DNA of 60,283 bases from Planctomycetota bacterium. GTDB lineage: Bacteria > Planctomycetota > MHYJ01 > JACQXL01 > JACQZI01. A program made the translations under genes and the position numbers. A model generated the notes under the pieces. It made no database searches. It was not told the DNA's origin and saw only the letters and a list, made by a program, of their open reading frames with translations. The first letter of the stretch is position 1, and every line of letters starts with the position of its first letter. The DNA lies in the NCBI GenBank assembly GCA_016207825.1, contig JACQZI010000022.1, positions 1 to 60,283 of the forward strand, written 5' to 3'. Shown here piece by piece: positions 1 through 60,283 of the stretch.

Positions 1-140
1 ACCAACCACGCTTAATGAAGATGCCGGCACGATCATATTTGACGGCACAGGACAGGCTATACCGGCTGAATCATATTACAATTTAAAGACCGGCAGTATC
101 AATACGACTTATACATTAGGCGGAGCTATCCAGGTAAAAG
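1..140. repeat. 140-bp exact copy of 6460-6599
   Basis: The first 140 bases of the window are identical to 6460-6599, then the sequences diverge (after a shared AAAAG at 136-140 and 6595-6599). This is the boundary of a long-range tandem duplication in the giant repeat gene, and a likely assembly break point. Confidence 0.9.
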
Positions 141-3100
141 GCAATTTAACGATAGACGAGACAGACGACGCGACCAAATCGACATTGGATGTAAGCGGAA
201 GCAATCATGGGATAACCTGCACCGGCAACTGGCAGTTAAACGGCACATTTAATCCGCAAGGCGGCATGGTGGAATTCAACGGGACCGCCCCTGCGCTCAA
301 TATCAGCAAGGGAACAAACGGCACTGCCCTGTCATTTAATAATCTCAAGGTAAATATCGGTCCAAGCAGCGTATTACAACCTAATGCCCCGCTTACGATA
401 GGCAACAGCTTACAAGTCAGCGCCGGAGAATTCGACCTCTCAACCGGATTAAGCCACAGCATCAACGGCATTACCACAATAGATAAAATAATGGATATAA
501 ACGGAAGCCAGTTAAGTTGCGCCAACAATCTGTCTGTCTCGGCTTCAGGCGGTTTGATTATGAGGGATAACGCCGTATTAAAGATGGCCGATGCCAAGCC
601 CATAGCCATTGCGGGAGGATTTACGACCTACTGGGGCGGCGGAGGCGCGACTAAGCCTAAGATCACCACATCCGGAGCGGTTGGAACAAATTCATATAGT
701 TTTGACGCCAATTCAGGCAGTAGTGTGGATATCAGCGGATTAACGATTGAAAGCATAAACGCAAACGGATTAAAGATAAATACCGGTGCGAACATACTGG
801 ATATAGACGATGTCGCGTTTGCCTCACAGGTCGCGCCGACAGGAGGAGCCGCACTTAATTTACAGGTAACATCGGGATATAATACGACGCAGTCATTCAC
901 ATTCTCTGACATGGGCTTTGACGGTAGCTATAAAGGCTCGGCTGGCGGGCCGTCATCAACAATAGGTAATGTGGTGGTTGGGGATAATGCCAATGGGGTA
1001 AACGTTACGATCACACTGTCGAATGCGAATGATGTAGTGCCCGGGCAGGAAGACTGGGATTATGACGACCCGACTCCTGGAGACGGGAATGCAGTAGTAA
1101 ACTGGGTGCAGTTAAATACCTGGATAGGCAATACCACGAGCTGGAATTTAGCAGGCAATTGGACCAATGGGATACCTGACGGGACAAAGGACGTATTAAT
1201 ACCAACTACACCAGCTGGAGGGAATTTCCCGATATTGGACACAACCGGTAATTGCATCGGATTAAAGATAGAAAACGGGGCCTGCCTTACGGAAAGCGGC
1301 AGCGGAGCATATAATCTGGAGATAAAAGGTGATATACTTATAGAAGGTAACGGAACTTTTGATGCCGGGGACGGAAAGGTAATCTTTAACGGACTCGGTA
1401 GCCAGACCGTTGACCTCGGAAGCGTAACGAACAATGAGTTTTACAAACTGGATATAAGCAAAGCAAGCGGAACGATTACATTATTGAGGGATTTAACGAT
1501 AGAGAATAATCTGGCTGTAACCGGGACGTTAAATACAGGCAATAAGACTTTAACCATAAACGGGGCGACGACAAATAATGGAATAATACAGGTCGCAAAC
1601 GGAGTATTAGACACAAACAATAACTTAACTGGAGGCACCCTGACATTTGGAACCGGCCAACTCCGGTTTAGCGGGGTAACATTCTCTCCAATAACATTAA
1701 CGGCTGGAAGCGGGACAATTATATTTGACGGCAAAACCGCGGACCAGAATATACCGGTTTATAATTATTACAATTTAGAGATAGATAAATACTCGGGAAG
1801 CGTAAGTTATACGGCGAACGCAGGTGCAAGCGGGCTAAATGTAGAGGGTAATTTTACTGTAACATCAGGCATATTTAAGGCAGACCCGATAAACGCCGGA
1901 TGGAGCCATAGCATCGCGGGCAATTATAATATAAATGCTGCAAACAGCGAATTCAACCCCGGATTAAGTATCATAACATTGGATGGCGTTTCGCAATTAA
2001 TAACGCAGAATAACAATAGCTTCTACAAGCTGAATATCGGAGATGACGCGGCAACCCCATCTGTTACAATAAATACGGGAAATAATTTAATAGTCGCAAA
2101 TAACCTGGTGGTAAACACGGGAAGTTCGTTAATCTTCAATTCCAATACAGGGCATAGCATAGGGGGAACGCTTGTAATAGATAATACAAGCACATTAAAT
2201 CCATCAAGCGGTCGTATCGTGATTACCGGGAGCATGACGAACAACGGAATGATAAACATGACCAATTCAAGCGCATATATCAGTGCGGCTTCATTTACCA
2301 ATATAGGAACACTTGATTTCGGCACATCATCCGCCGCAGGAATGGCTATAAGCGGCAATTGGAATGATTCAAATACTGTTAATCCGGGATATTCAACGAT
2401 TACTTTAACTGGAGGCGCAAGCAGTATTATTGCAACCGCAGGGATCACCGACTTCTATCATTTGGTTATTAACGGGAGTTATACCGCTTCTAATGCATTG
2501 GATATCGAAGGCAGTGTAACTATTGGCGGAACGTTTAACCCTGATATTTATACGCATAAGATAGCCGGCAATTGGAATGATAGTGCCGGAACATTCAGTA
2601 CTACAAATGGAACTATCAGATTTGACGGAACGGGAAGCCGGACCATAACCACGAAATTATCAACAGGCGGGAATAAGTTTAAGAATCTTGAAATCGGGAA
2701 TGATACGAATACGCCGTCGTTTACAATTGTATCGGGCGATTTAGTAGTCAATGGTAACCTTATTATCAATACAGGAAGCGGATTAACAATTAATTCTAAT
2801 ACCGGACATTCTGTTTCCGGTTCGGTTACCATAGACCCTTCGGCAACCCTCTTTATCAAAACAGGGCAGATAAACGTCGGTGCGGTCGGCAATAATGGAA
2901 CGATTGACCTGACTGAAACGACCGGGGTAAATGGTAAATTAACAGCTTCTTCTGTAACTAACGGAGGGCTCATTACATTCGGAACAAGCGCAAGCGGCAA
3001 AATAACCTGCAACGGTACATTCATCAACAGCAGCGGAACATTTACCAAGGGAAATTCAACACTGGAAATAGGAGGTTCAACGACAAATCTTAATGCGCCA

Positions 3101-6100
3101 ACCACAAACGGATCGCTGTATAATTTAACTGTCAGCGGAACGGTCAGTGCCGCATCATCTATCAATATTGATAATAACTTAGCTGTCAATTCTTCCTGCA
3201 GTTTTAATCTCGGAACAGTATTGACGACGACAGTAAACGGAGTCACCTCTGTTTCCGGAATGCTTAATATTAACAATTCAATATTCGTTGCTAACAACAA
3301 CCTGACAGTCTACGGCAGCGGTACATTACAGATAGTCGGGTCTAATATAAACGGACAACAGGGACAGCTTAAAATAGCCGATGGAAAAATAGTCAGCATG
3401 CAGGGATTTCTCCAGACCAATCCAAGCGGGACTTACACATATAAACCCGTGGTAACACATGCCGCCGCTGGTGCCCGGTACTCATTTAACGTGGAAAGCG
3501 GGGGAAAACTTGATATTAACGCCCTTATCTTTGAATATGCCAACAGCAATGGATTAACCATTGCTTCAAATGCGGACATTTCCAATATCGATATAGATAA
3601 CACAGACTTCCGCTATGTCCTGGAAAACCCATCCGGCACAAAACAGGGCAATGGCGCACGCTACTTATATATTGGGTTTGCTTCGGGCAGTTTCGCCCAG
3701 ACCTTTGACAGTTGCACTTTTGATAATTCTTTCGGAATAAATACGGGTAATAATATTATCGGCGCAGCAACAACTGGCTCAAACCAAATATCGCTTTCTA
3801 ATTATGGAGGCTTGGGCTCCGGCCCGGCTTATGAATGGGAAAGCAATGACACCGATGTGCAGATTAAATGGCTGGGCTCAACGACCTGGGAAGGCAATAA
3901 TTCCAGCAATTGGAATGACAACGGCAACTGGTCTAACGGCGTGCCAGGCTCGGAAAACTCGGCCGTGGTCGTTTATCCGGCTTCTGGAAGAAACCCTGTT
4001 ATGGATATAAGCGGCGCCTGCGCATCGCTTGAAATAAAAACCAACGGAACACTTGACATCAACGGCAAATCACTTACCATTACCGGTAATTTCATCCTTG
4101 CTTCAACAGGCATCCTGCAGATGACCACGGCTAATTCCCAAGTGATAATCGGCGGCAACTGGAGTAATACAGGCGGAACGCTTAACCAAACTGCCGGACT
4201 GATTGTCTTTAACGGAACTAACACGATTATTTCAAGCGAGCAAAACTTCCGCGCTGTCAGTATTACCGGCACTGCGTCTTTGGCTTCAGGCTCATTCGTA
4301 AAAGTATCAGGAATAGGCTCGGTATTCGCCGTGCAAGGAGGCATTTTCAACCTCAGCAATGCTACTTTCAACACGAATAGCTGGTCGAAAAACGGAACGT
4401 TTATTTCTGATACCGGAACATTTGTCTGGATGGGAACAACTGCCCTTCCGGCAGAAAACTATTACCATCTGCAGGTCGGTGACGGAGTTGTTTCTTTTGC
4501 CTGCAGCATGGCAACTTTCACATACAACATAAGCAAAAACCTTACAATCAAGATGACCGGTAATCCCAATTATCTCGATGCCGGTTCGGCTACAATCAAT
4601 ATTGGCGGCAATCTCACGATTGATGGCAGTGTCGCGGCTTATGATATTTTCAGGCCATCTACCAGCAACATAAAGTTTAACGGCAATACCACCCAGGCAA
4701 TAGGCGGAACAGCCCAGCAGCCATTTGTTCTTAATGATCTTAACATATCTGGCATATCAACAATAGTTTCATTACAGGGCAATGTCAAATTAGCCGAAAG
4801 CGGAGTAGATACGGGTGATATCAATCCTGATTTAACCGCCCCTCTTAAAGGGCAAGCCGGAATACTAAAGCTTAACTCTTACACAATGGAAGTCCAGGGA
4901 AATTACAATGATGACAGTAATGATAGCATCTCAACCGCCCCGTTTAACGATAATATTTCCGAAGATACCGGAACTGTTTATTTTAACGGCGACCAGGGAG
5001 CAACGCCATTAACCGTATCTTTTCCAATCGAAACTTACTATGATCTTATTGCCGGAAGCGGTGGAAATGCGGATATAGAAACTTATAATCTCGTTTCGGA
5101 CACGACCGTCAGCCGCAGTATAACAATCACTTCTAATAGCTTACTTGATGTCACAGGCGGAAATTATTCCCTGGCAATCGGCGGTAATTTCACACTTAGC
5201 GGAACATTCAATCCTCAAAGCGGAACTGTTGCTTTTAATGGCAATATTAATCAAAATATTACCGCTAATTCAAACTTCTATCATCTCATAACAAACAATA
5301 CCGGTGTTGGCACAAGTGTATTGGCACAGGGAAAGTTGGCGGTTAACGGCAACCTGACGATTTCCAATGGGACACTGGATTTAGGGACTGGTTTTATCGG
5401 TGGAAACAAGCATACCATAGGCGGTTATTGCTATATAGACAAGGGCAAGCTGAAGGCGAATACATCATCAATCGGCATAACCGGCTTATTGCGGATAGGC
5501 GACGGGATAAATACGGGTATCTTAGATATGACGAGTAATTCCACGGACGACCCGGATCTAACGGCAGGAGGCGGAGTGAATATCACCTCGACCGGTACAT
5601 TGGATGTAACCGGCTCTTCTGCATCTATCTCGTCTGGTGGCAACTGGGTGCGGACGGGCAGTTTCAATCTGGGGCAATCCAAGATTACCCTAAGCGGAGC
5701 CGGCAATTATATTACCACCACCGGAACGGGTGATTTCTATGCCCTGCATATCGCCTCGGGAAGCGTCATTTCCGCGGGAAGTAATTGCGGCATTACGAAT
5801 AATCTGGTCGTCACCGGCCAATTCGGGACAGCCAACAAAACTGTGTCAATCAACGGTAATATAACTAATGGTGGAATAATCTATATCGGGCAGTCCGCGG
5901 CAGCCGGAACACTCGACCTGGAAGGCGATTTCACCGGCGGGTCATTGCGGTTCATCAATGGAAGCGGTTCCCTGATGTACTTTAGCGGAGCTAACTTTAC
6001 CCCGTCATCACTAACTGCCGCCGACGGCACCATTATCTTTGATAATACAATAAGCGGGCAGACCATTCCATCGTATACGTATAATAATATCAGGATTCTC

Positions 6101-6607
6101 AAAAGCGGACAGACATCCACATCCGGGGGAAATCTCACCATAAACGGGACATTAAACGTAACTAATGGCATATTTGACGGCGATGATGGCTCAATCAGGG
6201 TGCATACTATTGGCACCATCTCAAATAGCGGCACGGTCAAGATGGACCTGGCTTCTACCATAAATGTTACCGGTAACACGATAAACGCAAGCCAGGTAGA
6301 TATCGGAATCGGGACGTATAACAATGCGGTTAATTATACCAATACCGGAGGCACAACCACCCTCGGTGCGGGACTGCTGGATATAAACGGCAACCTGAAC
6401 GGCGGGACGATTGAATTCAATAACTCAACCGGCATATTGCGAATAGCCGGCACCTTTGCACCAACCACGCTTAATGAAGATGCCGGCACGATCATATTTG
6501 ACGGCACAGGACAGGCTATACCGGCTGAATCATATTACAATTTAAAGACCGGCAGTATCAATACGACTTATACATTAGGCGGAGCTATCCAGGTAAAAGC
6601 AATTTAA
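2..6607 (+). CDS. Giant beta-helix repeat surface protein, 5' partial, ends at a frameshift
   Basis: The reading frame is open from the window edge at position 2, so the true start lies outside. The product (about 2,200 aa visible) is rich in G, N, T, S and I and consists of degenerate 20-30 residue strands of the type 'GNLTINGTLN', 'TIIFDGT', 'FYNLNIG', the pattern of right-handed beta-helix adhesins. Tryptophan-rich linkers of the type 'NTWIGNTTSWNLAGNW' begin near 1100 and 3880. It lacks enzymatic motifs and has very few Cys. A role as a secreted or surface adhesin or matrix protein is inferred from composition and neighbours. The stop at 6605-6607 is caused by an exact 62-bp tandem duplication; without it the frame runs on into the next CDS to give at least 4,326 aa. 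Antisense open frames across it are composition artefacts. Confidence 0.8.
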   Translation, partial: PTTLNEDAGTIIFDGTGQAIPAESYYNLKTGSINTTYTLGGAIQVKGNLTIDETDDATKSTLDVSGSNHGITCTGNWQLNGTFNPQGGMVEFNGTAPALNISKGTNGTALSFNNLKVNIGPSSVLQPNAPLTIGNSLQVSAGEFDLSTGLSHSINGITTIDKIMDINGSQLSCANNLSVSASGGLIMRDNAVLKMADAKPIAIAGGFTTYWGGGGATKPKITTSGAVGTNSYSFDANSGSSVDISGLTIESINANGLKINTGANILDIDDVAFASQVAPTGGAALNLQVTSGYNTTQSFTFSDMGFDGSYKGSAGGPSSTIGNVVVGDNANGVNVTITLSNANDVVPGQEDWDYDDPTPGDGNAVVNWVQLNTWIGNTTSWNLAGNWTNGIPDGTKDVLIPTTPAGGNFPILDTTGNCIGLKIENGACLTESGSGAYNLEIKGDILIEGNGTFDAGDGKVIFNGLGSQTVDLGSVTNNEFYKLDISKASGTITLLRDLTIENNLAVTGTLNTGNKTLTINGATTNNGIIQVANGVLDTNNNLTGGTLTFGTGQLRFSGVTFSPITLTAGSGTIIFDGKTADQNIPVYNYYNLEIDKYSGSVSYTANAGASGLNVEGNFTVTSGIFKADPINAGWSHSIAGNYNINAANSEFNPGLSIITLDGVSQLITQNNNSFYKLNIGDDAATPSVTINTGNNLIVANNLVVNTGSSLIFNSNTGHSIGGTLVIDNTSTLNPSSGRIVITGSMTNNGMINMTNSSAYISAASFTNIGTLDFGTSSAAGMAISGNWNDSNTVNPGYSTITLTGGASSIIATAGITDFYHLVINGSYTASNALDIEGSVTIGGTFNPDIYTHKIAGNWNDSAGTFSTTNGTIRFDGTGSRTITTKLSTGGNKFKNLEIGNDTNTPSFTIVSGDLVVNGNLIINTGSGLTINSNTGHSVSGSVTIDPSATLFIKTGQINVGAVGNNGTIDLTETTGVNGKLTASSVTNGGLITFGTSASGKITCNGTFINSSGTFTKGNSTLEIGGSTTNLNAPTTNGSLYNLTVSGTVSAASSINIDNNLAVNSSCSFNLGTVLTTTVNGVTSVSGMLNINNSIFVANNNLTVYGSGTLQIVGSNINGQQGQLKIADGKIVSMQGFLQTNPSGTYTYKPVVTHAAAGARYSFNVESGGKLDINALIFEYANSNGLTIASNADISNIDIDNTDFRYVLENPSGTKQGNGARYLYIGFASGSFAQTFDSCTFDNSFGINTGNNIIGAATTGSNQISLSNYGGLGSGPAYEWESNDTDVQIKWLGSTTWEGNNSSNWNDNGNWSNGVPGSENSAVVVYPASGRNPVMDISGACASLEIKTNGTLDINGKSLTITGNFILASTGILQMTTANSQVIIGGNWSNTGGTLNQTAGLIVFNGTNTIISSEQNFRAVSITGTASLASGSFVKVSGIGSVFAVQGGIFNLSNATFNTNSWSKNGTFISDTGTFVWMGTTALPAENYYHLQVGDGVVSFACSMATFTYNISKNLTIKMTGNPNYLDAGSATINIGGNLTIDGSVAAYDIFRPSTSNIKFNGNTTQAIGGTAQQPFVLNDLNISGISTIVSLQGNVKLAESGVDTGDINPDLTAPLKGQAGILKLNSYTMEVQGNYNDDSNDSISTAPFNDNISEDTGTVYFNGDQGATPLTVSFPIETYYDLIAGSGGNADIETYNLVSDTTVSRSITITSNSLLDVTGGNYSLAIGGNFTLSGTFNPQSGTVAFNGNINQNITANSNFYHLITNNTGVGTSVLAQGKLAVNGNLTISNGTLDLGTGFIGGNKHTIGGYCYIDKGKLKANTSSIGITGLLRIGDGINTGILDMTSNSTDDPDLTAGGGVNITSTGTLDVTGSSASISSGGNWVRTGSFNLGQSKITLSGAGNYITTTGTGDFYALHIASGSVISAGSNCGITNNLVVTGQFGTANKTVSINGNITNGGIIYIGQSAAAGTLDLEGDFTGGSLRFINGSGSLMYFSGANFTPSSLTAADGTIIFDNTISGQTIPSYTYNNIRILKSGQTSTSGGNLTINGTLNVTNGIFDGDDGSIRVHTIGTISNSGTVKMDLASTINVTGNTINASQVDIGIGTYNNAVNYTNTGGTTTLGAGLLDINGNLNGGTIEFNNSTGILRIAGTFAPTTLNEDAGTIIFDGTGQAIPAESYYNLKTGSINTTYTLGGAIQVKAI

Positions 6608-6661
6608 AGACCGGCAGTATCAATACGACTTATACATTAGGCGGAGCTATCCAGGTAAAAG
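6538..6661. repeat. Exact 62-bp tandem duplication
   Basis: Positions 6538-6599 are repeated exactly at 6600-6661. Sixty-two is not a multiple of three, so the second copy shifts the frame and creates the stop at 6605-6607. Deleting one copy restores a continuous frame whose translation matches the homologous segment at 100-200. This could be a de Bruijn assembly overlap left untrimmed (k-1 = 62) or a real slippage duplication. Confidence 0.93.
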
Positions 6662-6786
6662 GAAATCTGACCATAGACGAAACCGATGATGCGACCAAGT
6701 CAACACTGGACATAAGCGGAAACAATTACGGGATAACCTGCACCGGCAACTGGCAGTTAAACGGCACATTTAATCCGCAAGGCGGC

Positions 6787-9700
6787 ATGGTGGAATTCAA
6801 CGGGACCGCCCCTGCGCTCAATATCAGCAAGGGAACCAACGGCACTGCCCTGTCATTTAATAATCTCAAGGTAAATATCGGGGCGACCAGCGTATTACAA
6901 CCTAATGCCGCTCTTACAATAGGAGGTAATTTACAGGTTAACGCCGGAGAATTTGACCTGAATACCGGATTAAACCATAGTGTCAGCGGACTCTCAACCA
7001 TAGAAAAAACGCTTGATATTAACGGCAGCCAGTTAACCTGCAGCGATAATTTTACGGTATCTAATCAGGGCAGTTTAATCCTGAGGGATAATGCAGTATT
7101 AAAGATAGCAAACAATAAAGCAATAGCCATAAACGGGGCATTTACAACCTATTGGGGCGGCGGAGGCGCGACTAAGCCTAAGATCACCACATCCGGAGTG
7201 ATTGGGACAGATTCCTATAGTTTTGACGCTAATTCGGGAAGCAATATAGACATCAGCGGATTAACGGTCGAAAGCGTAGACGCAAGCGGATTAAAGATAA
7301 ATACGGGCGCGAATATACTGGATATAGACGATGTCGCGTTTGCCTCGCAGGCAGCTCCGATCGGCGGAGCGGCCTTAAATTTACAGGTTACTTCCGGTTA
7401 TGTTTCCACGCAGTCATTCACCTTCAGCGACATGAGCTTTGACGGCAGTTACAAAGGGAGTGCCGGAGGGCCGTCAGCCACGATAGGTAACGTGGTAGTA
7501 GCAGATAATGCACAGGGAGTGACAGTAACTATTACACTATCAAATGCCAATGACGTGACACCGGGACAAGAGGATTGGGATTATGACGACCCGACTCCGG
7601 GAAACGGCAATGCTGTAGTTAATTGGGTGCAGTTGAATACCTGGGTTGGAACTACCACCAGTTGGAACTTAACCGGCAACTGGACCAACGGAATACCGGA
7701 TGGCAGTAAGGATATATTGATACCTACTGCTCCGGCCGGAGGCAATTTCCCGGTGCTGGATACGACCGGTAATTGCATCGGATTAAAGATAGAAAACGGG
7801 GCGTGTTTAACGGAATCAGGAAGCGGGACATATAACCTTGAAGTAAAAGGCGATTTTATCATAGAAGGCAACGGCACATTCGGCGCGGGTGACGGCAAGG
7901 TGATACTCGACGGCAACGGCACCCAATCGATAGATTTGGGAATTGCCGGCAGCACTTATTATAACCTGGAGATAAACAAATCAACCGGCACGGTAACGGT
8001 TTCAAGGGACTTGACGATAACCAATAACCTGTCAGTAACCGGCACGTTAACCAGCGCGGGTAAAACCGTAACCATAAACGGGACGACCGCGAATAACGGG
8101 ACTATCCAGCTGGCTAACGGCATATTTGACATAAACGGGAATCTAAGCGGAGGGATAATAGACGGGGGAACGGGGACAATAAGATTTTCAGGCGCAACCT
8201 TTAACCCAACGACACTGGCGCCAAATTTAGGGACAATTGTATTTGACAATAAAGCTTTAGACCAGACGATACCGGCATTAAACTATCATCATTTAGAGAT
8301 AGATAAATACTCAGGAAGCGCAAGTTACACGGCCAATGCCGCATCAAGCGGGATAAACATAGACGGCAATTTCAAGGTGACATCGGGAATCTTTAAGGCA
8401 GACCCGACAAACGCCGGATGGAGCCATACAATCGCAGGAAATTACGACATAAACACGGCTAACAGCGAATTCAATGCCGGATTAAGCACAATAACATTGG
8501 ATGGTATTTCGCAATCCATAACACAGAATAATAATAGTTTCTACAAGCTGAATATAGGCAATGGGACAGCCACTCCGACAATCCAGATGACAGGGAATCT
8601 TAAGACCGGAGGTAACTTAACCGTAAAGGCGGGAAGCACCCTGGCATTAAACAGCAATAACGGACACACAGTCGGAGGGAGCATAACCATAGAAAATACG
8701 GGCAGGATAGATTTAACCACCGGGACAGCGGCGATAACCGGCGGCTTAACGAACAGCGGAACCGTGGATATGGACCAGGCATCCATCTTGAACTGCAACG
8801 CATTTACGAATACCGGAACAGGGGTATTGGACTTCGGCTCAGCCGCCAGCCAGATAACCGTCTCCGGCAATTGGGATGATTCGGGCACGGTTAATCCCGG
8901 AAATTCCACCATCAACCTTACTGCCGGCTCAGGGACAATCACCACATCAAACTCAACCGATTTCTATAGTTTGAATATCAACGGATCTTATACGGCGAAT
9001 AATGCTCTGGATATAGTCGGTAATATAACTATAAACGGCTCATTTAATCCGGGTAGCTTTTCACACCGTATTGCCGGCAACTGGAATGATTCCTCCGGAA
9101 CGTTTACAGGCGGAACTTCTAATATTATATTTGTCGGAACATCCCAGTCTATTAACACCGATGTCGGTTCTGGCAATAATAAATTCTATACCCTGACTAT
9201 TGGCGATGGAACGGCAACCCCGTCTGTTTCCGTTACATCCGGTAAGGACTTGGAAATATCAAATAATCTGGTTATAAGGAGCGGTTGCCAGTTAACCCTT
9301 AATTCTAATGTCGTCCATACTGTCGGAGGCTCATGCACCATTACCGGAACCTTAAACACCTCCACAGGTAAAATCACGATTAGCGGCGCGGTCACCAACA
9401 GCGGCTCGCTTGACGCTTCTTCTTCTGTTGCCGCATCACAAGGGCTAAAGTCCGCCGGATTAACCAATACCGGCACAATAAACTTCGGTGTTTCCGGCAG
9501 CGGGATGATTGAATGCGATGGCAACTGGGTTGACACCGGCGCGTTTACATTAGGCAACTCTACCGTAAAAATAATCGGCTCCGCGCGCACTATAAAATCC
9601 AACCGTGCAACAGGTGATTTCTATAAATTAATTGTCAGCGGTTCCGCTTCTATTGATTCAGGCTCATCTAACGGATTGGATGTAGACAGCACGCTCCTCG

Positions 9701-12700
9701 TGAATAACAGCGCTTCGCTGGATTTGGGCACGGGTTTTACAAACGATGTCGCCGCCACTTGCGATGTCGGAGATACCTCAACAACCGGCACGCTCAATAT
9801 CAATAACAGCAAGCTTATCGTTCATGGCAATCTTACCGTCAAGAACAATAGCACGCTCATTATAAAAGGTTCTAACACCGCCGCCAATGTGGGAGAATTG
9901 CGCATGGGCAATAACGCTACGGTCTATATTGAAGGGTCCTTCCAGACCAATCCAAGCGGCTCGTATACCTATAAACCGAAAGTCACCCGCGCTTCCTCCG
10001 GAGAACGATATGATTTCACCGTCCAGAATAGCGGCGGAATTGATATTAACGCTCTTATCTTCGAATATGCCAAAAAGTATGGATTAACCATCGCTTCCAC
10101 GGCTGCCATTACCAATATTGATATCGATGATGCGGACTTCCAGAATGTTGAGGAAGACCCAACCGGCACCGGACAAGGCAACGGCGCCAGGCATCTCTAT
10201 ATCGGATTTGCTTCAGGCAGCTATACGGGCAACTTTGATACCTGCTCCTTTGACCAGAGTTTCGGGACTGCCACCGGTAATAATGTTGTCTGCGCCGCGA
10301 CATCAGGTTCAACCTCTCTTAATTTCTCCAACTGGCAGGGTAATAACGGAGGCGGCGACCAATATGAATATGAAAGTTCCGGAACGAGCATTATCTGGAT
10401 TGCCACCAACACATGGGTCGGAGGCGCCAGCGGGCATGAAACCGCCTGGAACTGGGGCGCTAACTGGAATACCGGGAGCAAGCCGGGCGCCGGTTCGAGT
10501 GTTATCATTCCCAGTCGCGCTTATGCCCCATCGCTTAATGAAAGCGTTATCATTGCCTCATTGGAAGTCCAGGATGGCGGCATCCTTAATATGAGCGCTG
10601 GTTATCAATTAATTGTTAACGGAACCGCCTCTATCGTTACCGGCACAACCGGCGGCAAAATCAACATCACCAATAGCGGCGCTGTTTTGACCTGTAAATC
10701 AGACCTGCTGGATAATAACGCCGCAGGTGGCATCAACCAAACCGCCGGTAAAGTCGTATTGCTCGGCACCAATTCTACATTTTATTCCGCCACGATAAAG
10801 ACCCTGGAAATCGGAGACGGGAACCAAACGGTCAATATTAATATTCCTTCCGGCAAGACAGTCAAATTGGCGGCTAACGGGACACTAACGGTAAAATCCA
10901 ACGCCGCTTATTATTTACAGGGCGGAACTCTTGTCCTTGGCAACGGGCTCACTATCAATGTTAACTCAAACGGGACTTTCAAGGCGGATAATAATACCGC
11001 CATCACGACGCCTGCGCCGGGAACCGACCGTTTTTACTTTATTGTTAACGGCGCCGTTAACCTTGATACCTGTGAAATCCGCTCAATGACTGCCAATGGA
11101 TTAGACATCCAAAGCACGGCCGTTACGCCAACCCTGAAAAACATCAGCTTCTACAATCATCCGGGCACATCCAATAGCCGTTATATATCTATTGCTCTCG
11201 CTAATCTTAATATTGACAGCCCCGATTGCTGGTTTGAGACGATTACCACCGGTTATAATGTCTCTGCTACGGGAGCGAGTTCAGTCATCCGTTTCCAGGA
11301 CAGGTTCCAGAAGAAGGAAGAGCAAAACGACCTGATTACCCAGGCAGGTTCCAATATTATTACTTCAATCTCGGCAACGTTCACCACCAAGAACGTAATG
11401 AACGGCGATATCCTAAGGATTGAACAAGGAATGGATATCGGCACTTATGTAATCAGCGCCGTTAACAGCCAGACCGAATTAACCTTAACGTCTAATTTAA
11501 CCGCCTCGGATAACGGCATCAAATACTCAATCGGCACCATGTCAAGCGGGCGCGGCGCCGGTGAACCGTTTGATTATGATGATGACTCCAACGATGACGG
11601 CGTGGCGGACGGCACCGGGGCGGTCGTTTTATGGACTTACACTCCCGGAACCCAGGCGCAGGGTCAAATCGAGGGGTTCCCCACCATTGCTTTCGACCTT
11701 AATACCTATGCGTATTACTCTACTTATTTGCCGTCAAAAAATATACAAGGGCCAAATACCGTTGACCGTATTTATGTCATGGATAGCCAAGGTGCTTTTA
11801 AGGATTATTATTATAATATAGATAACTCCTACGGCGATATAGTCGGCCAGGTTTGGTGGTATACGGAAGGAACGGACCATACTGTTTACTTTGGGACAAC
11901 CGGCGGCCATCTTTTCAGGTTAATTGACACCGGTAGCGAACTTCAGCTTTCCCCCGGCTGGCCTCTCGATGTTCCGGGCTGCACTGAAATCACCTCGCCG
12001 GTCATCACCGATGGAATTAATCTCTATTTCGGCGGCATGAACGGTGTCACTCCAAAAATCTATGCCGTGGTCATCACTTCCCGTGAAGTGCTTTTTGCCC
12101 GGACGGCCGCTTCGCCGGTCCGCTCTATCCCTTCTTGGGATATGTCAGGCGGCACTACCTATCTTTTTGTCGGCTCGGATTACCAGGAGCTTGCCGGCGG
12201 CAACGACTTGCAGATTACGGCCGGGGAACCTTATGTCACTTCAACCAGTGCTTTCTTCCTAACCGTTGGGCTTGAAGCCGGCGATATCCTAATCATCTCC
12301 AGCGGTTCTCAACAAGGGCGCTATCGCATTACGGCAGTAAACAGCCTCACCGAATTAACCGTAAATTATACTTTTACCTCCAACGAATCCGGCATAGTAT
12401 ATTCTGCCGGGCAAACGCCCCTATTATATCGTTTGGATATTTCCAACGAGGCTAATGACAAGCAGAATAATTCCCCGTTGGATAGCGTCCGGGCGCCGAC
12501 CACCTATTGGCCGTTTACAAACGGGCTCTATGTGGGTGATTATTACGGGTTGATGCATGGAATAGACGTCTGGTCCGCCACCTTCACCAATACCGACAGT
12601 TTTCCATATACCCCGGCAGTAAAAAATTCTATTAAAGTAATGGCTTATGTAATGTTTATCTATCATGACCCGCCTAACGGACCTGAAACCAGGCTGCTCT

Positions 12701-13044
12701 ATGCTGATACCGGTGGTTATTTCTATAGCCTTAAGATGAACGGCACTGCCTACGACCCTGATAAAGGCGGGTCGATTACGCCTTATCCATTATTGCTTGG
12801 CGGAGGAACAGCCATAGAATCATCGCCCATGCCCAATAACACCGGATTAATCTACATCGGCAATAATGACGGAAAGATATTTGTCATAGACGAATCTCAA
12901 AAAGCGGTCATCAAGACCTTTTCATTTGGTTCCGGGATAAAGATCGGGGATATCAATTACGATTCCGATAACCGGCGATTCCTGATACCGACTGACCAGG
13001 GCAAGATATATTATTTGGAGAATATGTTAGACCCAACTCCTTAA
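6787..13044 (+). CDS. Giant beta-helix repeat protein with C-terminal propeller; continuation of the upstream frame
   Basis: The first in-frame ATG is at 6787, but it has no ribosome site and the frame is open back to 6529, so it is probably not a real start; the segment is the continuation of the previous CDS. Residues 1 to about 1,200 are a diverged duplicate of the upstream protein (offset about 6.52 kb), again with a W-rich module 'NTWVGTTTSWNLTGNW' near 7,630. A second W-rich module starts near 10,405. From about 11,550 the sequence changes to a beta-propeller-like region with blades such as 'GLIYIGNNDGKIFVID'. A module of about 70 residues ('NDLITQAGSNIITS...' and 'NDLQITAGEPYVTS...') occurs twice, near 11,330-11,530 and 12,205-12,410. 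It is followed 11 bp later by the PQQ/CFI-box gene, so the two are probably co-transcribed. Export is inferred; no anchor is visible at the C-terminus. Confidence 0.75.
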   Translation: MVEFNGTAPALNISKGTNGTALSFNNLKVNIGATSVLQPNAALTIGGNLQVNAGEFDLNTGLNHSVSGLSTIEKTLDINGSQLTCSDNFTVSNQGSLILRDNAVLKIANNKAIAINGAFTTYWGGGGATKPKITTSGVIGTDSYSFDANSGSNIDISGLTVESVDASGLKINTGANILDIDDVAFASQAAPIGGAALNLQVTSGYVSTQSFTFSDMSFDGSYKGSAGGPSATIGNVVVADNAQGVTVTITLSNANDVTPGQEDWDYDDPTPGNGNAVVNWVQLNTWVGTTTSWNLTGNWTNGIPDGSKDILIPTAPAGGNFPVLDTTGNCIGLKIENGACLTESGSGTYNLEVKGDFIIEGNGTFGAGDGKVILDGNGTQSIDLGIAGSTYYNLEINKSTGTVTVSRDLTITNNLSVTGTLTSAGKTVTINGTTANNGTIQLANGIFDINGNLSGGIIDGGTGTIRFSGATFNPTTLAPNLGTIVFDNKALDQTIPALNYHHLEIDKYSGSASYTANAASSGINIDGNFKVTSGIFKADPTNAGWSHTIAGNYDINTANSEFNAGLSTITLDGISQSITQNNNSFYKLNIGNGTATPTIQMTGNLKTGGNLTVKAGSTLALNSNNGHTVGGSITIENTGRIDLTTGTAAITGGLTNSGTVDMDQASILNCNAFTNTGTGVLDFGSAASQITVSGNWDDSGTVNPGNSTINLTAGSGTITTSNSTDFYSLNINGSYTANNALDIVGNITINGSFNPGSFSHRIAGNWNDSSGTFTGGTSNIIFVGTSQSINTDVGSGNNKFYTLTIGDGTATPSVSVTSGKDLEISNNLVIRSGCQLTLNSNVVHTVGGSCTITGTLNTSTGKITISGAVTNSGSLDASSSVAASQGLKSAGLTNTGTINFGVSGSGMIECDGNWVDTGAFTLGNSTVKIIGSARTIKSNRATGDFYKLIVSGSASIDSGSSNGLDVDSTLLVNNSASLDLGTGFTNDVAATCDVGDTSTTGTLNINNSKLIVHGNLTVKNNSTLIIKGSNTAANVGELRMGNNATVYIEGSFQTNPSGSYTYKPKVTRASSGERYDFTVQNSGGIDINALIFEYAKKYGLTIASTAAITNIDIDDADFQNVEEDPTGTGQGNGARHLYIGFASGSYTGNFDTCSFDQSFGTATGNNVVCAATSGSTSLNFSNWQGNNGGGDQYEYESSGTSIIWIATNTWVGGASGHETAWNWGANWNTGSKPGAGSSVIIPSRAYAPSLNESVIIASLEVQDGGILNMSAGYQLIVNGTASIVTGTTGGKINITNSGAVLTCKSDLLDNNAAGGINQTAGKVVLLGTNSTFYSATIKTLEIGDGNQTVNINIPSGKTVKLAANGTLTVKSNAAYYLQGGTLVLGNGLTINVNSNGTFKADNNTAITTPAPGTDRFYFIVNGAVNLDTCEIRSMTANGLDIQSTAVTPTLKNISFYNHPGTSNSRYISIALANLNIDSPDCWFETITTGYNVSATGASSVIRFQDRFQKKEEQNDLITQAGSNIITSISATFTTKNVMNGDILRIEQGMDIGTYVISAVNSQTELTLTSNLTASDNGIKYSIGTMSSGRGAGEPFDYDDDSNDDGVADGTGAVVLWTYTPGTQAQGQIEGFPTIAFDLNTYAYYSTYLPSKNIQGPNTVDRIYVMDSQGAFKDYYYNIDNSYGDIVGQVWWYTEGTDHTVYFGTTGGHLFRLIDTGSELQLSPGWPLDVPGCTEITSPVITDGINLYFGGMNGVTPKIYAVVITSREVLFARTAASPVRSIPSWDMSGGTTYLFVGSDYQELAGGNDLQITAGEPYVTSTSAFFLTVGLEAGDILIISSGSQQGRYRITAVNSLTELTVNYTFTSNESGIVYSAGQTPLLYRLDISNEANDKQNNSPLDSVRAPTTYWPFTNGLYVGDYYGLMHGIDVWSATFTNTDSFPYTPAVKNSIKVMAYVMFIYHDPPNGPETRLLYADTGGYFYSLKMNGTAYDPDKGGSITPYPLLLGGGTAIESSPMPNNTGLIYIGNNDGKIFVIDESQKAVIKTFSFGSGIKIGDINYDSDNRRFLIPTDQGKIYYLENMLDPTP

Positions 13045-13055
13045 GAGAGGTTTAA

Positions 13056-16000
13056 ATGTTTAAGAGTTTAAGAGTTAAAAAGTATTACGCGGTGCTTGTT
13101 ACTTGTTACTTGTTACTTGTAACCTGTAACTTGTTTGCTGAGGACTGGCCTTCCCTCTCCCGCGATACCAGCCGCCAGCGCTCTACCCAGGAAAAATTAT
13201 CCTCCGCCTTTAGTGCGGCGTGGCAATACGCCGGAAGCTCGGACCTGCCAGCCAGCCAGGCAGGGATAGTCTCTTCCCCGGCAATTGCCGATGGCGTAGT
13301 GGTTTTCGCCGCGCGCGATAACTTCGTCCGCGCGATTAAGGAATCCGATGGCTCGCTCCTCTGGTCTTTCCTGAGCGGCGATGAAATCATCGCCTCGCCT
13401 TCTATCAGCAATGGACGGGTTTACATCCCTTCCACTGACGGGAAAATCTATTGCCTGAACCTCTCAAACGGGGCGCTAATCTGGAATTACCGCACCGGCG
13501 GAACGGAATTCTCTTCGCCCGTTATCTCCGATAACACACTCTACATGGGCTCGGGATTCCCGAACGCCAAGGTTATTGCCATTGATGCCCTAACCAAACA
13601 GTTCTTATGGGAAACCCAACTGGAACAGATTGTTTATTCATCCCCGGCAATATCCGGCACGGTCCTGGTTGTCGGTTGCAATAGCGGCAAATATTACGCG
13701 CTTGACAAAACCACCGGAGAAATAATCTGGTCCTGCCAGGCAGGCGGACAGGTAATGCTTTCCTCTCCCTTAGTCGTGGATGACTCCGCTTACTTATTGC
13801 CCGGCGGAACCAACCTCTCTTTCTATCGTGTCGCGATTAACCAGGCTGATTGGGCGACGAATTACCAGATACTTCTTTCTGACCCGCTCTCTCCAGCTGG
13901 CAGCACCATACTTAACACCAAACTAAACTCATCTTCTCCGGTAAAAATCGGTAATCTCATCGGCTTTACCGCCCGCTTTGATTATTTTATAGACACCAAC
14001 GCCGACAGCATTGTAGACCAATACACGCTTAATGAATATATCATTGCCATTGACCCCGCCGCGCATTCTATTAAATGGCAAAAGAATATCGGCGCACGCA
14101 TTACCGCCGACCAGAACAAAATCCCGCCTTTGGGCTTGTGCCCGGCCCCGGCAACAATGTCATCCGCTTCAGGAGAGCTTATCGTAACGGCTTCTTCGCT
14201 CGCGGAGGAACTAAGGATTATCAATCCCGCCGACGGCGAAACAATATCCATCTATCCGCTGGATGACGCCTGCCAGTCTTCGCCGGCAATCGCCAACGGT
14301 AAAATATTCATCGCCACTAAAAAAGGCTCGGTCTATGCCTTCCGGAATGACGGCAACCGCGCGCCTTCTCCGCCGACCGCCGGATTTACTCCGGCTGATA
14401 ACGCAACCATCACCTCGACCACCCCGGCCATCAGCTGGAACGCGGCGGTTGACCCGGATGCAGGAGACCCGTCAAACACGCTCAGCTATCTGGTGCGCGT
14501 AGATGACGACGGCGAAATCCTGCTCGATTACGATTATATCACTGCCACTCTTGCCGGCGTAACATCCATCACACTGCCTTCGGCAATCACGGATAATACC
14601 AATCTTACCTATGCCGTCAGGGCCATAGACGCCAGTCTGGCATATTCGGAATGGTCCGAAGCGCAGAGCTTCTGGATAAACCGCGCGCAAGACGCGCCTC
14701 TTTCCCCGACTAATTTCCGTGCCGAGGCCGGAAATGGTTATGTTGACCTTTTCTGGCAGTCCAGCGCTTCTCAGGATGTCCAGAGGTACCTGCTTGCTTA
14801 CAAGGAAGAAGGTGGCTCTTACAACGCGCCAATCAACGCCGGTAACACAACCAATTACCGCGTCAACGGGCTAACCAACGGAACGATGTATACATTCCAG
14901 ATTATCGCTGAAGATTATGACGCGCTCCAGAGCGCCCCGCTTGAAATCTCTGCCCGGCCGCTTTATCCCATTATGGTCAATACCACGCCTTATAATAACC
15001 TCATTTATGCGCTGGCGCAGGCGCAAAGCGGCGATACTGTCCGCTTGGGCGTGGGCACATTCGTAATCAATTCCACCTTATCGCTTAAACAAGGCGTCAA
15101 CCTTGCCGGTTATTCGCCTCACCACACTATTCTTAACGGAACCGGCTTGGACCGCTTGGTTCTCCTAACCGCGGGCGCCGGCATCACCTCGACCATCAGC
15201 AACTTGACCCTTTACGGAGCGCATGTCGGCATAGATACATCCGGCGATAACGCCCTCATCAGAAACACCGTCATCCGTAATTGCAATATCGGGATATTTG
15301 CCGGCTCCGGCTCGGACACCTCTATCATCAATAATACAATCATTAATAATTCCATCGCCGGAATTTACGCCAACAGTTCCCAATGCGCAATCCGCAATAA
15401 TATCATTATGTATAACGGCGACGGCGTTTACGCCGCCACCGGAATTATTCCTGCGATAACCTATAACGATGCCTATCAAAACACGGTAAACTATAATAAC
15501 GCCTCACCGGGCATCGGGAATATCTCCCTGCATGTGGTTTTCCTGGATGAGCCGAACAAGGATTATCGGGTCGTCCTCGACCAGCCGACCATAGATATGG
15601 GCGCGCCATCTGATGATTATTTGAATGAACCGCATCCGCGCGGCACGCGGGTCAATATGGGCGCTTACGGCAATACCATTTATGCCGCCACCAGCGGTCC
15701 TTTTTCTATTGCGGACGGGACGCTCTCTAATTCAGAGACCGGAGCTTATTACAGCGCGTTACTCAGCACGCTGGGCGGTTCAGGGCCAGTGACCTGGACT
15801 ATTTTCATCGGCTCCATCCCGCCGGGACTGAACTTAAATACCTCAACCGGCGACATCACCGGCACAATCCAGCTCGGGTCCGCAGGATTATATAATTTCA
15901 CGGCGCGGGCAGTTGATTTCCTTGATAATAACGATACCGCAGATTTCTCTATCCAGGTCAGCCAGATAAGCGGCAACACCCTGCATTTTGTGACTAATGC

Positions 16001-16643
16001 GCTTTCAAGCGGCTATGTCAGAGCCACATATAAGACAACTGTTTCCGTAGCCGGCGGATTCCCGCCTTATGCCTGGTCAATAACTAACGGAGGACTGCCG
16101 CCGAACTTCACTTTGAACAGCGCCACCGGCGAAATCATCGGCACGCCGCCCTACGGGACGGATAACACCTACGGCTTTACGGTTCAGGTTAAGGACGCCG
16201 ATAATTTCACTGTCTCCGGCATATTTAATATAACCATTAATGCGGGACAGGCAAGCGGGAGCAGTGCTGAAGGCGGCGCCGGGAAAACCTGGTGCTTTAT
16301 CGCCACGGCGGCTTACGGCTCGCCCCTTGCGCCCGGAGTGATGGCGTTAAGGCATTTCAGGGAGAAATATCTCCTGACCAATTCGCCCGGCAAATGGTTA
16401 GTCGCACAGTATTACAAGAATAGCCCGCCTCTGGCGCAGTATATCGGGCAACATAACTGGGCGAAACGCATAGCACAAGTTATGTTGATTCCTGTAGTTG
16501 CCTACGGCTGGTTTATGGTCTCAACCGGTTGGATGGTAAAACTCATCACCTGTATCGGCATAATGATTCTCGGTATTTTCCTCATCCGCCGCTTAAGACG
16601 CATACGATCGGCAAAAAGAACTGCTTCTAATGCAGTTAAATAA
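13056..16643 (+). CDS. Exported PQQ-propeller / FN3 / beta-helix protein with CFI-box C-terminal anchor
   Basis: ATG at 13056 follows AGAGG at 13046-13050. Residues 1-29 form a signal peptide ending 'CNLFA' before EDWP. Residues about 30-430 are PQQ/BamB-like propeller repeats ('GKIYCLNLSNGALIWNY'), about 430-640 two fibronectin III-like domains, about 650-860 a right-handed beta-helix (NNTIINNS-type turns), about 870-1075 two putative-Ig repeats with 'PPGLNLNTSTGDITGT'. The C-terminus begins with Cys1080 in 'CFIATAAYGS', the hallmark of the CFI-box C-terminal domain, then a hydrophobic segment and a basic tail, so it is likely sorted to or anchored in a membrane. It probably works with the giant adhesin upstream. 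The signal peptide is encoded by two dispersed heptamer-like repeats, which is unusual. Confidence 0.85.
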   Translation: MFKSLRVKKYYAVLVTCYLLLVTCNLFAEDWPSLSRDTSRQRSTQEKLSSAFSAAWQYAGSSDLPASQAGIVSSPAIADGVVVFAARDNFVRAIKESDGSLLWSFLSGDEIIASPSISNGRVYIPSTDGKIYCLNLSNGALIWNYRTGGTEFSSPVISDNTLYMGSGFPNAKVIAIDALTKQFLWETQLEQIVYSSPAISGTVLVVGCNSGKYYALDKTTGEIIWSCQAGGQVMLSSPLVVDDSAYLLPGGTNLSFYRVAINQADWATNYQILLSDPLSPAGSTILNTKLNSSSPVKIGNLIGFTARFDYFIDTNADSIVDQYTLNEYIIAIDPAAHSIKWQKNIGARITADQNKIPPLGLCPAPATMSSASGELIVTASSLAEELRIINPADGETISIYPLDDACQSSPAIANGKIFIATKKGSVYAFRNDGNRAPSPPTAGFTPADNATITSTTPAISWNAAVDPDAGDPSNTLSYLVRVDDDGEILLDYDYITATLAGVTSITLPSAITDNTNLTYAVRAIDASLAYSEWSEAQSFWINRAQDAPLSPTNFRAEAGNGYVDLFWQSSASQDVQRYLLAYKEEGGSYNAPINAGNTTNYRVNGLTNGTMYTFQIIAEDYDALQSAPLEISARPLYPIMVNTTPYNNLIYALAQAQSGDTVRLGVGTFVINSTLSLKQGVNLAGYSPHHTILNGTGLDRLVLLTAGAGITSTISNLTLYGAHVGIDTSGDNALIRNTVIRNCNIGIFAGSGSDTSIINNTIINNSIAGIYANSSQCAIRNNIIMYNGDGVYAATGIIPAITYNDAYQNTVNYNNASPGIGNISLHVVFLDEPNKDYRVVLDQPTIDMGAPSDDYLNEPHPRGTRVNMGAYGNTIYAATSGPFSIADGTLSNSETGAYYSALLSTLGGSGPVTWTIFIGSIPPGLNLNTSTGDITGTIQLGSAGLYNFTARAVDFLDNNDTADFSIQVSQISGNTLHFVTNALSSGYVRATYKTTVSVAGGFPPYAWSITNGGLPPNFTLNSATGEIIGTPPYGTDNTYGFTVQVKDADNFTVSGIFNITINAGQASGSSAEGGAGKTWCFIATAAYGSPLAPGVMALRHFREKYLLTNSPGKWLVAQYYKNSPPLAQYIGQHNWAKRIAQVMLIPVVAYGWFMVSTGWMVKLITCIGIMILGIFLIRRLRRIRSAKRTASNAVK
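13063..13134. repeat. Dispersed TTTAAGAG and TTACTTG heptamer-like repeats forming a signal peptide
   Basis: Positions 13063-13079 carry TTTAAGAG-type direct repeats and 13096-13134 carry four or more TTACTTG/TAACCTG units. A second copy of the latter type lies at 39822-39848 between two genes. Here the repeats are in frame and supply the basic and hydrophobic parts of the signal peptide. Confidence 0.75.
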
Positions 16644-16701
16644 TAGATGCTGATACGCTGGTAAACCGAGAATTTGTCCTAAAAAGAATGAGGTTAAAAT
16701 T

Positions 16702-17457
16702 ATGAATGGGAATTTTGATGATGCCATATTTAAATGGGCAAGTGAAAAGAAAGATGAGATTAATAAAGGAATTATAGCTAATGACAGTAAATATACACTT
16801 CTTCTGTCATTATTAGATACTCTATCGACATGGGCATTTCCGCATGAAAAAGATAATCGTAAACGATTCGTGAAATTAATTGATGAGTATTCAGATTGGA
16901 ACCTTAAAGATAGAATAAGCCTTGTTCAACTACAATATCTTATGGAAAAGATTAAAATTCAAGACCAACCAGATTATGATAAGTTGAATAAAGACGTATC
17001 TGGAAGACTAAGCAAATGGGAATATGGTAAGGTTCATCGTTCTGCCGATGTTGACCCATTATTAAGTGATTTTGACCGATATAAAAATGATTTGATTAGA
17101 CCTCTTATCCAAGCGGTTCGTTATCCATTTCTTCTCTGGGTTATGCGTAATTGGTCAGTTCATAGTTTCAGGCAACACGGATTTAACATTTCCAGTGACC
17201 AATCGAGCCCCTATTATTTAGGGGGTTCTGACATAAACGATAGAAATAAAAATTATTGGATTTTAACAATTCCCCCTCTAGTCATTTCGTCTCTTATAGA
17301 TAATTGTGCTACCAAACTGAAAGAGTATTTTAAAAAGCATCCGATTGACCCAGATAAACAAATTCCTTTACTCGATAATTGCTGGCTATCTGTAAGAGAT
17401 ACGAAGTCATTACAGAATAAGATAGACCGCTTACTTACTGCATCTTCAACAAAGTAA
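16702..17457 (+). CDS. Unknown 251-aa protein, low GC
   Basis: ATG at 16702 is preceded by GAGG at 16690-16693. The product is mostly helical and charged, with a W-rich middle ('FLLWVMRNWSVHSFRQHGF', about residues 148-166) and no signal peptide or membrane segment. I do not recognise the family. Base composition is clearly more AT-rich than the flanking surface-protein genes, and it stands alone between those genes and a 1-kb repeat-rich gap, which suits acquisition by transfer. The helical, HEPN-like look is only an impression; no catalytic motif such as RX4-6H can be assigned with confidence. Confidence 0.75.
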   Translation: MNGNFDDAIFKWASEKKDEINKGIIANDSKYTLLLSLLDTLSTWAFPHEKDNRKRFVKLIDEYSDWNLKDRISLVQLQYLMEKIKIQDQPDYDKLNKDVSGRLSKWEYGKVHRSADVDPLLSDFDRYKNDLIRPLIQAVRYPFLLWVMRNWSVHSFRQHGFNISSDQSSPYYLGGSDINDRNKNYWILTIPPLVISSLIDNCATKLKEYFKKHPIDPDKQIPLLDNCWLSVRDTKSLQNKIDRLLTASSTK

Positions 17458-17618
17458 GCTGGACGTAATTCGAGGGACGCCTTACCTGATTCTAAAACCC
17501 ATTTTTGTGATATCAGCAGTAAGATTCTGATGTTTTAAATTTAAACGCGCCGGCGCCTGATTACTTACTCGCATGCACCGGCAATTCAGGGACGCCATAC
17601 TGAATCCTTAGCGATATA

Positions 17619-17860
17619 GTAGCTCACGGGTATCCTTCCGAGCCTTTCCGGGTATACTTCAGCTACGTGTCCCAATCCCTTCAGCTACGTGTTCCTATCC
17701 TTTCGGCTATGCGCCCTAACCTTTTCGGCTACGTGCCACACTCCTTTCGGATACGCTCCCTAATCCTTCCGGGTATATGCCCTAATCTCACCGGGGATAT
17801 ATCCCAGTCCTTTCGGATACGTTCCCTAACCCTTTCGGCTACTGGATGGTATCCTTTTGG
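17619..17860. repeat. 22-bp tandem repeat array 1 (about 11 units)
   Basis: Eleven head-to-tail units at exactly 22-bp spacing, starting 17619, 17641, 17663 and so on to 17839-17860. The common core is CTACGTGCCCTAATCC followed by TTTCGG; units differ at several positions but length never changes. There are no spacers, so it is not a CRISPR. A short open frame across it is a by-product of the repetition (22 is not divisible by 3, so the protein repeats every 22 residues). A G-rich run follows at 17862-17930. Confidence 0.9.
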
Positions 17861-18066
17861 CGTGGGGAGGGGTAGCTTTCGGGTGGTAGGGGGGTAAGGC
17901 ACCCTCCACCCCTAGATGGGGGTAGACTGTTTCTAACCGCCTTATAAATCACAAGATGGAAAGACCTCGTTTTCGTGGATAAAGACCGCGGAGATATTTT
18001 ATCCAATCCCTAAAACCATCCTAATCCCGAACCTGGCATATTTCCTGTTTTTTCCACAAGGGGTAT

Positions 18067-18418
18067 ATCAATCTGCCAGAGTATAGGTATTACGTCCATA
18101 TATAGAGTATATTACGTCTTGATATGGAGTATATCACGTCTAAATATGGAGTGTATCACGTCCAAATATAGAGTGTATCACGGCTAAATATGGAGTATAT
18201 CATGTCCAAATAGAGGGCGTATCACGTCTAAATATGGAGTATATCACGTCCAAATATAGAGTATATAACGGCTTGATAGGAGATATATTACGGCTTGATA
18301 TAGAGTATATGACGGCTTGATATGGAGTGTATTACGTTCTGATATGGAGTATATTACGTCCAAATAGTGGGGATTATACGGATTTAACTTGGGAGTATAA
18401 CTGTTTTAGACTGGGGGT
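18067..18418. repeat. 22-bp tandem repeat array 2 (about 16 units)
   Basis: Units start at 18067 and recur every 22 bp to 18418; those from 18089 to 18374 are the best conserved. Core ACGTCTAAATATGGAG followed by TAT. Variation sits at fixed positions (TCC/TCT/GGC after ACG; ATATAG/ATATGG). The sequence differs from array 1, yet the period is identical and each unit again carries one ACGT-like core. Outer units are more degenerate than central ones. Confidence 0.92.
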
Positions 18419-18423
18419 AGGTA

Positions 18424-18440
18424 GGGTATCTACACCCCCC
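18424..18440. repeat. GGGTATCTAC-N-CCCCC motif next to array 2
   Basis: The motif GGGTATCTAC, one variable base, then a C-run is nearly identical to 41985-42001 next to array 3, in the same orientation on the plus strand. G-run and C-run could pair. Its constant association with 22-bp arrays suggests it is part of the same element. Confidence 0.7.
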
Positions 18441-18512
18441 TATGCCACCTTTAACCCTCTTTTGTTTGCTTTAAACTTTGATTTTTCAGGAGTGATTTGA
18501 TAGTTTTAAGCC

Positions 18513-19424
18513 ATGGATAACTGGACTCTGGCAAGGAACATTATCATCTATAACGAGCTGGCTAAAACACTAAAACAATTAAACAATCCTGCCTGCCAAA
18601 GCCTCGGCGCAGGCAGGTCCAATATTAAAACTATAGTCCTGGCAGGCGCGGCGCTGGCTCAAACCGTCTACCCGGATATAGGCTCACGCCCGATGTCGGA
18701 TATTGATTTATTGGTGAAACGCGCGGATTTGCCGTTACTTGAAAAGTCAATGGATGCCTTAGGCTATAAGCTGGAAATGCGCCGGAGTTCTGAAGCCCAT
18801 TATAGCAATAATCTTCCTGAATTCACCATACATATTGATATCCACACAGACCTCTCTTTCCTCGATACACGAGGCAATTCCGAAATATGGGAAAGGGCGG
18901 TAAAAGCCGCCCTGTCCGATAACGAGACCTATATCCTTTCCCCCGAAGACGCCCTTATTTACGCCCTGACATATTCCTTTACCGGGCACGGGCATATCAA
19001 GAATGCGGCGATAAATGATGCCTCATGGATTATACGGAAACACAATATAAGCTGGGATTTAATCTCAACGCTCATAAAACGCTATAACCTTGAAGTCCCG
19101 ATGTATTGCGGGCTTATGGCGGCGCGCAAGAAGGCTGTTATTGACGATGAAGTATTAACCAAAATCAAGCCGCCTACCCGCAAATCTATGGAAATGAAAA
19201 TCTATTGCATGGCATTAAATCATCCGTCCGAAGACATGGCGCCGGTATTGCGCTTCCTCACCTGCCCGGGCAAATTGCGCTTATTGAAAGACTCCTTTTT
19301 CCCCTCTTCCGATTTCATGCAACGGAGATATGGATCAAGCGCCTCTCTCGCCGTATTATATTATCCCCTGCGCCTCATACATCATTTCTGGCGAATACTG
19401 AAACTTGCCAGCCGGATGATGTGA
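18513..19424 (+). CDS. Nucleotidyltransferase-fold protein (PF14907 type)
   Basis: The 303-aa product has the NTP_transf_5 pattern: 'VLAGAALAQTVYPD' (42-55), then 'RPMSDIDLLV' with D63 and D65 as the likely metal ligands, and 'HIDIHTDL' further on. Proteins of this family are often found with PqqD, HprK-like and radical SAM genes, and such a set lies just downstream on the opposite strand, convergent with this gene. The substrate is unknown. Codons 26-35 are a 30-bp palindromic repeat inserted exactly in frame, in a loop before the first core strand; homologues would normally read straight from LKQLN to the IKTIVLAG strand. Start is ATG at 18513; an AGGAG lies about 20 bp upstream, rather far. 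Confidence 0.8.
   Translation: MDNWTLARNIIIYNELAKTLKQLNNPACQSLGAGRSNIKTIVLAGAALAQTVYPDIGSRPMSDIDLLVKRADLPLLEKSMDALGYKLEMRRSSEAHYSNNLPEFTIHIDIHTDLSFLDTRGNSEIWERAVKAALSDNETYILSPEDALIYALTYSFTGHGHIKNAAINDASWIIRKHNISWDLISTLIKRYNLEVPMYCGLMAARKKAVIDDEVLTKIKPPTRKSMEMKIYCMALNHPSEDMAPVLRFLTCPGKLRLLKDSFFPSSDFMQRRYGSSASLAVLYYPLRLIHHFWRILKLASRMM
18588..18617. repeat. 30-bp palindrome inside the nucleotidyltransferase gene
   Basis: CCTGCCTGC (18588-18596) pairs perfectly with GCAGGCAGG (18609-18617) around a 12-base loop. It fills exactly ten codons (residues 26-35). Confidence 0.85.
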
Positions 19425-19441
19425 AACAGCCTTTCCTCTAC

Positions 19442-19482
19442 TGTCATTACGATTCCGATGTATATCGGAAGAATCAATCTCA
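19442..19482. repeat. Dispersed 'TGTCATTRCGA ... CAATCTC' repeat
   Basis: TGTCATTACGA, then a small palindrome (TTCCGATGTATATCGGAA), then GAATCAATCTC. It resembles copies at 19787-19872, 21228-21330 and, more distantly, 38770-38857. It sits between the convergent nucleotidyltransferase and GIY-YIG genes. Confidence 0.65.
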
Positions 19483-19770
19483 AAGTTCCTCGTATAAATC
19501 CTTCCACTCCGGATTCATACGCTCAATTAATTCTATCTTCTTGTTACGAGACCCAGCTTTAATCTGCTTCTCTCTGAGAATCGCGTTTTCAATATTATCA
19601 AATTGCTCATAATAAACTAATTTTATCACATTATATTTTTTCGTAAACCCATCTATCATTTTTTCTCTGTGCTCATACACTCTTCTTTTTAAGTTATTTG
19701 TTACGCCAGTATAAAGGACTGTATTCCTTTTATTAGTCATTATATAAATACAATATTGTTTTTCTTTCAT
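19480..19770 (-). CDS. Small GIY-YIG domain protein
   Basis: The 96-aa product shows the GIY-YIG nuclease pattern of the UPF0213/YhbQ group: 'YCIYIMTNKRNTVLYTGVT' with Tyr/Tyr-Thr-Gly in place of the two motif halves, 'NLKRRVYEHR' with the conserved Arg, 'LVYYEQF' and 'AILREKQIK'. Full-length for this group. Start is the ATG at 19770; no clear ribosome site, and the upstream DNA is dispersed repeat. It separates the radical SAM gene from the nucleotidyltransferase and looks like an insertion into that module. A second GIY-YIG gene lies at 23407. Exact cellular role unknown. Confidence 0.85.
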   Translation of the reverse strand: MKEKQYCIYIMTNKRNTVLYTGVTNNLKRRVYEHREKMIDGFTKKYNVIKLVYYEQFDNIENAILREKQIKAGSRNKKIELIERMNPEWKDLYEEL

Positions 19771-19786
19771 AGCATTAGATTGCCAC

Positions 19787-19911
19787 GCTCCCGAAGTTTA
19801 CCCCAAGCGAGATTGCTTCAGGGCTTTGCCCTTCGCAATGACAGAGCGAAGGAGTCGCTCGCAATGACAATCAATCCTCTGTGTTCTCTGCGCCTCCGTG
19901 GCTAATTCTCT
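19787..19911. repeat. Dispersed repeats forming the 3' end of the radical SAM gene
   Basis: Two unrelated intergenic-type repeats lie here: a 'TCGCAATGAC ... GATTGC' type (19787-19872) and a 'TCTGTG..CTCTGCGCCTCCGTGG' type (about 19878-19901), the latter like 44300-44325. Both are read as the last 37 codons of the radical SAM gene. Confidence 0.7.
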
Positions 19912-20901
19912 TATCGCCCTCGCATGTCGGCAGGCTTCCCTGGACGGCTTATACAAACTCCCCTCTTCCACATACGCCACCCCCGGGCATCTCCGGCAAT
20001 AAGACGCCAAATCACACCTGCGGCATTCCTTAACTTTATCGGCAGAATATCCCCTCAATTCCTTAAGCCATTTGGATTCGCGCCAGACTTTAATAAACGG
20101 TCTTTTTATAATATTACCTGCTGAACGCGGCACTTGGATACAGGGATAAACATCACCGTATGTGTTAATGGCGCAGAGCGAACGTCCGAAAGAACAGGAA
20201 AACGTGCCCGGTGTCGTGCGTTTGGCGTCAGGCGTTTTAATGGCGCGGCTATAAATCTTCTTGAGTCCTTCATCGCTTAAGCGTAATTTGGTCGGCGCTG
20301 TATCTCCGTTATCGCACGGCGTAATTACCGGGTCGATATCGTAATAAACGCCCATCTTTCCCGCAAGCTTGCGCATCCGGCTGTATTCTATGATATTATC
20401 GTTCATCATAATAAACTTAACGCGGACCGGCAGTTTATGCCTCTTTAATATAGAAACCGCCCGAATGGTTTTATTGAACGAGGCATTATCACCGGTAATC
20501 CGGTTATGCGTTTCCGGGGCCGCGCCGTAGAGCGATAAAGAGATGTCTGTTATATTAAAACGAGATAATTCCCGCGCCAATCCCGCGGTAACCAGCGTGC
20601 CGTTGGTAAAAATCTGGATTGCCATATGCGCGTCATTAAGCGCCGAACATATTCTCAATAAGTCAGGATGAAGCAACGGCTCCCCCCCGGTAAGCGTAAC
20701 GTATAGAGAACCTGCCTTGCGTAATTCATTGACCAGGGAAATAACCCTTGTGGTTGGGATTTCTTTGCGTGCTTTATTAACCACACGATAACAATGGCGA
20801 CAGGAAAGATTGCACCGCTTGGTAAGCTCCAAAACAGCATTCAAGGGGATGAGGTGTTTATCCGCATTATCACGGATTGATTCGGGAATTGATTTATCCA
20901 T
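19798..20901 (-). CDS. Radical SAM/SPASM peptide-modifying-type enzyme
   Basis: 367 aa. The radical SAM cluster motif 'CNLSCRHCY' gives Cys30, Cys34 and Cys37; 'LTGGEPLLHPDL' follows. The C-terminal half has a SPASM-type Cys pattern ('SCSFGRSLC', 'GDVYPC', then 'CRRCDLASYCRRCPG') for extra Fe-S clusters. With the PqqD gene 8 bp upstream this is the usual pair that modifies a ribosomal peptide, PqqD binding the leader. No precursor peptide was found nearby. Residues 331-367 are encoded by dispersed repeats and are probably not part of the fold. The enzyme is cytoplasmic. Precise chemistry cannot be told from sequence alone. Confidence 0.9.
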   Translation of the reverse strand: MDKSIPESIRDNADKHLIPLNAVLELTKRCNLSCRHCYRVVNKARKEIPTTRVISLVNELRKAGSLYVTLTGGEPLLHPDLLRICSALNDAHMAIQIFTNGTLVTAGLARELSRFNITDISLSLYGAAPETHNRITGDNASFNKTIRAVSILKRHKLPVRVKFIMMNDNIIEYSRMRKLAGKMGVYYDIDPVITPCDNGDTAPTKLRLSDEGLKKIYSRAIKTPDAKRTTPGTFSCSFGRSLCAINTYGDVYPCIQVPRSAGNIIKRPFIKVWRESKWLKELRGYSADKVKECRRCDLASYCRRCPGVAYVEEGSLYKPSREACRHARAIRELATEAQRTQRIDCHCERLLRSVIAKGKALKQSRLG

Positions 20902-20909
20902 ATTCAGGA

Positions 20910-21188
20910 TTAATGCTTTTTCACGAGATTCTGCCTGTGCAATTCTTCCAGGAAACCTATGACGTCCTCTTTCACATCGGCATCAGCCGTATCATATTCG
21001 GCGTCAATCTCTTCAAGTAGCTCGTTTATTGTCACCGCCTCAGACAGTTTCTCCCAGATAAAACTGCCGACCTCGTTAAAAGAATGCATCAGGCGGTTGT
21101 GCGGGTCAACGATTATCGTTTCATCAACTATTTTCTGGAAAGGCAGGTTACTCACCCGTTTGACGGTATCATTTAATCCAATTTTCAT
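20910..21188 (-). CDS. PqqD-like peptide chaperone
   Basis: 92 aa, the normal size of a free PqqD domain. Typical features are 'IVDPHNRLMHSFNEVGSFIW', the winged-helix part with 'EELIDAEYD'-like acid helix and the 'FLEELHRQNLV' end. PqqD proteins bind the leader of a precursor peptide and present it to the radical SAM partner; the partner is 8 bp downstream. The ATG at 21188 is the only reasonable start. Confidence 0.9.
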   Translation of the reverse strand: MKIGLNDTVKRVSNLPFQKIVDETIIVDPHNRLMHSFNEVGSFIWEKLSEAVTINELLEEIDAEYDTADADVKEDVIGFLEELHRQNLVKKH

Positions 21189-21227
21189 CTTACATCACCT
21201 CAATATTTCTAGCTTCTTAGAGCATGT

Positions 21228-21330
21228 AATCCCGCTGCGGCGGGAAGATTGCCACGCCCCTCTGGGGCTCGCAATGACAGTCATTGCGAGGGATCCCGCT
21301 TTGCGGGAGACCGAAGCAATCTCATTTCAG
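21228..21330. repeat. Dispersed repeat cluster between PqqD and the S26 peptidase genes
   Basis: Contains AATCCCGCTGCGGCGGGA, GATTGCCACGCCCC/GGGGCTCGCAATGACAG, then TCATTGCGAGGGATCCCGC and GCGGGAGACCGAAGCAATC. These are nested palindromes of a repeat family seen also at 19442-19482 and 19787-19872. It fills nearly the whole 164-bp gap. Confidence 0.75.
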
Positions 21331-21352
21331 TCATTATGCTAAACGCTCATAA

Positions 21353-21775
21353 TCAATGCCCCCGCGCAACCTGATAAGGTATAAACACCAGGGAATATAT
21401 CAGCCGGAATAAGCCAACCAAACGGTTTTCCGTGGAGATATATTTATTGCGTCGGATTATTCTCACCACTTTGCCGAAAAGCCTGCTCTCGGAATCAATC
21501 CTGACCTTTTCCATCCTGGATATATCATCGCCTTTGATTATTAAATCAGCGTGTGTTCTGCGTTCCGTGCATTTACGCAAAAGCCTATGGACGCATATCA
21601 TCCCGTCCGTGCCTGCCAGGGCAACCGCGACAATATCCCCTGCTTTTAGTTCGCCGGGCGAACACGGACTGACCAATACGGAATCCCCATTAAATAAGAA
21701 CGGCTGCATGCTTGTTCCCTTAACCGATAAAGCAAACATATTATTTCCCGCTGATAACTCTCTTAATTGATTCAT
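21353..21775 (-). CDS. S24/S26-type signal-peptidase-like protein
   Basis: 140 aa. 'VKGTSMQPFLFNGDSVLV' carries the Ser nucleophile (S22) of the S24/S26 fold, 'GMICVHRLLR' offers His63 in place of the general-base Lys, as in SipW-like/archaeal-type peptidases, and 'LIIKGDDIS' follows. A hydrophobic C-terminal stretch ('LFRLIYSLVFIPYQVA') may touch the membrane. It overlaps the HprK-like gene by 35 bp, so they are translated together. In this context it may cut a modified or exported peptide, which is inference. Confidence 0.8.
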   Translation of the reverse strand: MNQLRELSAGNNMFALSVKGTSMQPFLFNGDSVLVSPCSPGELKAGDIVAVALAGTDGMICVHRLLRKCTERRTHADLIIKGDDISRMEKVRIDSESRLFGKVVRIIRRNKYISTENRLVGLFRLIYSLVFIPYQVARGH

Positions 21776-22547
21776 AGGAGCTCTTTTTAGCCAGCCAAAT
21801 ATTATAACAAGGTGTTTCCATTATACATTGTCTGACTGTTTTAAGCAATCTTTCCGTGCTTAACTTATCGCGGGAAAAGAATAATACGAGCTTGAGCATT
21901 TCCTTTACCGCATCGCCCTTGGGGAGCTTTTCCACTTTAATAATATTACTTTTATGGAGGAAATAGATGCCTTTTAAAGGTTTACCGAATGGTTCACCCG
22001 GCGCCCTGAATTCTCCCCAAAACGGCGTTGATAGTATTATCGGCTTTCCGTTCATTATGCGCATGCAAACCAGCTCATCGCTTAAAACAACAGATTGGGG
22101 TGACTTTTTTGCCAGGGTGGTTTTTCCTCTGCCTGATTCTCCCGGCAGTAAATATCCATTATTGCCGATTCCTAATCCTAAGGCATGGATTAAAAACCCA
22201 TTTTTCAGGTTGAGCACCTGAAGTAGCGCCAAACGAAGCAATGTATCGAAAGAATATATATTTCCCCTTACCTCCCCTTTCACGTAAAATCGCCCGTTAG
22301 CGCGCGACATTTGGCAGCTAATTCCGGGACCTCGTATATCCCATCCCGTGCCGGACGGTAAAATCGCCGGGCGGTAACTATTACCGGATGATTTCACCAG
22401 ACATGAAATGACAATATCCGCCCGCGTTGTAGCACAGGTGAGGTGGAAATTCGAGTATCTTTCGCGTATTGTTTTGGCTAAGCGTGATTCGTTTGGGATT
22501 TCGGCAGTGGCAATAAGATTGCAAATATTGAGGCGAATAATCCCCAT
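21741..22547 (-). CDS. HprK-like P-loop serine kinase
   Basis: 'LLPGESGRGKTTLAKK' is the Walker A of the HPr kinase-like fold (residues 134-149 from the chosen start), followed by 'VVLSDELV' and a substrate loop with 'TPFWGEF'. Such truncated HprK-like proteins accompany PqqD, nucleotidyltransferase and radical SAM genes and are not the sugar-PTS enzyme. An ATG at 22589 would add 14 residues, but AAGGT 8 bp before the ATG at 22547 favours the shorter form. Overlaps the S26-type gene by 35 bp. Confidence 0.8.
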   Translation of the reverse strand: MGIIRLNICNLIATAEIPNESRLAKTIRERYSNFHLTCATTRADIVISCLVKSSGNSYRPAILPSGTGWDIRGPGISCQMSRANGRFYVKGEVRGNIYSFDTLLRLALLQVLNLKNGFLIHALGLGIGNNGYLLPGESGRGKTTLAKKSPQSVVLSDELVCMRIMNGKPIILSTPFWGEFRAPGEPFGKPLKGIYFLHKSNIIKVEKLPKGDAVKEMLKLVLFFSRDKLSTERLLKTVRQCIMETPCYNIWLAKKSSYESIKRVISGK

Positions 22548-22705
22548 CTGGCGATACCTTATTAGGATGTTTTGAGGTTCCTGAGGCATCCGGAGGTTTG
22601 TGGCTGAGTTTTTCCGCAGGCAATGGCATTACCCTCGAACACCTTCTCTGTCTTTATTTTAGGCGATTGGTATTTTTTCTTGGCTTTATTCTTCATAATA
22701 GCATA

Positions 22706-23341
22706 TTACTTATTTTTATTGGCTGAGTCAAGAGTATTAATCGCCTCTTTTGCCAGTTGCCGGATTTTCTCCGATTTATCCACTTCGGCAGCCTTTTCCA
22801 ATGCGGGGATATATTTAGGGTTTCCTAAGACCTGCAAAGCCCAGATTGAATTCTCTCTCACGAACTCGCTCTGGTCTTTTCGCAGGAGCTCAACGTACAA
22901 ATCAGCCAAATCAGCCGAGCGCATCGAACCCATAGAGCGGACGGCAAAGGCTCTCACACGCTCATTTTCATCCTCTTTCGCCAGTTTGGAAAGAAATGGA
23001 ATTGCCTCCAACCCCATCCCCTGGATTTCACGGGTGAGCCGTGTAATATCATCAATACGCTTGATTACGATTGCTTCGCGCCAGGCATTGATTATCTTGC
23101 CGATATTGCGCTCCTTTGGTGAGGTTTCCTCACCTGTCGGGAAAGGACCGCTCAAGCCCATCCGCTTCTTAGCATCCTCAGAAAGTTCCGGTGCTGAAAT
23201 AGGTTTATTAACATCGCCTTGATTTATTGGAATAATCGGTAAAGGCGGTTTTGACAAGCTTAATATATCCAATTTAAGAATAACAAAAATGATAACACCC
23301 TGAGCTAAAACTAACAAACCAATAATCAGCTTTATTTTCAT
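22706..23341 (-). CDS. Membrane-anchored HEAT-repeat protein
   Basis: About 211 aa from ATG at 23341 (an upstream TTG would add two residues). One N-terminal membrane helix ('LIIGLLVLAQGVIIFVILKL'), a Pro-rich linker, then three to four HEAT/PBS-type helical repeats ('IPFLSKLAKEDENERVRAFA', 'RENSIWALQVLGNPKYIPAL', 'KIRQLAKEAINTL'). Likely a periplasm-facing scaffold. Ends in a Lys/Asn-rich tail. No catalytic residues. Not in an obvious operon. Confidence 0.8.
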   Translation of the reverse strand: MKIKLIIGLLVLAQGVIIFVILKLDILSLSKPPLPIIPINQGDVNKPISAPELSEDAKKRMGLSGPFPTGEETSPKERNIGKIINAWREAIVIKRIDDITRLTREIQGMGLEAIPFLSKLAKEDENERVRAFAVRSMGSMRSADLADLYVELLRKDQSEFVRENSIWALQVLGNPKYIPALEKAAEVDKSEKIRQLAKEAINTLDSANKNK

Positions 23342-23374
23342 AGGCAAGCTGTAATATTACATCAAGATGGCTGG

Positions 23375-23785
23375 CGAAGGATGGCTCCCCGCGTAGGTGT
23401 ACTTCGCTAAAGCTTCGTATCACCTTTAAACTCGACAGAATAATTCTTCGCTAAGGCTACAGAAACAAGTCGTTTATACGCAAATGCTTTACCAGAACCA
23501 GTTTTTAGATATTGTTCAAAATCTTTCGCTTGCTTACTTGTTTCAAATGCAGCGTAAAACACAAGCCTCCACGGGCAATGTGGTTTAGTAGCAAGCACTT
23601 TCCCTTCGTTATGTTCTTTTAGCCTCCTTTTTAAATCCTCGGTATATCCATAGTAGAATATTTTAGACTTATCACTTCGTAAGATATATGTATAAAACAT
23701 AGATGCGTAGCCAATACGTAACGTTGGAGAAAGATGGCACAGCCATTCCGTAGTCCCGATAAATCGGGACGAAGGATGGCTCCCC
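23375..23785. repeat. 16-bp direct repeats flanking a GIY-YIG gene
   Basis: CGAAGGATGGCTCCCC occurs exactly at 23375-23390 and 23770-23785 on either side of the GIY-YIG gene. A palindrome GTCCCGATAAATCGGGAC lies at 23753-23770, next to the second copy. Confidence 0.8.
23407..23700 (-). CDS. Small GIY-YIG domain protein (second copy)
   Basis: 97 aa from ATG at 23700: 'MFYTYILRSDKSKIFYYGYT' gives the two motif halves, 'DLKRRLKEHNEG' the conserved Arg region, 'CPWRLVFYAAFET' and 'KDFEQYLKTGSGKAF' the rest of the UPF0213-like fold. An upstream in-frame start at 23826 would add 42 residues encoded by repeat DNA and is rejected. Flanked by 16-bp direct repeats. Role unknown; possibly a DNA repair or mobile nuclease. 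Confidence 0.85.
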   Translation of the reverse strand: MFYTYILRSDKSKIFYYGYTEDLKRRLKEHNEGKVLATKPHCPWRLVFYAAFETSKQAKDFEQYLKTGSGKAFAYKRLVSVALAKNYSVEFKGDTKL

Positions 23786-23839
23786 TTATGCTCGGAAAAT
23801 CCGAACGCCGTCAGGCGGGGGAACAAGTTCCTTAATACC

Positions 23840-24244
23840 TTGTTTTACTTTAACAAGAACCTTGATAGAAGTCAATATTTTAAATCAGCAATCAATATTG
23901 AGGACTTATTTCCTCCTGAAAGCCCAAATCGAACGGTTTCCGAAACAGTCCAACTCGCTCTCCTTTATCAAACAGCATTGATAGAACGACCCTACCTATC
24001 CCGTAACCAATTTTTCAAAGAACAAGGCAAGCTCGTTAGCCGAGCAAGGATGACGCAGATCGTCAATCTTTTAAAGTTACATCCAAGAATATTGGAATAT
24101 CTAAAAACAACCAATCTCTATGTATCTGAACGAAATCTTCGACCACTGGTAAATTTACCCAGAAGTCGTCAATTAACCGGTTTCTTAAGGTTGCCCGAAG
24201 TAAGCGCAACATCTTTGCCTCCATTAGTAGCCACCGCGGATTGA
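23840..24244 (+). pseudogene. HTH (ParB/recombinase-type) fragment, possibly truncated
   Basis: The 134-codon frame has only a TTG start and no ribosome site. The middle reads 'LVSRARMTQIVNLLKLHPRI', a helix-turn-helix like that of ParB/KorB or serine-recombinase C-terminal regions ('VSRARVTQILNLLKLP'), followed by 'VSERNLRPLVNLP'. The C-terminal tail overlaps a small opposite-strand frame. It may be a short DNA-binding protein, or the remnant of a recombinase. Confidence 0.5.
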
Positions 24245-24363
24245 TTAGATTTGGTTAATTTTTCATTCTCAAGACGCTGTTTATGCTGGAGATAAAATAT
24301 ACCTTTTAATAAAATTCGTGATATTAATTCTAATCGTTCTTGAAGGGATAGATGTTCATACAT
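24169..24363 (-). CDS. Possible 64-aa protein of unknown function
   Basis: 'MYEHLSLQERLELISRILLKGIFYLQHKQ' is a plausible helical N-terminus and the frame has an ATG, but it overlaps the end of the preceding fragment on the other strand by 76 bp and has no homology I recognise. Low confidence. Confidence 0.3.
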   Translation of the reverse strand: MYEHLSLQERLELISRILLKGIFYLQHKQRLENEKLTKSNQSAVATNGGKDVALTSGNLKKPVN

Positions 24364-24566
24364 AAATTCGTTCTTCTTTACCTAACGCTAATGCAGGCTG
24401 TATTATTTACATTGCGAGCATTGGTCGTATTTCTAATCTAATATGTGCGACAAAATATGTCACATTATGATAAAAGGAGTCGCAAAAGAAAAATATTTGT
24501 TTGACTCACAGAATGGATAGGGAATAGGACGATGTTCCTGATATTCCCCGTGAGGTCGCTTATACT

Positions 24567-24595
24567 GTTTCAATGGACGCCCCCACGCGGGCGAC
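24567..24595. other. Solitary CRISPR-repeat-like sequence
   Basis: GTTTCAAT followed by GGACGCCCCCACGC and GGGCGAC resembles the type I-C repeat pattern (GTTTCAATCCACGC..., ending GCGAC) with a small internal hairpin. A CCCCGTGAGG piece at 24546-24555 resembles the loop of another variant. There is only one copy, no spacers and no cas gene. Confidence 0.35.
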
Positions 24596-24601
24596 TTAAT
24601 A

Positions 24602-25033
24602 TCAGTCAGTTAATTCATCTGAAATAATCTGGTAGCCCTTAAGAATAATAGACAATAAAACAAAACTTAATCCGGTAAACTCTAAATAATATGGGGCAGA
24701 AACGGTAGAAGCAACGCTGGGGATAATATGAGCGCTCCATATTAATCCAAATAACAATATCATTGCTCCAAATTCTAAACATCCAAAAATAATCCATGAT
24801 AGTTTTCCCACCTTGCTCGCCTTACGAATAAACAACGCAAAGACAATATTTACAAGCCCTAGGATTATCAAATAAAATCTCATCAAATTGCAAACATAGT
24901 TTTGCCATGTATTATGGCTGTTTTCCACTGTTTCCACAAATCTATCCGGAGTTCTCACAAAGCCAAAATCAAAGACAATCCCAATTATTAGCAGGATAAA
25001 TCCAATAATCACATATAACTTAAACAGTTTCAT
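24602..25033 (-). CDS. Four-helix membrane protein of unknown function
   Basis: 143 aa with four hydrophobic segments, at about residues 5-25, 48-68, 78-102 and 116-136 ('LMRFYLIILGLVNIVFALFI', 'WIIFGCLEFGAMILLFGLIW'). N-terminus lacks a cleavable signal. AGGAAGGGAG lies just before the ATG on the minus strand, a good ribosome site. No family recognised. Confidence 0.75.
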   Translation of the reverse strand: MKLFKLYVIIGFILLIIGIVFDFGFVRTPDRFVETVENSHNTWQNYVCNLMRFYLIILGLVNIVFALFIRKASKVGKLSWIIFGCLEFGAMILLFGLIWSAHIIPSVASTVSAPYYLEFTGLSFVLLSIILKGYQIISDELTD

Positions 25034-25072
25034 GCTCCCTTCCTTTTTACCTGAAATATAAATGATAATAAC

Positions 25073-26275
25073 TTATTCATCTCCGGCACTTTCTGATTTA
25101 ATTGTTGGTTGTTTTTTAGCAACAAGTACCGGCAATAAATGTTTCGGCAAAAACCTAAAATTGGCAATCGCCGTCGGGATGACGGCACTGGCGATGACAA
25201 CTATCACCAGAAAAGAATATTGGGATTCTGTTACGATGCCGTGTGTGAATCCATACAGGGCGGATATCGTGCCGAAGGTTAATCCGGTGGACATCATCAG
25301 CGTATAATACCATCGTTCTGATGATTCCTTCCGGAATCGCCCGATTACCGGGTATAATCCGAATATTTTGGTTCCGGTTTTTCCCGTAAAGAGCATGATA
25401 AATATCAGCGGTGCCGATAAAAGAGCGGGGATTGAAACGAATGAACCTGCACGAATAAAATAGAAGGGTGTGAGGAACCCGACAGTTAAACTACGTAAGC
25501 GTCTTACCCAGATATGATTCTGTGAAGCAAACTCCGCAAGCACCATTCCGGCAATATATGCCGGTAGAACGGCCTCGCTTCCAGACCATATCGCCAATGC
25601 GCCTAAAGCGAACAATACTAACGAAACCCATTTTACGCGGATTGCCGCGGTTCGGTTACCATATACTCTTGTCAAGAATGTCGTCAGAAACGGGAATAAT
25701 GTTATTACCACTACCGCGACCATGATAAAGATTAATGTCTTATAAGTAAATGGCGCGAAAAGAAGCCCGAGAGCGATAACGGTTCCCAAATCATTAATGA
25801 AACACGCACCCAGTATTCCCTTGCCGAATTCCGTGGTATTAAAACCTGTTTCTAGCATTACCGCATAAACCACAGCCATAGATGTGGTGGAAAGAGCCAC
25901 TCCGGTTAAAAGGCTTGCCTGACTGCTCCAATTAAGTAAATAATATGCAACTGCCGAGCAACCCAGGAAAGGCGCCAGAAATCCTATAAATCCTACTATT
26001 AATACTTCTTTCCACTTAGTTCTTATGACTTTCGGGTCCAGTTCGGCGCCGGCAAGGAATGTGAGAAAAACAGCGCCTGCTGAAGCGAGGAATTTTAACC
26101 ATTCAAGATTACTGCCAAGAGAATTGGTGCCAAAATACTTATTGGCAAGTGTGCCGGCAATGATACCAATGCATATTTCAACCAGAGCTATTGAAATCCT
26201 AATGTGGTATGCGATGATAGCGGATAAGACAGCAAGTCCTAACCATAAAGTGCTGATAAAATAAATATGTTCCAT
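25073..26275 (-). CDS. Cation:proton antiporter (CPA2/KefB-like)
   Basis: 400 aa with 11-13 membrane helices. 'FLAGAELDP' (73-81) and the unwound-helix pair N161-D162 in 'FINDLGTVIAL' are the ion-binding signatures of the Na+/H+ exchanger fold. It lacks the C-terminal TrkA-N regulatory domain of KefB/KefC. Likely exchanges Na+ or K+ for H+ across the inner membrane. Alone on this strand between a small membrane protein and tRNA-Asn. Confidence 0.88.
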   Translation of the reverse strand: MEHIYFISTLWLGLAVLSAIIAYHIRISIALVEICIGIIAGTLANKYFGTNSLGSNLEWLKFLASAGAVFLTFLAGAELDPKVIRTKWKEVLIVGFIGFLAPFLGCSAVAYYLLNWSSQASLLTGVALSTTSMAVVYAVMLETGFNTTEFGKGILGACFINDLGTVIALGLLFAPFTYKTLIFIMVAVVVITLFPFLTTFLTRVYGNRTAAIRVKWVSLVLFALGALAIWSGSEAVLPAYIAGMVLAEFASQNHIWVRRLRSLTVGFLTPFYFIRAGSFVSIPALLSAPLIFIMLFTGKTGTKIFGLYPVIGRFRKESSERWYYTLMMSTGLTFGTISALYGFTHGIVTESQYSFLVIVVIASAVIPTAIANFRFLPKHLLPVLVAKKQPTIKSESAGDE

Positions 26276-26435
26276 GGCGTCCTCCTAACTATTTATTACA
26301 TAGTAGGAGTTATTAGCCATGAAAGGCGGTTAGAGGTGAACTCCATCACCTTGAGGTTTTGCCAACCTTTAACTTATATCGTCACTTTTTTGTTTAATCT
26401 TAATAAAACTTATCGTTCGGATTTTGGGGGTACAA

Positions 26436-26507
26436 CTCCCCGCGTAGGACTCGAACCTACAACCAACCGGTTAACAGCCGGCTACTCTACCATTGAGCTA
26501 GCGGGGA
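26436..26507 (-). tRNA. tRNA-Asn (GTT)
   Basis: On the minus strand the acceptor TCCCCGC (26507-26501) pairs with GCGGGGA (26443-26437), with discriminator G. Anticodon loop CTGTTAA gives anticodon GTT. T arm GTAGG-TTCGAGT-CCTAC. CCA is not encoded. A perfect consensus promoter lies upstream (26527-26555). Confidence 0.96.
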
Positions 26508-26526
26508 ATATTTTCAGACTCAACAA

Positions 26527-26555
26527 ATTATAGTTAAGCTCTTATTAATTGTCAA
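26527..26555 (-). promoter_or_regulatory. Consensus sigma-70 promoter for tRNA-Asn
   Basis: On the minus strand TTGACA (26555-26550), 17-bp spacer, TATAAT (26532-26527): both boxes match the consensus fully. Start of transcription expected near 26520, about 13 bp before the tRNA. Confidence 0.88.
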
Positions 26556-26566
26556 TATTTTTATGA

Positions 26567-26595
26567 TTGACCCCATTAGGCATAATTGATATAAT
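26567..26595 (+). promoter_or_regulatory. Near-consensus promoter giving a leaderless rarA transcript
   Basis: TTGACC (26567-26572), 17-bp spacer, TATAAT (26590-26595). The ATG at 26601 is only 6 bp after the -10 box, so the mRNA should start at or within a base or two of the start codon. It is divergent from, and 12 bp away from, the tRNA promoter. Confidence 0.8.
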
Positions 26596-26600
26596 TCGGT

Positions 26601-27947
26601 ATGGAACTCTTTGATGAGAAAACTGATAATACTACCTCTAATGAGCAACTGCAACAGCCCCTTGCAGACCGGATGCGCCCCACTAATTTCAGCGAGTTCG
26701 TGGGACAAACCGAGATAATCGGGGAAGATAAACCGCTGCGTAAAACCATTACAAGCGGAAAACTGCCCTCGATAATACTTTGGGGCCCGCCCGGCTCTGG
26801 CAAAACTACATTGGCCTATTTAATCTCACGCGTGACCAGCTTTGAATTCGTCTCTTTCAGCGCGGTTACATCAGGCATCAAGGAAATACGCCAGGTCATG
26901 GAACGCGCCGAATATAATAAGAAAGCACTTAACCGCGGCACTATACTTTTTGTCGATGAAATACACCGCTTCAATAAATCACAGCAGGACGCCTTCCTCC
27001 CCTTTGTGGAAAAAGGCGTGATTACTTTAATCGGCGCGACTACGGAAAACCCGTCATTTGAACTCAATTCCGCGCTTCTTTCCCGATGCCGGGTGTTTAT
27101 CCTGAAAGGACTTACCAATGATGAAATAAAAACCATCGCCCAAAACGCCCTTTCCGATAAAGAGCGCGGGCTCGGAAATTATAAGGTAACAATCGGCGAA
27201 GGCGTCATAGAGCACCTGGTTAATATCGCCAACGGAGACGCTCGCGTGGCGCTGACCCTTCTTGAACTGGCCGTGGAATCAGCCGCGCCTGATAAGGAAA
27301 ACAAGCGGACTATCACCAAGGAACTAATCGAAAACGCCGCCCAGAAAAAAGTATTATTATATGACCAATCCGGCGAAGAGCATTACAATATTATTTCGGC
27401 CTTGCATAAAAGCCTGCGTGGGAGCGATCCGGACGCATCGTTATACTGGCTGGCCAGGATGCTCGAAGCCGGCGAAGACCCGTTATATATCGCCAGGCGG
27501 CTGGTGCGCTTCGCTTCCGAAGATATCGGTAATGCCGACCCGCAGGCGCTGGTAATCGCCATCGCCGCGAAAGAGGCGGTTGATTTTGTCGGCATGCCGG
27601 AAGCCAACCTGGCGCTTGCCCAGGCGGTTATCTACCTCGCCACCGCCCCGAAAAGCAATTCAGTTTACAAGGCATACAATAAAGTCAAGGCAGATGTTGA
27701 CGCAACCTATGCCGAACCTGTGCCTTTACACATGAGGAATCCGGTGACCGACCTCATGAAAAATATTGACTACGGCAAGGGCTACAAATACCCGCATGAC
27801 TTCCCGAACCACTTCGTCAAGGAAGATTATCTTCCGAAAAGCCTCGTTGGCAAGAAATATTACGAGCCGGGCGAATTCGGATTTGAGAAAGAAATACGGA
27901 AACGAATCGAATATTGGGAAAAGTTGAGAAAATCATCTCCCAAATGA
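26601..27947 (+). CDS. rarA: Replication-associated recombination protein A
   Basis: 448 aa, the usual length. RarA/MgsA is an AAA+ ATPase related to clamp loaders that acts at stalled replication forks in the cytoplasm. Walker A 'GPPGSGKT' (62-69), Walker B 'ILFVDEIHRF' (115-124), sensor 1 'LIGATTENPSFELNSALLSR', and the C-terminal 'YWLARMLEAGEDPLYIARRLVR' tetramerisation domain are all present. Start at ATG 26601; no ribosome site because the transcript looks leaderless. The stop overlaps the glycerate kinase start (ATGA), so the two are translationally coupled. Confidence 0.95.
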   Translation: MELFDEKTDNTTSNEQLQQPLADRMRPTNFSEFVGQTEIIGEDKPLRKTITSGKLPSIILWGPPGSGKTTLAYLISRVTSFEFVSFSAVTSGIKEIRQVMERAEYNKKALNRGTILFVDEIHRFNKSQQDAFLPFVEKGVITLIGATTENPSFELNSALLSRCRVFILKGLTNDEIKTIAQNALSDKERGLGNYKVTIGEGVIEHLVNIANGDARVALTLLELAVESAAPDKENKRTITKELIENAAQKKVLLYDQSGEEHYNIISALHKSLRGSDPDASLYWLARMLEAGEDPLYIARRLVRFASEDIGNADPQALVIAIAAKEAVDFVGMPEANLALAQAVIYLATAPKSNSVYKAYNKVKADVDATYAEPVPLHMRNPVTDLMKNIDYGKGYKYPHDFPNHFVKEDYLPKSLVGKKYYEPGEFGFEKEIRKRIEYWEKLRKSSPK

Positions 27948-29068
27948 AAGTCATTGTCGCTTTAAGCGCGTTTAAAGAATCCATTTCCGCTATAGACGCC
28001 GTTAACGCATTTGCCAGCGGAATTAAGAAAGCATATCCTGATGCACGGATTATCAAACTCCCGACCGCCGACGGCGGGGACGGGACGCTCGAAACGCTGC
28101 TTAACGTTACAAAAGGTTACACCGTTACAAAGAAAGTTACAGGACCTCTTGGAAATAAAGTCACCGCAAGGATAGGATTTTCGCATGATAACAAAACAGC
28201 TATCATAGAAATGGCGCAAGCCTCCGGATTGAAACTCATCTCACCCTGCCAGCGCAATCCGCTTATTGCCCATACATACGGCACTGGCGAACTGATTAAA
28301 TACGCCCTGGATAAAGGCGCGCGGAAAATAATCATCGGTATCGGAGGGAGCGCGACAGTGGATGGCGGCGCCGGCATGGCAAAAGCATTAGGCTATCGGT
28401 TCCTGAATAAAAATGGCGGCGAAATCGGCTTGGGCGGCGGCGCATTAAATAAGCTTCATTGTATAGATAACTCAGGAAAAGATAAAAGGCTTGATAATGT
28501 TAAAATCATGGTTGCCTGCGATGTAGCGAATCCGTTATTGGGCACAAAAGGCGCGGCGCTGACCTACGCCCCACAAAAAGGCGCCACACCACGCATGACC
28601 AGAATATTGGAAAATAATCTGGCGCGCCTGGGGAAAATAGTCCGGCGTGATTTGGGGATTGAGATAAAGCGCATCAAGGGAGGCGGCGCGGCAGGCGGAT
28701 TGGGCGCCGGGCTTTATGCCTTTTGCAATGCCGAACTAAAACCCGGCGCGGAATTTATTCTGGATACAATAGGATTCCATAAACACCTAAAAGGAACTGA
28801 TTTGGTTATCGTCGGAGAAGGTCGGTTTGATAAAACATCCCTTTACGGAAAGTCCCCTGCCGTGATTTCGAAGATAGCTAAGAAACACCATATCCCGGTA
28901 ATCGCCGTATGCGGAACGTGTGACTTATTACGAAAGGAATTATCACGTCTTGGAATCAGAGAATGTTTTCAACTGGTTGACAGCACTAAATCGCTTGGCG
29001 ATTCTATACGCAATGCGCGTAAATACCTTCGGCAAACCGCGGGCGAATCAATTAAATTCGTAAGCTGA
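27944..29068 (+). CDS. Glycerate 2-kinase (GlxK/GarK family)
   Basis: 374 aa from the ATG that overlaps the rarA stop (ATGA at 27944-27947). Family signatures: 'ALSAFKESISAIDA' at the N-terminus, 'PTADGGDGTLETL', 'GIGGSATVDGGAGMAKALG', 'GGGAAGGLGAGL' and 'VGEGRFDKTSLYGKSP'. It phosphorylates D-glycerate to feed glycolysis (2-phosphoglycerate in this family). An upstream frame start at 27914 would bury ten residues in rarA and is less likely. Confidence 0.92.
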   Translation: MKVIVALSAFKESISAIDAVNAFASGIKKAYPDARIIKLPTADGGDGTLETLLNVTKGYTVTKKVTGPLGNKVTARIGFSHDNKTAIIEMAQASGLKLISPCQRNPLIAHTYGTGELIKYALDKGARKIIIGIGGSATVDGGAGMAKALGYRFLNKNGGEIGLGGGALNKLHCIDNSGKDKRLDNVKIMVACDVANPLLGTKGAALTYAPQKGATPRMTRILENNLARLGKIVRRDLGIEIKRIKGGGAAGGLGAGLYAFCNAELKPGAEFILDTIGFHKHLKGTDLVIVGEGRFDKTSLYGKSPAVISKIAKKHHIPVIAVCGTCDLLRKELSRLGIRECFQLVDSTKSLGDSIRNARKYLRQTAGESIKFVS

Positions 29069-29070
29069 TT

Positions 29071-29137
29071 CAGCTGATATAACAGATATAACGGATAAAA
29101 GCAATCAGTTTAATCCGCTTAATCCGTGTACTGTTTA
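29071..29137. repeat. Dispersed 'TTAATCCG' repeat between convergent genes
   Basis: Holds GATATAACAGATATAACGGATAA and TTTAATCCGCTTAATCCGTGTA. Related 'AATCCG' repeats occur at 40477-40502 and 41089-41108, and at 42520-42530, always between genes. Confidence 0.6.
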
Positions 29138-30040
29138 TTAGACTTTAACTTTCTCCCCTGTATAAATCTCCACCCCTTGTGAATGGGTAAGCTTCTGATA
29201 AGCTGAATGCAATTCTTTGAAGTATTTGCCCGGTTTCCCGCTGCCGATTGGGCGGCCATCCACATCAATAACCGGAATAAGCTCGGCGCCCGAACCGGTC
29301 AGGAAACATTCGGTCGAGGCATAAACCTCATGCATGGTAAACGGCATCTCCACCACCTCGTACCCCAAGTCTTTGGCCAAAACCATTACAGTATTCCGGG
29401 TGATGCCCTCCAAAAGGCCCAAATAAGCCGGAGGAGTCATTAACTTCTTGCCATTCTTTATGATAAAAATATTATCCGCGGTCGCTTCGCAGACATAACC
29501 GGCGTCATTAAGCATAATCCCCTCGTCCGCGCCGTATTTTACGGTTTCTATTTTCGCCAAGACGTTATTGAGGTAATTCAGGGATTTTATCTGTGAATTT
29601 ATGCAGTCCGGCCGGTTGCGCCTTGTGGCACAGGTAACTACAACCAATCCTTTTTCATACTTTTCCTTAGCATAAAGCGCAATCTTATCAGCCATGATTA
29701 CGATGGTCGGCTTATTACATTTACGCGGATCCAGACCGAAATCACCCGCTCCGCGGCTGACCACAAGGCGTATATAGATGTCTTTCTCGCCGCTGCGGCG
29801 GCAGGTTTCAACCACGGCTTTTTCCATCTCTTCGATGGTCATGGGAATATTTATCATCAATGAATTTGCGGAATGGAACAGCCTCACAATATGTTCATGA
29901 AGCTTGAAGACACGTCCGTTATAGGCGCGGATGCCTTCAAAAATCCCGTCACCGTATAAAAACCCGTGGTCGTATGCAGTGATAATGGCATCTTCTCTTT
30001 TCGCCACATATTTCCCGTTTAAGTAAATAGATATCCCCAT
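29138..30040 (-). CDS. ilvE: Branched-chain amino acid aminotransferase
   Basis: 300 aa, class IV PLP aminotransferase. 'DHGFLYGDGIFEGIRAYNG' (24-42), catalytic Lys152 in 'SQIKSLNYLNNVLA', 'EATADNIFII' and the 'GLLEGITRN' phosphate-binding loop all fit IlvE; D-amino acid transaminases of the same fold are the main alternative. Transfers the amino group between glutamate and Leu/Ile/Val keto acids in the cytoplasm. AGGAGA lies 6 bp before the ATG. It is 19 bp downstream of an acyl-CoA dehydrogenase, which suggests branched-chain carbon metabolism. Confidence 0.9.
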   Translation of the reverse strand: MGISIYLNGKYVAKREDAIITAYDHGFLYGDGIFEGIRAYNGRVFKLHEHIVRLFHSANSLMINIPMTIEEMEKAVVETCRRSGEKDIYIRLVVSRGAGDFGLDPRKCNKPTIVIMADKIALYAKEKYEKGLVVVTCATRRNRPDCINSQIKSLNYLNNVLAKIETVKYGADEGIMLNDAGYVCEATADNIFIIKNGKKLMTPPAYLGLLEGITRNTVMVLAKDLGYEVVEMPFTMHEVYASTECFLTGSGAELIPVIDVDGRPIGSGKPGKYFKELHSAYQKLTHSQGVEIYTGEKVKV

Positions 30041-30059
30041 GATTCGTCTCCTTCCTATT

Positions 30060-31199
30060 TTATTTCAGCAAATTAGATGCAATCACAAGTCGCTGTATTT
30101 CTGAAGTGCCCTCGTAGATTTCTGTAATCCTGGCGTCGCGGTAAAATCTTTCCATCGGGTAATCCTTGGTATAGCCGTAACCGCCGTGAACCTGAATTCC
30201 CTTGTGTGTAGCGCGCGTGGCAGCCTCGGAGGCGTAAAGCTTGGCCATGGCCGCTTCCTTGGAGTATTTCTCTTTTTTGTCTTTCAGTGAAGCCGCCCGC
30301 CAGGTTAAAAGGCGCGCCGCGTCTATCTCCGTGGCCATATCGGCTATCATCCACTGGATTGCCTGCAAGTCTGCGATAGGCTTGCCGAATTGTTTGCGCT
30401 CCTTGGCATATTTAATGGATTCCTCCAGCGCCGCCCGGGCGATGCCGATCGCCTGAGAAGCAATCCCAATACGCCCCCCGTCAAGCGTAGCAAGTGCAAT
30501 CTTAAATCCACTGCCCAGTTCGCCCAAAAGGTTTTCTTTGGGGATGCGGCAGTTATCAAATATAAGTTCGGTCGTGGATGAGGCATTAATGCCGAGTTTC
30601 TTCTCGGCTTTACCCACACTGAAACCGGGTGACCCTTTTTCCACGATAAACGCACTGATGCCTTTATACCCTTTTTCCTTGTCCGTAATGGCAATGACTA
30701 TGGCGATTTCCGCCTGCCCGCCGTTTGTGATGAAAAGTTTGGTGCCGTTTAAAACCCATTCATTGCCTTTAAGTTCGGCAATCGTTTTTAGGCTTGCCGC
30801 ATCAGAACCGGCTCCGGGCTCGGTCAATCCCAAACAGCCCAGTTTTTTCCCGCTTGCCATGGGCTTAAGAAATTTCAGCTTCTGTTCTTCGGTGCCGAAG
30901 TTATATATAGGATCGCATGCCAGTGAACTGTGCGCGGAAACGATTACGCCGGTTGCGCCGCAGGCGCGGGAGATTTCCTCCACGACAATAGAATAAGAAA
31001 GATAATCCATTCCGGCACCGCCGTATTTTTCCGGGAAGGCCACGCCCATAAACCCAAGTTCAGACATCTGGGCGACTAATTCAGCGGGATATCTTGAAGT
31101 GGCGTCTAAATCTGCGGCTATGGGTTTAACCTGGTTCTCGGCAAAATCGCGGGCGGTATCGCGGACAAGTTTTTGTTCTTCAGTCAGTTGAAAGTCCAT
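30060..31199 (-). CDS. Acyl-CoA dehydrogenase (short/branched-chain type)
   Basis: 379 aa. FAD enzyme that oxidises acyl-CoA to enoyl-CoA. 'CLGLTEPGAGSDAASLKT' binds substrate and FAD, 'FITNGGQA' follows, and 'YRDARITEIYEGTSEIQ' near the C-terminus carries the catalytic base (Glu363). Length and motifs fit the butyryl-/isovaleryl-CoA dehydrogenase subgroup. Its promoter and a GAGAGGGG ribosome site lie just upstream. First gene of a two-gene set with ilvE. Confidence 0.93.
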   Translation of the reverse strand: MDFQLTEEQKLVRDTARDFAENQVKPIAADLDATSRYPAELVAQMSELGFMGVAFPEKYGGAGMDYLSYSIVVEEISRACGATGVIVSAHSSLACDPIYNFGTEEQKLKFLKPMASGKKLGCLGLTEPGAGSDAASLKTIAELKGNEWVLNGTKLFITNGGQAEIAIVIAITDKEKGYKGISAFIVEKGSPGFSVGKAEKKLGINASSTTELIFDNCRIPKENLLGELGSGFKIALATLDGGRIGIASQAIGIARAALEESIKYAKERKQFGKPIADLQAIQWMIADMATEIDAARLLTWRAASLKDKKEKYSKEAAMAKLYASEAATRATHKGIQVHGGYGYTKDYPMERFYRDARITEIYEGTSEIQRLVIASNLLK

Positions 31200-31248
31200 T
31201 AGCCCCTCTCTGAAGATTAATGTCTGTTACTGTTTATTCAACGATTTT

Positions 31249-31276
31249 ATTATACCTTATTTTTCAACGGGGTCAA
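31249..31276 (-). promoter_or_regulatory. Promoter of the acyl-CoA dehydrogenase gene
   Basis: On the minus strand TTGACC (31276-31271), 16-bp spacer, TATAAT (31254-31249). Predicted start near 31242 leaves a 42-base leader with AGAGAGGGG before the ATG. Confidence 0.75.
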
Positions 31277-31305
31277 GATAATCAGAAAAAATCAGCTGAT
31301 TGAAT

Positions 31306-33345
31306 TTAATACAACGGTGCAACGCCGATGGTCACCTTCAATTCAATCTCTTTGCCGTACCTCAAGACTTTAACGGGAATCTCATCCCCTGCTTTGCAGC
31401 CCCTGATTACCTCTACCAGTTCCTCCACGCTCTTTACCGGCTGGTTATTAAACGATACAATAACATCATCCGCCTTTAACCCGGCTTTTTCCGCCGGATA
31501 ATCCTTATAAACGAGCTCAATCTTGACGCCTACCACGCCTTTTTCGTTATACGGCTTAAGCTGGACGCCGATAAAAGGCCTCGGTATTTCCAACGCCTGC
31601 CTGAATTGTTCTATGTTTTTATCTCCCCATTCGCTAACATTAGTCACGCCTGATTCTTTCGTGATTTGGACAAAGCGTTCTATTAGTTTCGGGTCGCGCT
31701 TGCCATGTGGAGCCAGCACAAGCTGGGCGTATATCAAGGGAAGCCGTGCCAGCCTTACCCTCTTGGCAATCTCCTCATTATCCACCAACTCTTCCGCCTC
31801 GTCAAAACATTCCACCGCGGAGTTTATGACATCCTCCGTAAGATGTCCGGAAGATGGCGGGGAAAATATACCCAGATGGATATTATCCTTTTTCACCTTG
31901 TCGTGTATCAGGTCGAAATACTTGCGGATAGCAGGAGCGGACTTACCGTAATAAACATCCATGAATTCATTTATCGCCTTTTGGGCATCATATTCCGGAT
32001 TCCACAATAATTTCGCCAGCACATAGGCGCGCAGTTCGGCAAACTCACCTCCCCCTCCTTCGGAATAATTGCCTTCTTCAAATATACCTTTGACATTATT
32101 GGAGGTAAACAGCCTGGTATTTGGAGCGAGTGACGCGAAATTTGGGAATGGCATAACGTAATGGGTGAAATTGGTGACGTAATCCCAGATATAAAGCCGG
32201 TTGCATATTTTAGCCCAGGCTTTAAGGTCATTGACAAACGCGGCATTTTCCGGGCAGGAATCAAGCGGGTGAGTAAAACAGCACTCGATGGAACACAGAC
32301 GCACGATGACATTATGGCGCGGCTTTATATTCTTGGGAGGCGTACGGCTGTATTGATACGCCAGGGTATCTATTGCCACATCCGGGTATTCATTTTCTAT
32401 CGCTTCAGCAACTTTATTGACGAAACTAACAATCGTTCCGGCCGGTGAGCCTTCGTTTTCATCTATGGCAAGGCAGTTGGCACACTGGCACCAACCGCCG
32501 GAATCGTTCTGGGAAACGGAAACGATATTCACGCCCGGATTCGCCTTCAACCATTCCTCGACCTTTTCTATGGTCAGTTTCAGTACATCCGGATTGGTCA
32601 GGCACAACTGACCGCTTTCAAAGAAGCGCTTTCCGTTCAACTCTGAATAATATTCTGGATGCTTTTCGAAATATTCTTGCGGCGGCAGTATGGCGTAAAA
32701 GCTATGGACGAATGGATAATAAGTTATCTTCCCGCCCCGCTGGTTATCTAACCCGGCGCGGGAGCTGTTCATCCGATTGCGCGCCGCCCAATCGCCGTCA
32801 AAGGCATCCGTGTAAAAAGGCTCGCGGTATTCAAGCGCCGGCACCATGGAAATATCCATCGGCGCTAATTTTAAATTCGGCTGCTTAGGTATGCGGCTGA
32901 CTTTGGAGGAAAACCAGCGGCAACCGAGATAATCTTCCAGTAATGTATAAACCCCGTACATGGTTCCGCGCAATCTGCCGCCGGCAATCACTAGGTAATT
33001 GCCGAATGTCTTAATGGCAAAGCCCTCATGTCCCAGCTTGCCAAAATCTATCTGGATACCCAGCTTTTTCAGGTGTTCATTTGCCCCTAAAATAATTTCA
33101 TGTTCTCCCAGTGGTTGCTCATCGGTAATGACAGGAAAATCGGCGCCGGAGATTTCCTTAAGAAACTTGGCCAGTTCCACCGCCGCATGCCTTTCCGAAT
33201 CAGATGCGTTAACAGCTGTTACTATCACGTAATCCGTCTTATTATTACGGACGAACGTGATATCACCGGCTCCCCTGCCAACGGATTGTCCGTTGCAACC
33301 GGCAAAAAGCAAAAGGGAAAGAAAGACTAATTTTATTATCTTCAT
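31306..33345 (-). CDS. DUF4838 lipoprotein with C-terminal PDZ domain
   Basis: 679 aa from ATG 33345, chosen because GAAAGGAAAA precedes it and a lipobox follows directly ('LLLFAGC', Cys17). After the signal: a glycosidase-N-like domain ('HAAVELAKFLKEISGADFPV'), then the DUF4838 core ('GRLRGTMYGVYTLLEDYLGCRWF', 'VSVSQNDSGGWCQC'), a helical region, and a PDZ domain from about residue 590 ('PAEKAGLKADDVIVSFNNQPV'). DUF4838 proteins resemble family-20/-67-like glycoside hydrolases, so polysaccharide breakdown is possible but unproven. Exported and lipid-anchored. Lies 38 bp downstream of a PIG-L deacetylase, in line with a carbohydrate role. Confidence 0.83.
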   Translation of the reverse strand: MKIIKLVFLSLLLFAGCNGQSVGRGAGDITFVRNNKTDYVIVTAVNASDSERHAAVELAKFLKEISGADFPVITDEQPLGEHEIILGANEHLKKLGIQIDFGKLGHEGFAIKTFGNYLVIAGGRLRGTMYGVYTLLEDYLGCRWFSSKVSRIPKQPNLKLAPMDISMVPALEYREPFYTDAFDGDWAARNRMNSSRAGLDNQRGGKITYYPFVHSFYAILPPQEYFEKHPEYYSELNGKRFFESGQLCLTNPDVLKLTIEKVEEWLKANPGVNIVSVSQNDSGGWCQCANCLAIDENEGSPAGTIVSFVNKVAEAIENEYPDVAIDTLAYQYSRTPPKNIKPRHNVIVRLCSIECCFTHPLDSCPENAAFVNDLKAWAKICNRLYIWDYVTNFTHYVMPFPNFASLAPNTRLFTSNNVKGIFEEGNYSEGGGGEFAELRAYVLAKLLWNPEYDAQKAINEFMDVYYGKSAPAIRKYFDLIHDKVKKDNIHLGIFSPPSSGHLTEDVINSAVECFDEAEELVDNEEIAKRVRLARLPLIYAQLVLAPHGKRDPKLIERFVQITKESGVTNVSEWGDKNIEQFRQALEIPRPFIGVQLKPYNEKGVVGVKIELVYKDYPAEKAGLKADDVIVSFNNQPVKSVEELVEVIRGCKAGDEIPVKVLRYGKEIELKVTIGVAPLY

Positions 33346-33383
33346 GATGTTTTCCTTTCGATATGGCAGGATTGATTGCTCCA

Positions 33384-34115
33384 TTATAACACAAAACGGT
33401 AACACATAAACGCCTCAGCCGCCTCAACGGATATCTCCCTGCCGCGTAATTTGACCAGTGTTTCCAGCGTATCCAAGCTGCAATGGTGCAGGCATGGCTT
33501 AAGCTGCGATTTATGGAATGATAACGCCTTTAATTTCTTATCAAGGTGCTTTGAAATATCAACGTAGAAATTGGGATGGAATTTTTCCCTTTCAACGTTC
33601 CAGAAAAGCGTGGGATTGTCATAAGCCAAGACGATGCCCGGGAAATACTTCATCTCCGGCAGGTGCGGACGGCAGGCGGTAAAGCCGGCATGGAAAACCG
33701 CATAGTGATCCTGGTTATAGGATATCGCCGGCAGGGCGACCATGGTCGGTTTTATTCGGTCTATGGAGACCTTGCTTTCCCGCTCGATCTTGGCAATCAA
33801 ATCGCGCCGCGGCATCGCGTCCAGACGCATGTGTTTTTCCGTATCGTCGAAAACTATATCATAGCCATCCACTTTCAAAAAAGCGGCGGTTTTAATGAAC
33901 TCGGACCGGCGGGTATCCCTGGAAACAATATCGCGCTTGCCGTTATAATGTTTCAAATCGCCGATGGACATTATCATGATGTATACCTTGCCCCCTAAAG
34001 CCTTAATCTTGGCAATGGTGCCGGCGCAGCCGAATGCCTCGTCATCCGCATGCGGCGAAACCACCAGCAATGTCTGCCCCGCTAAAAACTTGTCGCTGAT
34101 GTTATGATAATTCAT
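33384..34115 (-). CDS. PIG-L (LmbE-like) deacetylase
   Basis: 243 aa. 'LLVVSPHADDEAFGCAGTIA' holds the zinc site motif PHADDE (21-26); 'YNQDHYAVFHAGFTAC' (about 138-153) provides the distal His. Family members remove acetyl from N-acetylglucosamine-linked substrates. AAAGGAA precedes the ATG. Nine bases separate it from the coiled-coil gene upstream. No signal peptide. Confidence 0.88.
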   Translation of the reverse strand: MNYHNISDKFLAGQTLLVVSPHADDEAFGCAGTIAKIKALGGKVYIMIMSIGDLKHYNGKRDIVSRDTRRSEFIKTAAFLKVDGYDIVFDDTEKHMRLDAMPRRDLIAKIERESKVSIDRIKPTMVALPAISYNQDHYAVFHAGFTACRPHLPEMKYFPGIVLAYDNPTLFWNVEREKFHPNFYVDISKHLDKKLKALSFHKSQLKPCLHHCSLDTLETLVKLRGREISVEAAEAFMCYRFVL

Positions 34116-34124
34116 ATTATTCCT

Positions 34125-36308
34125 TTAAAATAATCTTACAATAACCTGCCAGACGGTCACACCTATCAAACCTGCTCCGGCAAGTGATATAGCTACCCAG
34201 AAAACAAGCCTTGATTTTTCCGCTTCAGTTTCCGCAGTTTTTATTTTACCCTCCTTGAAACCGGGCTGGGCTTGCTGGAGCCACTTAAATTCATCCTGCT
34301 TCTGACCGAGCTCGGCGGCAGTCAGCCCGATTGAGTTTTTCGTGCTTTCCATAAGCTGGTTATACTGGTCTATGCTCGTCTTAAACTGCGTGATTAAACC
34401 TTTACCCTGGATAACCTGCATATCCTTATCGTTGACATCGCGTTCGAGCCTCCGCAAGGCACCGGAAAGCATATCCCATTTGTTCTTGGCTTCTTTGTAT
34501 ACAATCTTCAATTTAGCCTCTTCAGCCTGCAAGGCGCGCAGTGTTCCGTTCTGCACCGGAATCTCGCGCAGCAATTCCGCCAGTTTTTTCTGGTATTGAT
34601 TGACCGTATCCTGCGCCTGTTTTATCTCGACCCAAATCTTTTTAACCTCCTCCTGCTGCCTGGGCACAACCGACTCGCTCAGCTCTTTAATAGCTTTAGC
34701 CAGTGATTCTTTTTCCTTGGTCTTGGTATTAATCCTTTCCTCAATGGTAACACGCTCATCAATAAGTTTCTGGAAAAGCGTTTTCTGCTCCTCCAACCTC
34801 TTTTCCATGCTTTTCACATAGCCGAATGTTTCCTGGTATTTCGCATTAACCGGTGCATGGTCCTTTTCTACGCGCAGGAGTATTTCCTGATGCTTTTTGA
34901 ATTCCGCCTGGACCGGAGCCAGTTCCTCATCGACTTTTTTCAACTGCGCCTGAACTTTGGGTAGTTCGATTTCCTCCAAACGCTTGATTTCAACGGGGTA
35001 TTTACTTTTCTGTTCGGATTTCTCTTTCGCCTGGACTTCCAGGCGGCCGGTTTCCTCGATGATTTTGCGCTGCTCGTCTTTCTTTACCGTCAACTGCGCC
35101 TCCATCGTTTCCTGTTTCTTCTTTAACTCGTTATAACGCTTCTCCAATGGCACAATCTGCTTCGTTGTTTCCTGGATATTCTTCTGGAACTCGAATACTT
35201 TCAGGTTTGCATTGGTTATATCATCGCTGATTCGTTTGAGCTGCTCCTGCATTTTAGCCAGCTCGTTATGCTCCAGGTTTTCGGCCTTCCGGATAAACTC
35301 ATTCTTTTGAGCAGTCTTATCCCTAAGCTCACTCTTTAAATATTCGAGCTCGGCATTCAATTTCCCGAGTTTCTTATCGGATTCATCTATCTTCTGCTCG
35401 AAAAAAGGTATCTTCTTGGAAGCTTCGCTAAGCTTATTTTTCGCAGATACGATTTCATCGTTTAAGTTATCCAGCGTTTTCCGGCGTTCGTCCAGTTCGT
35501 CCTGGGCGCGGAAAACCATTGCCTCCGTTTCCTTCAGCTTCTCAGACCGCGATACAACTTCTGTTTCATGGAAAATCTTGACTTTCTCCTGGATATCATT
35601 CTTTTCGTTTCCTACAACCTGTATTTTCCTGTCGAGCTCCCGAAGGGCCTCCTGTTGTTTTTTATACTCCTCTTTCTGGAAATTCAACTTCGTTTCCAGT
35701 TCCTTTGCATTTGCCAGCAATGACTCTTGCTTCTTAAACAACTGCTTCACTTCGTTGGTTTCGGAATCGTGCAACAACTGCTTCCGGGAACTTTCCAGTT
35801 CAGCATGTTTTAAGCGGTCGCCAAGCTCATTAATCTTTTGCTGCAGGGATATTTCTGTTTCCTGGGAAGCCTTCACCTTCGCCTCCACAGCCTGCTTTTC
35901 TTTGCCCACTGCATCTATTTTCCGGTCAAGCGTATTTATCTCTTCTTCCAGCTTTTTAGACTGCTCTTTCTGGGAATTCAGCTCCGTTTCCAATTCGGCT
36001 ATCTTCTCCACCGACGAATCCTGCACCTGGATAAGCCTCTTCAATTCATCGCTCTGGGCAGCAAGAGAAAATTCCTTACCGGAGAGCGCCCCTTCCCTGT
36101 TTTTAAACTGCTCGGCCAGATCGCTCAAGCTGCGCTGCAAAGATGCTTCGGATTCGGAAGAAAGCTTATTGAGATTTGACAGGTGTTCTTTTTTACTGGT
36201 ATGCAACTGGTCTTTTAAATTCTGGTTTTCCTCACGGAGTTTTTGAAGCTCCTTTTCCAACTTTTCAGAGCCGGTCGAACTCGATGAACGTGACTTTCGC
36301 GGAGCCAT
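34125..36308 (-). CDS. Long coiled-coil protein with C-terminal membrane anchor
   Basis: 727 aa from ATG 36308, which has AGGTGAGG upstream; an earlier start at 36374 lacks one. After a Ser/Arg-rich head ('MAPRKSRSSSSTGSEK') it is almost wholly heptad coiled coil, with internal repeats of about 90 residues ('AKELETKLNFQKEEYKKQQE', 'AELETELNSQKEQSKKLEEE'). A single C-terminal helix ('FWVAISLAGAGLIGVTVWQV') makes it a tail-anchored protein. Probably structural. First gene of the set with PIG-L and DUF4838. Confidence 0.82.
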   Translation of the reverse strand: MAPRKSRSSSSTGSEKLEKELQKLREENQNLKDQLHTSKKEHLSNLNKLSSESEASLQRSLSDLAEQFKNREGALSGKEFSLAAQSDELKRLIQVQDSSVEKIAELETELNSQKEQSKKLEEEINTLDRKIDAVGKEKQAVEAKVKASQETEISLQQKINELGDRLKHAELESSRKQLLHDSETNEVKQLFKKQESLLANAKELETKLNFQKEEYKKQQEALRELDRKIQVVGNEKNDIQEKVKIFHETEVVSRSEKLKETEAMVFRAQDELDERRKTLDNLNDEIVSAKNKLSEASKKIPFFEQKIDESDKKLGKLNAELEYLKSELRDKTAQKNEFIRKAENLEHNELAKMQEQLKRISDDITNANLKVFEFQKNIQETTKQIVPLEKRYNELKKKQETMEAQLTVKKDEQRKIIEETGRLEVQAKEKSEQKSKYPVEIKRLEEIELPKVQAQLKKVDEELAPVQAEFKKHQEILLRVEKDHAPVNAKYQETFGYVKSMEKRLEEQKTLFQKLIDERVTIEERINTKTKEKESLAKAIKELSESVVPRQQEEVKKIWVEIKQAQDTVNQYQKKLAELLREIPVQNGTLRALQAEEAKLKIVYKEAKNKWDMLSGALRRLERDVNDKDMQVIQGKGLITQFKTSIDQYNQLMESTKNSIGLTAAELGQKQDEFKWLQQAQPGFKEGKIKTAETEAEKSRLVFWVAISLAGAGLIGVTVWQVIVRLF

Positions 36309-36517
36309 TAGCCTCACCTTCTTTAAACTCGCATCAATAAGTGACACTATAAAACTATCATCAGGTTCGGTCAATATAATTTCGCCATTCTATATTAAAC
36401 CGATTGGCTATCACCTACTGTTAATACTATAATCCGTGTGTCTCCTTTAGGGGGCTATCCCCCGGAAAGTATTGACGTTCCGGAGAATGCCGGGATACAT
36501 TCCATAACAATTTGTGC

Positions 36518-36536
36518 GTCCCGCCTTCGGCGGGAC
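36518..36536. repeat. REP-like palindrome
   Basis: GTCCCGCC-TTC-GGCGGGAC, perfect 8-bp stem with a 3-base loop, in the divergent gap between the coiled-coil and ExeA-like genes. Confidence 0.8.
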
Positions 36537-36623
36537 CACCGATAAATACCGGGATATTATATATTCTCTCTCTATATATAAACAGTTCAGGAAACGTCCC
36601 TGTTTTTGACGATAATAGGATAT

Positions 36624-37451
36624 ATGTACCTGGGATATTGGGGATTTAAAGAAAAGCCGTTTGAAAATACGCCTGACCCGCGCTTTTTCTATGCCACTCC
36701 CAAGCACGAGGAAGCGCTGATGAGGATGTTTTATTCCGTTACGGAACGCAAACCCGCCGCCATGCTCTCCGGTGAATACGGCAGCGGCAAGACCCTGCTT
36801 ACCCGCGTCATAACCTCCAAACTCCTGAACGACAACAGCAATTATAACGTCGCCATAATAATAAATCCCGATATAACCTCGGATGAACTGCTGGAGGAAA
36901 TAATCTACCAGCTGGGCAAAACCCCGATGGTCAATAACAAGAAGAACGAACTTCTGCGGGAGCTGAATTCCCTGCTTTATGCCACCAGCCGCAGGGGAAA
37001 ACACACGGTCGTCATCATAGACGAAGCACAGGCAATCAAGGATGAAAAAACCCTCGAAGAATTGAGGCTACTCCTTAATTTCCAGCTGAATGACCGGTTT
37101 CTGCTGACCCTGCTTTTATTCGGCCAGCCGGAATTGCGCGACAAGGTCTCCCATCTTAAGCAGTTTGAACAAAGAATCGCCTTGCGTTACCACCTGAGCA
37201 ATCTCTCGTCAGAGGAAACGAACGGGTATATAACATACCGCTGCCGTGTTGCCGGCGCCCAGCATGATATATTCACTCCTGAAGCATGCCATCTAGTTAA
37301 CTTCCGCACCGGCGGAATCCCCAGAATGATCAACACCGTCTGCGATACGGCCCTCTTGGTCGGAATGAATAAAGGCGCAAACGAAATAGACTCCGGTATC
37401 GTGGAAGGCGTCTTGAAAGATTTGCAGTTATTGACAGAAGCTTCGGCTTAA
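36624..37451 (+). CDS. ExeA/GspA-like AAA+ ATPase
   Basis: 275 aa from the ATG at 36624 (AGGATAT precedes it). Starts with the family-typical 'YLGYWGFKEKPFENTPDPRF'. Walker A 'GEYGSGKT' (50-57), Walker B 'VVIIDEAQ' (129-136), then 'LLLFGQPELRDK' and 'FRTGGIPRMINTVCD'. Members power assembly of type II secretion or are linked with exopolysaccharide/exosortase loci; this copy lacks the C-terminal peptidoglycan-binding domain. Followed 37 bp later by a degenerate HD-GYP protein. Confidence 0.88.
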   Translation: MYLGYWGFKEKPFENTPDPRFFYATPKHEEALMRMFYSVTERKPAAMLSGEYGSGKTLLTRVITSKLLNDNSNYNVAIIINPDITSDELLEEIIYQLGKTPMVNNKKNELLRELNSLLYATSRRGKHTVVIIDEAQAIKDEKTLEELRLLLNFQLNDRFLLTLLLFGQPELRDKVSHLKQFEQRIALRYHLSNLSSEETNGYITYRCRVAGAQHDIFTPEACHLVNFRTGGIPRMINTVCDTALLVGMNKGANEIDSGIVEGVLKDLQLLTEASA

Positions 37452-37488
37452 TGTATAATGCCACAAAAACCGGCTTAAGGTTAAAAAT

Positions 37489-38763
37489 ATGGTGCGTTTC
37501 TCAGATATTTTCAAGAAGAAAAATGAGGCTCCTGATACGAAGCCTCTCCCTGCCCAAACTCAACCTTTACCTCAATCGCCGCCTACACCTGAACCTAAAC
37601 CTGAGCAACCTAAATCTTCTTCTCAACCTCAACCTCCTCCTTCAACTCCTTCAATTCCACAGCGCATCAGGGTAATAAGGGTGGATAAGAATGCGCTGGA
37701 AAATACCGACACCAAGCGTCGGGAGGCTGGTGCACCGGCTAAACTCCGTGAGAATATTAAAAGTAAGGAAGAGATTATTCCGGCGACAAAAGACGGGGAG
37801 AAAAACACCCCGGTAAGTTTTGCCAAGGCAATGTTCCAGCCGCCGCAAACACCTACAACCCCGAAAACAAATTATCCGCCGGCAGACGGCATCAGCCTGG
37901 CAGAAATCGTCAGGCAGCGCGATGCGGCAAAACCGGAACTCGCCGGACAGTTGTATAATGAAGCATGCGATAATATCAATAAAATAATAACGCAAGTAAA
38001 AAAGACGGATGATTTCGTTAAAAGCTATTATGACGAATTGGCGAAAACGACAAACGAAATAATCAAGCTAATCTTTTCCGAGAACCAAAATCTGCTGGAC
38101 ATGGCTTACCGGTATTCACCCGAGGAATACATGAAATACCACCTAACCAATGCCGGAATCATTTCGCTCTATCTGGGGCGAGAAATGGGCTATGAAAAAG
38201 TGGAGCTTACGGAACTGGGCATGCTCTCATTTCTCCACGAACTGGAAATAACCGAAGCTTCGGCCGAATCTGGAGAAAACCCTGATGTCAAACTGCCCAT
38301 TAAAGTAAGATTGTTCTTATTGCAAAAGATGTATGCGCGTTATGCCCTGCCGGCCTCAGTGAAAACAGGCTATGAACTCGAGGACTACATTAAAATCATC
38401 CAACTGGCGGATATTTACGAAACGCTCTGCCGCCCGTCGCCTTATCGCAAAGGCAAACTTCCCCAGATCGTCATAAAAGAACTCATTGAAGCGGGCGAGG
38501 TTGATAAAGCCTTGCTGAAAACGCTGATAAAACTTGTCGGCATATACCCGGCAGGAACCTGGGTCCGCCTAAGCACCAACGAAATCGGGCAGGTAACCTG
38601 CGTCAACCGGAAATACCCTTTAAGGCCCGTCGTCAGCATCATCATAGATGAAAGTAAAAGGCAAATAGCACAGCCAAAAACTCTTGACTTATCCTCAAAC
38701 CAGAATGTATATATACAAAGCGCGCTGACAGAGGATGAGTTGAGAGACCATCCTGAGAAATAA
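37489..38763 (+). CDS. Degenerate HD-GYP-type protein with Pro-rich N-terminus
   Basis: 424 aa. Residues about 20-60 are Pro/Gln-rich ('PLPAQTQPLPQSPPTPEPKP'). The C-terminal 250 residues follow the HD-GYP plan: 'YHLTNAGIISLYLGREMGY' matches the first His helix, but the HD pair is HE ('SFLHELEI'), the HHE..GYP segment is missing, and only 'LADIYETLCRPSPYRKG' and 'VRLSTNEIGQV' remain. A loss of metal-dependent c-di-GMP phosphodiesterase activity is inferred; it may be a structural or sensing relative. Likely co-transcribed with the ExeA-like ATPase. Confidence 0.8.
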   Translation: MVRFSDIFKKKNEAPDTKPLPAQTQPLPQSPPTPEPKPEQPKSSSQPQPPPSTPSIPQRIRVIRVDKNALENTDTKRREAGAPAKLRENIKSKEEIIPATKDGEKNTPVSFAKAMFQPPQTPTTPKTNYPPADGISLAEIVRQRDAAKPELAGQLYNEACDNINKIITQVKKTDDFVKSYYDELAKTTNEIIKLIFSENQNLLDMAYRYSPEEYMKYHLTNAGIISLYLGREMGYEKVELTELGMLSFLHELEITEASAESGENPDVKLPIKVRLFLLQKMYARYALPASVKTGYELEDYIKIIQLADIYETLCRPSPYRKGKLPQIVIKELIEAGEVDKALLKTLIKLVGIYPAGTWVRLSTNEIGQVTCVNRKYPLRPVVSIIIDESKRQIAQPKTLDLSSNQNVYIQSALTEDELRDHPEK

Positions 38764-38769
38764 ACTTCT

Positions 38770-38862
38770 CTTGTCACTCTGACCCCGAAGGCATTCGTGG
38801 AAAGAGTCTATTAACAAGATTCTTCGCTCCCGCAAAGCGAGACTCAGAATGACAGCGTCTTA
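38770..38862. repeat. Dispersed repeat in the gap before the UbiA gene
   Basis: TTGTCACTCTGACCCCGAAGG, then AAGATTCTTCGCTCCCGC and CTCAGAATGACAGCG. Same general design as the TGTCATTGCGA family: two arms reading 'TCATTCTGAG/CTCAGAATGA' around a short palindrome. Confidence 0.6.
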
Positions 38863-38895
38863 CGCATTTACAAAATATCTCTTAGGAGAGGCTAA

Positions 38896-39822
38896 ATGAA
38901 AAAAATCAAACTGTGGCTTAAGGCAGTCCGCGCTCCATTCTTCACCGCGACCATCGTCCCGGTAATACTCGGAAGCATCATCGCCTGGTACGCCGCGCAC
39001 ACCTTCAACTGGTTCTATTTCTGGCTGACCATGCTGGGAATAGTTCTATGCCATAGCGGCACGAATCTGGCAAACGATTACTTCGACCATACCAGCCGAA
39101 ATGATTGGGTGAACAAGACCCCCACCCCGTTTTCCGGCGGCAGCCGGATGATACAGGATAATCTCATCCCGGCAAAACAGATTCTAGCCGCCTCTCTCCT
39201 TTCATTTGCATTAGCGGCTGCCATCGGGTTGTATCTTAATTATGTTACAGGCGGAAAAATAATTCTCGCCATAGGCGTCATCGGGATAGCGCTGGGGTTT
39301 TTCTATACGGCATCGCCCTTAAGGCTGGGCTACCGCGGATTCGGCTTCGGTGAGTTCGCCACAGGCATGGGATTCGGTCCGCTTGTTGTGGTCGGCGCTT
39401 ATTTTGTCCAGACCCAAAAGCTGGATTGGCTCCCTTTATGGGCGTCTATCCCGGTCGGGATACTGATTGCTTTAGTCCTTTACATCAATGAATTCCCGGA
39501 TTATGATGCCGATAAAGAGGTGAATAAAAGAACGCTTCCGGTCGTGTTGGGCAAGCGAAAAGCGGCCGTGCTTTATTACATATTAATAGCGCTCACATAT
39601 TTATGGATAATCGGCGGCGTGGTGTTGAAAACATTCCCGATACTCTCGCTTTTGACCCTGCTCACTTTGCCGGTCGCGATTAAGGCGATAAGGACGCTTT
39701 CCAGGAATTATGAAAAAGTGTATGAGCTCATGCCGGCAAATGCGGCGACGATTGTCCTTCATTTAACTTTTGGAATTATCTTGAGTCTTGGTTTTTTTTT
39801 GCATAAACTACTCATTAACTAA
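38896..39822 (+). CDS. menA: UbiA-family prenyltransferase, MenA-like
   Basis: 308 aa with about nine membrane helices. The two Asp-rich motifs are 'NLANDYFDH' (57-65) and 'DYDADKEVNKRTLPV' (about 201-215). 'KAVRAPFFTATIVPVILGSI' at the N-terminus is typical of 1,4-dihydroxy-2-naphthoate polyprenyltransferases in menaquinone synthesis, though other UbiA substrates cannot be excluded. Inner membrane. AGGAGAGG 5 bp before the ATG is the best ribosome site in the window. Confidence 0.83.
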   Translation: MKKIKLWLKAVRAPFFTATIVPVILGSIIAWYAAHTFNWFYFWLTMLGIVLCHSGTNLANDYFDHTSRNDWVNKTPTPFSGGSRMIQDNLIPAKQILAASLLSFALAAAIGLYLNYVTGGKIILAIGVIGIALGFFYTASPLRLGYRGFGFGEFATGMGFGPLVVVGAYFVQTQKLDWLPLWASIPVGILIALVLYINEFPDYDADKEVNKRTLPVVLGKRKAAVLYYILIALTYLWIIGGVVLKTFPILSLLTLLTLPVAIKAIRTLSRNYEKVYELMPANAATIVLHLTFGIILSLGFFLHKLLIN

Positions 39823-39848
39823 TAACTTGTAACCTGTGACTTGTAACT
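39822..39848. repeat. TAACTTGTAACCTGTGACTT repeat
   Basis: Same heptamer-like repeat type as in the signal peptide at 13096-13134, here between the UbiA and Nudix genes. Confidence 0.7.
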
Positions 39849-39853
39849 TTGAA

Positions 39854-40474
39854 ATGGTAGAACAAATACTCGTTGTCCCGCGTGAAAAGCTCTTTGGCGG
39901 AAAAGACATCCCCTACGGATTCGGTAACACGGATTTGGAAGGGCTGATTAAGCGAATCTACGCCAACGCCTATTTCATCGACCGGCCAAAGGCGGAAAAC
40001 GACCCTTCCCTAAAACAAATTATTCCCTATATCATGTTCACCTATCAGGATAAAATCTATACCCTACACCGCCAAGCTACGCAGACGGAAAAGAGATTGC
40101 ATAATAAATATTCGATTGGAGTTGGGGGACATATCAACCCAATTATCAATGAGCAAGGAGCAATGAATAAAGAGCAGATTGATGGGATGATTGAGAACGG
40201 CTTGGAGAGGGAACTGCACGAAGAGCTCTCGGTCAAGTGCCCATATAAATACAAGCTCGTCGGGTATCTGAATGACGACACCAATGACGTCGGCAAGGTC
40301 CATTTCGGGATGGTGTATCGTTTGGAGGTTGAGGATGACGCTAAGGTAGAGGTGGCGGAAAAGGATATGATGGTCGGCGAGTTCTTGAAGCCGCTGGAAA
40401 TAGAGAAATTATATCCCACCCTTGAGACCTGGTCGCAAATCGTATTCACCGCGCACAAGAACAGGTTAATCTAA
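39854..40474 (+). CDS. Nudix-fold hydrolase-like protein
   Basis: 206 aa from the ATG at 39854; the 6 codons before it come from a dispersed repeat. 'SIGVGGHINP' (88-97) and 'GLERELHEELSV' (116-127) match the Nudix box (GX5EX7REUXEEXGU), but the gap between GG and REL is about 13 residues longer than usual, and the extra DNA (about 40150-40180, GAGCAAGGAGCAATGAATAA) looks like a repeat. Substrate unknown. Shares a strand with UbiA upstream and the pseudopilin-like gene downstream. Confidence 0.75.
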   Translation: MVEQILVVPREKLFGGKDIPYGFGNTDLEGLIKRIYANAYFIDRPKAENDPSLKQIIPYIMFTYQDKIYTLHRQATQTEKRLHNKYSIGVGGHINPIINEQGAMNKEQIDGMIENGLERELHEELSVKCPYKYKLVGYLNDDTNDVGKVHFGMVYRLEVEDDAKVEVAEKDMMVGEFLKPLEIEKLYPTLETWSQIVFTAHKNRLI

Positions 40475-40537
40475 TAGTAAGCGGATTTAGCGGATTACGC
40501 GGAAAAAATAAAGCTTTTGTAAGGAATCCAGGAAAAC

Positions 40538-41056
40538 ATGAAAAAATTGTTATCATTAATGTTTATATTAATTGTTGTATTAATAATTCTTATAACCATC
40601 TCATTCATTTTCCCTCTTAAATCACAGAAAAGCGAGGGCGCAATATGGTGTCAAGATAACTTGCGCAAACATCTCTATGAGGGGATGTTAAAGTATGTCC
40701 AAACAATAAATTATGGGAATTACCCAAGCCTGCGTGGTGAACAATTTTGGGAGGCATTAAGAGAATTTCCATCAAGAGACAAATCAATATATCAGAATCG
40801 CGAGCGCGAAGCTGGATATTTTGTTTGTCCTGAAAGAGGTGGCTGTGGAGAATACGGATACTGCCAATATCGCGGTCCAAACTACCATATAACGAATGAA
40901 ACTCCTAAAACGCTTCCAATTGCCGCTGATAAATATCCACATAAAGACGGTGGCGTTTCTGTGCTTTACTTGGATGGAACGGTCAAATTTGTTTATCCTA
41001 AGGATGAAGCTTGGGAACAGGCAAATAAATACCTAACAGGTAATGAGTCAGACTAA
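40538..41056 (+). CDS. Pseudopilin-like protein with H-X10-DG ending
   Basis: 172 aa with a single N-terminal membrane helix after a short basic start ('MKKLLSLMFILIVVLIILIT'), several Cys, and 'HKDGGVSVLYLDGTVKFV' near the C-terminus (H135 to D146-G147). This is the DUF1559/H-X9-DG signature typical of planctomycete type II secretion pseudopilin-like proteins, here one residue longer. AGGAA precedes the ATG. Likely periplasm-facing. Confidence 0.8.
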   Translation: MKKLLSLMFILIVVLIILITISFIFPLKSQKSEGAIWCQDNLRKHLYEGMLKYVQTINYGNYPSLRGEQFWEALREFPSRDKSIYQNREREAGYFVCPERGGCGEYGYCQYRGPNYHITNETPKTLPIAADKYPHKDGGVSVLYLDGTVKFVYPKDEAWEQANKYLTGNESD

Positions 41057-41119
41057 TAACATGAATAATTCTGACTATATAAAAAGAATAAATCCGTGTA
41101 ATCTGTGGCTGGTATAAAT

Positions 41120-41845
41120 ATGACCGTATCTGATTACATCGCCAAAAAGCGGGAGGAAAAGAAGTCAGAAGGCATTTACTTAGGCCTATTGGGAATACTA
41201 TTCTTGCCCATTACCTTCATCTTTGCCAACTTAATCTATTTCTATATTGCATTGCACTTCCTGCCTATCAGCGCCTTTAAAGACCTCGGCTGGATTATCG
41301 CAAACATCGTTGCAACCGTAATCATAGTTATCGATGTTATCTGGCACCCTGAAGAAGACTGGGTACGGGTTAAATTTTATTTATCAGGCGTCTTTAAACA
41401 CGTCTCCGACCCCGTTGCCACACGGTTTATATGGCAGGACGGCAATTGGGGAGAATTGTATTTGGGATTTGAAAAAGGCGTGTTCGGAGGGATGCCTTAC
41501 ATGACCGCAGTAAGCGACCCGGTAAATATTTATTCTCAGATTAGACGCATTGCCAATGGCTTCGGCAATTTTATATTAGGCGGTCCGCGCTTATTAAAGC
41601 GAAGCGTCGCGGCCTTGTGGTTGCGTTCCAAGCTGGATGACAACATGGTGTTAAGGCTCCAAAACTTTATAACCAGGCTGAAAGGACTGGGTGAGGAATA
41701 CACCCTGCGCAAAGGGGAGAAATTAGCCGCTGTTATTAACGATTGGCAAATACTGCCGCTGGCGATTGAATTGGGATTGGTCGGAATGACCACCAAAAAA
41801 GATACGGGCGATTACGTCATCAGCACCATGCCGGAAATAGATTAG
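41120..41845 (+). CDS. Membrane protein of unknown function
   Basis: 241 aa from ATG 41120; the frame can be read back to 41105 but those codons come from a dispersed repeat. Two membrane helices at about residues 20-45 and 58-80 ('GLLGILFLPITFIFANLIYF', 'WIIANIVATVIIVIDVIW'), then a soluble domain of about 150 residues with 'YLGFEKGVFGGMPYMTAV'. No family recognised. Confidence 0.7.
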   Translation: MTVSDYIAKKREEKKSEGIYLGLLGILFLPITFIFANLIYFYIALHFLPISAFKDLGWIIANIVATVIIVIDVIWHPEEDWVRVKFYLSGVFKHVSDPVATRFIWQDGNWGELYLGFEKGVFGGMPYMTAVSDPVNIYSQIRRIANGFGNFILGGPRLLKRSVAALWLRSKLDDNMVLRLQNFITRLKGLGEEYTLRKGEKLAAVINDWQILPLAIELGLVGMTTKKDTGDYVISTMPEID

Positions 41846-41979
41846 CAACAGAACTTTACCGAAAAGTAGTGTCATGACATCCCTTTAATAGACAGAAAGG
41901 ATAATTTCTTCTCTTATATAGGACAGCCACAGCCCAAAACGCATATATTGAGAACAGGAATGAATATATTGAGTTTTAT

Positions 41980-42001
41980 GGGGGGGGTATCTACTCCCCC
42001 C
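41980..42001. repeat. G-run / TATCTACT / C-run motif next to array 3
   Basis: Eight G, TATCTACT, six C. Shares GGGTATCTAC-N-CCCCC with 18424-18440 next to array 2. G and C runs can pair into a hairpin with an 8-base loop. Confidence 0.8.
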
Positions 42002-42033
42002 ATCTGTTATCTATATATCCCATGAAAATAGCC

Positions 42034-42385
42034 CTATCACCTGCCTGACGAATGTTCTACTATCCCTTGACGTATGTTGTACTAACTCTAGACGCGCGTT
42101 CTGCTACCCCTTGACGAACGTAGCACTGCCCCTTGACGAATCGGGTACTCATACTCGACGCATCGGGTACCCACCCTTGGCGAATCGGATACCGATACTT
42201 GACGAATCGGGTACTACCCCTTAACGAATCGGGTGCCCACACTTGACGAATCGGGTGCTCATACTTGACGCATCGGGTACTGCTCCTTGACGAATCGTGT
42301 GCCCACACTTGACGAATCGGGTACTCACACCTGACGAATCGGGTACAACCTCTTAACGAATCGGGTATATATACATAGGAAAATT
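42034..42385. repeat. 22-bp tandem repeat array 3 (about 16 units)
   Basis: Head-to-tail units every 22 bp from 42034; best units lie between 42122 and 42363. Core CTTGACGAATCGGGTAC with a variable 5-base stretch (CATA, CCCA, CGATA, ACCC). Early units end GT, later ones CG, showing spread within the array. Read on the other strand the core is CGTCAAG, so an ACG/CGT core again occurs once per unit. A 110-residue open frame on the minus strand is only a shadow of the repeats. Confidence 0.92.
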
Positions 42386-42570
42386 TATACATCCCCTGCG
42401 GAAAAAATTGATTTGGGAAAAGTATCTATAGTTATGAGCATAGCAACGATTACCCACCCCATGGCAGGGAGTAGATAAGAGAATATATGTGAGGATGGTC
42501 ACTATTTAAATTAGGATAAATCCGCTTAATCCACCCCCTACCTACGGTGGGGACTCCCTATCGTTCGGGT

Positions 42571-42604
42571 GTCCCCGAATCCCGCAAAGCGGGAGGAGCG
42601 GGGC
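42571..42604. repeat. REP-like palindrome, near-twin of the one in gatE
   Basis: GTCCCCGAATCCCGC, loop AAA, GCGGGAGGAGCGGGGC. It matches 59060-59094 inside gatE apart from four or five bases. CCCGC/GCGGG pair, and the outer CCCC/GGGG pair. Confidence 0.85.
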
Positions 42605-42613
42605 TTATATCAC

Positions 42614-42958
42614 TTAGGAACGGATGAAGTGCTTCATCTTGGATGGTATCACTAACGATAACTCGACAAAGCCCATATACTTGCCCTTTTGGAACCAAGG
42701 CGACTGGTAAATAAGTTTTTTTACGCCCTTTTTCTCTATGGTATAAGCGTTAAACTTTTTATCCTTAAGCATTTTAGCGAGTTTCTTTCTTGCCGGTTCG
42801 GGATGGCATTCTAAAACGCTCTTCCCGATGAGTTTGGCGCCCCCATAACGCGACCATGTCTGGGCGGATTTCGCGTTCATATAGAGAATCTTACCGGCCT
42901 TATCGCAGACCGTAACAGCACCGGAAAAGTCGCTGAGCCAATCGGGCATTTTCATCAT
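42614..42958 (-). CDS. Single PAS-domain protein
   Basis: 114 aa, little more than one PAS domain: 'SGAVTVCDKAGKILYMNAKS', 'GKSVLECHPEPARKKLAKML', 'KKLIYQSPWFQKGKYMGFVE'. The pattern resembles haem- or small-ligand-binding PAS domains, but no ligand residue can be named. No output domain, so it may work in trans. Sits 37 bp downstream of the hydrolase gene with a GTTCAATTG-type repeat (42961-42993) between. Confidence 0.85.
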   Translation of the reverse strand: MMKMPDWLSDFSGAVTVCDKAGKILYMNAKSAQTWSRYGGAKLIGKSVLECHPEPARKKLAKMLKDKKFNAYTIEKKGVKKLIYQSPWFQKGKYMGFVELSLVIPSKMKHFIRS

Positions 42959-42995
42959 TAGTTCAAATGTTCAATTGTTTAATAGTTCAATAGAG

Positions 42996-44201
42996 TTATT
43001 TTCCCCACTCGCTTTCGTTTATATGAGGGAAAGAACCTGAGAGTTCGCATCGTTTCTGCTTGGGAAGTACTTTTTTGCAAACCGGGCATTTTTCCTCGGA
43101 AAGCTCTTTTTCCGGGTCGCATTTCATACATTTATAATATATTATCACCCTGGAATAAACAATATCACAGACTTCCAGGTTCTTTTTGCATTTCGGGCAG
43201 GGCGAAGTGTTCTTAAAGTAAAGCTCATCCGGATGCTGGGGACAATAATAAACCTTCTTGACGCAAACCGACTCTTTTTTTACCTCGCACTGGCAGGAAA
43301 AGCATTTACCATCAACCGTTAATTCAGCCGGCACTATTTTTTTACTGTTGCATTCCGGGCATTTCCTCTTAGCATCTCTATCAAGGAAAAACAGCTTCTT
43401 GCAATCCGGGCATCTATAGCCCATTAATATCTTATTGCAGGCCGGGCAAAAGGGCAATGATTCCACCTTGTTGCAATCACAGGGCGTTTTCCCCTTGATT
43501 GTCTTAATCCGCAAATCGTCCAGCCATTTGACAGCATCTTCCCCCACTTCTTTAGCCGGCATCTGGTGAGTGCCGGGAAAGACCTTGAGCATTACCGGAA
43601 TTTTCTTCTTCTTTAAGGCTTCTTCCGCCTGTTCCATTTCCTTGCGGTTAAAACAGGTTTCGCCGCAACACAGCCAGTAAGCCATATCGGGCAGGTTATA
43701 ATTATCCGCGGAGAAAATGCCGCCTATGGCGATATGGCCTTTCGCCTTAAAGCCCGCGGCAACCATGGTCGCCACACGCGAACCGCCGGAAAAGCCGGAA
43801 ACGCAAATCCAATCCTGATCGCAGGAGAACCTCTTTTGCGCATCCTTGAACATGGCATTGATGGCGTCTGTCTGCATGGGCCCGTTTTTGGAGTCGTTGG
43901 AGGCGACGACTATCCAACCGGCTTTTTCGCAGGCAGTCCGGTAAAATTCCACAAAATACAATCCATTCCCGTCCGGCGCGAAGCAATACAGAATAGGATA
44001 TTTCTCTTTGGGATTATATTTCTTAGGGAGATAACAGGCATAGGAATGGTTGGGGCTTTCCTTGCAGGCTATTTTTTTATGTATCTCACCGGGTTTTATG
44101 GTCTCTTCTTCTCCGGATGCAAAGTGTATACCGGATGAAAACAAGATGCCGGCAAGAACCATTAGCGGGATTACCGAATAGAACCAATATATTCTTTTCA
44201 T
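42996..44201 (-). CDS. Exported alpha/beta hydrolase fused to zinc-ribbon/heavy-metal-binding modules
   Basis: 401 aa. Signal-like N-terminus (1-29). Residues 40-235 are an alpha/beta hydrolase of the depolymerase/esterase type: 'YACYLPKKYNPKEKYPILYC', nucleophile Ser138 in 'GFSGGSR', and His212 in 'PGTHQMP'. Residues 240-390 hold at least six CXXC knuckles ('FCPACNK', 'RCPDCKK', 'KCPECNS', 'KCFSC', 'YKCMKC', 'KCPVCKK') and a heavy-metal-binding-domain-like stretch ('YYCPQHPDELYF...CPKCKKNL'). I know no standard family with this order. Substrate and metal are unknown. Confidence 0.8.
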   Translation of the reverse strand: MKRIYWFYSVIPLMVLAGILFSSGIHFASGEEETIKPGEIHKKIACKESPNHSYACYLPKKYNPKEKYPILYCFAPDGNGLYFVEFYRTACEKAGWIVVASNDSKNGPMQTDAINAMFKDAQKRFSCDQDWICVSGFSGGSRVATMVAAGFKAKGHIAIGGIFSADNYNLPDMAYWLCCGETCFNRKEMEQAEEALKKKKIPVMLKVFPGTHQMPAKEVGEDAVKWLDDLRIKTIKGKTPCDCNKVESLPFCPACNKILMGYRCPDCKKLFFLDRDAKRKCPECNSKKIVPAELTVDGKCFSCQCEVKKESVCVKKVYYCPQHPDELYFKNTSPCPKCKKNLEVCDIVYSRVIIYYKCMKCDPEKELSEEKCPVCKKVLPKQKRCELSGSFPHINESEWGK

Positions 44202-44213
44202 ACTACTTTAGCC

Positions 44214-44330
44214 ACCAAGACACGGAGCACCAGCGACGTCCCCGAAGCCGTAGGCGTAGGTGGGACTGAAGACGCCAAGTTACTAATTTATTCTCTGTGA
44301 ACTCTGTGCCTTCGTGGTTAATTACACATT
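44214..44330. repeat. Dispersed 'CCACCAAGACACGGAG ... CTCTGTG' repeat
   Basis: CCACCAAGACACGGAGCACC, then a palindromic piece (GTCCCCGAAGCC...GGTGGGAC), then TCTGTGAACTCTGTGCC and TTCGTGGTTAA. Related to the repeat at the end of the radical SAM gene. Fills most of the 152-bp gap. Confidence 0.6.
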
Positions 44331-44353
44331 AAATCTGTTTTACACTACAATAA

Positions 44354-45046
44354 TCACTTTTCCTTGTTTTGTAGTGTATTTATCAGTTCTTTCTCCTTGG
44401 CTTTCTCCAATCCCATGATAATCTTTTTCTGCCATTTTTGGGGGATGGAGTTGAATACCGATCTGATAACCTTTATTTCACCTTTCTTGATAAGCGCCCG
44501 TAAAACCTCAAGGGCGATATTCCTGTCCTTTTGGGCTTTATCCTCTTTGGTCCGCCTTTGGAAGATAATTAACTTATGCAGGGCAAAGTTAGCCGGATGC
44601 GGCAGGGTCAAATAGAAGTTTTCCACTTTCACCCTGATGGTATTATCCGTCAGGAAGCTAAGGAACCTCAAAGCCGTGGCGTTTATCCCCAGTTTTGGAA
44701 TCGGATAGGGCTTATCCATGCCTTTCCCCTTTTCCGGCACCAAGAATTCTATCAATAATTCAGGATGGGTTAATTTGATATAGCCCTTACTGCCTTTGAA
44801 GTCAGTCACAAACCCCAAACCGCTCAATAATTCAGGGATATCAATCTTACCCTCCGACCTAATCGGGAGTGAAACCAGAAAATCAATATCCCGCGTTTTA
44901 ATAAAGGGGAGATAGTCAACAGTATTAAAATAGTCACGGTAAAAATAGGCGCACCAGCTCCCGATAAGGATTAAATAAGGCAATGCCGCCCCTTTATCCA
45001 ATGTCTTTAACACTTCGATACAGATTTTATACTGATTCTTTTCCAC
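44354..45046 (-). CDS. GSU2403-type nucleotidyltransferase-fold protein (possible toxin)
   Basis: 230 aa. 'LILIGSWCAYFY' (25-36) and 'KTRDIDFLV' (D53, D55) are the core of the GSU2403 nucleotidyltransferase fold, followed by a helical domain with 'LPHPANFALHKLIIFQRRT'. Similar NTase proteins act as toxins of toxin-antitoxin systems. Its start overlaps the end of the small upstream gene by 20 bp, and that gene has its own promoter and operator array, which fits an autoregulated pair. Toxicity is inferred. Confidence 0.82.
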   Translation of the reverse strand: MEKNQYKICIEVLKTLDKGAALPYLILIGSWCAYFYRDYFNTVDYLPFIKTRDIDFLVSLPIRSEGKIDIPELLSGLGFVTDFKGSKGYIKLTHPELLIEFLVPEKGKGMDKPYPIPKLGINATALRFLSFLTDNTIRVKVENFYLTLPHPANFALHKLIIFQRRTKEDKAQKDRNIALEVLRALIKKGEIKVIRSVFNSIPQKWQKKIIMGLEKAKEKELINTLQNKEK

Positions 45047-45341
45047 GAAGTGCTCTCTTTAAGAATTTAATCTGCTTTTTCACCTGAGACAAGGATTTTT
45101 TATACCGGTTAAGCTTCTTTTTCTGCTCCGGGTAGGACTTTTTTATTTTATCAGGATCCGCACCCTGATAGATAAACCTGACCTTTTTGCCTTCCCTTCT
45201 GGCTAAATAATAATAATATTTTTTTCCTATCTTTTTCCTTACAAGGCATCCTTTAACCTTATCGATTTCCTCTTTATAGCGTTTAACCATCCTGACAGAA
45301 TTACCGAGCTCTTCCTTTAAGACGCCTTTGATTACGCCCAT
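45027..45341 (-). CDS. Small basic protein paired with the nucleotidyltransferase (possible antitoxin/regulator)
   Basis: 104 aa, very Lys-rich and helical, with a short beta part ('VRKKIGKKYYYYLARREGKK') like DUF6788-type small proteins. The ribosome site decides the start: AGGAG sits directly against the ATG at 45347 but 6 bp before the ATG at 45341, so the latter is used. Overlaps the nucleotidyltransferase by 20 bp. A promoter with operators lies upstream. A DNA-binding role is plausible but unproven. Confidence 0.75.
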   Translation of the reverse strand: MGVIKGVLKEELGNSVRMVKRYKEEIDKVKGCLVRKKIGKKYYYYLARREGKKVRFIYQGADPDKIKKSYPEQKKKLNRYKKSLSQVKKQIKFLKRALRGKESV

Positions 45342-45353
45342 ATACATCTCCTA

Positions 45354-45512
45354 TTACCAAACATAAGTTGAGTATTATTGTATATTGTTTGGTAAAGAAT
45401 AGCAACATATTTATTACCTAACAAAACCGTTCTATTTCAAACAATTGTTTGGTAATTGATTTCAAGGAGCGGTTACCTAACAAGCATCAAAGAGATATAA
45501 TTTGTTTGGCAA
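45354..45512 (-). promoter_or_regulatory. Operator array of six alternating TTACCNAACAA sites with a promoter
   Basis: Sites at 45354, 45385, 45414, 45445, 45473 and 45502 (each 11 bp) read TTACCaAACAt, TTGTTTGGTAA, TTACCTAACAA, TTGTTTGGTAA, TTACCTAACAA, TTGTTTGGcAA. Orientation alternates, and centres are 28-31 bp apart, about three helical turns. On the minus strand TTGCTA (45405-45400), 17-bp spacer, TACAAT (45382-45377) forms the promoter; site 2 lies inside the spacer and site 1 over the start of the transcript. Confidence 0.85.
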
Positions 45513-45572
45513 CAACCCTGTTCCGTTTATATCCAGTGTTTTAGCCTCGTCCAAGTCTCGTTAAAGTCCCTG

Positions 45573-46646
45573 TTAAACATTGAATCGAATATTCAGGATA
45601 TCGCCGTCTTCAACGAGATAGTCCTTGCCCTTCAAATACGCCTTGCCGGCGGCGCTGACTTTTTCCTCGCTCCCCAACGCGTTCAAATCCGCGTACTTCA
45701 TCACCTCGGCGCGGATAAATCCCTTTTCCAAATCCGTATGGATTGCCCCGGCCGCTGCCGGAGCCAGTGTATTCGCTTTTATCGTCCACTGCCTTACTTC
45801 GTCTTTGCCGACCGTAAAGAAGGAAATTAGATTTAACGCCTTGAGGCACACTCTTTTCAAACGGTCGACTGCCGGCTCGTTAATGCCCAGAGAACCCAAA
45901 AACTCCTTGCGCTCGGCTTCGGTCTCCAGCTTTGCTATCTCCGATTCCACCTTGGCAGAGACCTTGATAAAATGTATTTTTAGATTGCTGAACTCTTTTT
46001 CTAGCGTCTCTTCCTCACCTTTGGCTCCCAACGCCTCTTCCGAGACATTGAGGACGATAATCAGTTCCTTCAGTGTAATCAACTGGTAATTAATGATAAT
46101 TTTGCGCTCTTCCGGAGTGAATGAATAAAGCCTTAAGGGCTTGCCCTCTTCCAGCCACGCCTTTATCTTAAGCAAGAACTCCTTTTCCTTTATGAGCTGT
46201 TCTTCCTTAGTGCGCTTGGTTTCCTTATCAATCCTCTCAATGCGCTTTTCCGCGAACATCAGGTCGCAGAGAATCAGTTCCGAATTCACCTCGGCAATAT
46301 CGCGCTTGGGGTCAACCGAGCCTTCGACGTGGTAAACCGAATCGTCCTTAAAAGCCCTGACCACGTGGCATAAGGCGTCCACCGTGCTTAAGACGCGGAT
46401 GGATTCGCTCTTACTGGCAAATCCTTTTTCCAGGTTCGGCAGGAGTTCCACATTGATTCTGGCGCGGACGAGTTTCTTGGGCTGGTAAAGGTTTGCCAGC
46501 CAGTCAAAGCGCGGGTCGCCTATTTCTGCGATGCCGGCAACGGCTTTCCCTGCCAGCAAATCGTGTTCAGAAGGATGCGCGCGGGTAATCAGCTCGAAAA
46601 GCGTCTTTTTGCCCACCTGCGGCAGACCTATCAATCCTATTTTCAT
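45573..46646 (-). CDS. ychF: YchF-type ribosome-associated ATPase
   Basis: 357 aa. P-loop 'GLPQVGKKT' (7-15), the YchF-specific 'NVSE' (about 200) replacing the NKXD guanine motif so that ATP is preferred, a coiled-coil insertion, and the C-terminal TGS domain with 'IRFNV' end. Universal Obg-related protein that binds ribosomes. Start overlaps the helicase stop by 4 bp. Confidence 0.92.
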   Translation of the reverse strand: MKIGLIGLPQVGKKTLFELITRAHPSEHDLLAGKAVAGIAEIGDPRFDWLANLYQPKKLVRARINVELLPNLEKGFASKSESIRVLSTVDALCHVVRAFKDDSVYHVEGSVDPKRDIAEVNSELILCDLMFAEKRIERIDKETKRTKEEQLIKEKEFLLKIKAWLEEGKPLRLYSFTPEERKIIINYQLITLKELIIVLNVSEEALGAKGEEETLEKEFSNLKIHFIKVSAKVESEIAKLETEAERKEFLGSLGINEPAVDRLKRVCLKALNLISFFTVGKDEVRQWTIKANTLAPAAAGAIHTDLEKGFIRAEVMKYADLNALGSEEKVSAAGKAYLKGKDYLVEDGDILNIRFNV

Positions 46647-47866
46647 ATTATCGGTTCTCTCTTATAATAGTTTTTCTCGTGGAAGCGCTTTCGCGGATTA
46701 AAGCGCTCGCTTGCCGCATCAGGCGGATGGGAAATCGGCAGTGATTTCCTGATGATTCTTTCTATCTCGTGGACATCCGGAATCTGGTTAGGCAGCGCAA
46801 AGGAAATGGCGTGCCCTTTGTGACCGGCGCGCGCCGTCCGGCCGATGCGGTGGACGTAATTGCCTTTGTCATCCGGCAGGTCGAAATTCACCACGAGCTC
46901 TATTCCCATGACGTCAATTCCCCGCGCGGCGATATCCGTCGCCACGAGGACCTTGTATTTGCCTGACTTAAATCCTTCCAAGGCTTCCCGGCGCTGCGCC
47001 AGCGAGCGGTCGGAATGCATGGCCGCGGCGGTGAATCCCATATTATTTATTTCCCGCGCAATCCGGTTGCAATGGTGCTTCATGCGGGAGAACAAGAGAA
47101 CCGAGCCGGGATACTTGCCGAGTATTTTACTCAGGAGCCGGAGCTTAAATTCCCGCTTGACGATATAGACTTCCTGGGTGACGCTTTCCACGGTCGTGCC
47201 CGGCGGCGCGATTTCCACGGAGATAGGCAGTTTCATATAGCGAGAGGCAACCCGCATAATCTCTTTATCCATAGTGGCGGAAAAGAGCATGGTCTGCTTT
47301 TTCTTGGGCACCTGCGCGGCGATTCTTTCCACCTGCGGGGCGAAGCCCATATCAAGCATCCGGTCTGCCTCGTCCAGCACGAACATTATAACATTCCCCA
47401 GGTTGACGTTCCGCCGTTCCATATGGTCGAAGAGCCTTCCAGGAGTGGCGACGATGACGCGCGGGTTACGGCGCAAGGCCTGCACCTGCGGAAACATCGA
47501 AGCGCCCCCGATAAGGCAGGCGGTCTTTATTCCGAATGGCTGGGCGAGCTGGCAAAAGACCTCGTCTATCTGGAGCGCCAGTTCGCGGGTCGGCGCCAGA
47601 ACCAGCCCCATCCCCGGTTTCTGGGCGAGCGACTGCACCATGGGAATGGCGAAGGCATGGGTTTTTCCTGTGCCGGTCTGCGCGATGCCGACGACATCCG
47701 AGCCGCTTATCGCCAGCGGAATCACCTTCGCCTGTATCGGCGTCGGCGCGGTAAACTTTATGCGCTGCAAAACCTCAAGTATCATGGGCGCGATGCCCAG
47801 CCCGAAAAAGCCTCCCGGTGAAACTGCCGGACAGGTGTTCGCCGTATTAGGCGTCTTGTTCATCAT
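46643..47866 (-). CDS. DEAD-box RNA helicase, RhlE-like
   Basis: 407 aa. Q-motif region 'FTAPTPIQAKVIP', motif I 'AQTGTGKT' (62-69), Ia 'PTREL' (92-96), II 'DEAD' (165-168), III 'SAT' (196-198), VI 'HRIGRTAR' (about 335). Short basic tail ('RFNPRKRFHEKNYYKREP'). Unwinds short RNA duplexes, probably in ribosome assembly or RNA decay. Overlaps der by 20 bp and ychF by 4 bp, so all three are coupled. Confidence 0.93.
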   Translation of the reverse strand: MMNKTPNTANTCPAVSPGGFFGLGIAPMILEVLQRIKFTAPTPIQAKVIPLAISGSDVVGIAQTGTGKTHAFAIPMVQSLAQKPGMGLVLAPTRELALQIDEVFCQLAQPFGIKTACLIGGASMFPQVQALRRNPRVIVATPGRLFDHMERRNVNLGNVIMFVLDEADRMLDMGFAPQVERIAAQVPKKKQTMLFSATMDKEIMRVASRYMKLPISVEIAPPGTTVESVTQEVYIVKREFKLRLLSKILGKYPGSVLLFSRMKHHCNRIAREINNMGFTAAAMHSDRSLAQRREALEGFKSGKYKVLVATDIAARGIDVMGIELVVNFDLPDDKGNYVHRIGRTARAGHKGHAISFALPNQIPDVHEIERIIRKSLPISHPPDAASERFNPRKRFHEKNYYKREPII

Positions 47867-49310
47867 TGTGTTTTCTTCTTCCTTGTCCCCTAAAAGCTTT
47901 AGGAGAACTGCAATCCCGATACCTTTGTTCGGAATGCCCGGAAGGCCGGGCGCCTTTCTTATCCCGTTCCCTTTGCCTTAAGACAAGCTGGACTGGAATA
48001 TTTTCTAATTTTAAATCTTTCCTTAAGTGATTGGTAACGAATTTTAGATATTCGTTGTCAAACAGCCTGCGGCTATTGACAAATATGGTAATGGTTAACG
48101 GGAGGTTCCCCGTTTGCGTGGCATAATACATCCTGGGAAACTTGCCGGCCTTTGCCTTTGGGTGATACGCGTTCTTTATCTTATCCAGGTATCTATTAAG
48201 AAGCGAGGTGGAAATCTTGCGCTTGGACTGCCGGATTAATTCCTGCGCGGTCTTTATGGTCTCCTTGACGTTAAACCCACTCTTGGCGGAAATAAACGAG
48301 ATGGGCGCGAACTTCAGGCTGGGTAAGTTACGTGAAAGATAATCAATATAATCATCGGGCGTGGTGCCTTCAGGGACAAGGTCCCATTTGTTGATGATGA
48401 TAATGCAGGGCTTACGGCCTTCAACGAGCGTCTCGGCAATCTTTTTATCCACATCGGAAACCCTTTCCCGGGCGTCAATCAGGAAAAGGATGACATCGGC
48501 GCGCTCCATGGCAAATTCCGTGCGCATCCGGCTGAAGACCTCCACGGAATCTTTGGGTTTGGCTTTGCGGCGCAGTCCGGCCGTATCTATGGCGATAAAG
48601 ACTTCGCCGTCAATCTCAAAGCGGACGTCCACGGAATCGCGCGTGGTGCCGGGAATCTCACTTACAATCATCCGCTCCATTTGGGCGAGGTTATTGACCA
48701 GAGTCGATTTGCCTACATTGCGTTTCCCGACGATGGCAACTTTTAAGGGCTCATTTTCTTTTGCTCCATCATCCGGGACAAAGCCCTTGGATTTGATTAT
48801 CTCGATTATCCTTTCGCGCATGGTATCCAAGCCCCGTTTCTGCAGGGCGGAAAAGAGGATGGGTTCGCCAAGACCGAGGCCGTAAAACTCACCGGCATCG
48901 TTTTCCAAGGAGGCCGTATCTGCCTTGTTGATTGCCAGTATCAGGTGGTCATGGTAAGGGCGCACCAGCTTGGCTATTTCCTTGTCCAGCGGCGTTATCC
49001 CGTCGCGGATATCCATGAGAAAGAGAAGCACATCCGCCTGCTTGATTGCATGGAGTATCTGAAGGCGCATTTCCTTATCAAAGACACCGAATTTACGGCT
49101 TTTGCCCTCCAGCATTTTTGTATCGAGAATGCCTCCGGTATCGGTCAGCTCCAGGCGATAGCCTTCGTGGACGAAGGAACTCGTGACCGAATCCAGGGTC
49201 GTGCCGGGAATACCGTCCACAATCGACACCCTCTTTTTCACCAGTGAATTCAATAGCGTAGATTTGCCGACATTCGGCCGGCCGATGATGACAATTCTCG
49301 GGCTCTTCAT
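47847..49310 (-). CDS. der: Ribosome-biogenesis GTPase Der (EngA)
   Basis: 487 aa. Two tandem GTPase domains: first G1 'GRPNVGKS' (10-17), 'DTGG' (57-60), 'NKAD' (128-131); second G1 'GKRNVGKS' (195-202) and 'DTAGLRRK'; then a KH-like domain. Der is bacterial-only and acts in 50S assembly. After residue about 450 there is a basic tail ('REDKKGARPSG...QGRRKHND' type) longer than average, whose DNA overlaps the next gene. Lies 21 bp downstream of the HD-GYP gene. Confidence 0.95.
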   Translation of the reverse strand: MKSPRIVIIGRPNVGKSTLLNSLVKKRVSIVDGIPGTTLDSVTSSFVHEGYRLELTDTGGILDTKMLEGKSRKFGVFDKEMRLQILHAIKQADVLLFLMDIRDGITPLDKEIAKLVRPYHDHLILAINKADTASLENDAGEFYGLGLGEPILFSALQKRGLDTMRERIIEIIKSKGFVPDDGAKENEPLKVAIVGKRNVGKSTLVNNLAQMERMIVSEIPGTTRDSVDVRFEIDGEVFIAIDTAGLRRKAKPKDSVEVFSRMRTEFAMERADVILFLIDARERVSDVDKKIAETLVEGRKPCIIIINKWDLVPEGTTPDDYIDYLSRNLPSLKFAPISFISAKSGFNVKETIKTAQELIRQSKRKISTSLLNRYLDKIKNAYHPKAKAGKFPRMYYATQTGNLPLTITIFVNSRRLFDNEYLKFVTNHLRKDLKLENIPVQLVLRQRERDKKGARPSGHSEQRYRDCSSPKAFRGQGRRKHNDEQDA

Positions 49311-49331
49311 ATTTATTTAGTCAGTATTTGC

Positions 49332-50768
49332 CTATTGCCGGCCTTTTTCTACGGCGAGCTCCAATTTTTTAAGCGTCTCTGGAGGCATGTCGGCGAATTC
49401 TATGGCGATATTGTATTCACCAGGATGAAAAAGCCTTTCTACCCTCAACACCCGGCCGGATAAATCCAATTTATTACCGGGAACATCAATTGTCAGCGAA
49501 ATTATTATGCCCACGGCCAGATGATGCGGGGAATGCATGAGAAGCCCCAGTGTGCTGATATTTACGGTAGTGGCTTTGATAACATCAGCGTTTGTTTTGG
49601 CAATCTTTTTATCTTTGACCAGAAGATAAGGCCTGAACTCAACGGGCAGTTTCAGGACATGGCGCTGGGCTTTACGGCGTTCGATTAAATACAGTCTCTG
49701 GTTCTTGAATAAATCAAGCAATTCGGCATCGAACTTGCTGCCCTTATCTTTTTCCAGGATTGCAATTGCTTCCTCAACCGGCATTGCCTTTTTATACGGG
49801 CGGTCTTCGGCTGCCAGCGCGTCAAAAATATCGGCAATTGCCAGGATTTTCGCCGAGATGCTCATATCACCGTTTTTAAGGCCAAATGGGTATCCCGAGC
49901 CATCCAATTTTTCGTGGTGGGAAGAAGCAATATGGGGAATCTCGCGGAGATTCCGGCCGGTGAACATGTTTTCCAATATCTCCCTGGTCTTAAGCGCATG
50001 GCTTTTCATTTTCTCGTATTCTTCCGGAGTAAGGCGGCCGGGCTTAAGGAGCACATCGTCCCTGACGGCAATTTTTCCCACATCATGCAAAAGCGCGGCA
50101 TATTCGAGTGTTTTTAATTCTTCATCATTAAACCCAAGCGCCCTTGCCATATTAAGGGCATAGCGGGCAACGCGCTCGGAATGGCCGGCGGTGGTCGGGT
50201 CGCGTGCATCAAGAGTGGCGGTAATGGTTTTCAAGAACTGGCTAAAGGTATATTCCTGCTCGAGATACAGCTGCGCGTTTTCCAAAGCCACGGCAACCTG
50301 GGCGGAAAAAGCCATGATAAGCGATTCATCATATTCGTTAAACACGCCCTTTTTCTTGTTCAAGACCTGAAGCGCACCGGTAACCTCGTTCTTGTGGTTA
50401 ATCAAGGGCGCGCAAAGAATAGACCGGGTCCGGTAACCGGTTTTCTTATCTATTTCCGGATTGAAGCGCGGGTCGTTGTAGGCATCCTTGATGTTAACGA
50501 CTTCGCGGGTCTGGAAAACATGGCCGGCGATGCCTTTTGCCCAGGGAAATCTTATTTCCGTGATGTCCACGCCTTCGGTAACGCGGCCCCATAATTCCTG
50601 TGTATCTTCATCCGCAATAAATATGCTGGAACGCTCGGCCTCCATAACCTCGGTTGCCTTGTGGGCAATCAGGCGAAGCAGGCGGTCTAAATCCTTTTCC
50701 AACATCATGGCGTTGGAGATTTCCAAAACCGCTTCCAGGTCTTTTACTTCTTTGCTTTTGCGTTCCAT
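49332..50768 (-). CDS. GAF-HD-GYP-PilZ signalling protein
   Basis: 478 aa. GAF domain about residues 15-165 ('ERSSIFIADEDTQELWGRVT'). HD-GYP about 180-350, with intact HD (228-229 in 'LLHDVGK') and 'HHEKLDGSGYP' (284-294), so likely an active c-di-GMP phosphodiesterase. PilZ-like domain about 365-475 starting 'RRKAQRHVLKLPVEFRP', which could bind the same messenger. Cytoplasmic. Four bases separate it from the barrel gene upstream. Confidence 0.92.
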   Translation of the reverse strand: MERKSKEVKDLEAVLEISNAMMLEKDLDRLLRLIAHKATEVMEAERSSIFIADEDTQELWGRVTEGVDITEIRFPWAKGIAGHVFQTREVVNIKDAYNDPRFNPEIDKKTGYRTRSILCAPLINHKNEVTGALQVLNKKKGVFNEYDESLIMAFSAQVAVALENAQLYLEQEYTFSQFLKTITATLDARDPTTAGHSERVARYALNMARALGFNDEELKTLEYAALLHDVGKIAVRDDVLLKPGRLTPEEYEKMKSHALKTREILENMFTGRNLREIPHIASSHHEKLDGSGYPFGLKNGDMSISAKILAIADIFDALAAEDRPYKKAMPVEEAIAILEKDKGSKFDAELLDLFKNQRLYLIERRKAQRHVLKLPVEFRPYLLVKDKKIAKTNADVIKATTVNISTLGLLMHSPHHLAVGIIISLTIDVPGNKLDLSGRVLRVERLFHPGEYNIAIEFADMPPETLKKLELAVEKGRQ

Positions 50769-50772
50769 ATTC

Positions 50773-51549
50773 TTAGAAATGTAATCCGAAACCGAACACG
50801 CTCATTATGCCGTATAAATTAGTCTTAACGTTCGTCGTATGCTTATTGTAATTCGGGTCTTCAAACATCAAGTGGTCGTTTATCAGGCTGAGCAAACGAA
50901 ACTCCAAATTAATGCTGAAGCGGCTGCCGAGATAAACATCGCATCCGGTAAATACCTCTTTAAAATTACTATTATCCCAATTGCGGTCATTCTCCAATAC
51001 AGCCGCGCTGCCCGGTAATTTGGTTACCCTCGAATATTCCAGGCTGGTATAAGCCGGTCCAAATCCGAATCCAACATAAGGCTGGACATTGCTTTCGATA
51101 AAAGGCGATATTTTGACGTGGCCGACCAGGCAGGTGCTTTTGGAAAATATCTCGTTCTTTTGGTAAGACACTTTATCGGATAAAAGGGTGGTAATCGTAT
51201 AACCGCCGTTAAGGTTAAAAAGGTCAATCCCGGCTGAAAACCATTTGCCCATACCGGTTTTGGCGGAAGGGAAAACGGGCACATCGGAAATATTGAGCCC
51301 GAACGCCCAGAAGTTTTCGGTCAAGTCCTCTTCCACATCTTTAATCTTATTGACCTTATCGGTAATTTTTACTTCACTGGCGGTGACATCGAAAACCCCG
51401 CCCCATAATTTGAGCGAAAAAGAAGTCCGTTCCCGCGGCTCCGGCTCCCCGTATTCGAACCAATAAGGGGAATCTGCATGCAATGATACGATGGCGCTTA
51501 TCACCAATATAGCCGCCAATATCACGTAAGCAATAAGACTACGGTTCAT
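50773..51549 (-). CDS. Predicted outer-membrane beta-barrel protein
   Basis: 258 aa with signal peptide (about 1-25), alternating hydrophobic/aromatic strands ('VQPYVGFGFGPAYTSLEYS', 'GCDVYLGSRFSINLEFRLLS') and a C-terminal aromatic ('VFGFGLHF'), the usual barrel ending. Size fits an 8-stranded barrel. Begins directly after the stop of the M28 gene. Confidence 0.8.
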   Translation of the reverse strand: MNRSLIAYVILAAILVISAIVSLHADSPYWFEYGEPEPRERTSFSLKLWGGVFDVTASEVKITDKVNKIKDVEEDLTENFWAFGLNISDVPVFPSAKTGMGKWFSAGIDLFNLNGGYTITTLLSDKVSYQKNEIFSKSTCLVGHVKISPFIESNVQPYVGFGFGPAYTSLEYSRVTKLPGSAAVLENDRNWDNSNFKEVFTGCDVYLGSRFSINLEFRLLSLINDHLMFEDPNYNKHTTNVKTNLYGIMSVFGFGLHF

Positions 51550-52812
51550 TTATTTTCTTTCTTCCAGAGTCACGCTGATTTCTGTTTCTTTTCCGTCGCG
51601 TAAAACGACCATTTTTATGGTATCGCCGACCTTCTTTTCCATCAGGACTTTTTGGTAATCACCGATTTCTTTTATTTCAGCGCCGTCAATCCTGATAATG
51701 ACATCGCCTTCTCTTAAACCGGATTTTTCCGCGGGCGAGCCTGGGTTTACTCCTTTTATCAATACACCCTTGACTTTCGAATCGAAACCGGGCTGCGTAC
51801 CGATATAGGGACGCGGCTTGCCGGACGGCATGGCAATCTTAGGCATTTCCTTAAAGGCTTCGATTTCCGGTAAATTAGCAATATCCATGATAAAGCGCCC
51901 GGCTAGACCGGTTATCTTTTCCAGCCCTTCGTAATTTATTTTCTCCGATGTATCGCTCGGACGATGATAATCCTGATTGGCGCCGCTAAAGAAGAAATAA
52001 GCCGGAACGCGCGCCATCCAAAACGCCACCTGATCGCTGCCGGAAGAGATTTCCTCGTAAGCCAGATTAAGTTTGGTTTCGCGATTGGCCTTATCCAAAA
52101 CATCCTTCAACGACGGGATGGTCTTTCCTCCGAAGACATAAAGCTTATCAGTCATCCGGCCGATAGTATCAAGATTCAACATAAACCGTGTCTTCTGTAA
52201 ATCCCAGAGCGGGTTTTTGACGTAATTGCTTGAGCCGAGCATTCCGCCTGATTCGGTGGATTCCTCGCCGTCAAAGGCGATAAAGATAATCGTCCTTTTG
52301 GGCGCTTCCAGCATCGCGTGCAACTGGCGCGCCACGCCCAGCAAGGCAACAACACCGGAGGCATTGTCATCCGCACCATAATAAATCTGATTAGTTTTTT
52401 CATCCATTCCAAGATGGTCGTAATGGGCACCGATGATAACGGCTTCTTCCTTTTTTGAAGAGCCCCAGATGCAGCCGACCACGTTCTGGAGCGTTTTTTC
52501 TTTAACATCGAAAGTCTGGAGATAAACCGCCGGGGTTATTTCCGTTGCCACCTGCGGCTTCAAAGTTTCCAAGCCAATTTTATGGAATTCACCGGCGATA
52601 TACAACGCAACTTTCAGGTTTTCCATGGAGCCAGCTTTCCTGCCGGCTAACTCATCGCCGCAAAGGAATGACATATCCTTTTTCAACTGGTCCAGGCCCG
52701 TGATATTGGCAGGTTGCTTATCAAGCGGTTGTGTAACCGGCGCTTGTTTACAACCCCATTGGCAGCTTACAGACAAAACCACAAGCATTACCACAATTAA
52801 CAGCTTCCTCAT
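51550..52812 (-). CDS. M28-family zinc aminopeptidase lipoprotein with PDZ domain
   Basis: 420 aa. Lipobox Cys17 or Cys21 after 'VVMLVVLSVS'. Zinc ligands: H130 in 'IIGAHYDHLG', D149 in 'GADDNASG', E183/E184 in 'FDGEESTES', and 'MLNLDTIGRM' and 'YHRPSDT' further on. PDZ domain about 325-415 ('PAEKSGLREGDVIIRIDG'). Probably a periplasmic or surface lipoprotein that trims peptides. AGGAGA lies before the ATG. First gene of a six-gene minus-strand run ending with ychF. Confidence 0.9.
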   Translation of the reverse strand: MRKLLIVVMLVVLSVSCQWGCKQAPVTQPLDKQPANITGLDQLKKDMSFLCGDELAGRKAGSMENLKVALYIAGEFHKIGLETLKPQVATEITPAVYLQTFDVKEKTLQNVVGCIWGSSKKEEAVIIGAHYDHLGMDEKTNQIYYGADDNASGVVALLGVARQLHAMLEAPKRTIIFIAFDGEESTESGGMLGSSNYVKNPLWDLQKTRFMLNLDTIGRMTDKLYVFGGKTIPSLKDVLDKANRETKLNLAYEEISSGSDQVAFWMARVPAYFFFSGANQDYHRPSDTSEKINYEGLEKITGLAGRFIMDIANLPEIEAFKEMPKIAMPSGKPRPYIGTQPGFDSKVKGVLIKGVNPGSPAEKSGLREGDVIIRIDGAEIKEIGDYQKVLMEKKVGDTIKMVVLRDGKETEISVTLEERK

Positions 52813-52910
52813 ATTTTATCTCCTATATTAATAATATTGATATAAAGTTTTACCTCATATTGGTGGAATCGTCAAGTATTTAGGGCATGACTGTGAGCTT
52901 ACCGAAAAGC

Positions 52911-55900
52911 CTAAAAATCCCTGCCGCCTTCGCTGTTATACTTCCAATTGACCTTTATGGAATCGGTGCCGTTAACAGTTTCTATATAAAGCACGGCGTA
53001 TTTGCCTTTAATTGTTTTTAAGGCGTACGAATGCCCTTCGACGGCCGGCATATATGTAGCAGACTGGTAACCGGCTTCAGGCACCGTTGCCACTTCATCA
53101 AGCTCCTTGGAACCAAGGTCAATTAAGCCACCGTTAATGGAGCTGATGATGCCGCTGGTATTCCAGTAAAAATCCGGGTCATCCAGCACGCTTATCATGC
53201 CGCCGGAATGGAAACTGTACCCCTCATTGCTGGTAAATTCATTCTGCATGGTTATCCGTCCGGTTGTGACATTGGCATTGCCGCCCAAAGGCGAAGCCGT
53301 ATCAGAAGGTATCACAAAAATCACATCGCCTTTCAGGGCAAGCAGCTTATTATCATCCGCGGAAAAAACCAGCGTCGTCTTCCCGCTCTGCTTGGTCTGG
53401 GCAGCGGAGCCGGTCGCGACAAATGTCCTGTCCCAGTGCGCCGACACCATCCTTTTGGCTCCCTGGGTATCGTAGGAATCTATCACGATATTCAGGCGCA
53501 CCGTATTGGCGGCGTCAAAGAAACGCCTTAGCTGGTCGCGCAACGTATCATCGCCGAAGTAGAAATCGGAGGAAACATTATCCATAAAACCCTTTAAATC
53601 CTTTTTCTCAAAGGCGTCTTTCAGCCTGGCAATGACTTTCTCTATCTTTTCGCGGCCGGTGGTTTCGTCATAAAACACGGTAATCCGCGGAAAATCGATT
53701 GAATCAGAAACGGCGCCATCAGGATTAACCGCCCGGACGGATATTTTCATCTCGCCTGTTTTAGGCTTGAATTTATACGCCCAGGATTTTCCTTCATAAG
53801 AAACTTCTTTCCAGCCATCGCCGGTATCTATTTCTATTTTGGTCTTGCCGACGACAAATCCGCTGCCGGCCTGCCCGGAAATTTCTATCTGGCCGTCTTT
53901 CAATTCATCTTTATGCACAACTATTTTATTTTCAATATCGTCCCAGCGCCGGCCTTGTATCATGACATTCCTTAATCCGGGTGTTTCCGGCTTTTCCTCC
54001 GGAACGTTCGTTGTTTCCCCGTCAGGCGGATTAACCGCTTCCGGCACGTCCGCGGTGGTTTTTCCGCCGGCTTTGAGGCGGCTCATCAGGTCTTTCCACT
54101 TAACCAGGTATTCTCCCCACCCGGCGACATCGGTCTTTAATTCCTTGCCGCGCTTTAAAACCACGTCCATCTTTTTCTGGAGCGGCGCAACGTATAAATC
54201 GCAGCGCTCGATGAAATTCCCCGCATCCGTGGTATAGCCCAAGCCATAACCAAGCTCGGTTGTCTCCTTTTCCAGTTTATCCAGTTCCGCCTGTATCTTA
54301 ACCGCTTCCGCGCGGTAGGTATCCACATAGCTTTTTGCCGTGGGAAGCGACTCTATGAAAGAAAGCTGTCCTTTTATACGGGAGATTTTATCTTCCACTT
54401 TCTTGGTGATATTTTCATCCCAGGAAGCGTTGTAAGACCCGGTTTTTTCCCAGGCGGCCATATTGCCAATATCATAAACGCCTGGCGAATCGAAATTAAC
54501 CACCTTGCCCTTATAAATCACGCCGCCCTCCCAGCTGACTTTGCCGTCTTCGTAAAAAGCCACGGACATATCAAAATCCCTGCGCATCTTATCCATGACA
54601 TCTTCCCCGGCTTTGGCAAGCTCGCTTATCAGCTGGCGCTTGGGAATAGCCTTTACGGCGCGGTCATGGCAATCGTAAAGCGCTTCCAGGTTACCTTTCG
54701 GCTGGCGGAGCAATTCATCCAATCCGGCAAGGCTTTCCCGCACGCTTAAAGTGAGCAGGTTATAACGGAGATTCGCCACGGCAAGTTCCCCCTTAATTTC
54801 GCCTTCGGGCGAATCGGCGGGCTTACCCATCAAATCCGGAGTAATCAGGTTATTTAAATCCATGACGGTAACCGGCTTTTGGGCGCGGTAATAAACGGAG
54901 ACGATTCCCGGAATCTGGCCAACGGTTTCTTCAAGCTTGGCGCTCAAAGCGAGCCCTTCTTTAACCTCGCCGAAGTTATTAAGGTCGGTTTCATGCTTTT
55001 TAAACTTAAAAATATCCTTTTCCACAAGTTCACGGTCCTTCTTAAAAACACCGTCCCACTTGGACTTGGTTTCCTCAGGATTGGCAAGCATATCCATCCT
55101 GAGATTATCCCAATTTATATCATATGTAAGATTGCCCTGCGAGACCTTATTATCCACGGACTGACCTATTTCTTTCTTAAGCTCGCCGATTTTACGGTAA
55201 GCGCTTGAAGACTTGGAACGCAAGGATTCCAATAAATCCTTAAAACCGCTGTTATTAAGCGACGATAAAATCGAATCTTCGGCGCTCTTCAGCGCGGAAG
55301 AAAGTTTGGCTTCATCCTCATTGGTGTTTTCCGAATCGGTTATTCCAATCTGTTTGACATTCTGTTCATACGTGCCGTAAAGTATGACGCCGGCGATTAA
55401 CTGCGCCTTCTGGCTTTCCAGATAGGCAAGAACTTCTTCGAGCGTTCCCTTTTGTTTGCCCTCTGCCCCGCCTGAAGGCTTCTTAAGTCCCTTAACCGGT
55501 CCGGCTGCCATCATTTTTTTCAGTTCCGCATCAGTTAAAATATCTTCAAGCGCCGATTCCGAGACTTTGCCTTCGGTGATAAGCTCGGCGATTTTGCCGG
55601 CGGATTCTGAGGACATCCCGGGAAACATCTTGGGAAGCGCTTCCTTAAATATCTTTTTACGGACTGTTTTCTTCCCTTCCTCTAAATCAGCGTTGATAGC
55701 ATTATCCACCGCCTGCTCCGTTTCCATTCTTTTATTAAAATACTCCAGCGCCCAATCCGGGAATTTCTTTGCGCCGTATTCAACCATTCCCCATTTCCAC
55801 CATCTGTCCAAATACATATCGCGGGTGACATCCTCGCCAGCCCAGCGGTTGGTGGAGCGGTAAGATTCATAAGTCGCCTCAACCGCTTTATTCTTTTCGT

Positions 55901-56348
55901 TGGTCACCATGGAGTCGCCCAGATATTTGCCCAGTTTCCCGGCGGCATAAGCCATATTAACCGCCTTGGCAAGCGTGAATACCTTGGCGGCCTGCTCAAG
56001 CCCGTATTCGCCGAGCGTCTTCAAGCCATCCAGCGCGGCATCTTCGTATTTGCCCTGCTTGATTTTCCCCAAAAGCTCCGCGCATTTTATGGTCAACCCA
56101 AAGGTAGTGGGAATGGGCGAATTGACGCCGAAAGTGGTGCATAAATCGTTAAAGGCGCCCTGGTCATTCTGCAGGTTTGAGAGGCGTTTTTCTGTTTTGC
56201 TTAAAAAATCAGACTTCTCGCGCGCGCTTATACCGTCATCTTCCGCCCAGGCAGGAAGGCACGCCAAAGCCAGCGCCATGGCCGACAATAATACGAACCT
56301 AAAAACTCTTGGTAACCGATAGGCTGAATACTGTTTCTGTGTAATCAT
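52911..56348 (-). CDS. Large exported helical protein with Ig-like and NTF2-like domains
   Basis: 1,145 aa. Signal peptide about 1-35 ('LLSAMALALACLPAWA'). Residues 40 to about 740 are helical and charged with no recognised family, though 'YGLEQAAKVFTLAKAVNMAY' and similar suggest a scaffold. Residues about 790-890 look Ig-like, 900-1010 look SnoaL/NTF2-like ('IEKVIARLKDAFEKKDLKGF'), and the rest is a beta-rich end. Its first 50 bp overlap the preceding outer-membrane protein gene, so translation is coupled and both may act at the cell surface. Confidence 0.78.
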   Translation of the reverse strand: MITQKQYSAYRLPRVFRFVLLSAMALALACLPAWAEDDGISAREKSDFLSKTEKRLSNLQNDQGAFNDLCTTFGVNSPIPTTFGLTIKCAELLGKIKQGKYEDAALDGLKTLGEYGLEQAAKVFTLAKAVNMAYAAGKLGKYLGDSMVTNEKNKAVEATYESYRSTNRWAGEDVTRDMYLDRWWKWGMVEYGAKKFPDWALEYFNKRMETEQAVDNAINADLEEGKKTVRKKIFKEALPKMFPGMSSESAGKIAELITEGKVSESALEDILTDAELKKMMAAGPVKGLKKPSGGAEGKQKGTLEEVLAYLESQKAQLIAGVILYGTYEQNVKQIGITDSENTNEDEAKLSSALKSAEDSILSSLNNSGFKDLLESLRSKSSSAYRKIGELKKEIGQSVDNKVSQGNLTYDINWDNLRMDMLANPEETKSKWDGVFKKDRELVEKDIFKFKKHETDLNNFGEVKEGLALSAKLEETVGQIPGIVSVYYRAQKPVTVMDLNNLITPDLMGKPADSPEGEIKGELAVANLRYNLLTLSVRESLAGLDELLRQPKGNLEALYDCHDRAVKAIPKRQLISELAKAGEDVMDKMRRDFDMSVAFYEDGKVSWEGGVIYKGKVVNFDSPGVYDIGNMAAWEKTGSYNASWDENITKKVEDKISRIKGQLSFIESLPTAKSYVDTYRAEAVKIQAELDKLEKETTELGYGLGYTTDAGNFIERCDLYVAPLQKKMDVVLKRGKELKTDVAGWGEYLVKWKDLMSRLKAGGKTTADVPEAVNPPDGETTNVPEEKPETPGLRNVMIQGRRWDDIENKIVVHKDELKDGQIEISGQAGSGFVVGKTKIEIDTGDGWKEVSYEGKSWAYKFKPKTGEMKISVRAVNPDGAVSDSIDFPRITVFYDETTGREKIEKVIARLKDAFEKKDLKGFMDNVSSDFYFGDDTLRDQLRRFFDAANTVRLNIVIDSYDTQGAKRMVSAHWDRTFVATGSAAQTKQSGKTTLVFSADDNKLLALKGDVIFVIPSDTASPLGGNANVTTGRITMQNEFTSNEGYSFHSGGMISVLDDPDFYWNTSGIISSINGGLIDLGSKELDEVATVPEAGYQSATYMPAVEGHSYALKTIKGKYAVLYIETVNGTDSIKVNWKYNSEGGRDF

Positions 56349-57918
56349 TGCTTGAACCTCCGGAATAATCTAAGTTTTTTCTGCTCATCTCCGCCTCCAC
56401 TCTGGGAGCGGTTTGTTTATCGGATACTTTCCAGTTAAATCTCAAAGCGGTCATATCCTGCCGCGAATCAATCGCGCCGGACACGCCGGTATTAAACCCG
56501 TTTATCTGGTGGATTAACCAGGCCGACCACGAACGGTTCCGGTTCAATTCAACCCCAATATTAACCCCTGAAGTAACGTCCTTTTTATCAGTACTCGTAT
56601 TTTCATCCATGATAATGCTGTAGCTTAAAGAAAGATTCACCGGAACGGCTTGGTTTGCGAGTTCATAACCGCCGCCCAAATTGATTACATTAATAATATG
56701 GGATAAATCAGCCGGGGTTTTATCCTCCTGGTTCCTGTATTCGTAAGAAACATTGTAATCCAGCTTTTCGTATTTGCCGTCCAGCCTTAAGGGAACGCTG
56801 ATGTTCACTTCGTCAATAGTTTCATCGGATTTAACGCGCAGTTCTTCCCGCGCCTCCGCGCTCAGTTTCATATCCTTATTGATTTGCCATTCGATAGACG
56901 CTTGCGGAGAATTGACGCGTGTGGTGCCGTTCAATTGCGATTCCAGATTATTGCGGCGGAAACCGTATGAGAAATTCCCGGAAACGCTTTCGGAAAACGC
57001 ATGGTTTAAAGAAGCTTTCAGGCGCAGGCTGTCCGAAGATGCCGAGCCGGCCAGCGTATCAAAATCAGGATTGACATGGTAATATTGAAATCTTAATGAT
57101 GTGTTAGCCCATCTTAAATTGCTTTTCAGGTTGAACGCGGTATCCGATTCCGTCGAAGTGCGCTGGCGCAAATCGTCGTAATTGCGGTAGCTTTTGGCGA
57201 ATTCTCCGGCAAGGATCCAGTTGCGGATTGGCTTGCCGTTAAAATCGAGGCCGAATACCCTGTTCTGCCTTCCGGCCAACCCGTCAATCTTATCAGAGGC
57301 ATCATCATCAACGGTGACAAATCCGAATCCGGCCATCAGGTTCGGCTTAAAGCGGTAAGTGACCCGTCCCGCAGTGGCGTATTGCTTGTATTCATCCGCC
57401 GTGCCGCCCCAGACATCCTGCCAACGCTGTGCGGTATTGCCGGCAAGGATATCCGTTGTCAAGCCTTCGCCCGCGGCAAATTCCCGCTTGTATTCAATCC
57501 CGCGCACGCTTTGGGAAAGTATAAACTCCGGGAAATCCGGGATAATATCGCCCGCAATCAATTCCTGCTCGCGCCATTTCAGCTTGGCAACCAACTGGGA
57601 AAGTCCCCATTTTTCCGATTCGATGGAAGTATCGTTGCTGGTGCGTCCGCGGAAAAGCAGGGAAAAATCCTTATTGCCGAGCTTTTCGGCGCCGTTAATC
57701 CTGATTTCATCTATGATGGTAAAATCCTCTTTAAGGAACGATTGTTCCTCGTTGCCGCTGACCGAATTGCTTTTCAAGGTGAGTTTATTCTCGCCGTTCC
57801 AGTCTGATTGGGCGGGCGAACTGAACGATAAAACCAGGAACATTATTAATATTCCCGCTGTTGTTCTTCCGGATTTCCGGGTGATTTTTATATCCACTCT
57901 TGTTGCGTTTCTTTTCAA
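56299..57918 (-). CDS. Predicted outer-membrane beta-barrel protein, 539 aa
   Basis: Signal-like N-terminus with a long basic lead ('KITRKSGRTTAGILIMFLVL', cleavage near residue 38). The rest is repeated amphipathic strands ('LRWANTSLRFQYYHVNPDF', 'KYEKLDYNVSYEYRNQED') and the C-terminus ends in Phe ('FSLSVTKSF'), as expected for a large barrel. Resembles PEP-CTERM-associated outer-membrane proteins in style. Overlaps the 1145-aa gene by 50 bp. Confidence 0.8.
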   Translation of the reverse strand: MKRNATRVDIKITRKSGRTTAGILIMFLVLSFSSPAQSDWNGENKLTLKSNSVSGNEEQSFLKEDFTIIDEIRINGAEKLGNKDFSLLFRGRTSNDTSIESEKWGLSQLVAKLKWREQELIAGDIIPDFPEFILSQSVRGIEYKREFAAGEGLTTDILAGNTAQRWQDVWGGTADEYKQYATAGRVTYRFKPNLMAGFGFVTVDDDASDKIDGLAGRQNRVFGLDFNGKPIRNWILAGEFAKSYRNYDDLRQRTSTESDTAFNLKSNLRWANTSLRFQYYHVNPDFDTLAGSASSDSLRLKASLNHAFSESVSGNFSYGFRRNNLESQLNGTTRVNSPQASIEWQINKDMKLSAEAREELRVKSDETIDEVNISVPLRLDGKYEKLDYNVSYEYRNQEDKTPADLSHIINVINLGGGYELANQAVPVNLSLSYSIIMDENTSTDKKDVTSGVNIGVELNRNRSWSAWLIHQINGFNTGVSGAIDSRQDMTALRFNWKVSDKQTAPRVEAEMSRKNLDYSGGSSNDYTETVFSLSVTKSF

Positions 57919-57987
57919 GGATAAACACTATATCAAAAATTCCCTAAAAAAGCAACTTAAATCTCTCAAACGAAATGCCGAACTTCT

Positions 57988-58016
57988 TTGACTTTTCCGC
58001 GGTTTCGTATTATATT
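57988..58016 (+). promoter_or_regulatory. Promoter of gatE
   Basis: TTGACT (57988-57993), 17-bp spacer, TATATT (58011-58016). The ATG at 58030 is about 7 bases past the expected start, so the leader is very short and lacks a ribosome site. Confidence 0.65.
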
Positions 58017-58029
58017 ATTGGTTAATTTT

Positions 58030-60030
58030 ATGGCAAAGATTGATTATAACGACATCGGATTTTACCAGTCGCTCGGATTCAAAAGCGGGGTGGAAATCCA
58101 CCAGCAGATTCTTACCAAGAAAAAGACTTTCTGCCATTGCCCGGCGGGCAAGTATTCCAAGACGCACGACGCGGAAGTCCTGCGCCATATGCGACCGACC
58201 CTTTCGGAACTGGGCGAATACGACGGCTGCGCCCTGATGGAATTCAAGACCAAAAAGAACGTCGTCTACTGCCTCAACCGGGAATCGGTCTGCACCTATG
58301 AAATGGACGATACTCCCCCATTCCTGGTCAATAGGGAAGGGCTTGATATCGTCATCGAGCTCGCGCTCATGCTAAATTGCAGTATCGTTGACGAACTGCA
58401 TATAGCGAGGAAGCAATACCTCGATGGCAGCATCCCGACCGGCTTCCAGCGGACGGCCGTGGTCGGCATCAACGGATGGATTCCTTACAAAGACCGCCGG
58501 ATAAATATCAGCCACGTCTGTTATGAAGAAGACGCCTGCCGTCAGATAAGCAATATCGGGCACACCATCAAGTTCCGGACGGACCGGCTGGGCATGCCCT
58601 TGATAGAAATCATCACGCAGGCGGAAATGAGGACACCGGAAGAGATGCGCGAGGTCGTCCGGGAAATCAGCCGCCTGATAAGGACGAGCGGAAAACTGCG
58701 CCGCGGCATCGGTTCGGTCAGGCAGGATGTCAACGGCAGTATCGCCGGCGGCAGCCGGGTGGAAATAAAGGGCGTCCCGCAGATAAACTGGATTCCGCGC
58801 CTCCTGCATACCGAGGCAATCAGGCAAAAGGAATTATTGGATATAAAAAAGATACTGTCGGAAAAAGGCGTATCCGAGAAATCACTTAAAACCGTTAAAG
58901 CTGATTTAACGGAAGCGCTCTCCAAGACGAAATCGAATATTATGAGAGAGAACCTGGAAAAAGGCAATGCCATCGGCGGAATAAAGCTCCCCAAACTGGG
59001 CGGTATATTCAATCATCCGACACAGACAGGCGGTCATACTAGCTGCAAATTAATCGGCCGTCCCCGAACCCCGCTACTGCGGGGGGAGTGGGGCAAAACC
59101 TTCGCGGATGAAGTTGCCGGGCGTTTACGCGTAATCGCCTGCCTGGATAACATGCCGAATTTCTTCCATACGGATAAATACCCCAAATACCCGGGTTCGG
59201 ATAAAGACCTGGCTATCATAAAAAAGAAATTGGGATTGAAGAAAGGCGACCTCGGCGCGCTCGTCTGGGGAAGCAAGCAGGATGTGGAAACCGCGCTGAA
59301 CGAGGTAAGGCTGCGCGTCGTGGACGCGATTAACGGGGTGCCGAACGAAACCCGCCAGCCATTTAAGAACGGCATCACGGATTTTGAAAGGATACTGCCC
59401 GGCCCGAACCGGATGTATCCGGATACGGATTCGCCCCCGGTAAAAATAACGCCGGAAATGGTCCAAAAAATACGGGCAAATATCAAGGAACCGCCATCAC
59501 AAAAAGAAAGGCGCTATACGGCGCTGGGGCTCCCCTACCAGATTGCGCGCGATTTATCGGTCTCTCCGCGGGCGAATTTAATGGATAAACTTATTAAAGA
59601 CAAGAATGTAAGTAAAGTCCTTGCCGGAGCGACGCTTACCCAGACATTGAAGCATCTCGAGCATAAAGGAATATCCGTTGAGAAGATAAAAGACGAATCC
59701 ATTATTGAAATATTCTCTCTTTACTCCAAAGGCAAATTCTATAAGGAAGCGATTCCGGTGATACTGGAAAAGCTCAGGGCTAATCCTTCGGCAAAAGTCA
59801 AAGACATCATATCCAAGAATAAACTTATCGCACTGCCTGAGTCAAAGACAAAGGCGGTTGTGGCGACGGCTATAAAGAAAAGCCGGTTTAAGGCATATAG
59901 TAAAACGAGCGATAACCTGCTTGCAAAGAAGACCTTATTCTACGCGGGAAAGATAATGAAAACATACCGCGGCAGGATAAAGGGCGACTCTCTCATTCCG
60001 GCGATAATGGAAAAACTGCCGGCTAAATAA
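58030..60030 (+). CDS. gatE: Archaeal-type Glu-tRNA(Gln) amidotransferase subunit E
   Basis: 666 aa. GatE, with GatD, converts Glu-tRNA(Gln) to Gln-tRNA(Gln) and is normally archaeal. N-terminus 'GVEIHQQ' (20-26), zinc-type Cys35/Cys37, 'HMRPTLSELGEYDGCALMEF', 'DGSIPTGFQRTAVVGINGWI' and 'RRGIGSVRQDVNGSI' follow GatE rather than GatB, as does the length (GatB is about 480). The GAD-like insert (about 335-440) and C-terminal YqeY-like tail are present. Codons near 344-355 hold a REP-like palindrome. GatD is not in the window. Start ATG 58030; an earlier in-frame start at 57988 falls inside the promoter. Confidence 0.9.
   Translation: MAKIDYNDIGFYQSLGFKSGVEIHQQILTKKKTFCHCPAGKYSKTHDAEVLRHMRPTLSELGEYDGCALMEFKTKKNVVYCLNRESVCTYEMDDTPPFLVNREGLDIVIELALMLNCSIVDELHIARKQYLDGSIPTGFQRTAVVGINGWIPYKDRRINISHVCYEEDACRQISNIGHTIKFRTDRLGMPLIEIITQAEMRTPEEMREVVREISRLIRTSGKLRRGIGSVRQDVNGSIAGGSRVEIKGVPQINWIPRLLHTEAIRQKELLDIKKILSEKGVSEKSLKTVKADLTEALSKTKSNIMRENLEKGNAIGGIKLPKLGGIFNHPTQTGGHTSCKLIGRPRTPLLRGEWGKTFADEVAGRLRVIACLDNMPNFFHTDKYPKYPGSDKDLAIIKKKLGLKKGDLGALVWGSKQDVETALNEVRLRVVDAINGVPNETRQPFKNGITDFERILPGPNRMYPDTDSPPVKITPEMVQKIRANIKEPPSQKERRYTALGLPYQIARDLSVSPRANLMDKLIKDKNVSKVLAGATLTQTLKHLEHKGISVEKIKDESIIEIFSLYSKGKFYKEAIPVILEKLRANPSAKVKDIISKNKLIALPESKTKAVVATAIKKSRFKAYSKTSDNLLAKKTLFYAGKIMKTYRGRIKGDSLIPAIMEKLPAK
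59060..59094. repeat. REP-like palindrome inside gatE
   Basis: GTCCCCGAACCCCGC, loop TACT, GCGGGGGGAGTGGGGC. Near-identical to the intergenic copy at 42571-42604. It encodes part of a Gly/Arg/Pro-rich stretch ('GRPRTPLLRGEWG') that has no counterpart in archaeal GatE as I remember it. Confidence 0.85.
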
Positions 60031-60052
60031 ACACACATAAATACACCCTAAT

Positions 60053-60096
60053 TTTGTCAATCCAAAAGGGGAACTTTGTCAACTTAAAAAGGGAAC
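60053..60096. repeat. Two 22-bp tandem units after gatE
   Basis: 60053-60074 and 60075-60096 read TTTGTCAA, a 6-base variable part, then A(A/G)GGGAAC. The TTYGTCAA core resembles array 3 read on the minus strand. Only two units are clear. Confidence 0.7.
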
Positions 60097-60227
60097 TATG
60101 GCTATAAAAATGCATATATTCGCACCCATTCTTAATATATTTAGAATTAGTAAGCAGATTAAACGGATGGGCTGAATTCGCCCCTAAAGGGAGGCTTCGC
60201 ACTGTACAAAATACCCAAAAAACATGG

Positions 60228-60273
60228 TTTTTGGTGCAGTTAAGTGCACACAAAAGTGAGTTTTTGGTGCAGT
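60228..60273. repeat. TTTTTGGTGCAGT direct repeat at window end
   Basis: Exact copies at 60228-60240 and 60261-60273, 33 bp apart, with GTGCAC between. Nature unknown. No gene is visible in 60031-60283. Confidence 0.6.
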
Positions 60274-60283
60274 GAAAAATCTG

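Follow-up and report, generated by a model that had tools for sequence, protein, structure and literature searches.

The window (the whole stretch of DNA analysed, 60,283 nucleotides of a planctomycete genome) carries gatE, which together with a gatD located elsewhere in the genome probably encodes a functional bacterial-type GatDE, a Glu-tRNA(Gln) amidotransferase that works in parallel to GatCAB in this organism. The predicted pathway would start with the single GluRS, which makes Glu-tRNA(Gln). GatD would hydrolyze glutamine (or asparagine) to yield ammonia, and GatE, as the tRNA-binding and amidating subunit, would activate the glutamate side chain on Glu-tRNA(Gln) and amidate it to Gln-tRNA(Gln). 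In this cell without GlnRS, GatDE and GatCAB would share one pool of tRNA-Gln. The presence of both subunits, their active-site residues, purifying selection, the absence of GlnRS, the bacterial tRNA-Gln, the clade membership, and the patchy spread are established at the sequence level; the enzymatic activity and the tRNA substrate of the window GatE with GatD, as well as the parallel use of the two amidotransferases, are predictions.

A 2022 review confines GatDE to archaea and uses this restriction in arguments on LUCA and on why GlnRS never entered archaea (PMC9499178). The earlier note on this DNA had likewise called GatDE the archaeal route; this is what the review states, but a sister clade of canonical archaeal GatE occurs across about 15 phyla of bacteria and in some Thermoplasmatota. 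Its presence in many bacterial phyla, with a bacterial-type tRNA-Gln and beside GlnRS or GatCAB, undercuts the archaea-only premise. No report of GatDE in bacteria was found in the literature searched, in which the bacterial pair is a separate branch without precedent. NCBIfam would name these genes correctly, and the novelty therefore lies in the pattern and not in the gene name. Bacterial GatDE makes it testable how GatDE recognizes its tRNA and why cells keep two Gln-tRNA routes.

The gatE gene and its product

The gene is a single open frame on the plus strand that opens with an ATG at 58030 and has its stop at 60030. The relatives L004 and L118 start at the same position, in support of this choice of start. 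The features of the region are as follows.

56299..57918, minus strand: putative outer-membrane beta-barrel protein, divergent from gatE and outside the system (weak Pfam BBP2_2 and SlpA_C matches)
58030..60030, plus strand: gatE, predicted Glu-tRNA(Gln) amidotransferase subunit E of the bacterial-type clade, 666 aa (GatE models, Pfam, solved chains)
58093..58101, plus strand: codons E22-I23-H24, part of the presumed GatB/GatE kinase-transamidase active site (E22 and H24 invariant)
59032..59094, plus strand: in-frame insertion specific to the lineage, residues 335-355 (nearly all other GatE rows have a gap here)
59912..60274, plus strand: last ~40 codons of gatE and 3′ non-coding DNA, repeated on contig C8 with 83% identity (sequence comparison)

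The full-length GatE that had been noticed in a bacterial genome is real. Its 666 residues score 543.9 bits against PRK04028 (cut-off 456) and 444.2 bits against TIGR00134 (cut-off 319.55), two NCBIfam GatE models that are matched over their whole length. Of the solved GatE chains, 1zq1 aligns with it near full length at E 6e-106 and 2d6f at E 1e-94. The product carries the Pfam domains GatB_N and GatB_Yqey, and GatB and GatE have the amidating and tail domains in common. GatB models match as well, but all under their cut-offs, and the gene lies outside a gatCAB operon; the true gatB of the genome is located on contig C30. In GatDE the ammonia comes from the asparaginase-type GatD, whereas GatCAB obtains it from the amidase GatA.

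At the thresholds used, E22, H24, E166, E167, and E193 are invariant in an alignment of 97 rows, of which 73 are bacterial-type GatE and 24 canonical archaeal GatE. E22-I23-H24 and the acidic positions E166/E167 and E193 are taken to form the active site, with a catalytic role presumed from GatB.

The insertion at residues 335-355 contains a GC-rich palindrome (59058-59088) and has no second copy within the window. The gatE of the sister genome harbors a different GC-rich palindromic in-frame insert of 57 bp that is located further along the gene (L004, about 1590-1665); an apparent in-frame stop in this sister gene proved to be its regular stop codon. Both inserts resemble palindromic elements known to invade coding regions.

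GatDE beside GatCAB and GlnRS

The search of the rest of the genome that the earlier note had proposed returned gatD, which carries a frameshift, and a complete gatCAB operon (contig C30), while no glnS was found in this genome (2.9 Mb, 97.6% complete). Only one bacterial GluRS is encoded, along with AsnRS, a bacterial AspRS, and asparagine synthetase. With AsnRS and asparagine synthetase at hand, the cell does not need GatCAB for asparagine, and its retention for this purpose is unlikely. Both amidotransferases therefore point to tRNA-Gln, and GatDE and GatCAB appear to serve the same tRNA-Gln in parallel. The sole GluRS (L092:6661-7968, 435 aa) is devoid of about 45 residues of a putative zinc-binding region of the catalytic domain, and the GluRS of G003 is similarly short.

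Bacterial GlnRS, with or without a YqeY-like domain, yields the same product, Gln-tRNA(Gln), but charges the tRNA directly with no intermediate. Its co-occurrence with GatE was evaluated in 66 genomes, 63 of which are GatE-positive (G392 and G074 probably represent a single organism). GlnRS scores over the cut-off in 46 of the 63 GatE-positive genomes and GatA is present in 27. The classical role of GatDE would therefore be redundant in most hosts. In the planctomycete G048, glnS, gatE, and gatD lie in a row, and the same cluster is found in G073 and G092 (one family), which ties the pair to the Gln-tRNA pathway. Several GatE-positive hosts additionally carry two GluRS-like genes.

This pattern would fit a back-up or correction enzyme, a reading whose chance comes close to even without reaching it. 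GlnRS or GatCAB would be the main supply, and GatDE would repair Glu-tRNA(Gln) formed by a loose GluRS. In the present genome GatDE would back up GatCAB; the chemistry would be that of the parallel pathway, so that the two readings overlap and the flux alone differs. Five draft genomes speak against a mere back-up. G141 (88% complete) and G256 (90%) show no glnS, gatA, or gatB beside GatE, and neither GlnRS nor GatA was found in the named genomes G420, G422, and G423. With no other recognized route in these drafts, GatDE would be their sole recognized source of Gln-tRNA.

A more speculative proposal, possible but rather doubtful, is that bacterial-type GatDE constitutes a functionally distinct tRNA amidotransferase that has a quality-control or parallel role beside GlnRS and has spread horizontally over about fifteen bacterial phyla and Thermoplasmatota. 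If true, glutamine tRNA would be charged by two simultaneous routes in these cells.

The GatD partner and its frameshift

The gatD gene scores over the cut-off on the minus strand of contig C16 of the same genome, 0.9 kb from the start of the contig, and among relatives it does so solely where gatE occurs. In G003 and G004, which represent two further genera of the order, gatE and gatD lie next to each other in convergent orientation, and contig C22, the window, is therefore probably linked by its right end to the left end of C16. The GatD of the sister genome G001 matches the solved GatD chains and keeps the catalytic threonine, threonine-aspartate, and lysine positions.

The frameshift is located in the linker between the N-terminal and the asparaginase-like domains (L091:1960-2030, contig C16), whereas gatD is intact in G001 and in the order. 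The linker differs strongly from that of the sister, and the change therefore exceeds a single base. If real, the frameshift may leave GatD broken or produced as two chains, which speaks against the parallel pathway in this organism. In comparison to the sister genome, dN/dS is 0.11 for gatE and 0.04 and 0.02 for the two pieces of gatD. Such strong purifying selection indicates that the genes are in use.

The frameshift is confined to this assembly, and the patchy presence of the pair within the order and the class points to frequent loss. Both would fit a pair that is decaying in this genome, with gatE still intact, gatD reduced to a pseudogene, and the work left entirely to GatCAB. This alternative is unlikely. 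The piece downstream of the frameshift is 98% identical to that of the sister with a dN/dS of 0.02, so that any loss must be very recent, and a consensus error in the draft genome is an equally likely cause.

Phylogeny, spread, and contig context

In the GatE tree (97 rows) the canonical archaeal sequences, which stem from the three archaeal groups Methanothermobacter, Pyrococcus, and Thermoplasmatota, are split from the bacterial-type sequences with full support. When rooted with GatB, the two groups are reciprocally monophyletic sisters (support 100/97 and 96/97). With these three archaeal groups sampled, the window GatE falls outside the canonical archaeal clade and into its strongly supported sister; an origin of the bacterial-type clade in an unsampled archaeal phylum is still allowed by this sampling.

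Two origins had been suggested in the earlier note, together with a GatE phylogeny to judge them. Inter-domain transfer in the simple sense, with a gene copied recently from an archaeon, is unsupported because the window gatE groups with mostly bacterial sequences, whose clade is the sister of canonical archaeal GatE. The other origin, descent as an old trait of the lineage, is retained in part. It holds within the order, where gatE is present in G001, G003, and G004 and the sequences form one clade (support 99). Descent does not extend across the phylum, in which GatE is patchy and polyphyletic: it scores over the cut-off in 20 of 392 Planctomycetota genomes, and the planctomycete sequences are scattered among other phyla, with at least six label changes forced by well-supported branches. 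This scattering and the mixing of the clade between phyla argue for horizontal movement among bacteria.

A scan of named genomes for GatE relatives, of which the best 80 of 146 were kept, returned mostly bacterial MAGs and some Thermoplasmatota. The phyla among these best 80 of 146 include Acidobacteriota/Aminicenantes, Myxococcota, Gammaproteobacteria, Ignavibacteriota, Bacteroidota, Krumholzibacteriota, Zixibacteria, Fermentibacterota, Neomarinimicrobiota, Cloacimonadota, Riflebacteria, WOR-3, Mcinerneyibacteriota, and Electryoneota. Among the control genomes, 4 of 14 pass the GatE cut-off, which equals the number of archaea among them. At most bacterial loci gatE is directly followed by gatD, and GatD is 61-76% identical over the best segment.

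Archaeal GatDE, as known from Methanothermobacter thermautotrophicus (2d6f) and Pyrococcus abyssi (1zq1), resembles the bacterial-type pair in that both subunits are full-length homologs with the same domains and catalytic residues. The bacterial-type GatE, however, shares about 30-35% identity with its archaeal counterpart, and the archaeal gene order is gatD-gatE. The bacterial hosts also possess GatCAB or GlnRS. A further difference is found in the tRNA. Archaeal GatDE recognizes A1-U72 of tRNA-Gln (PMC9499178), and the sampled Thermoplasmatota have A1-U72. The tRNA-Gln of this genome and the tRNA-Gln(UUG) of 18 GatE-positive planctomycetes have U1-A72 instead, as do the UUG and CUG isoacceptors in GatE-positive bacteria of other phyla. 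The tRNA recognition of the two enzymes must therefore differ. A1-U72 was sought on tRNA-Gln in the GatE-positive bacteria read and was not found, and co-evolution of tRNA-Gln with GatDE was rejected on this basis. A second tRNA-Gln dedicated to GatDE was rejected as well, since the UUG and CUG isoacceptors of the hosts both carry U1-A72.

The bacterial-type sequences show fixed differences from canonical GatE near the active site (M54 versus L, D94 versus E, I135 versus N, D465 versus E), although the active-site residues themselves are common to both groups. These differences are compatible with another substrate, such as a special tRNA isoacceptor or Asp-tRNA, in which case GatDE would have been recruited away from the Gln pathway. 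The depth of the split between the sister clades and the archaeal chromosome G402, which encodes a canonical GatE, a bacterial-type GatE, and GlnRS, would agree with such a recruitment. It is nevertheless improbable, as no conserved neighbor besides gatD hints at another pathway at the gatE-gatD loci, the third gene that recurs (in one planctomycete family only) is glnS, and some hosts are without any other recognized Gln route. The Thermoplasmatota genomes G402, G455, and G464 each carry a canonical GatE gene together with a bacterial-type one. GlnRS scores over the cut-off in the Thermoplasmatota G402 (the genome of L017, a complete chromosome; C1:3040455-3042029), G394, G400, and G435, and an archaeal-type (A1-U72) tRNA-Gln gene lies beside glnS in G402 and G400. 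The 2022 review states that no archaeon has GlnRS (PMC9499178).

The window comprises the entire contig C22 of the assembly, and gatE is therefore located 253 bp from a contig end. The contig probably breaks off after gatE because of the repeat at 59912-60274; the copy on C8 (L089:8223-8606) adjoins an HtrA-like protease gene. The nearest named relative of the window GatE (87% identity) comes from an independent MAG within the genus, assigned to Candidatus Brocadiia (Planctomycetota). A chimeric contig with gatE from a contaminating archaeon, which the position at the contig end and the description of GatDE as archaeal only might suggest, is highly improbable, since gatE recurs in this independent MAG and in two more genera of the order, the window GatE lies outside the canonical archaeal clade, its codon usage agrees with the rest of the contig, and contamination of the assembly is 0.05%.

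The neighboring genes named in the earlier note are confirmed, with weak matches for the outer-membrane type, der at 47847-49310, and a RarA-type AAA protein at 26601-27947. A 1145-aa protein encoded at 52911-56348 has no NCBIfam or Pfam match. The left end of the contig (2-16643) is occupied by three very long successive open frames of 2201, 2085, and 1195 aa.
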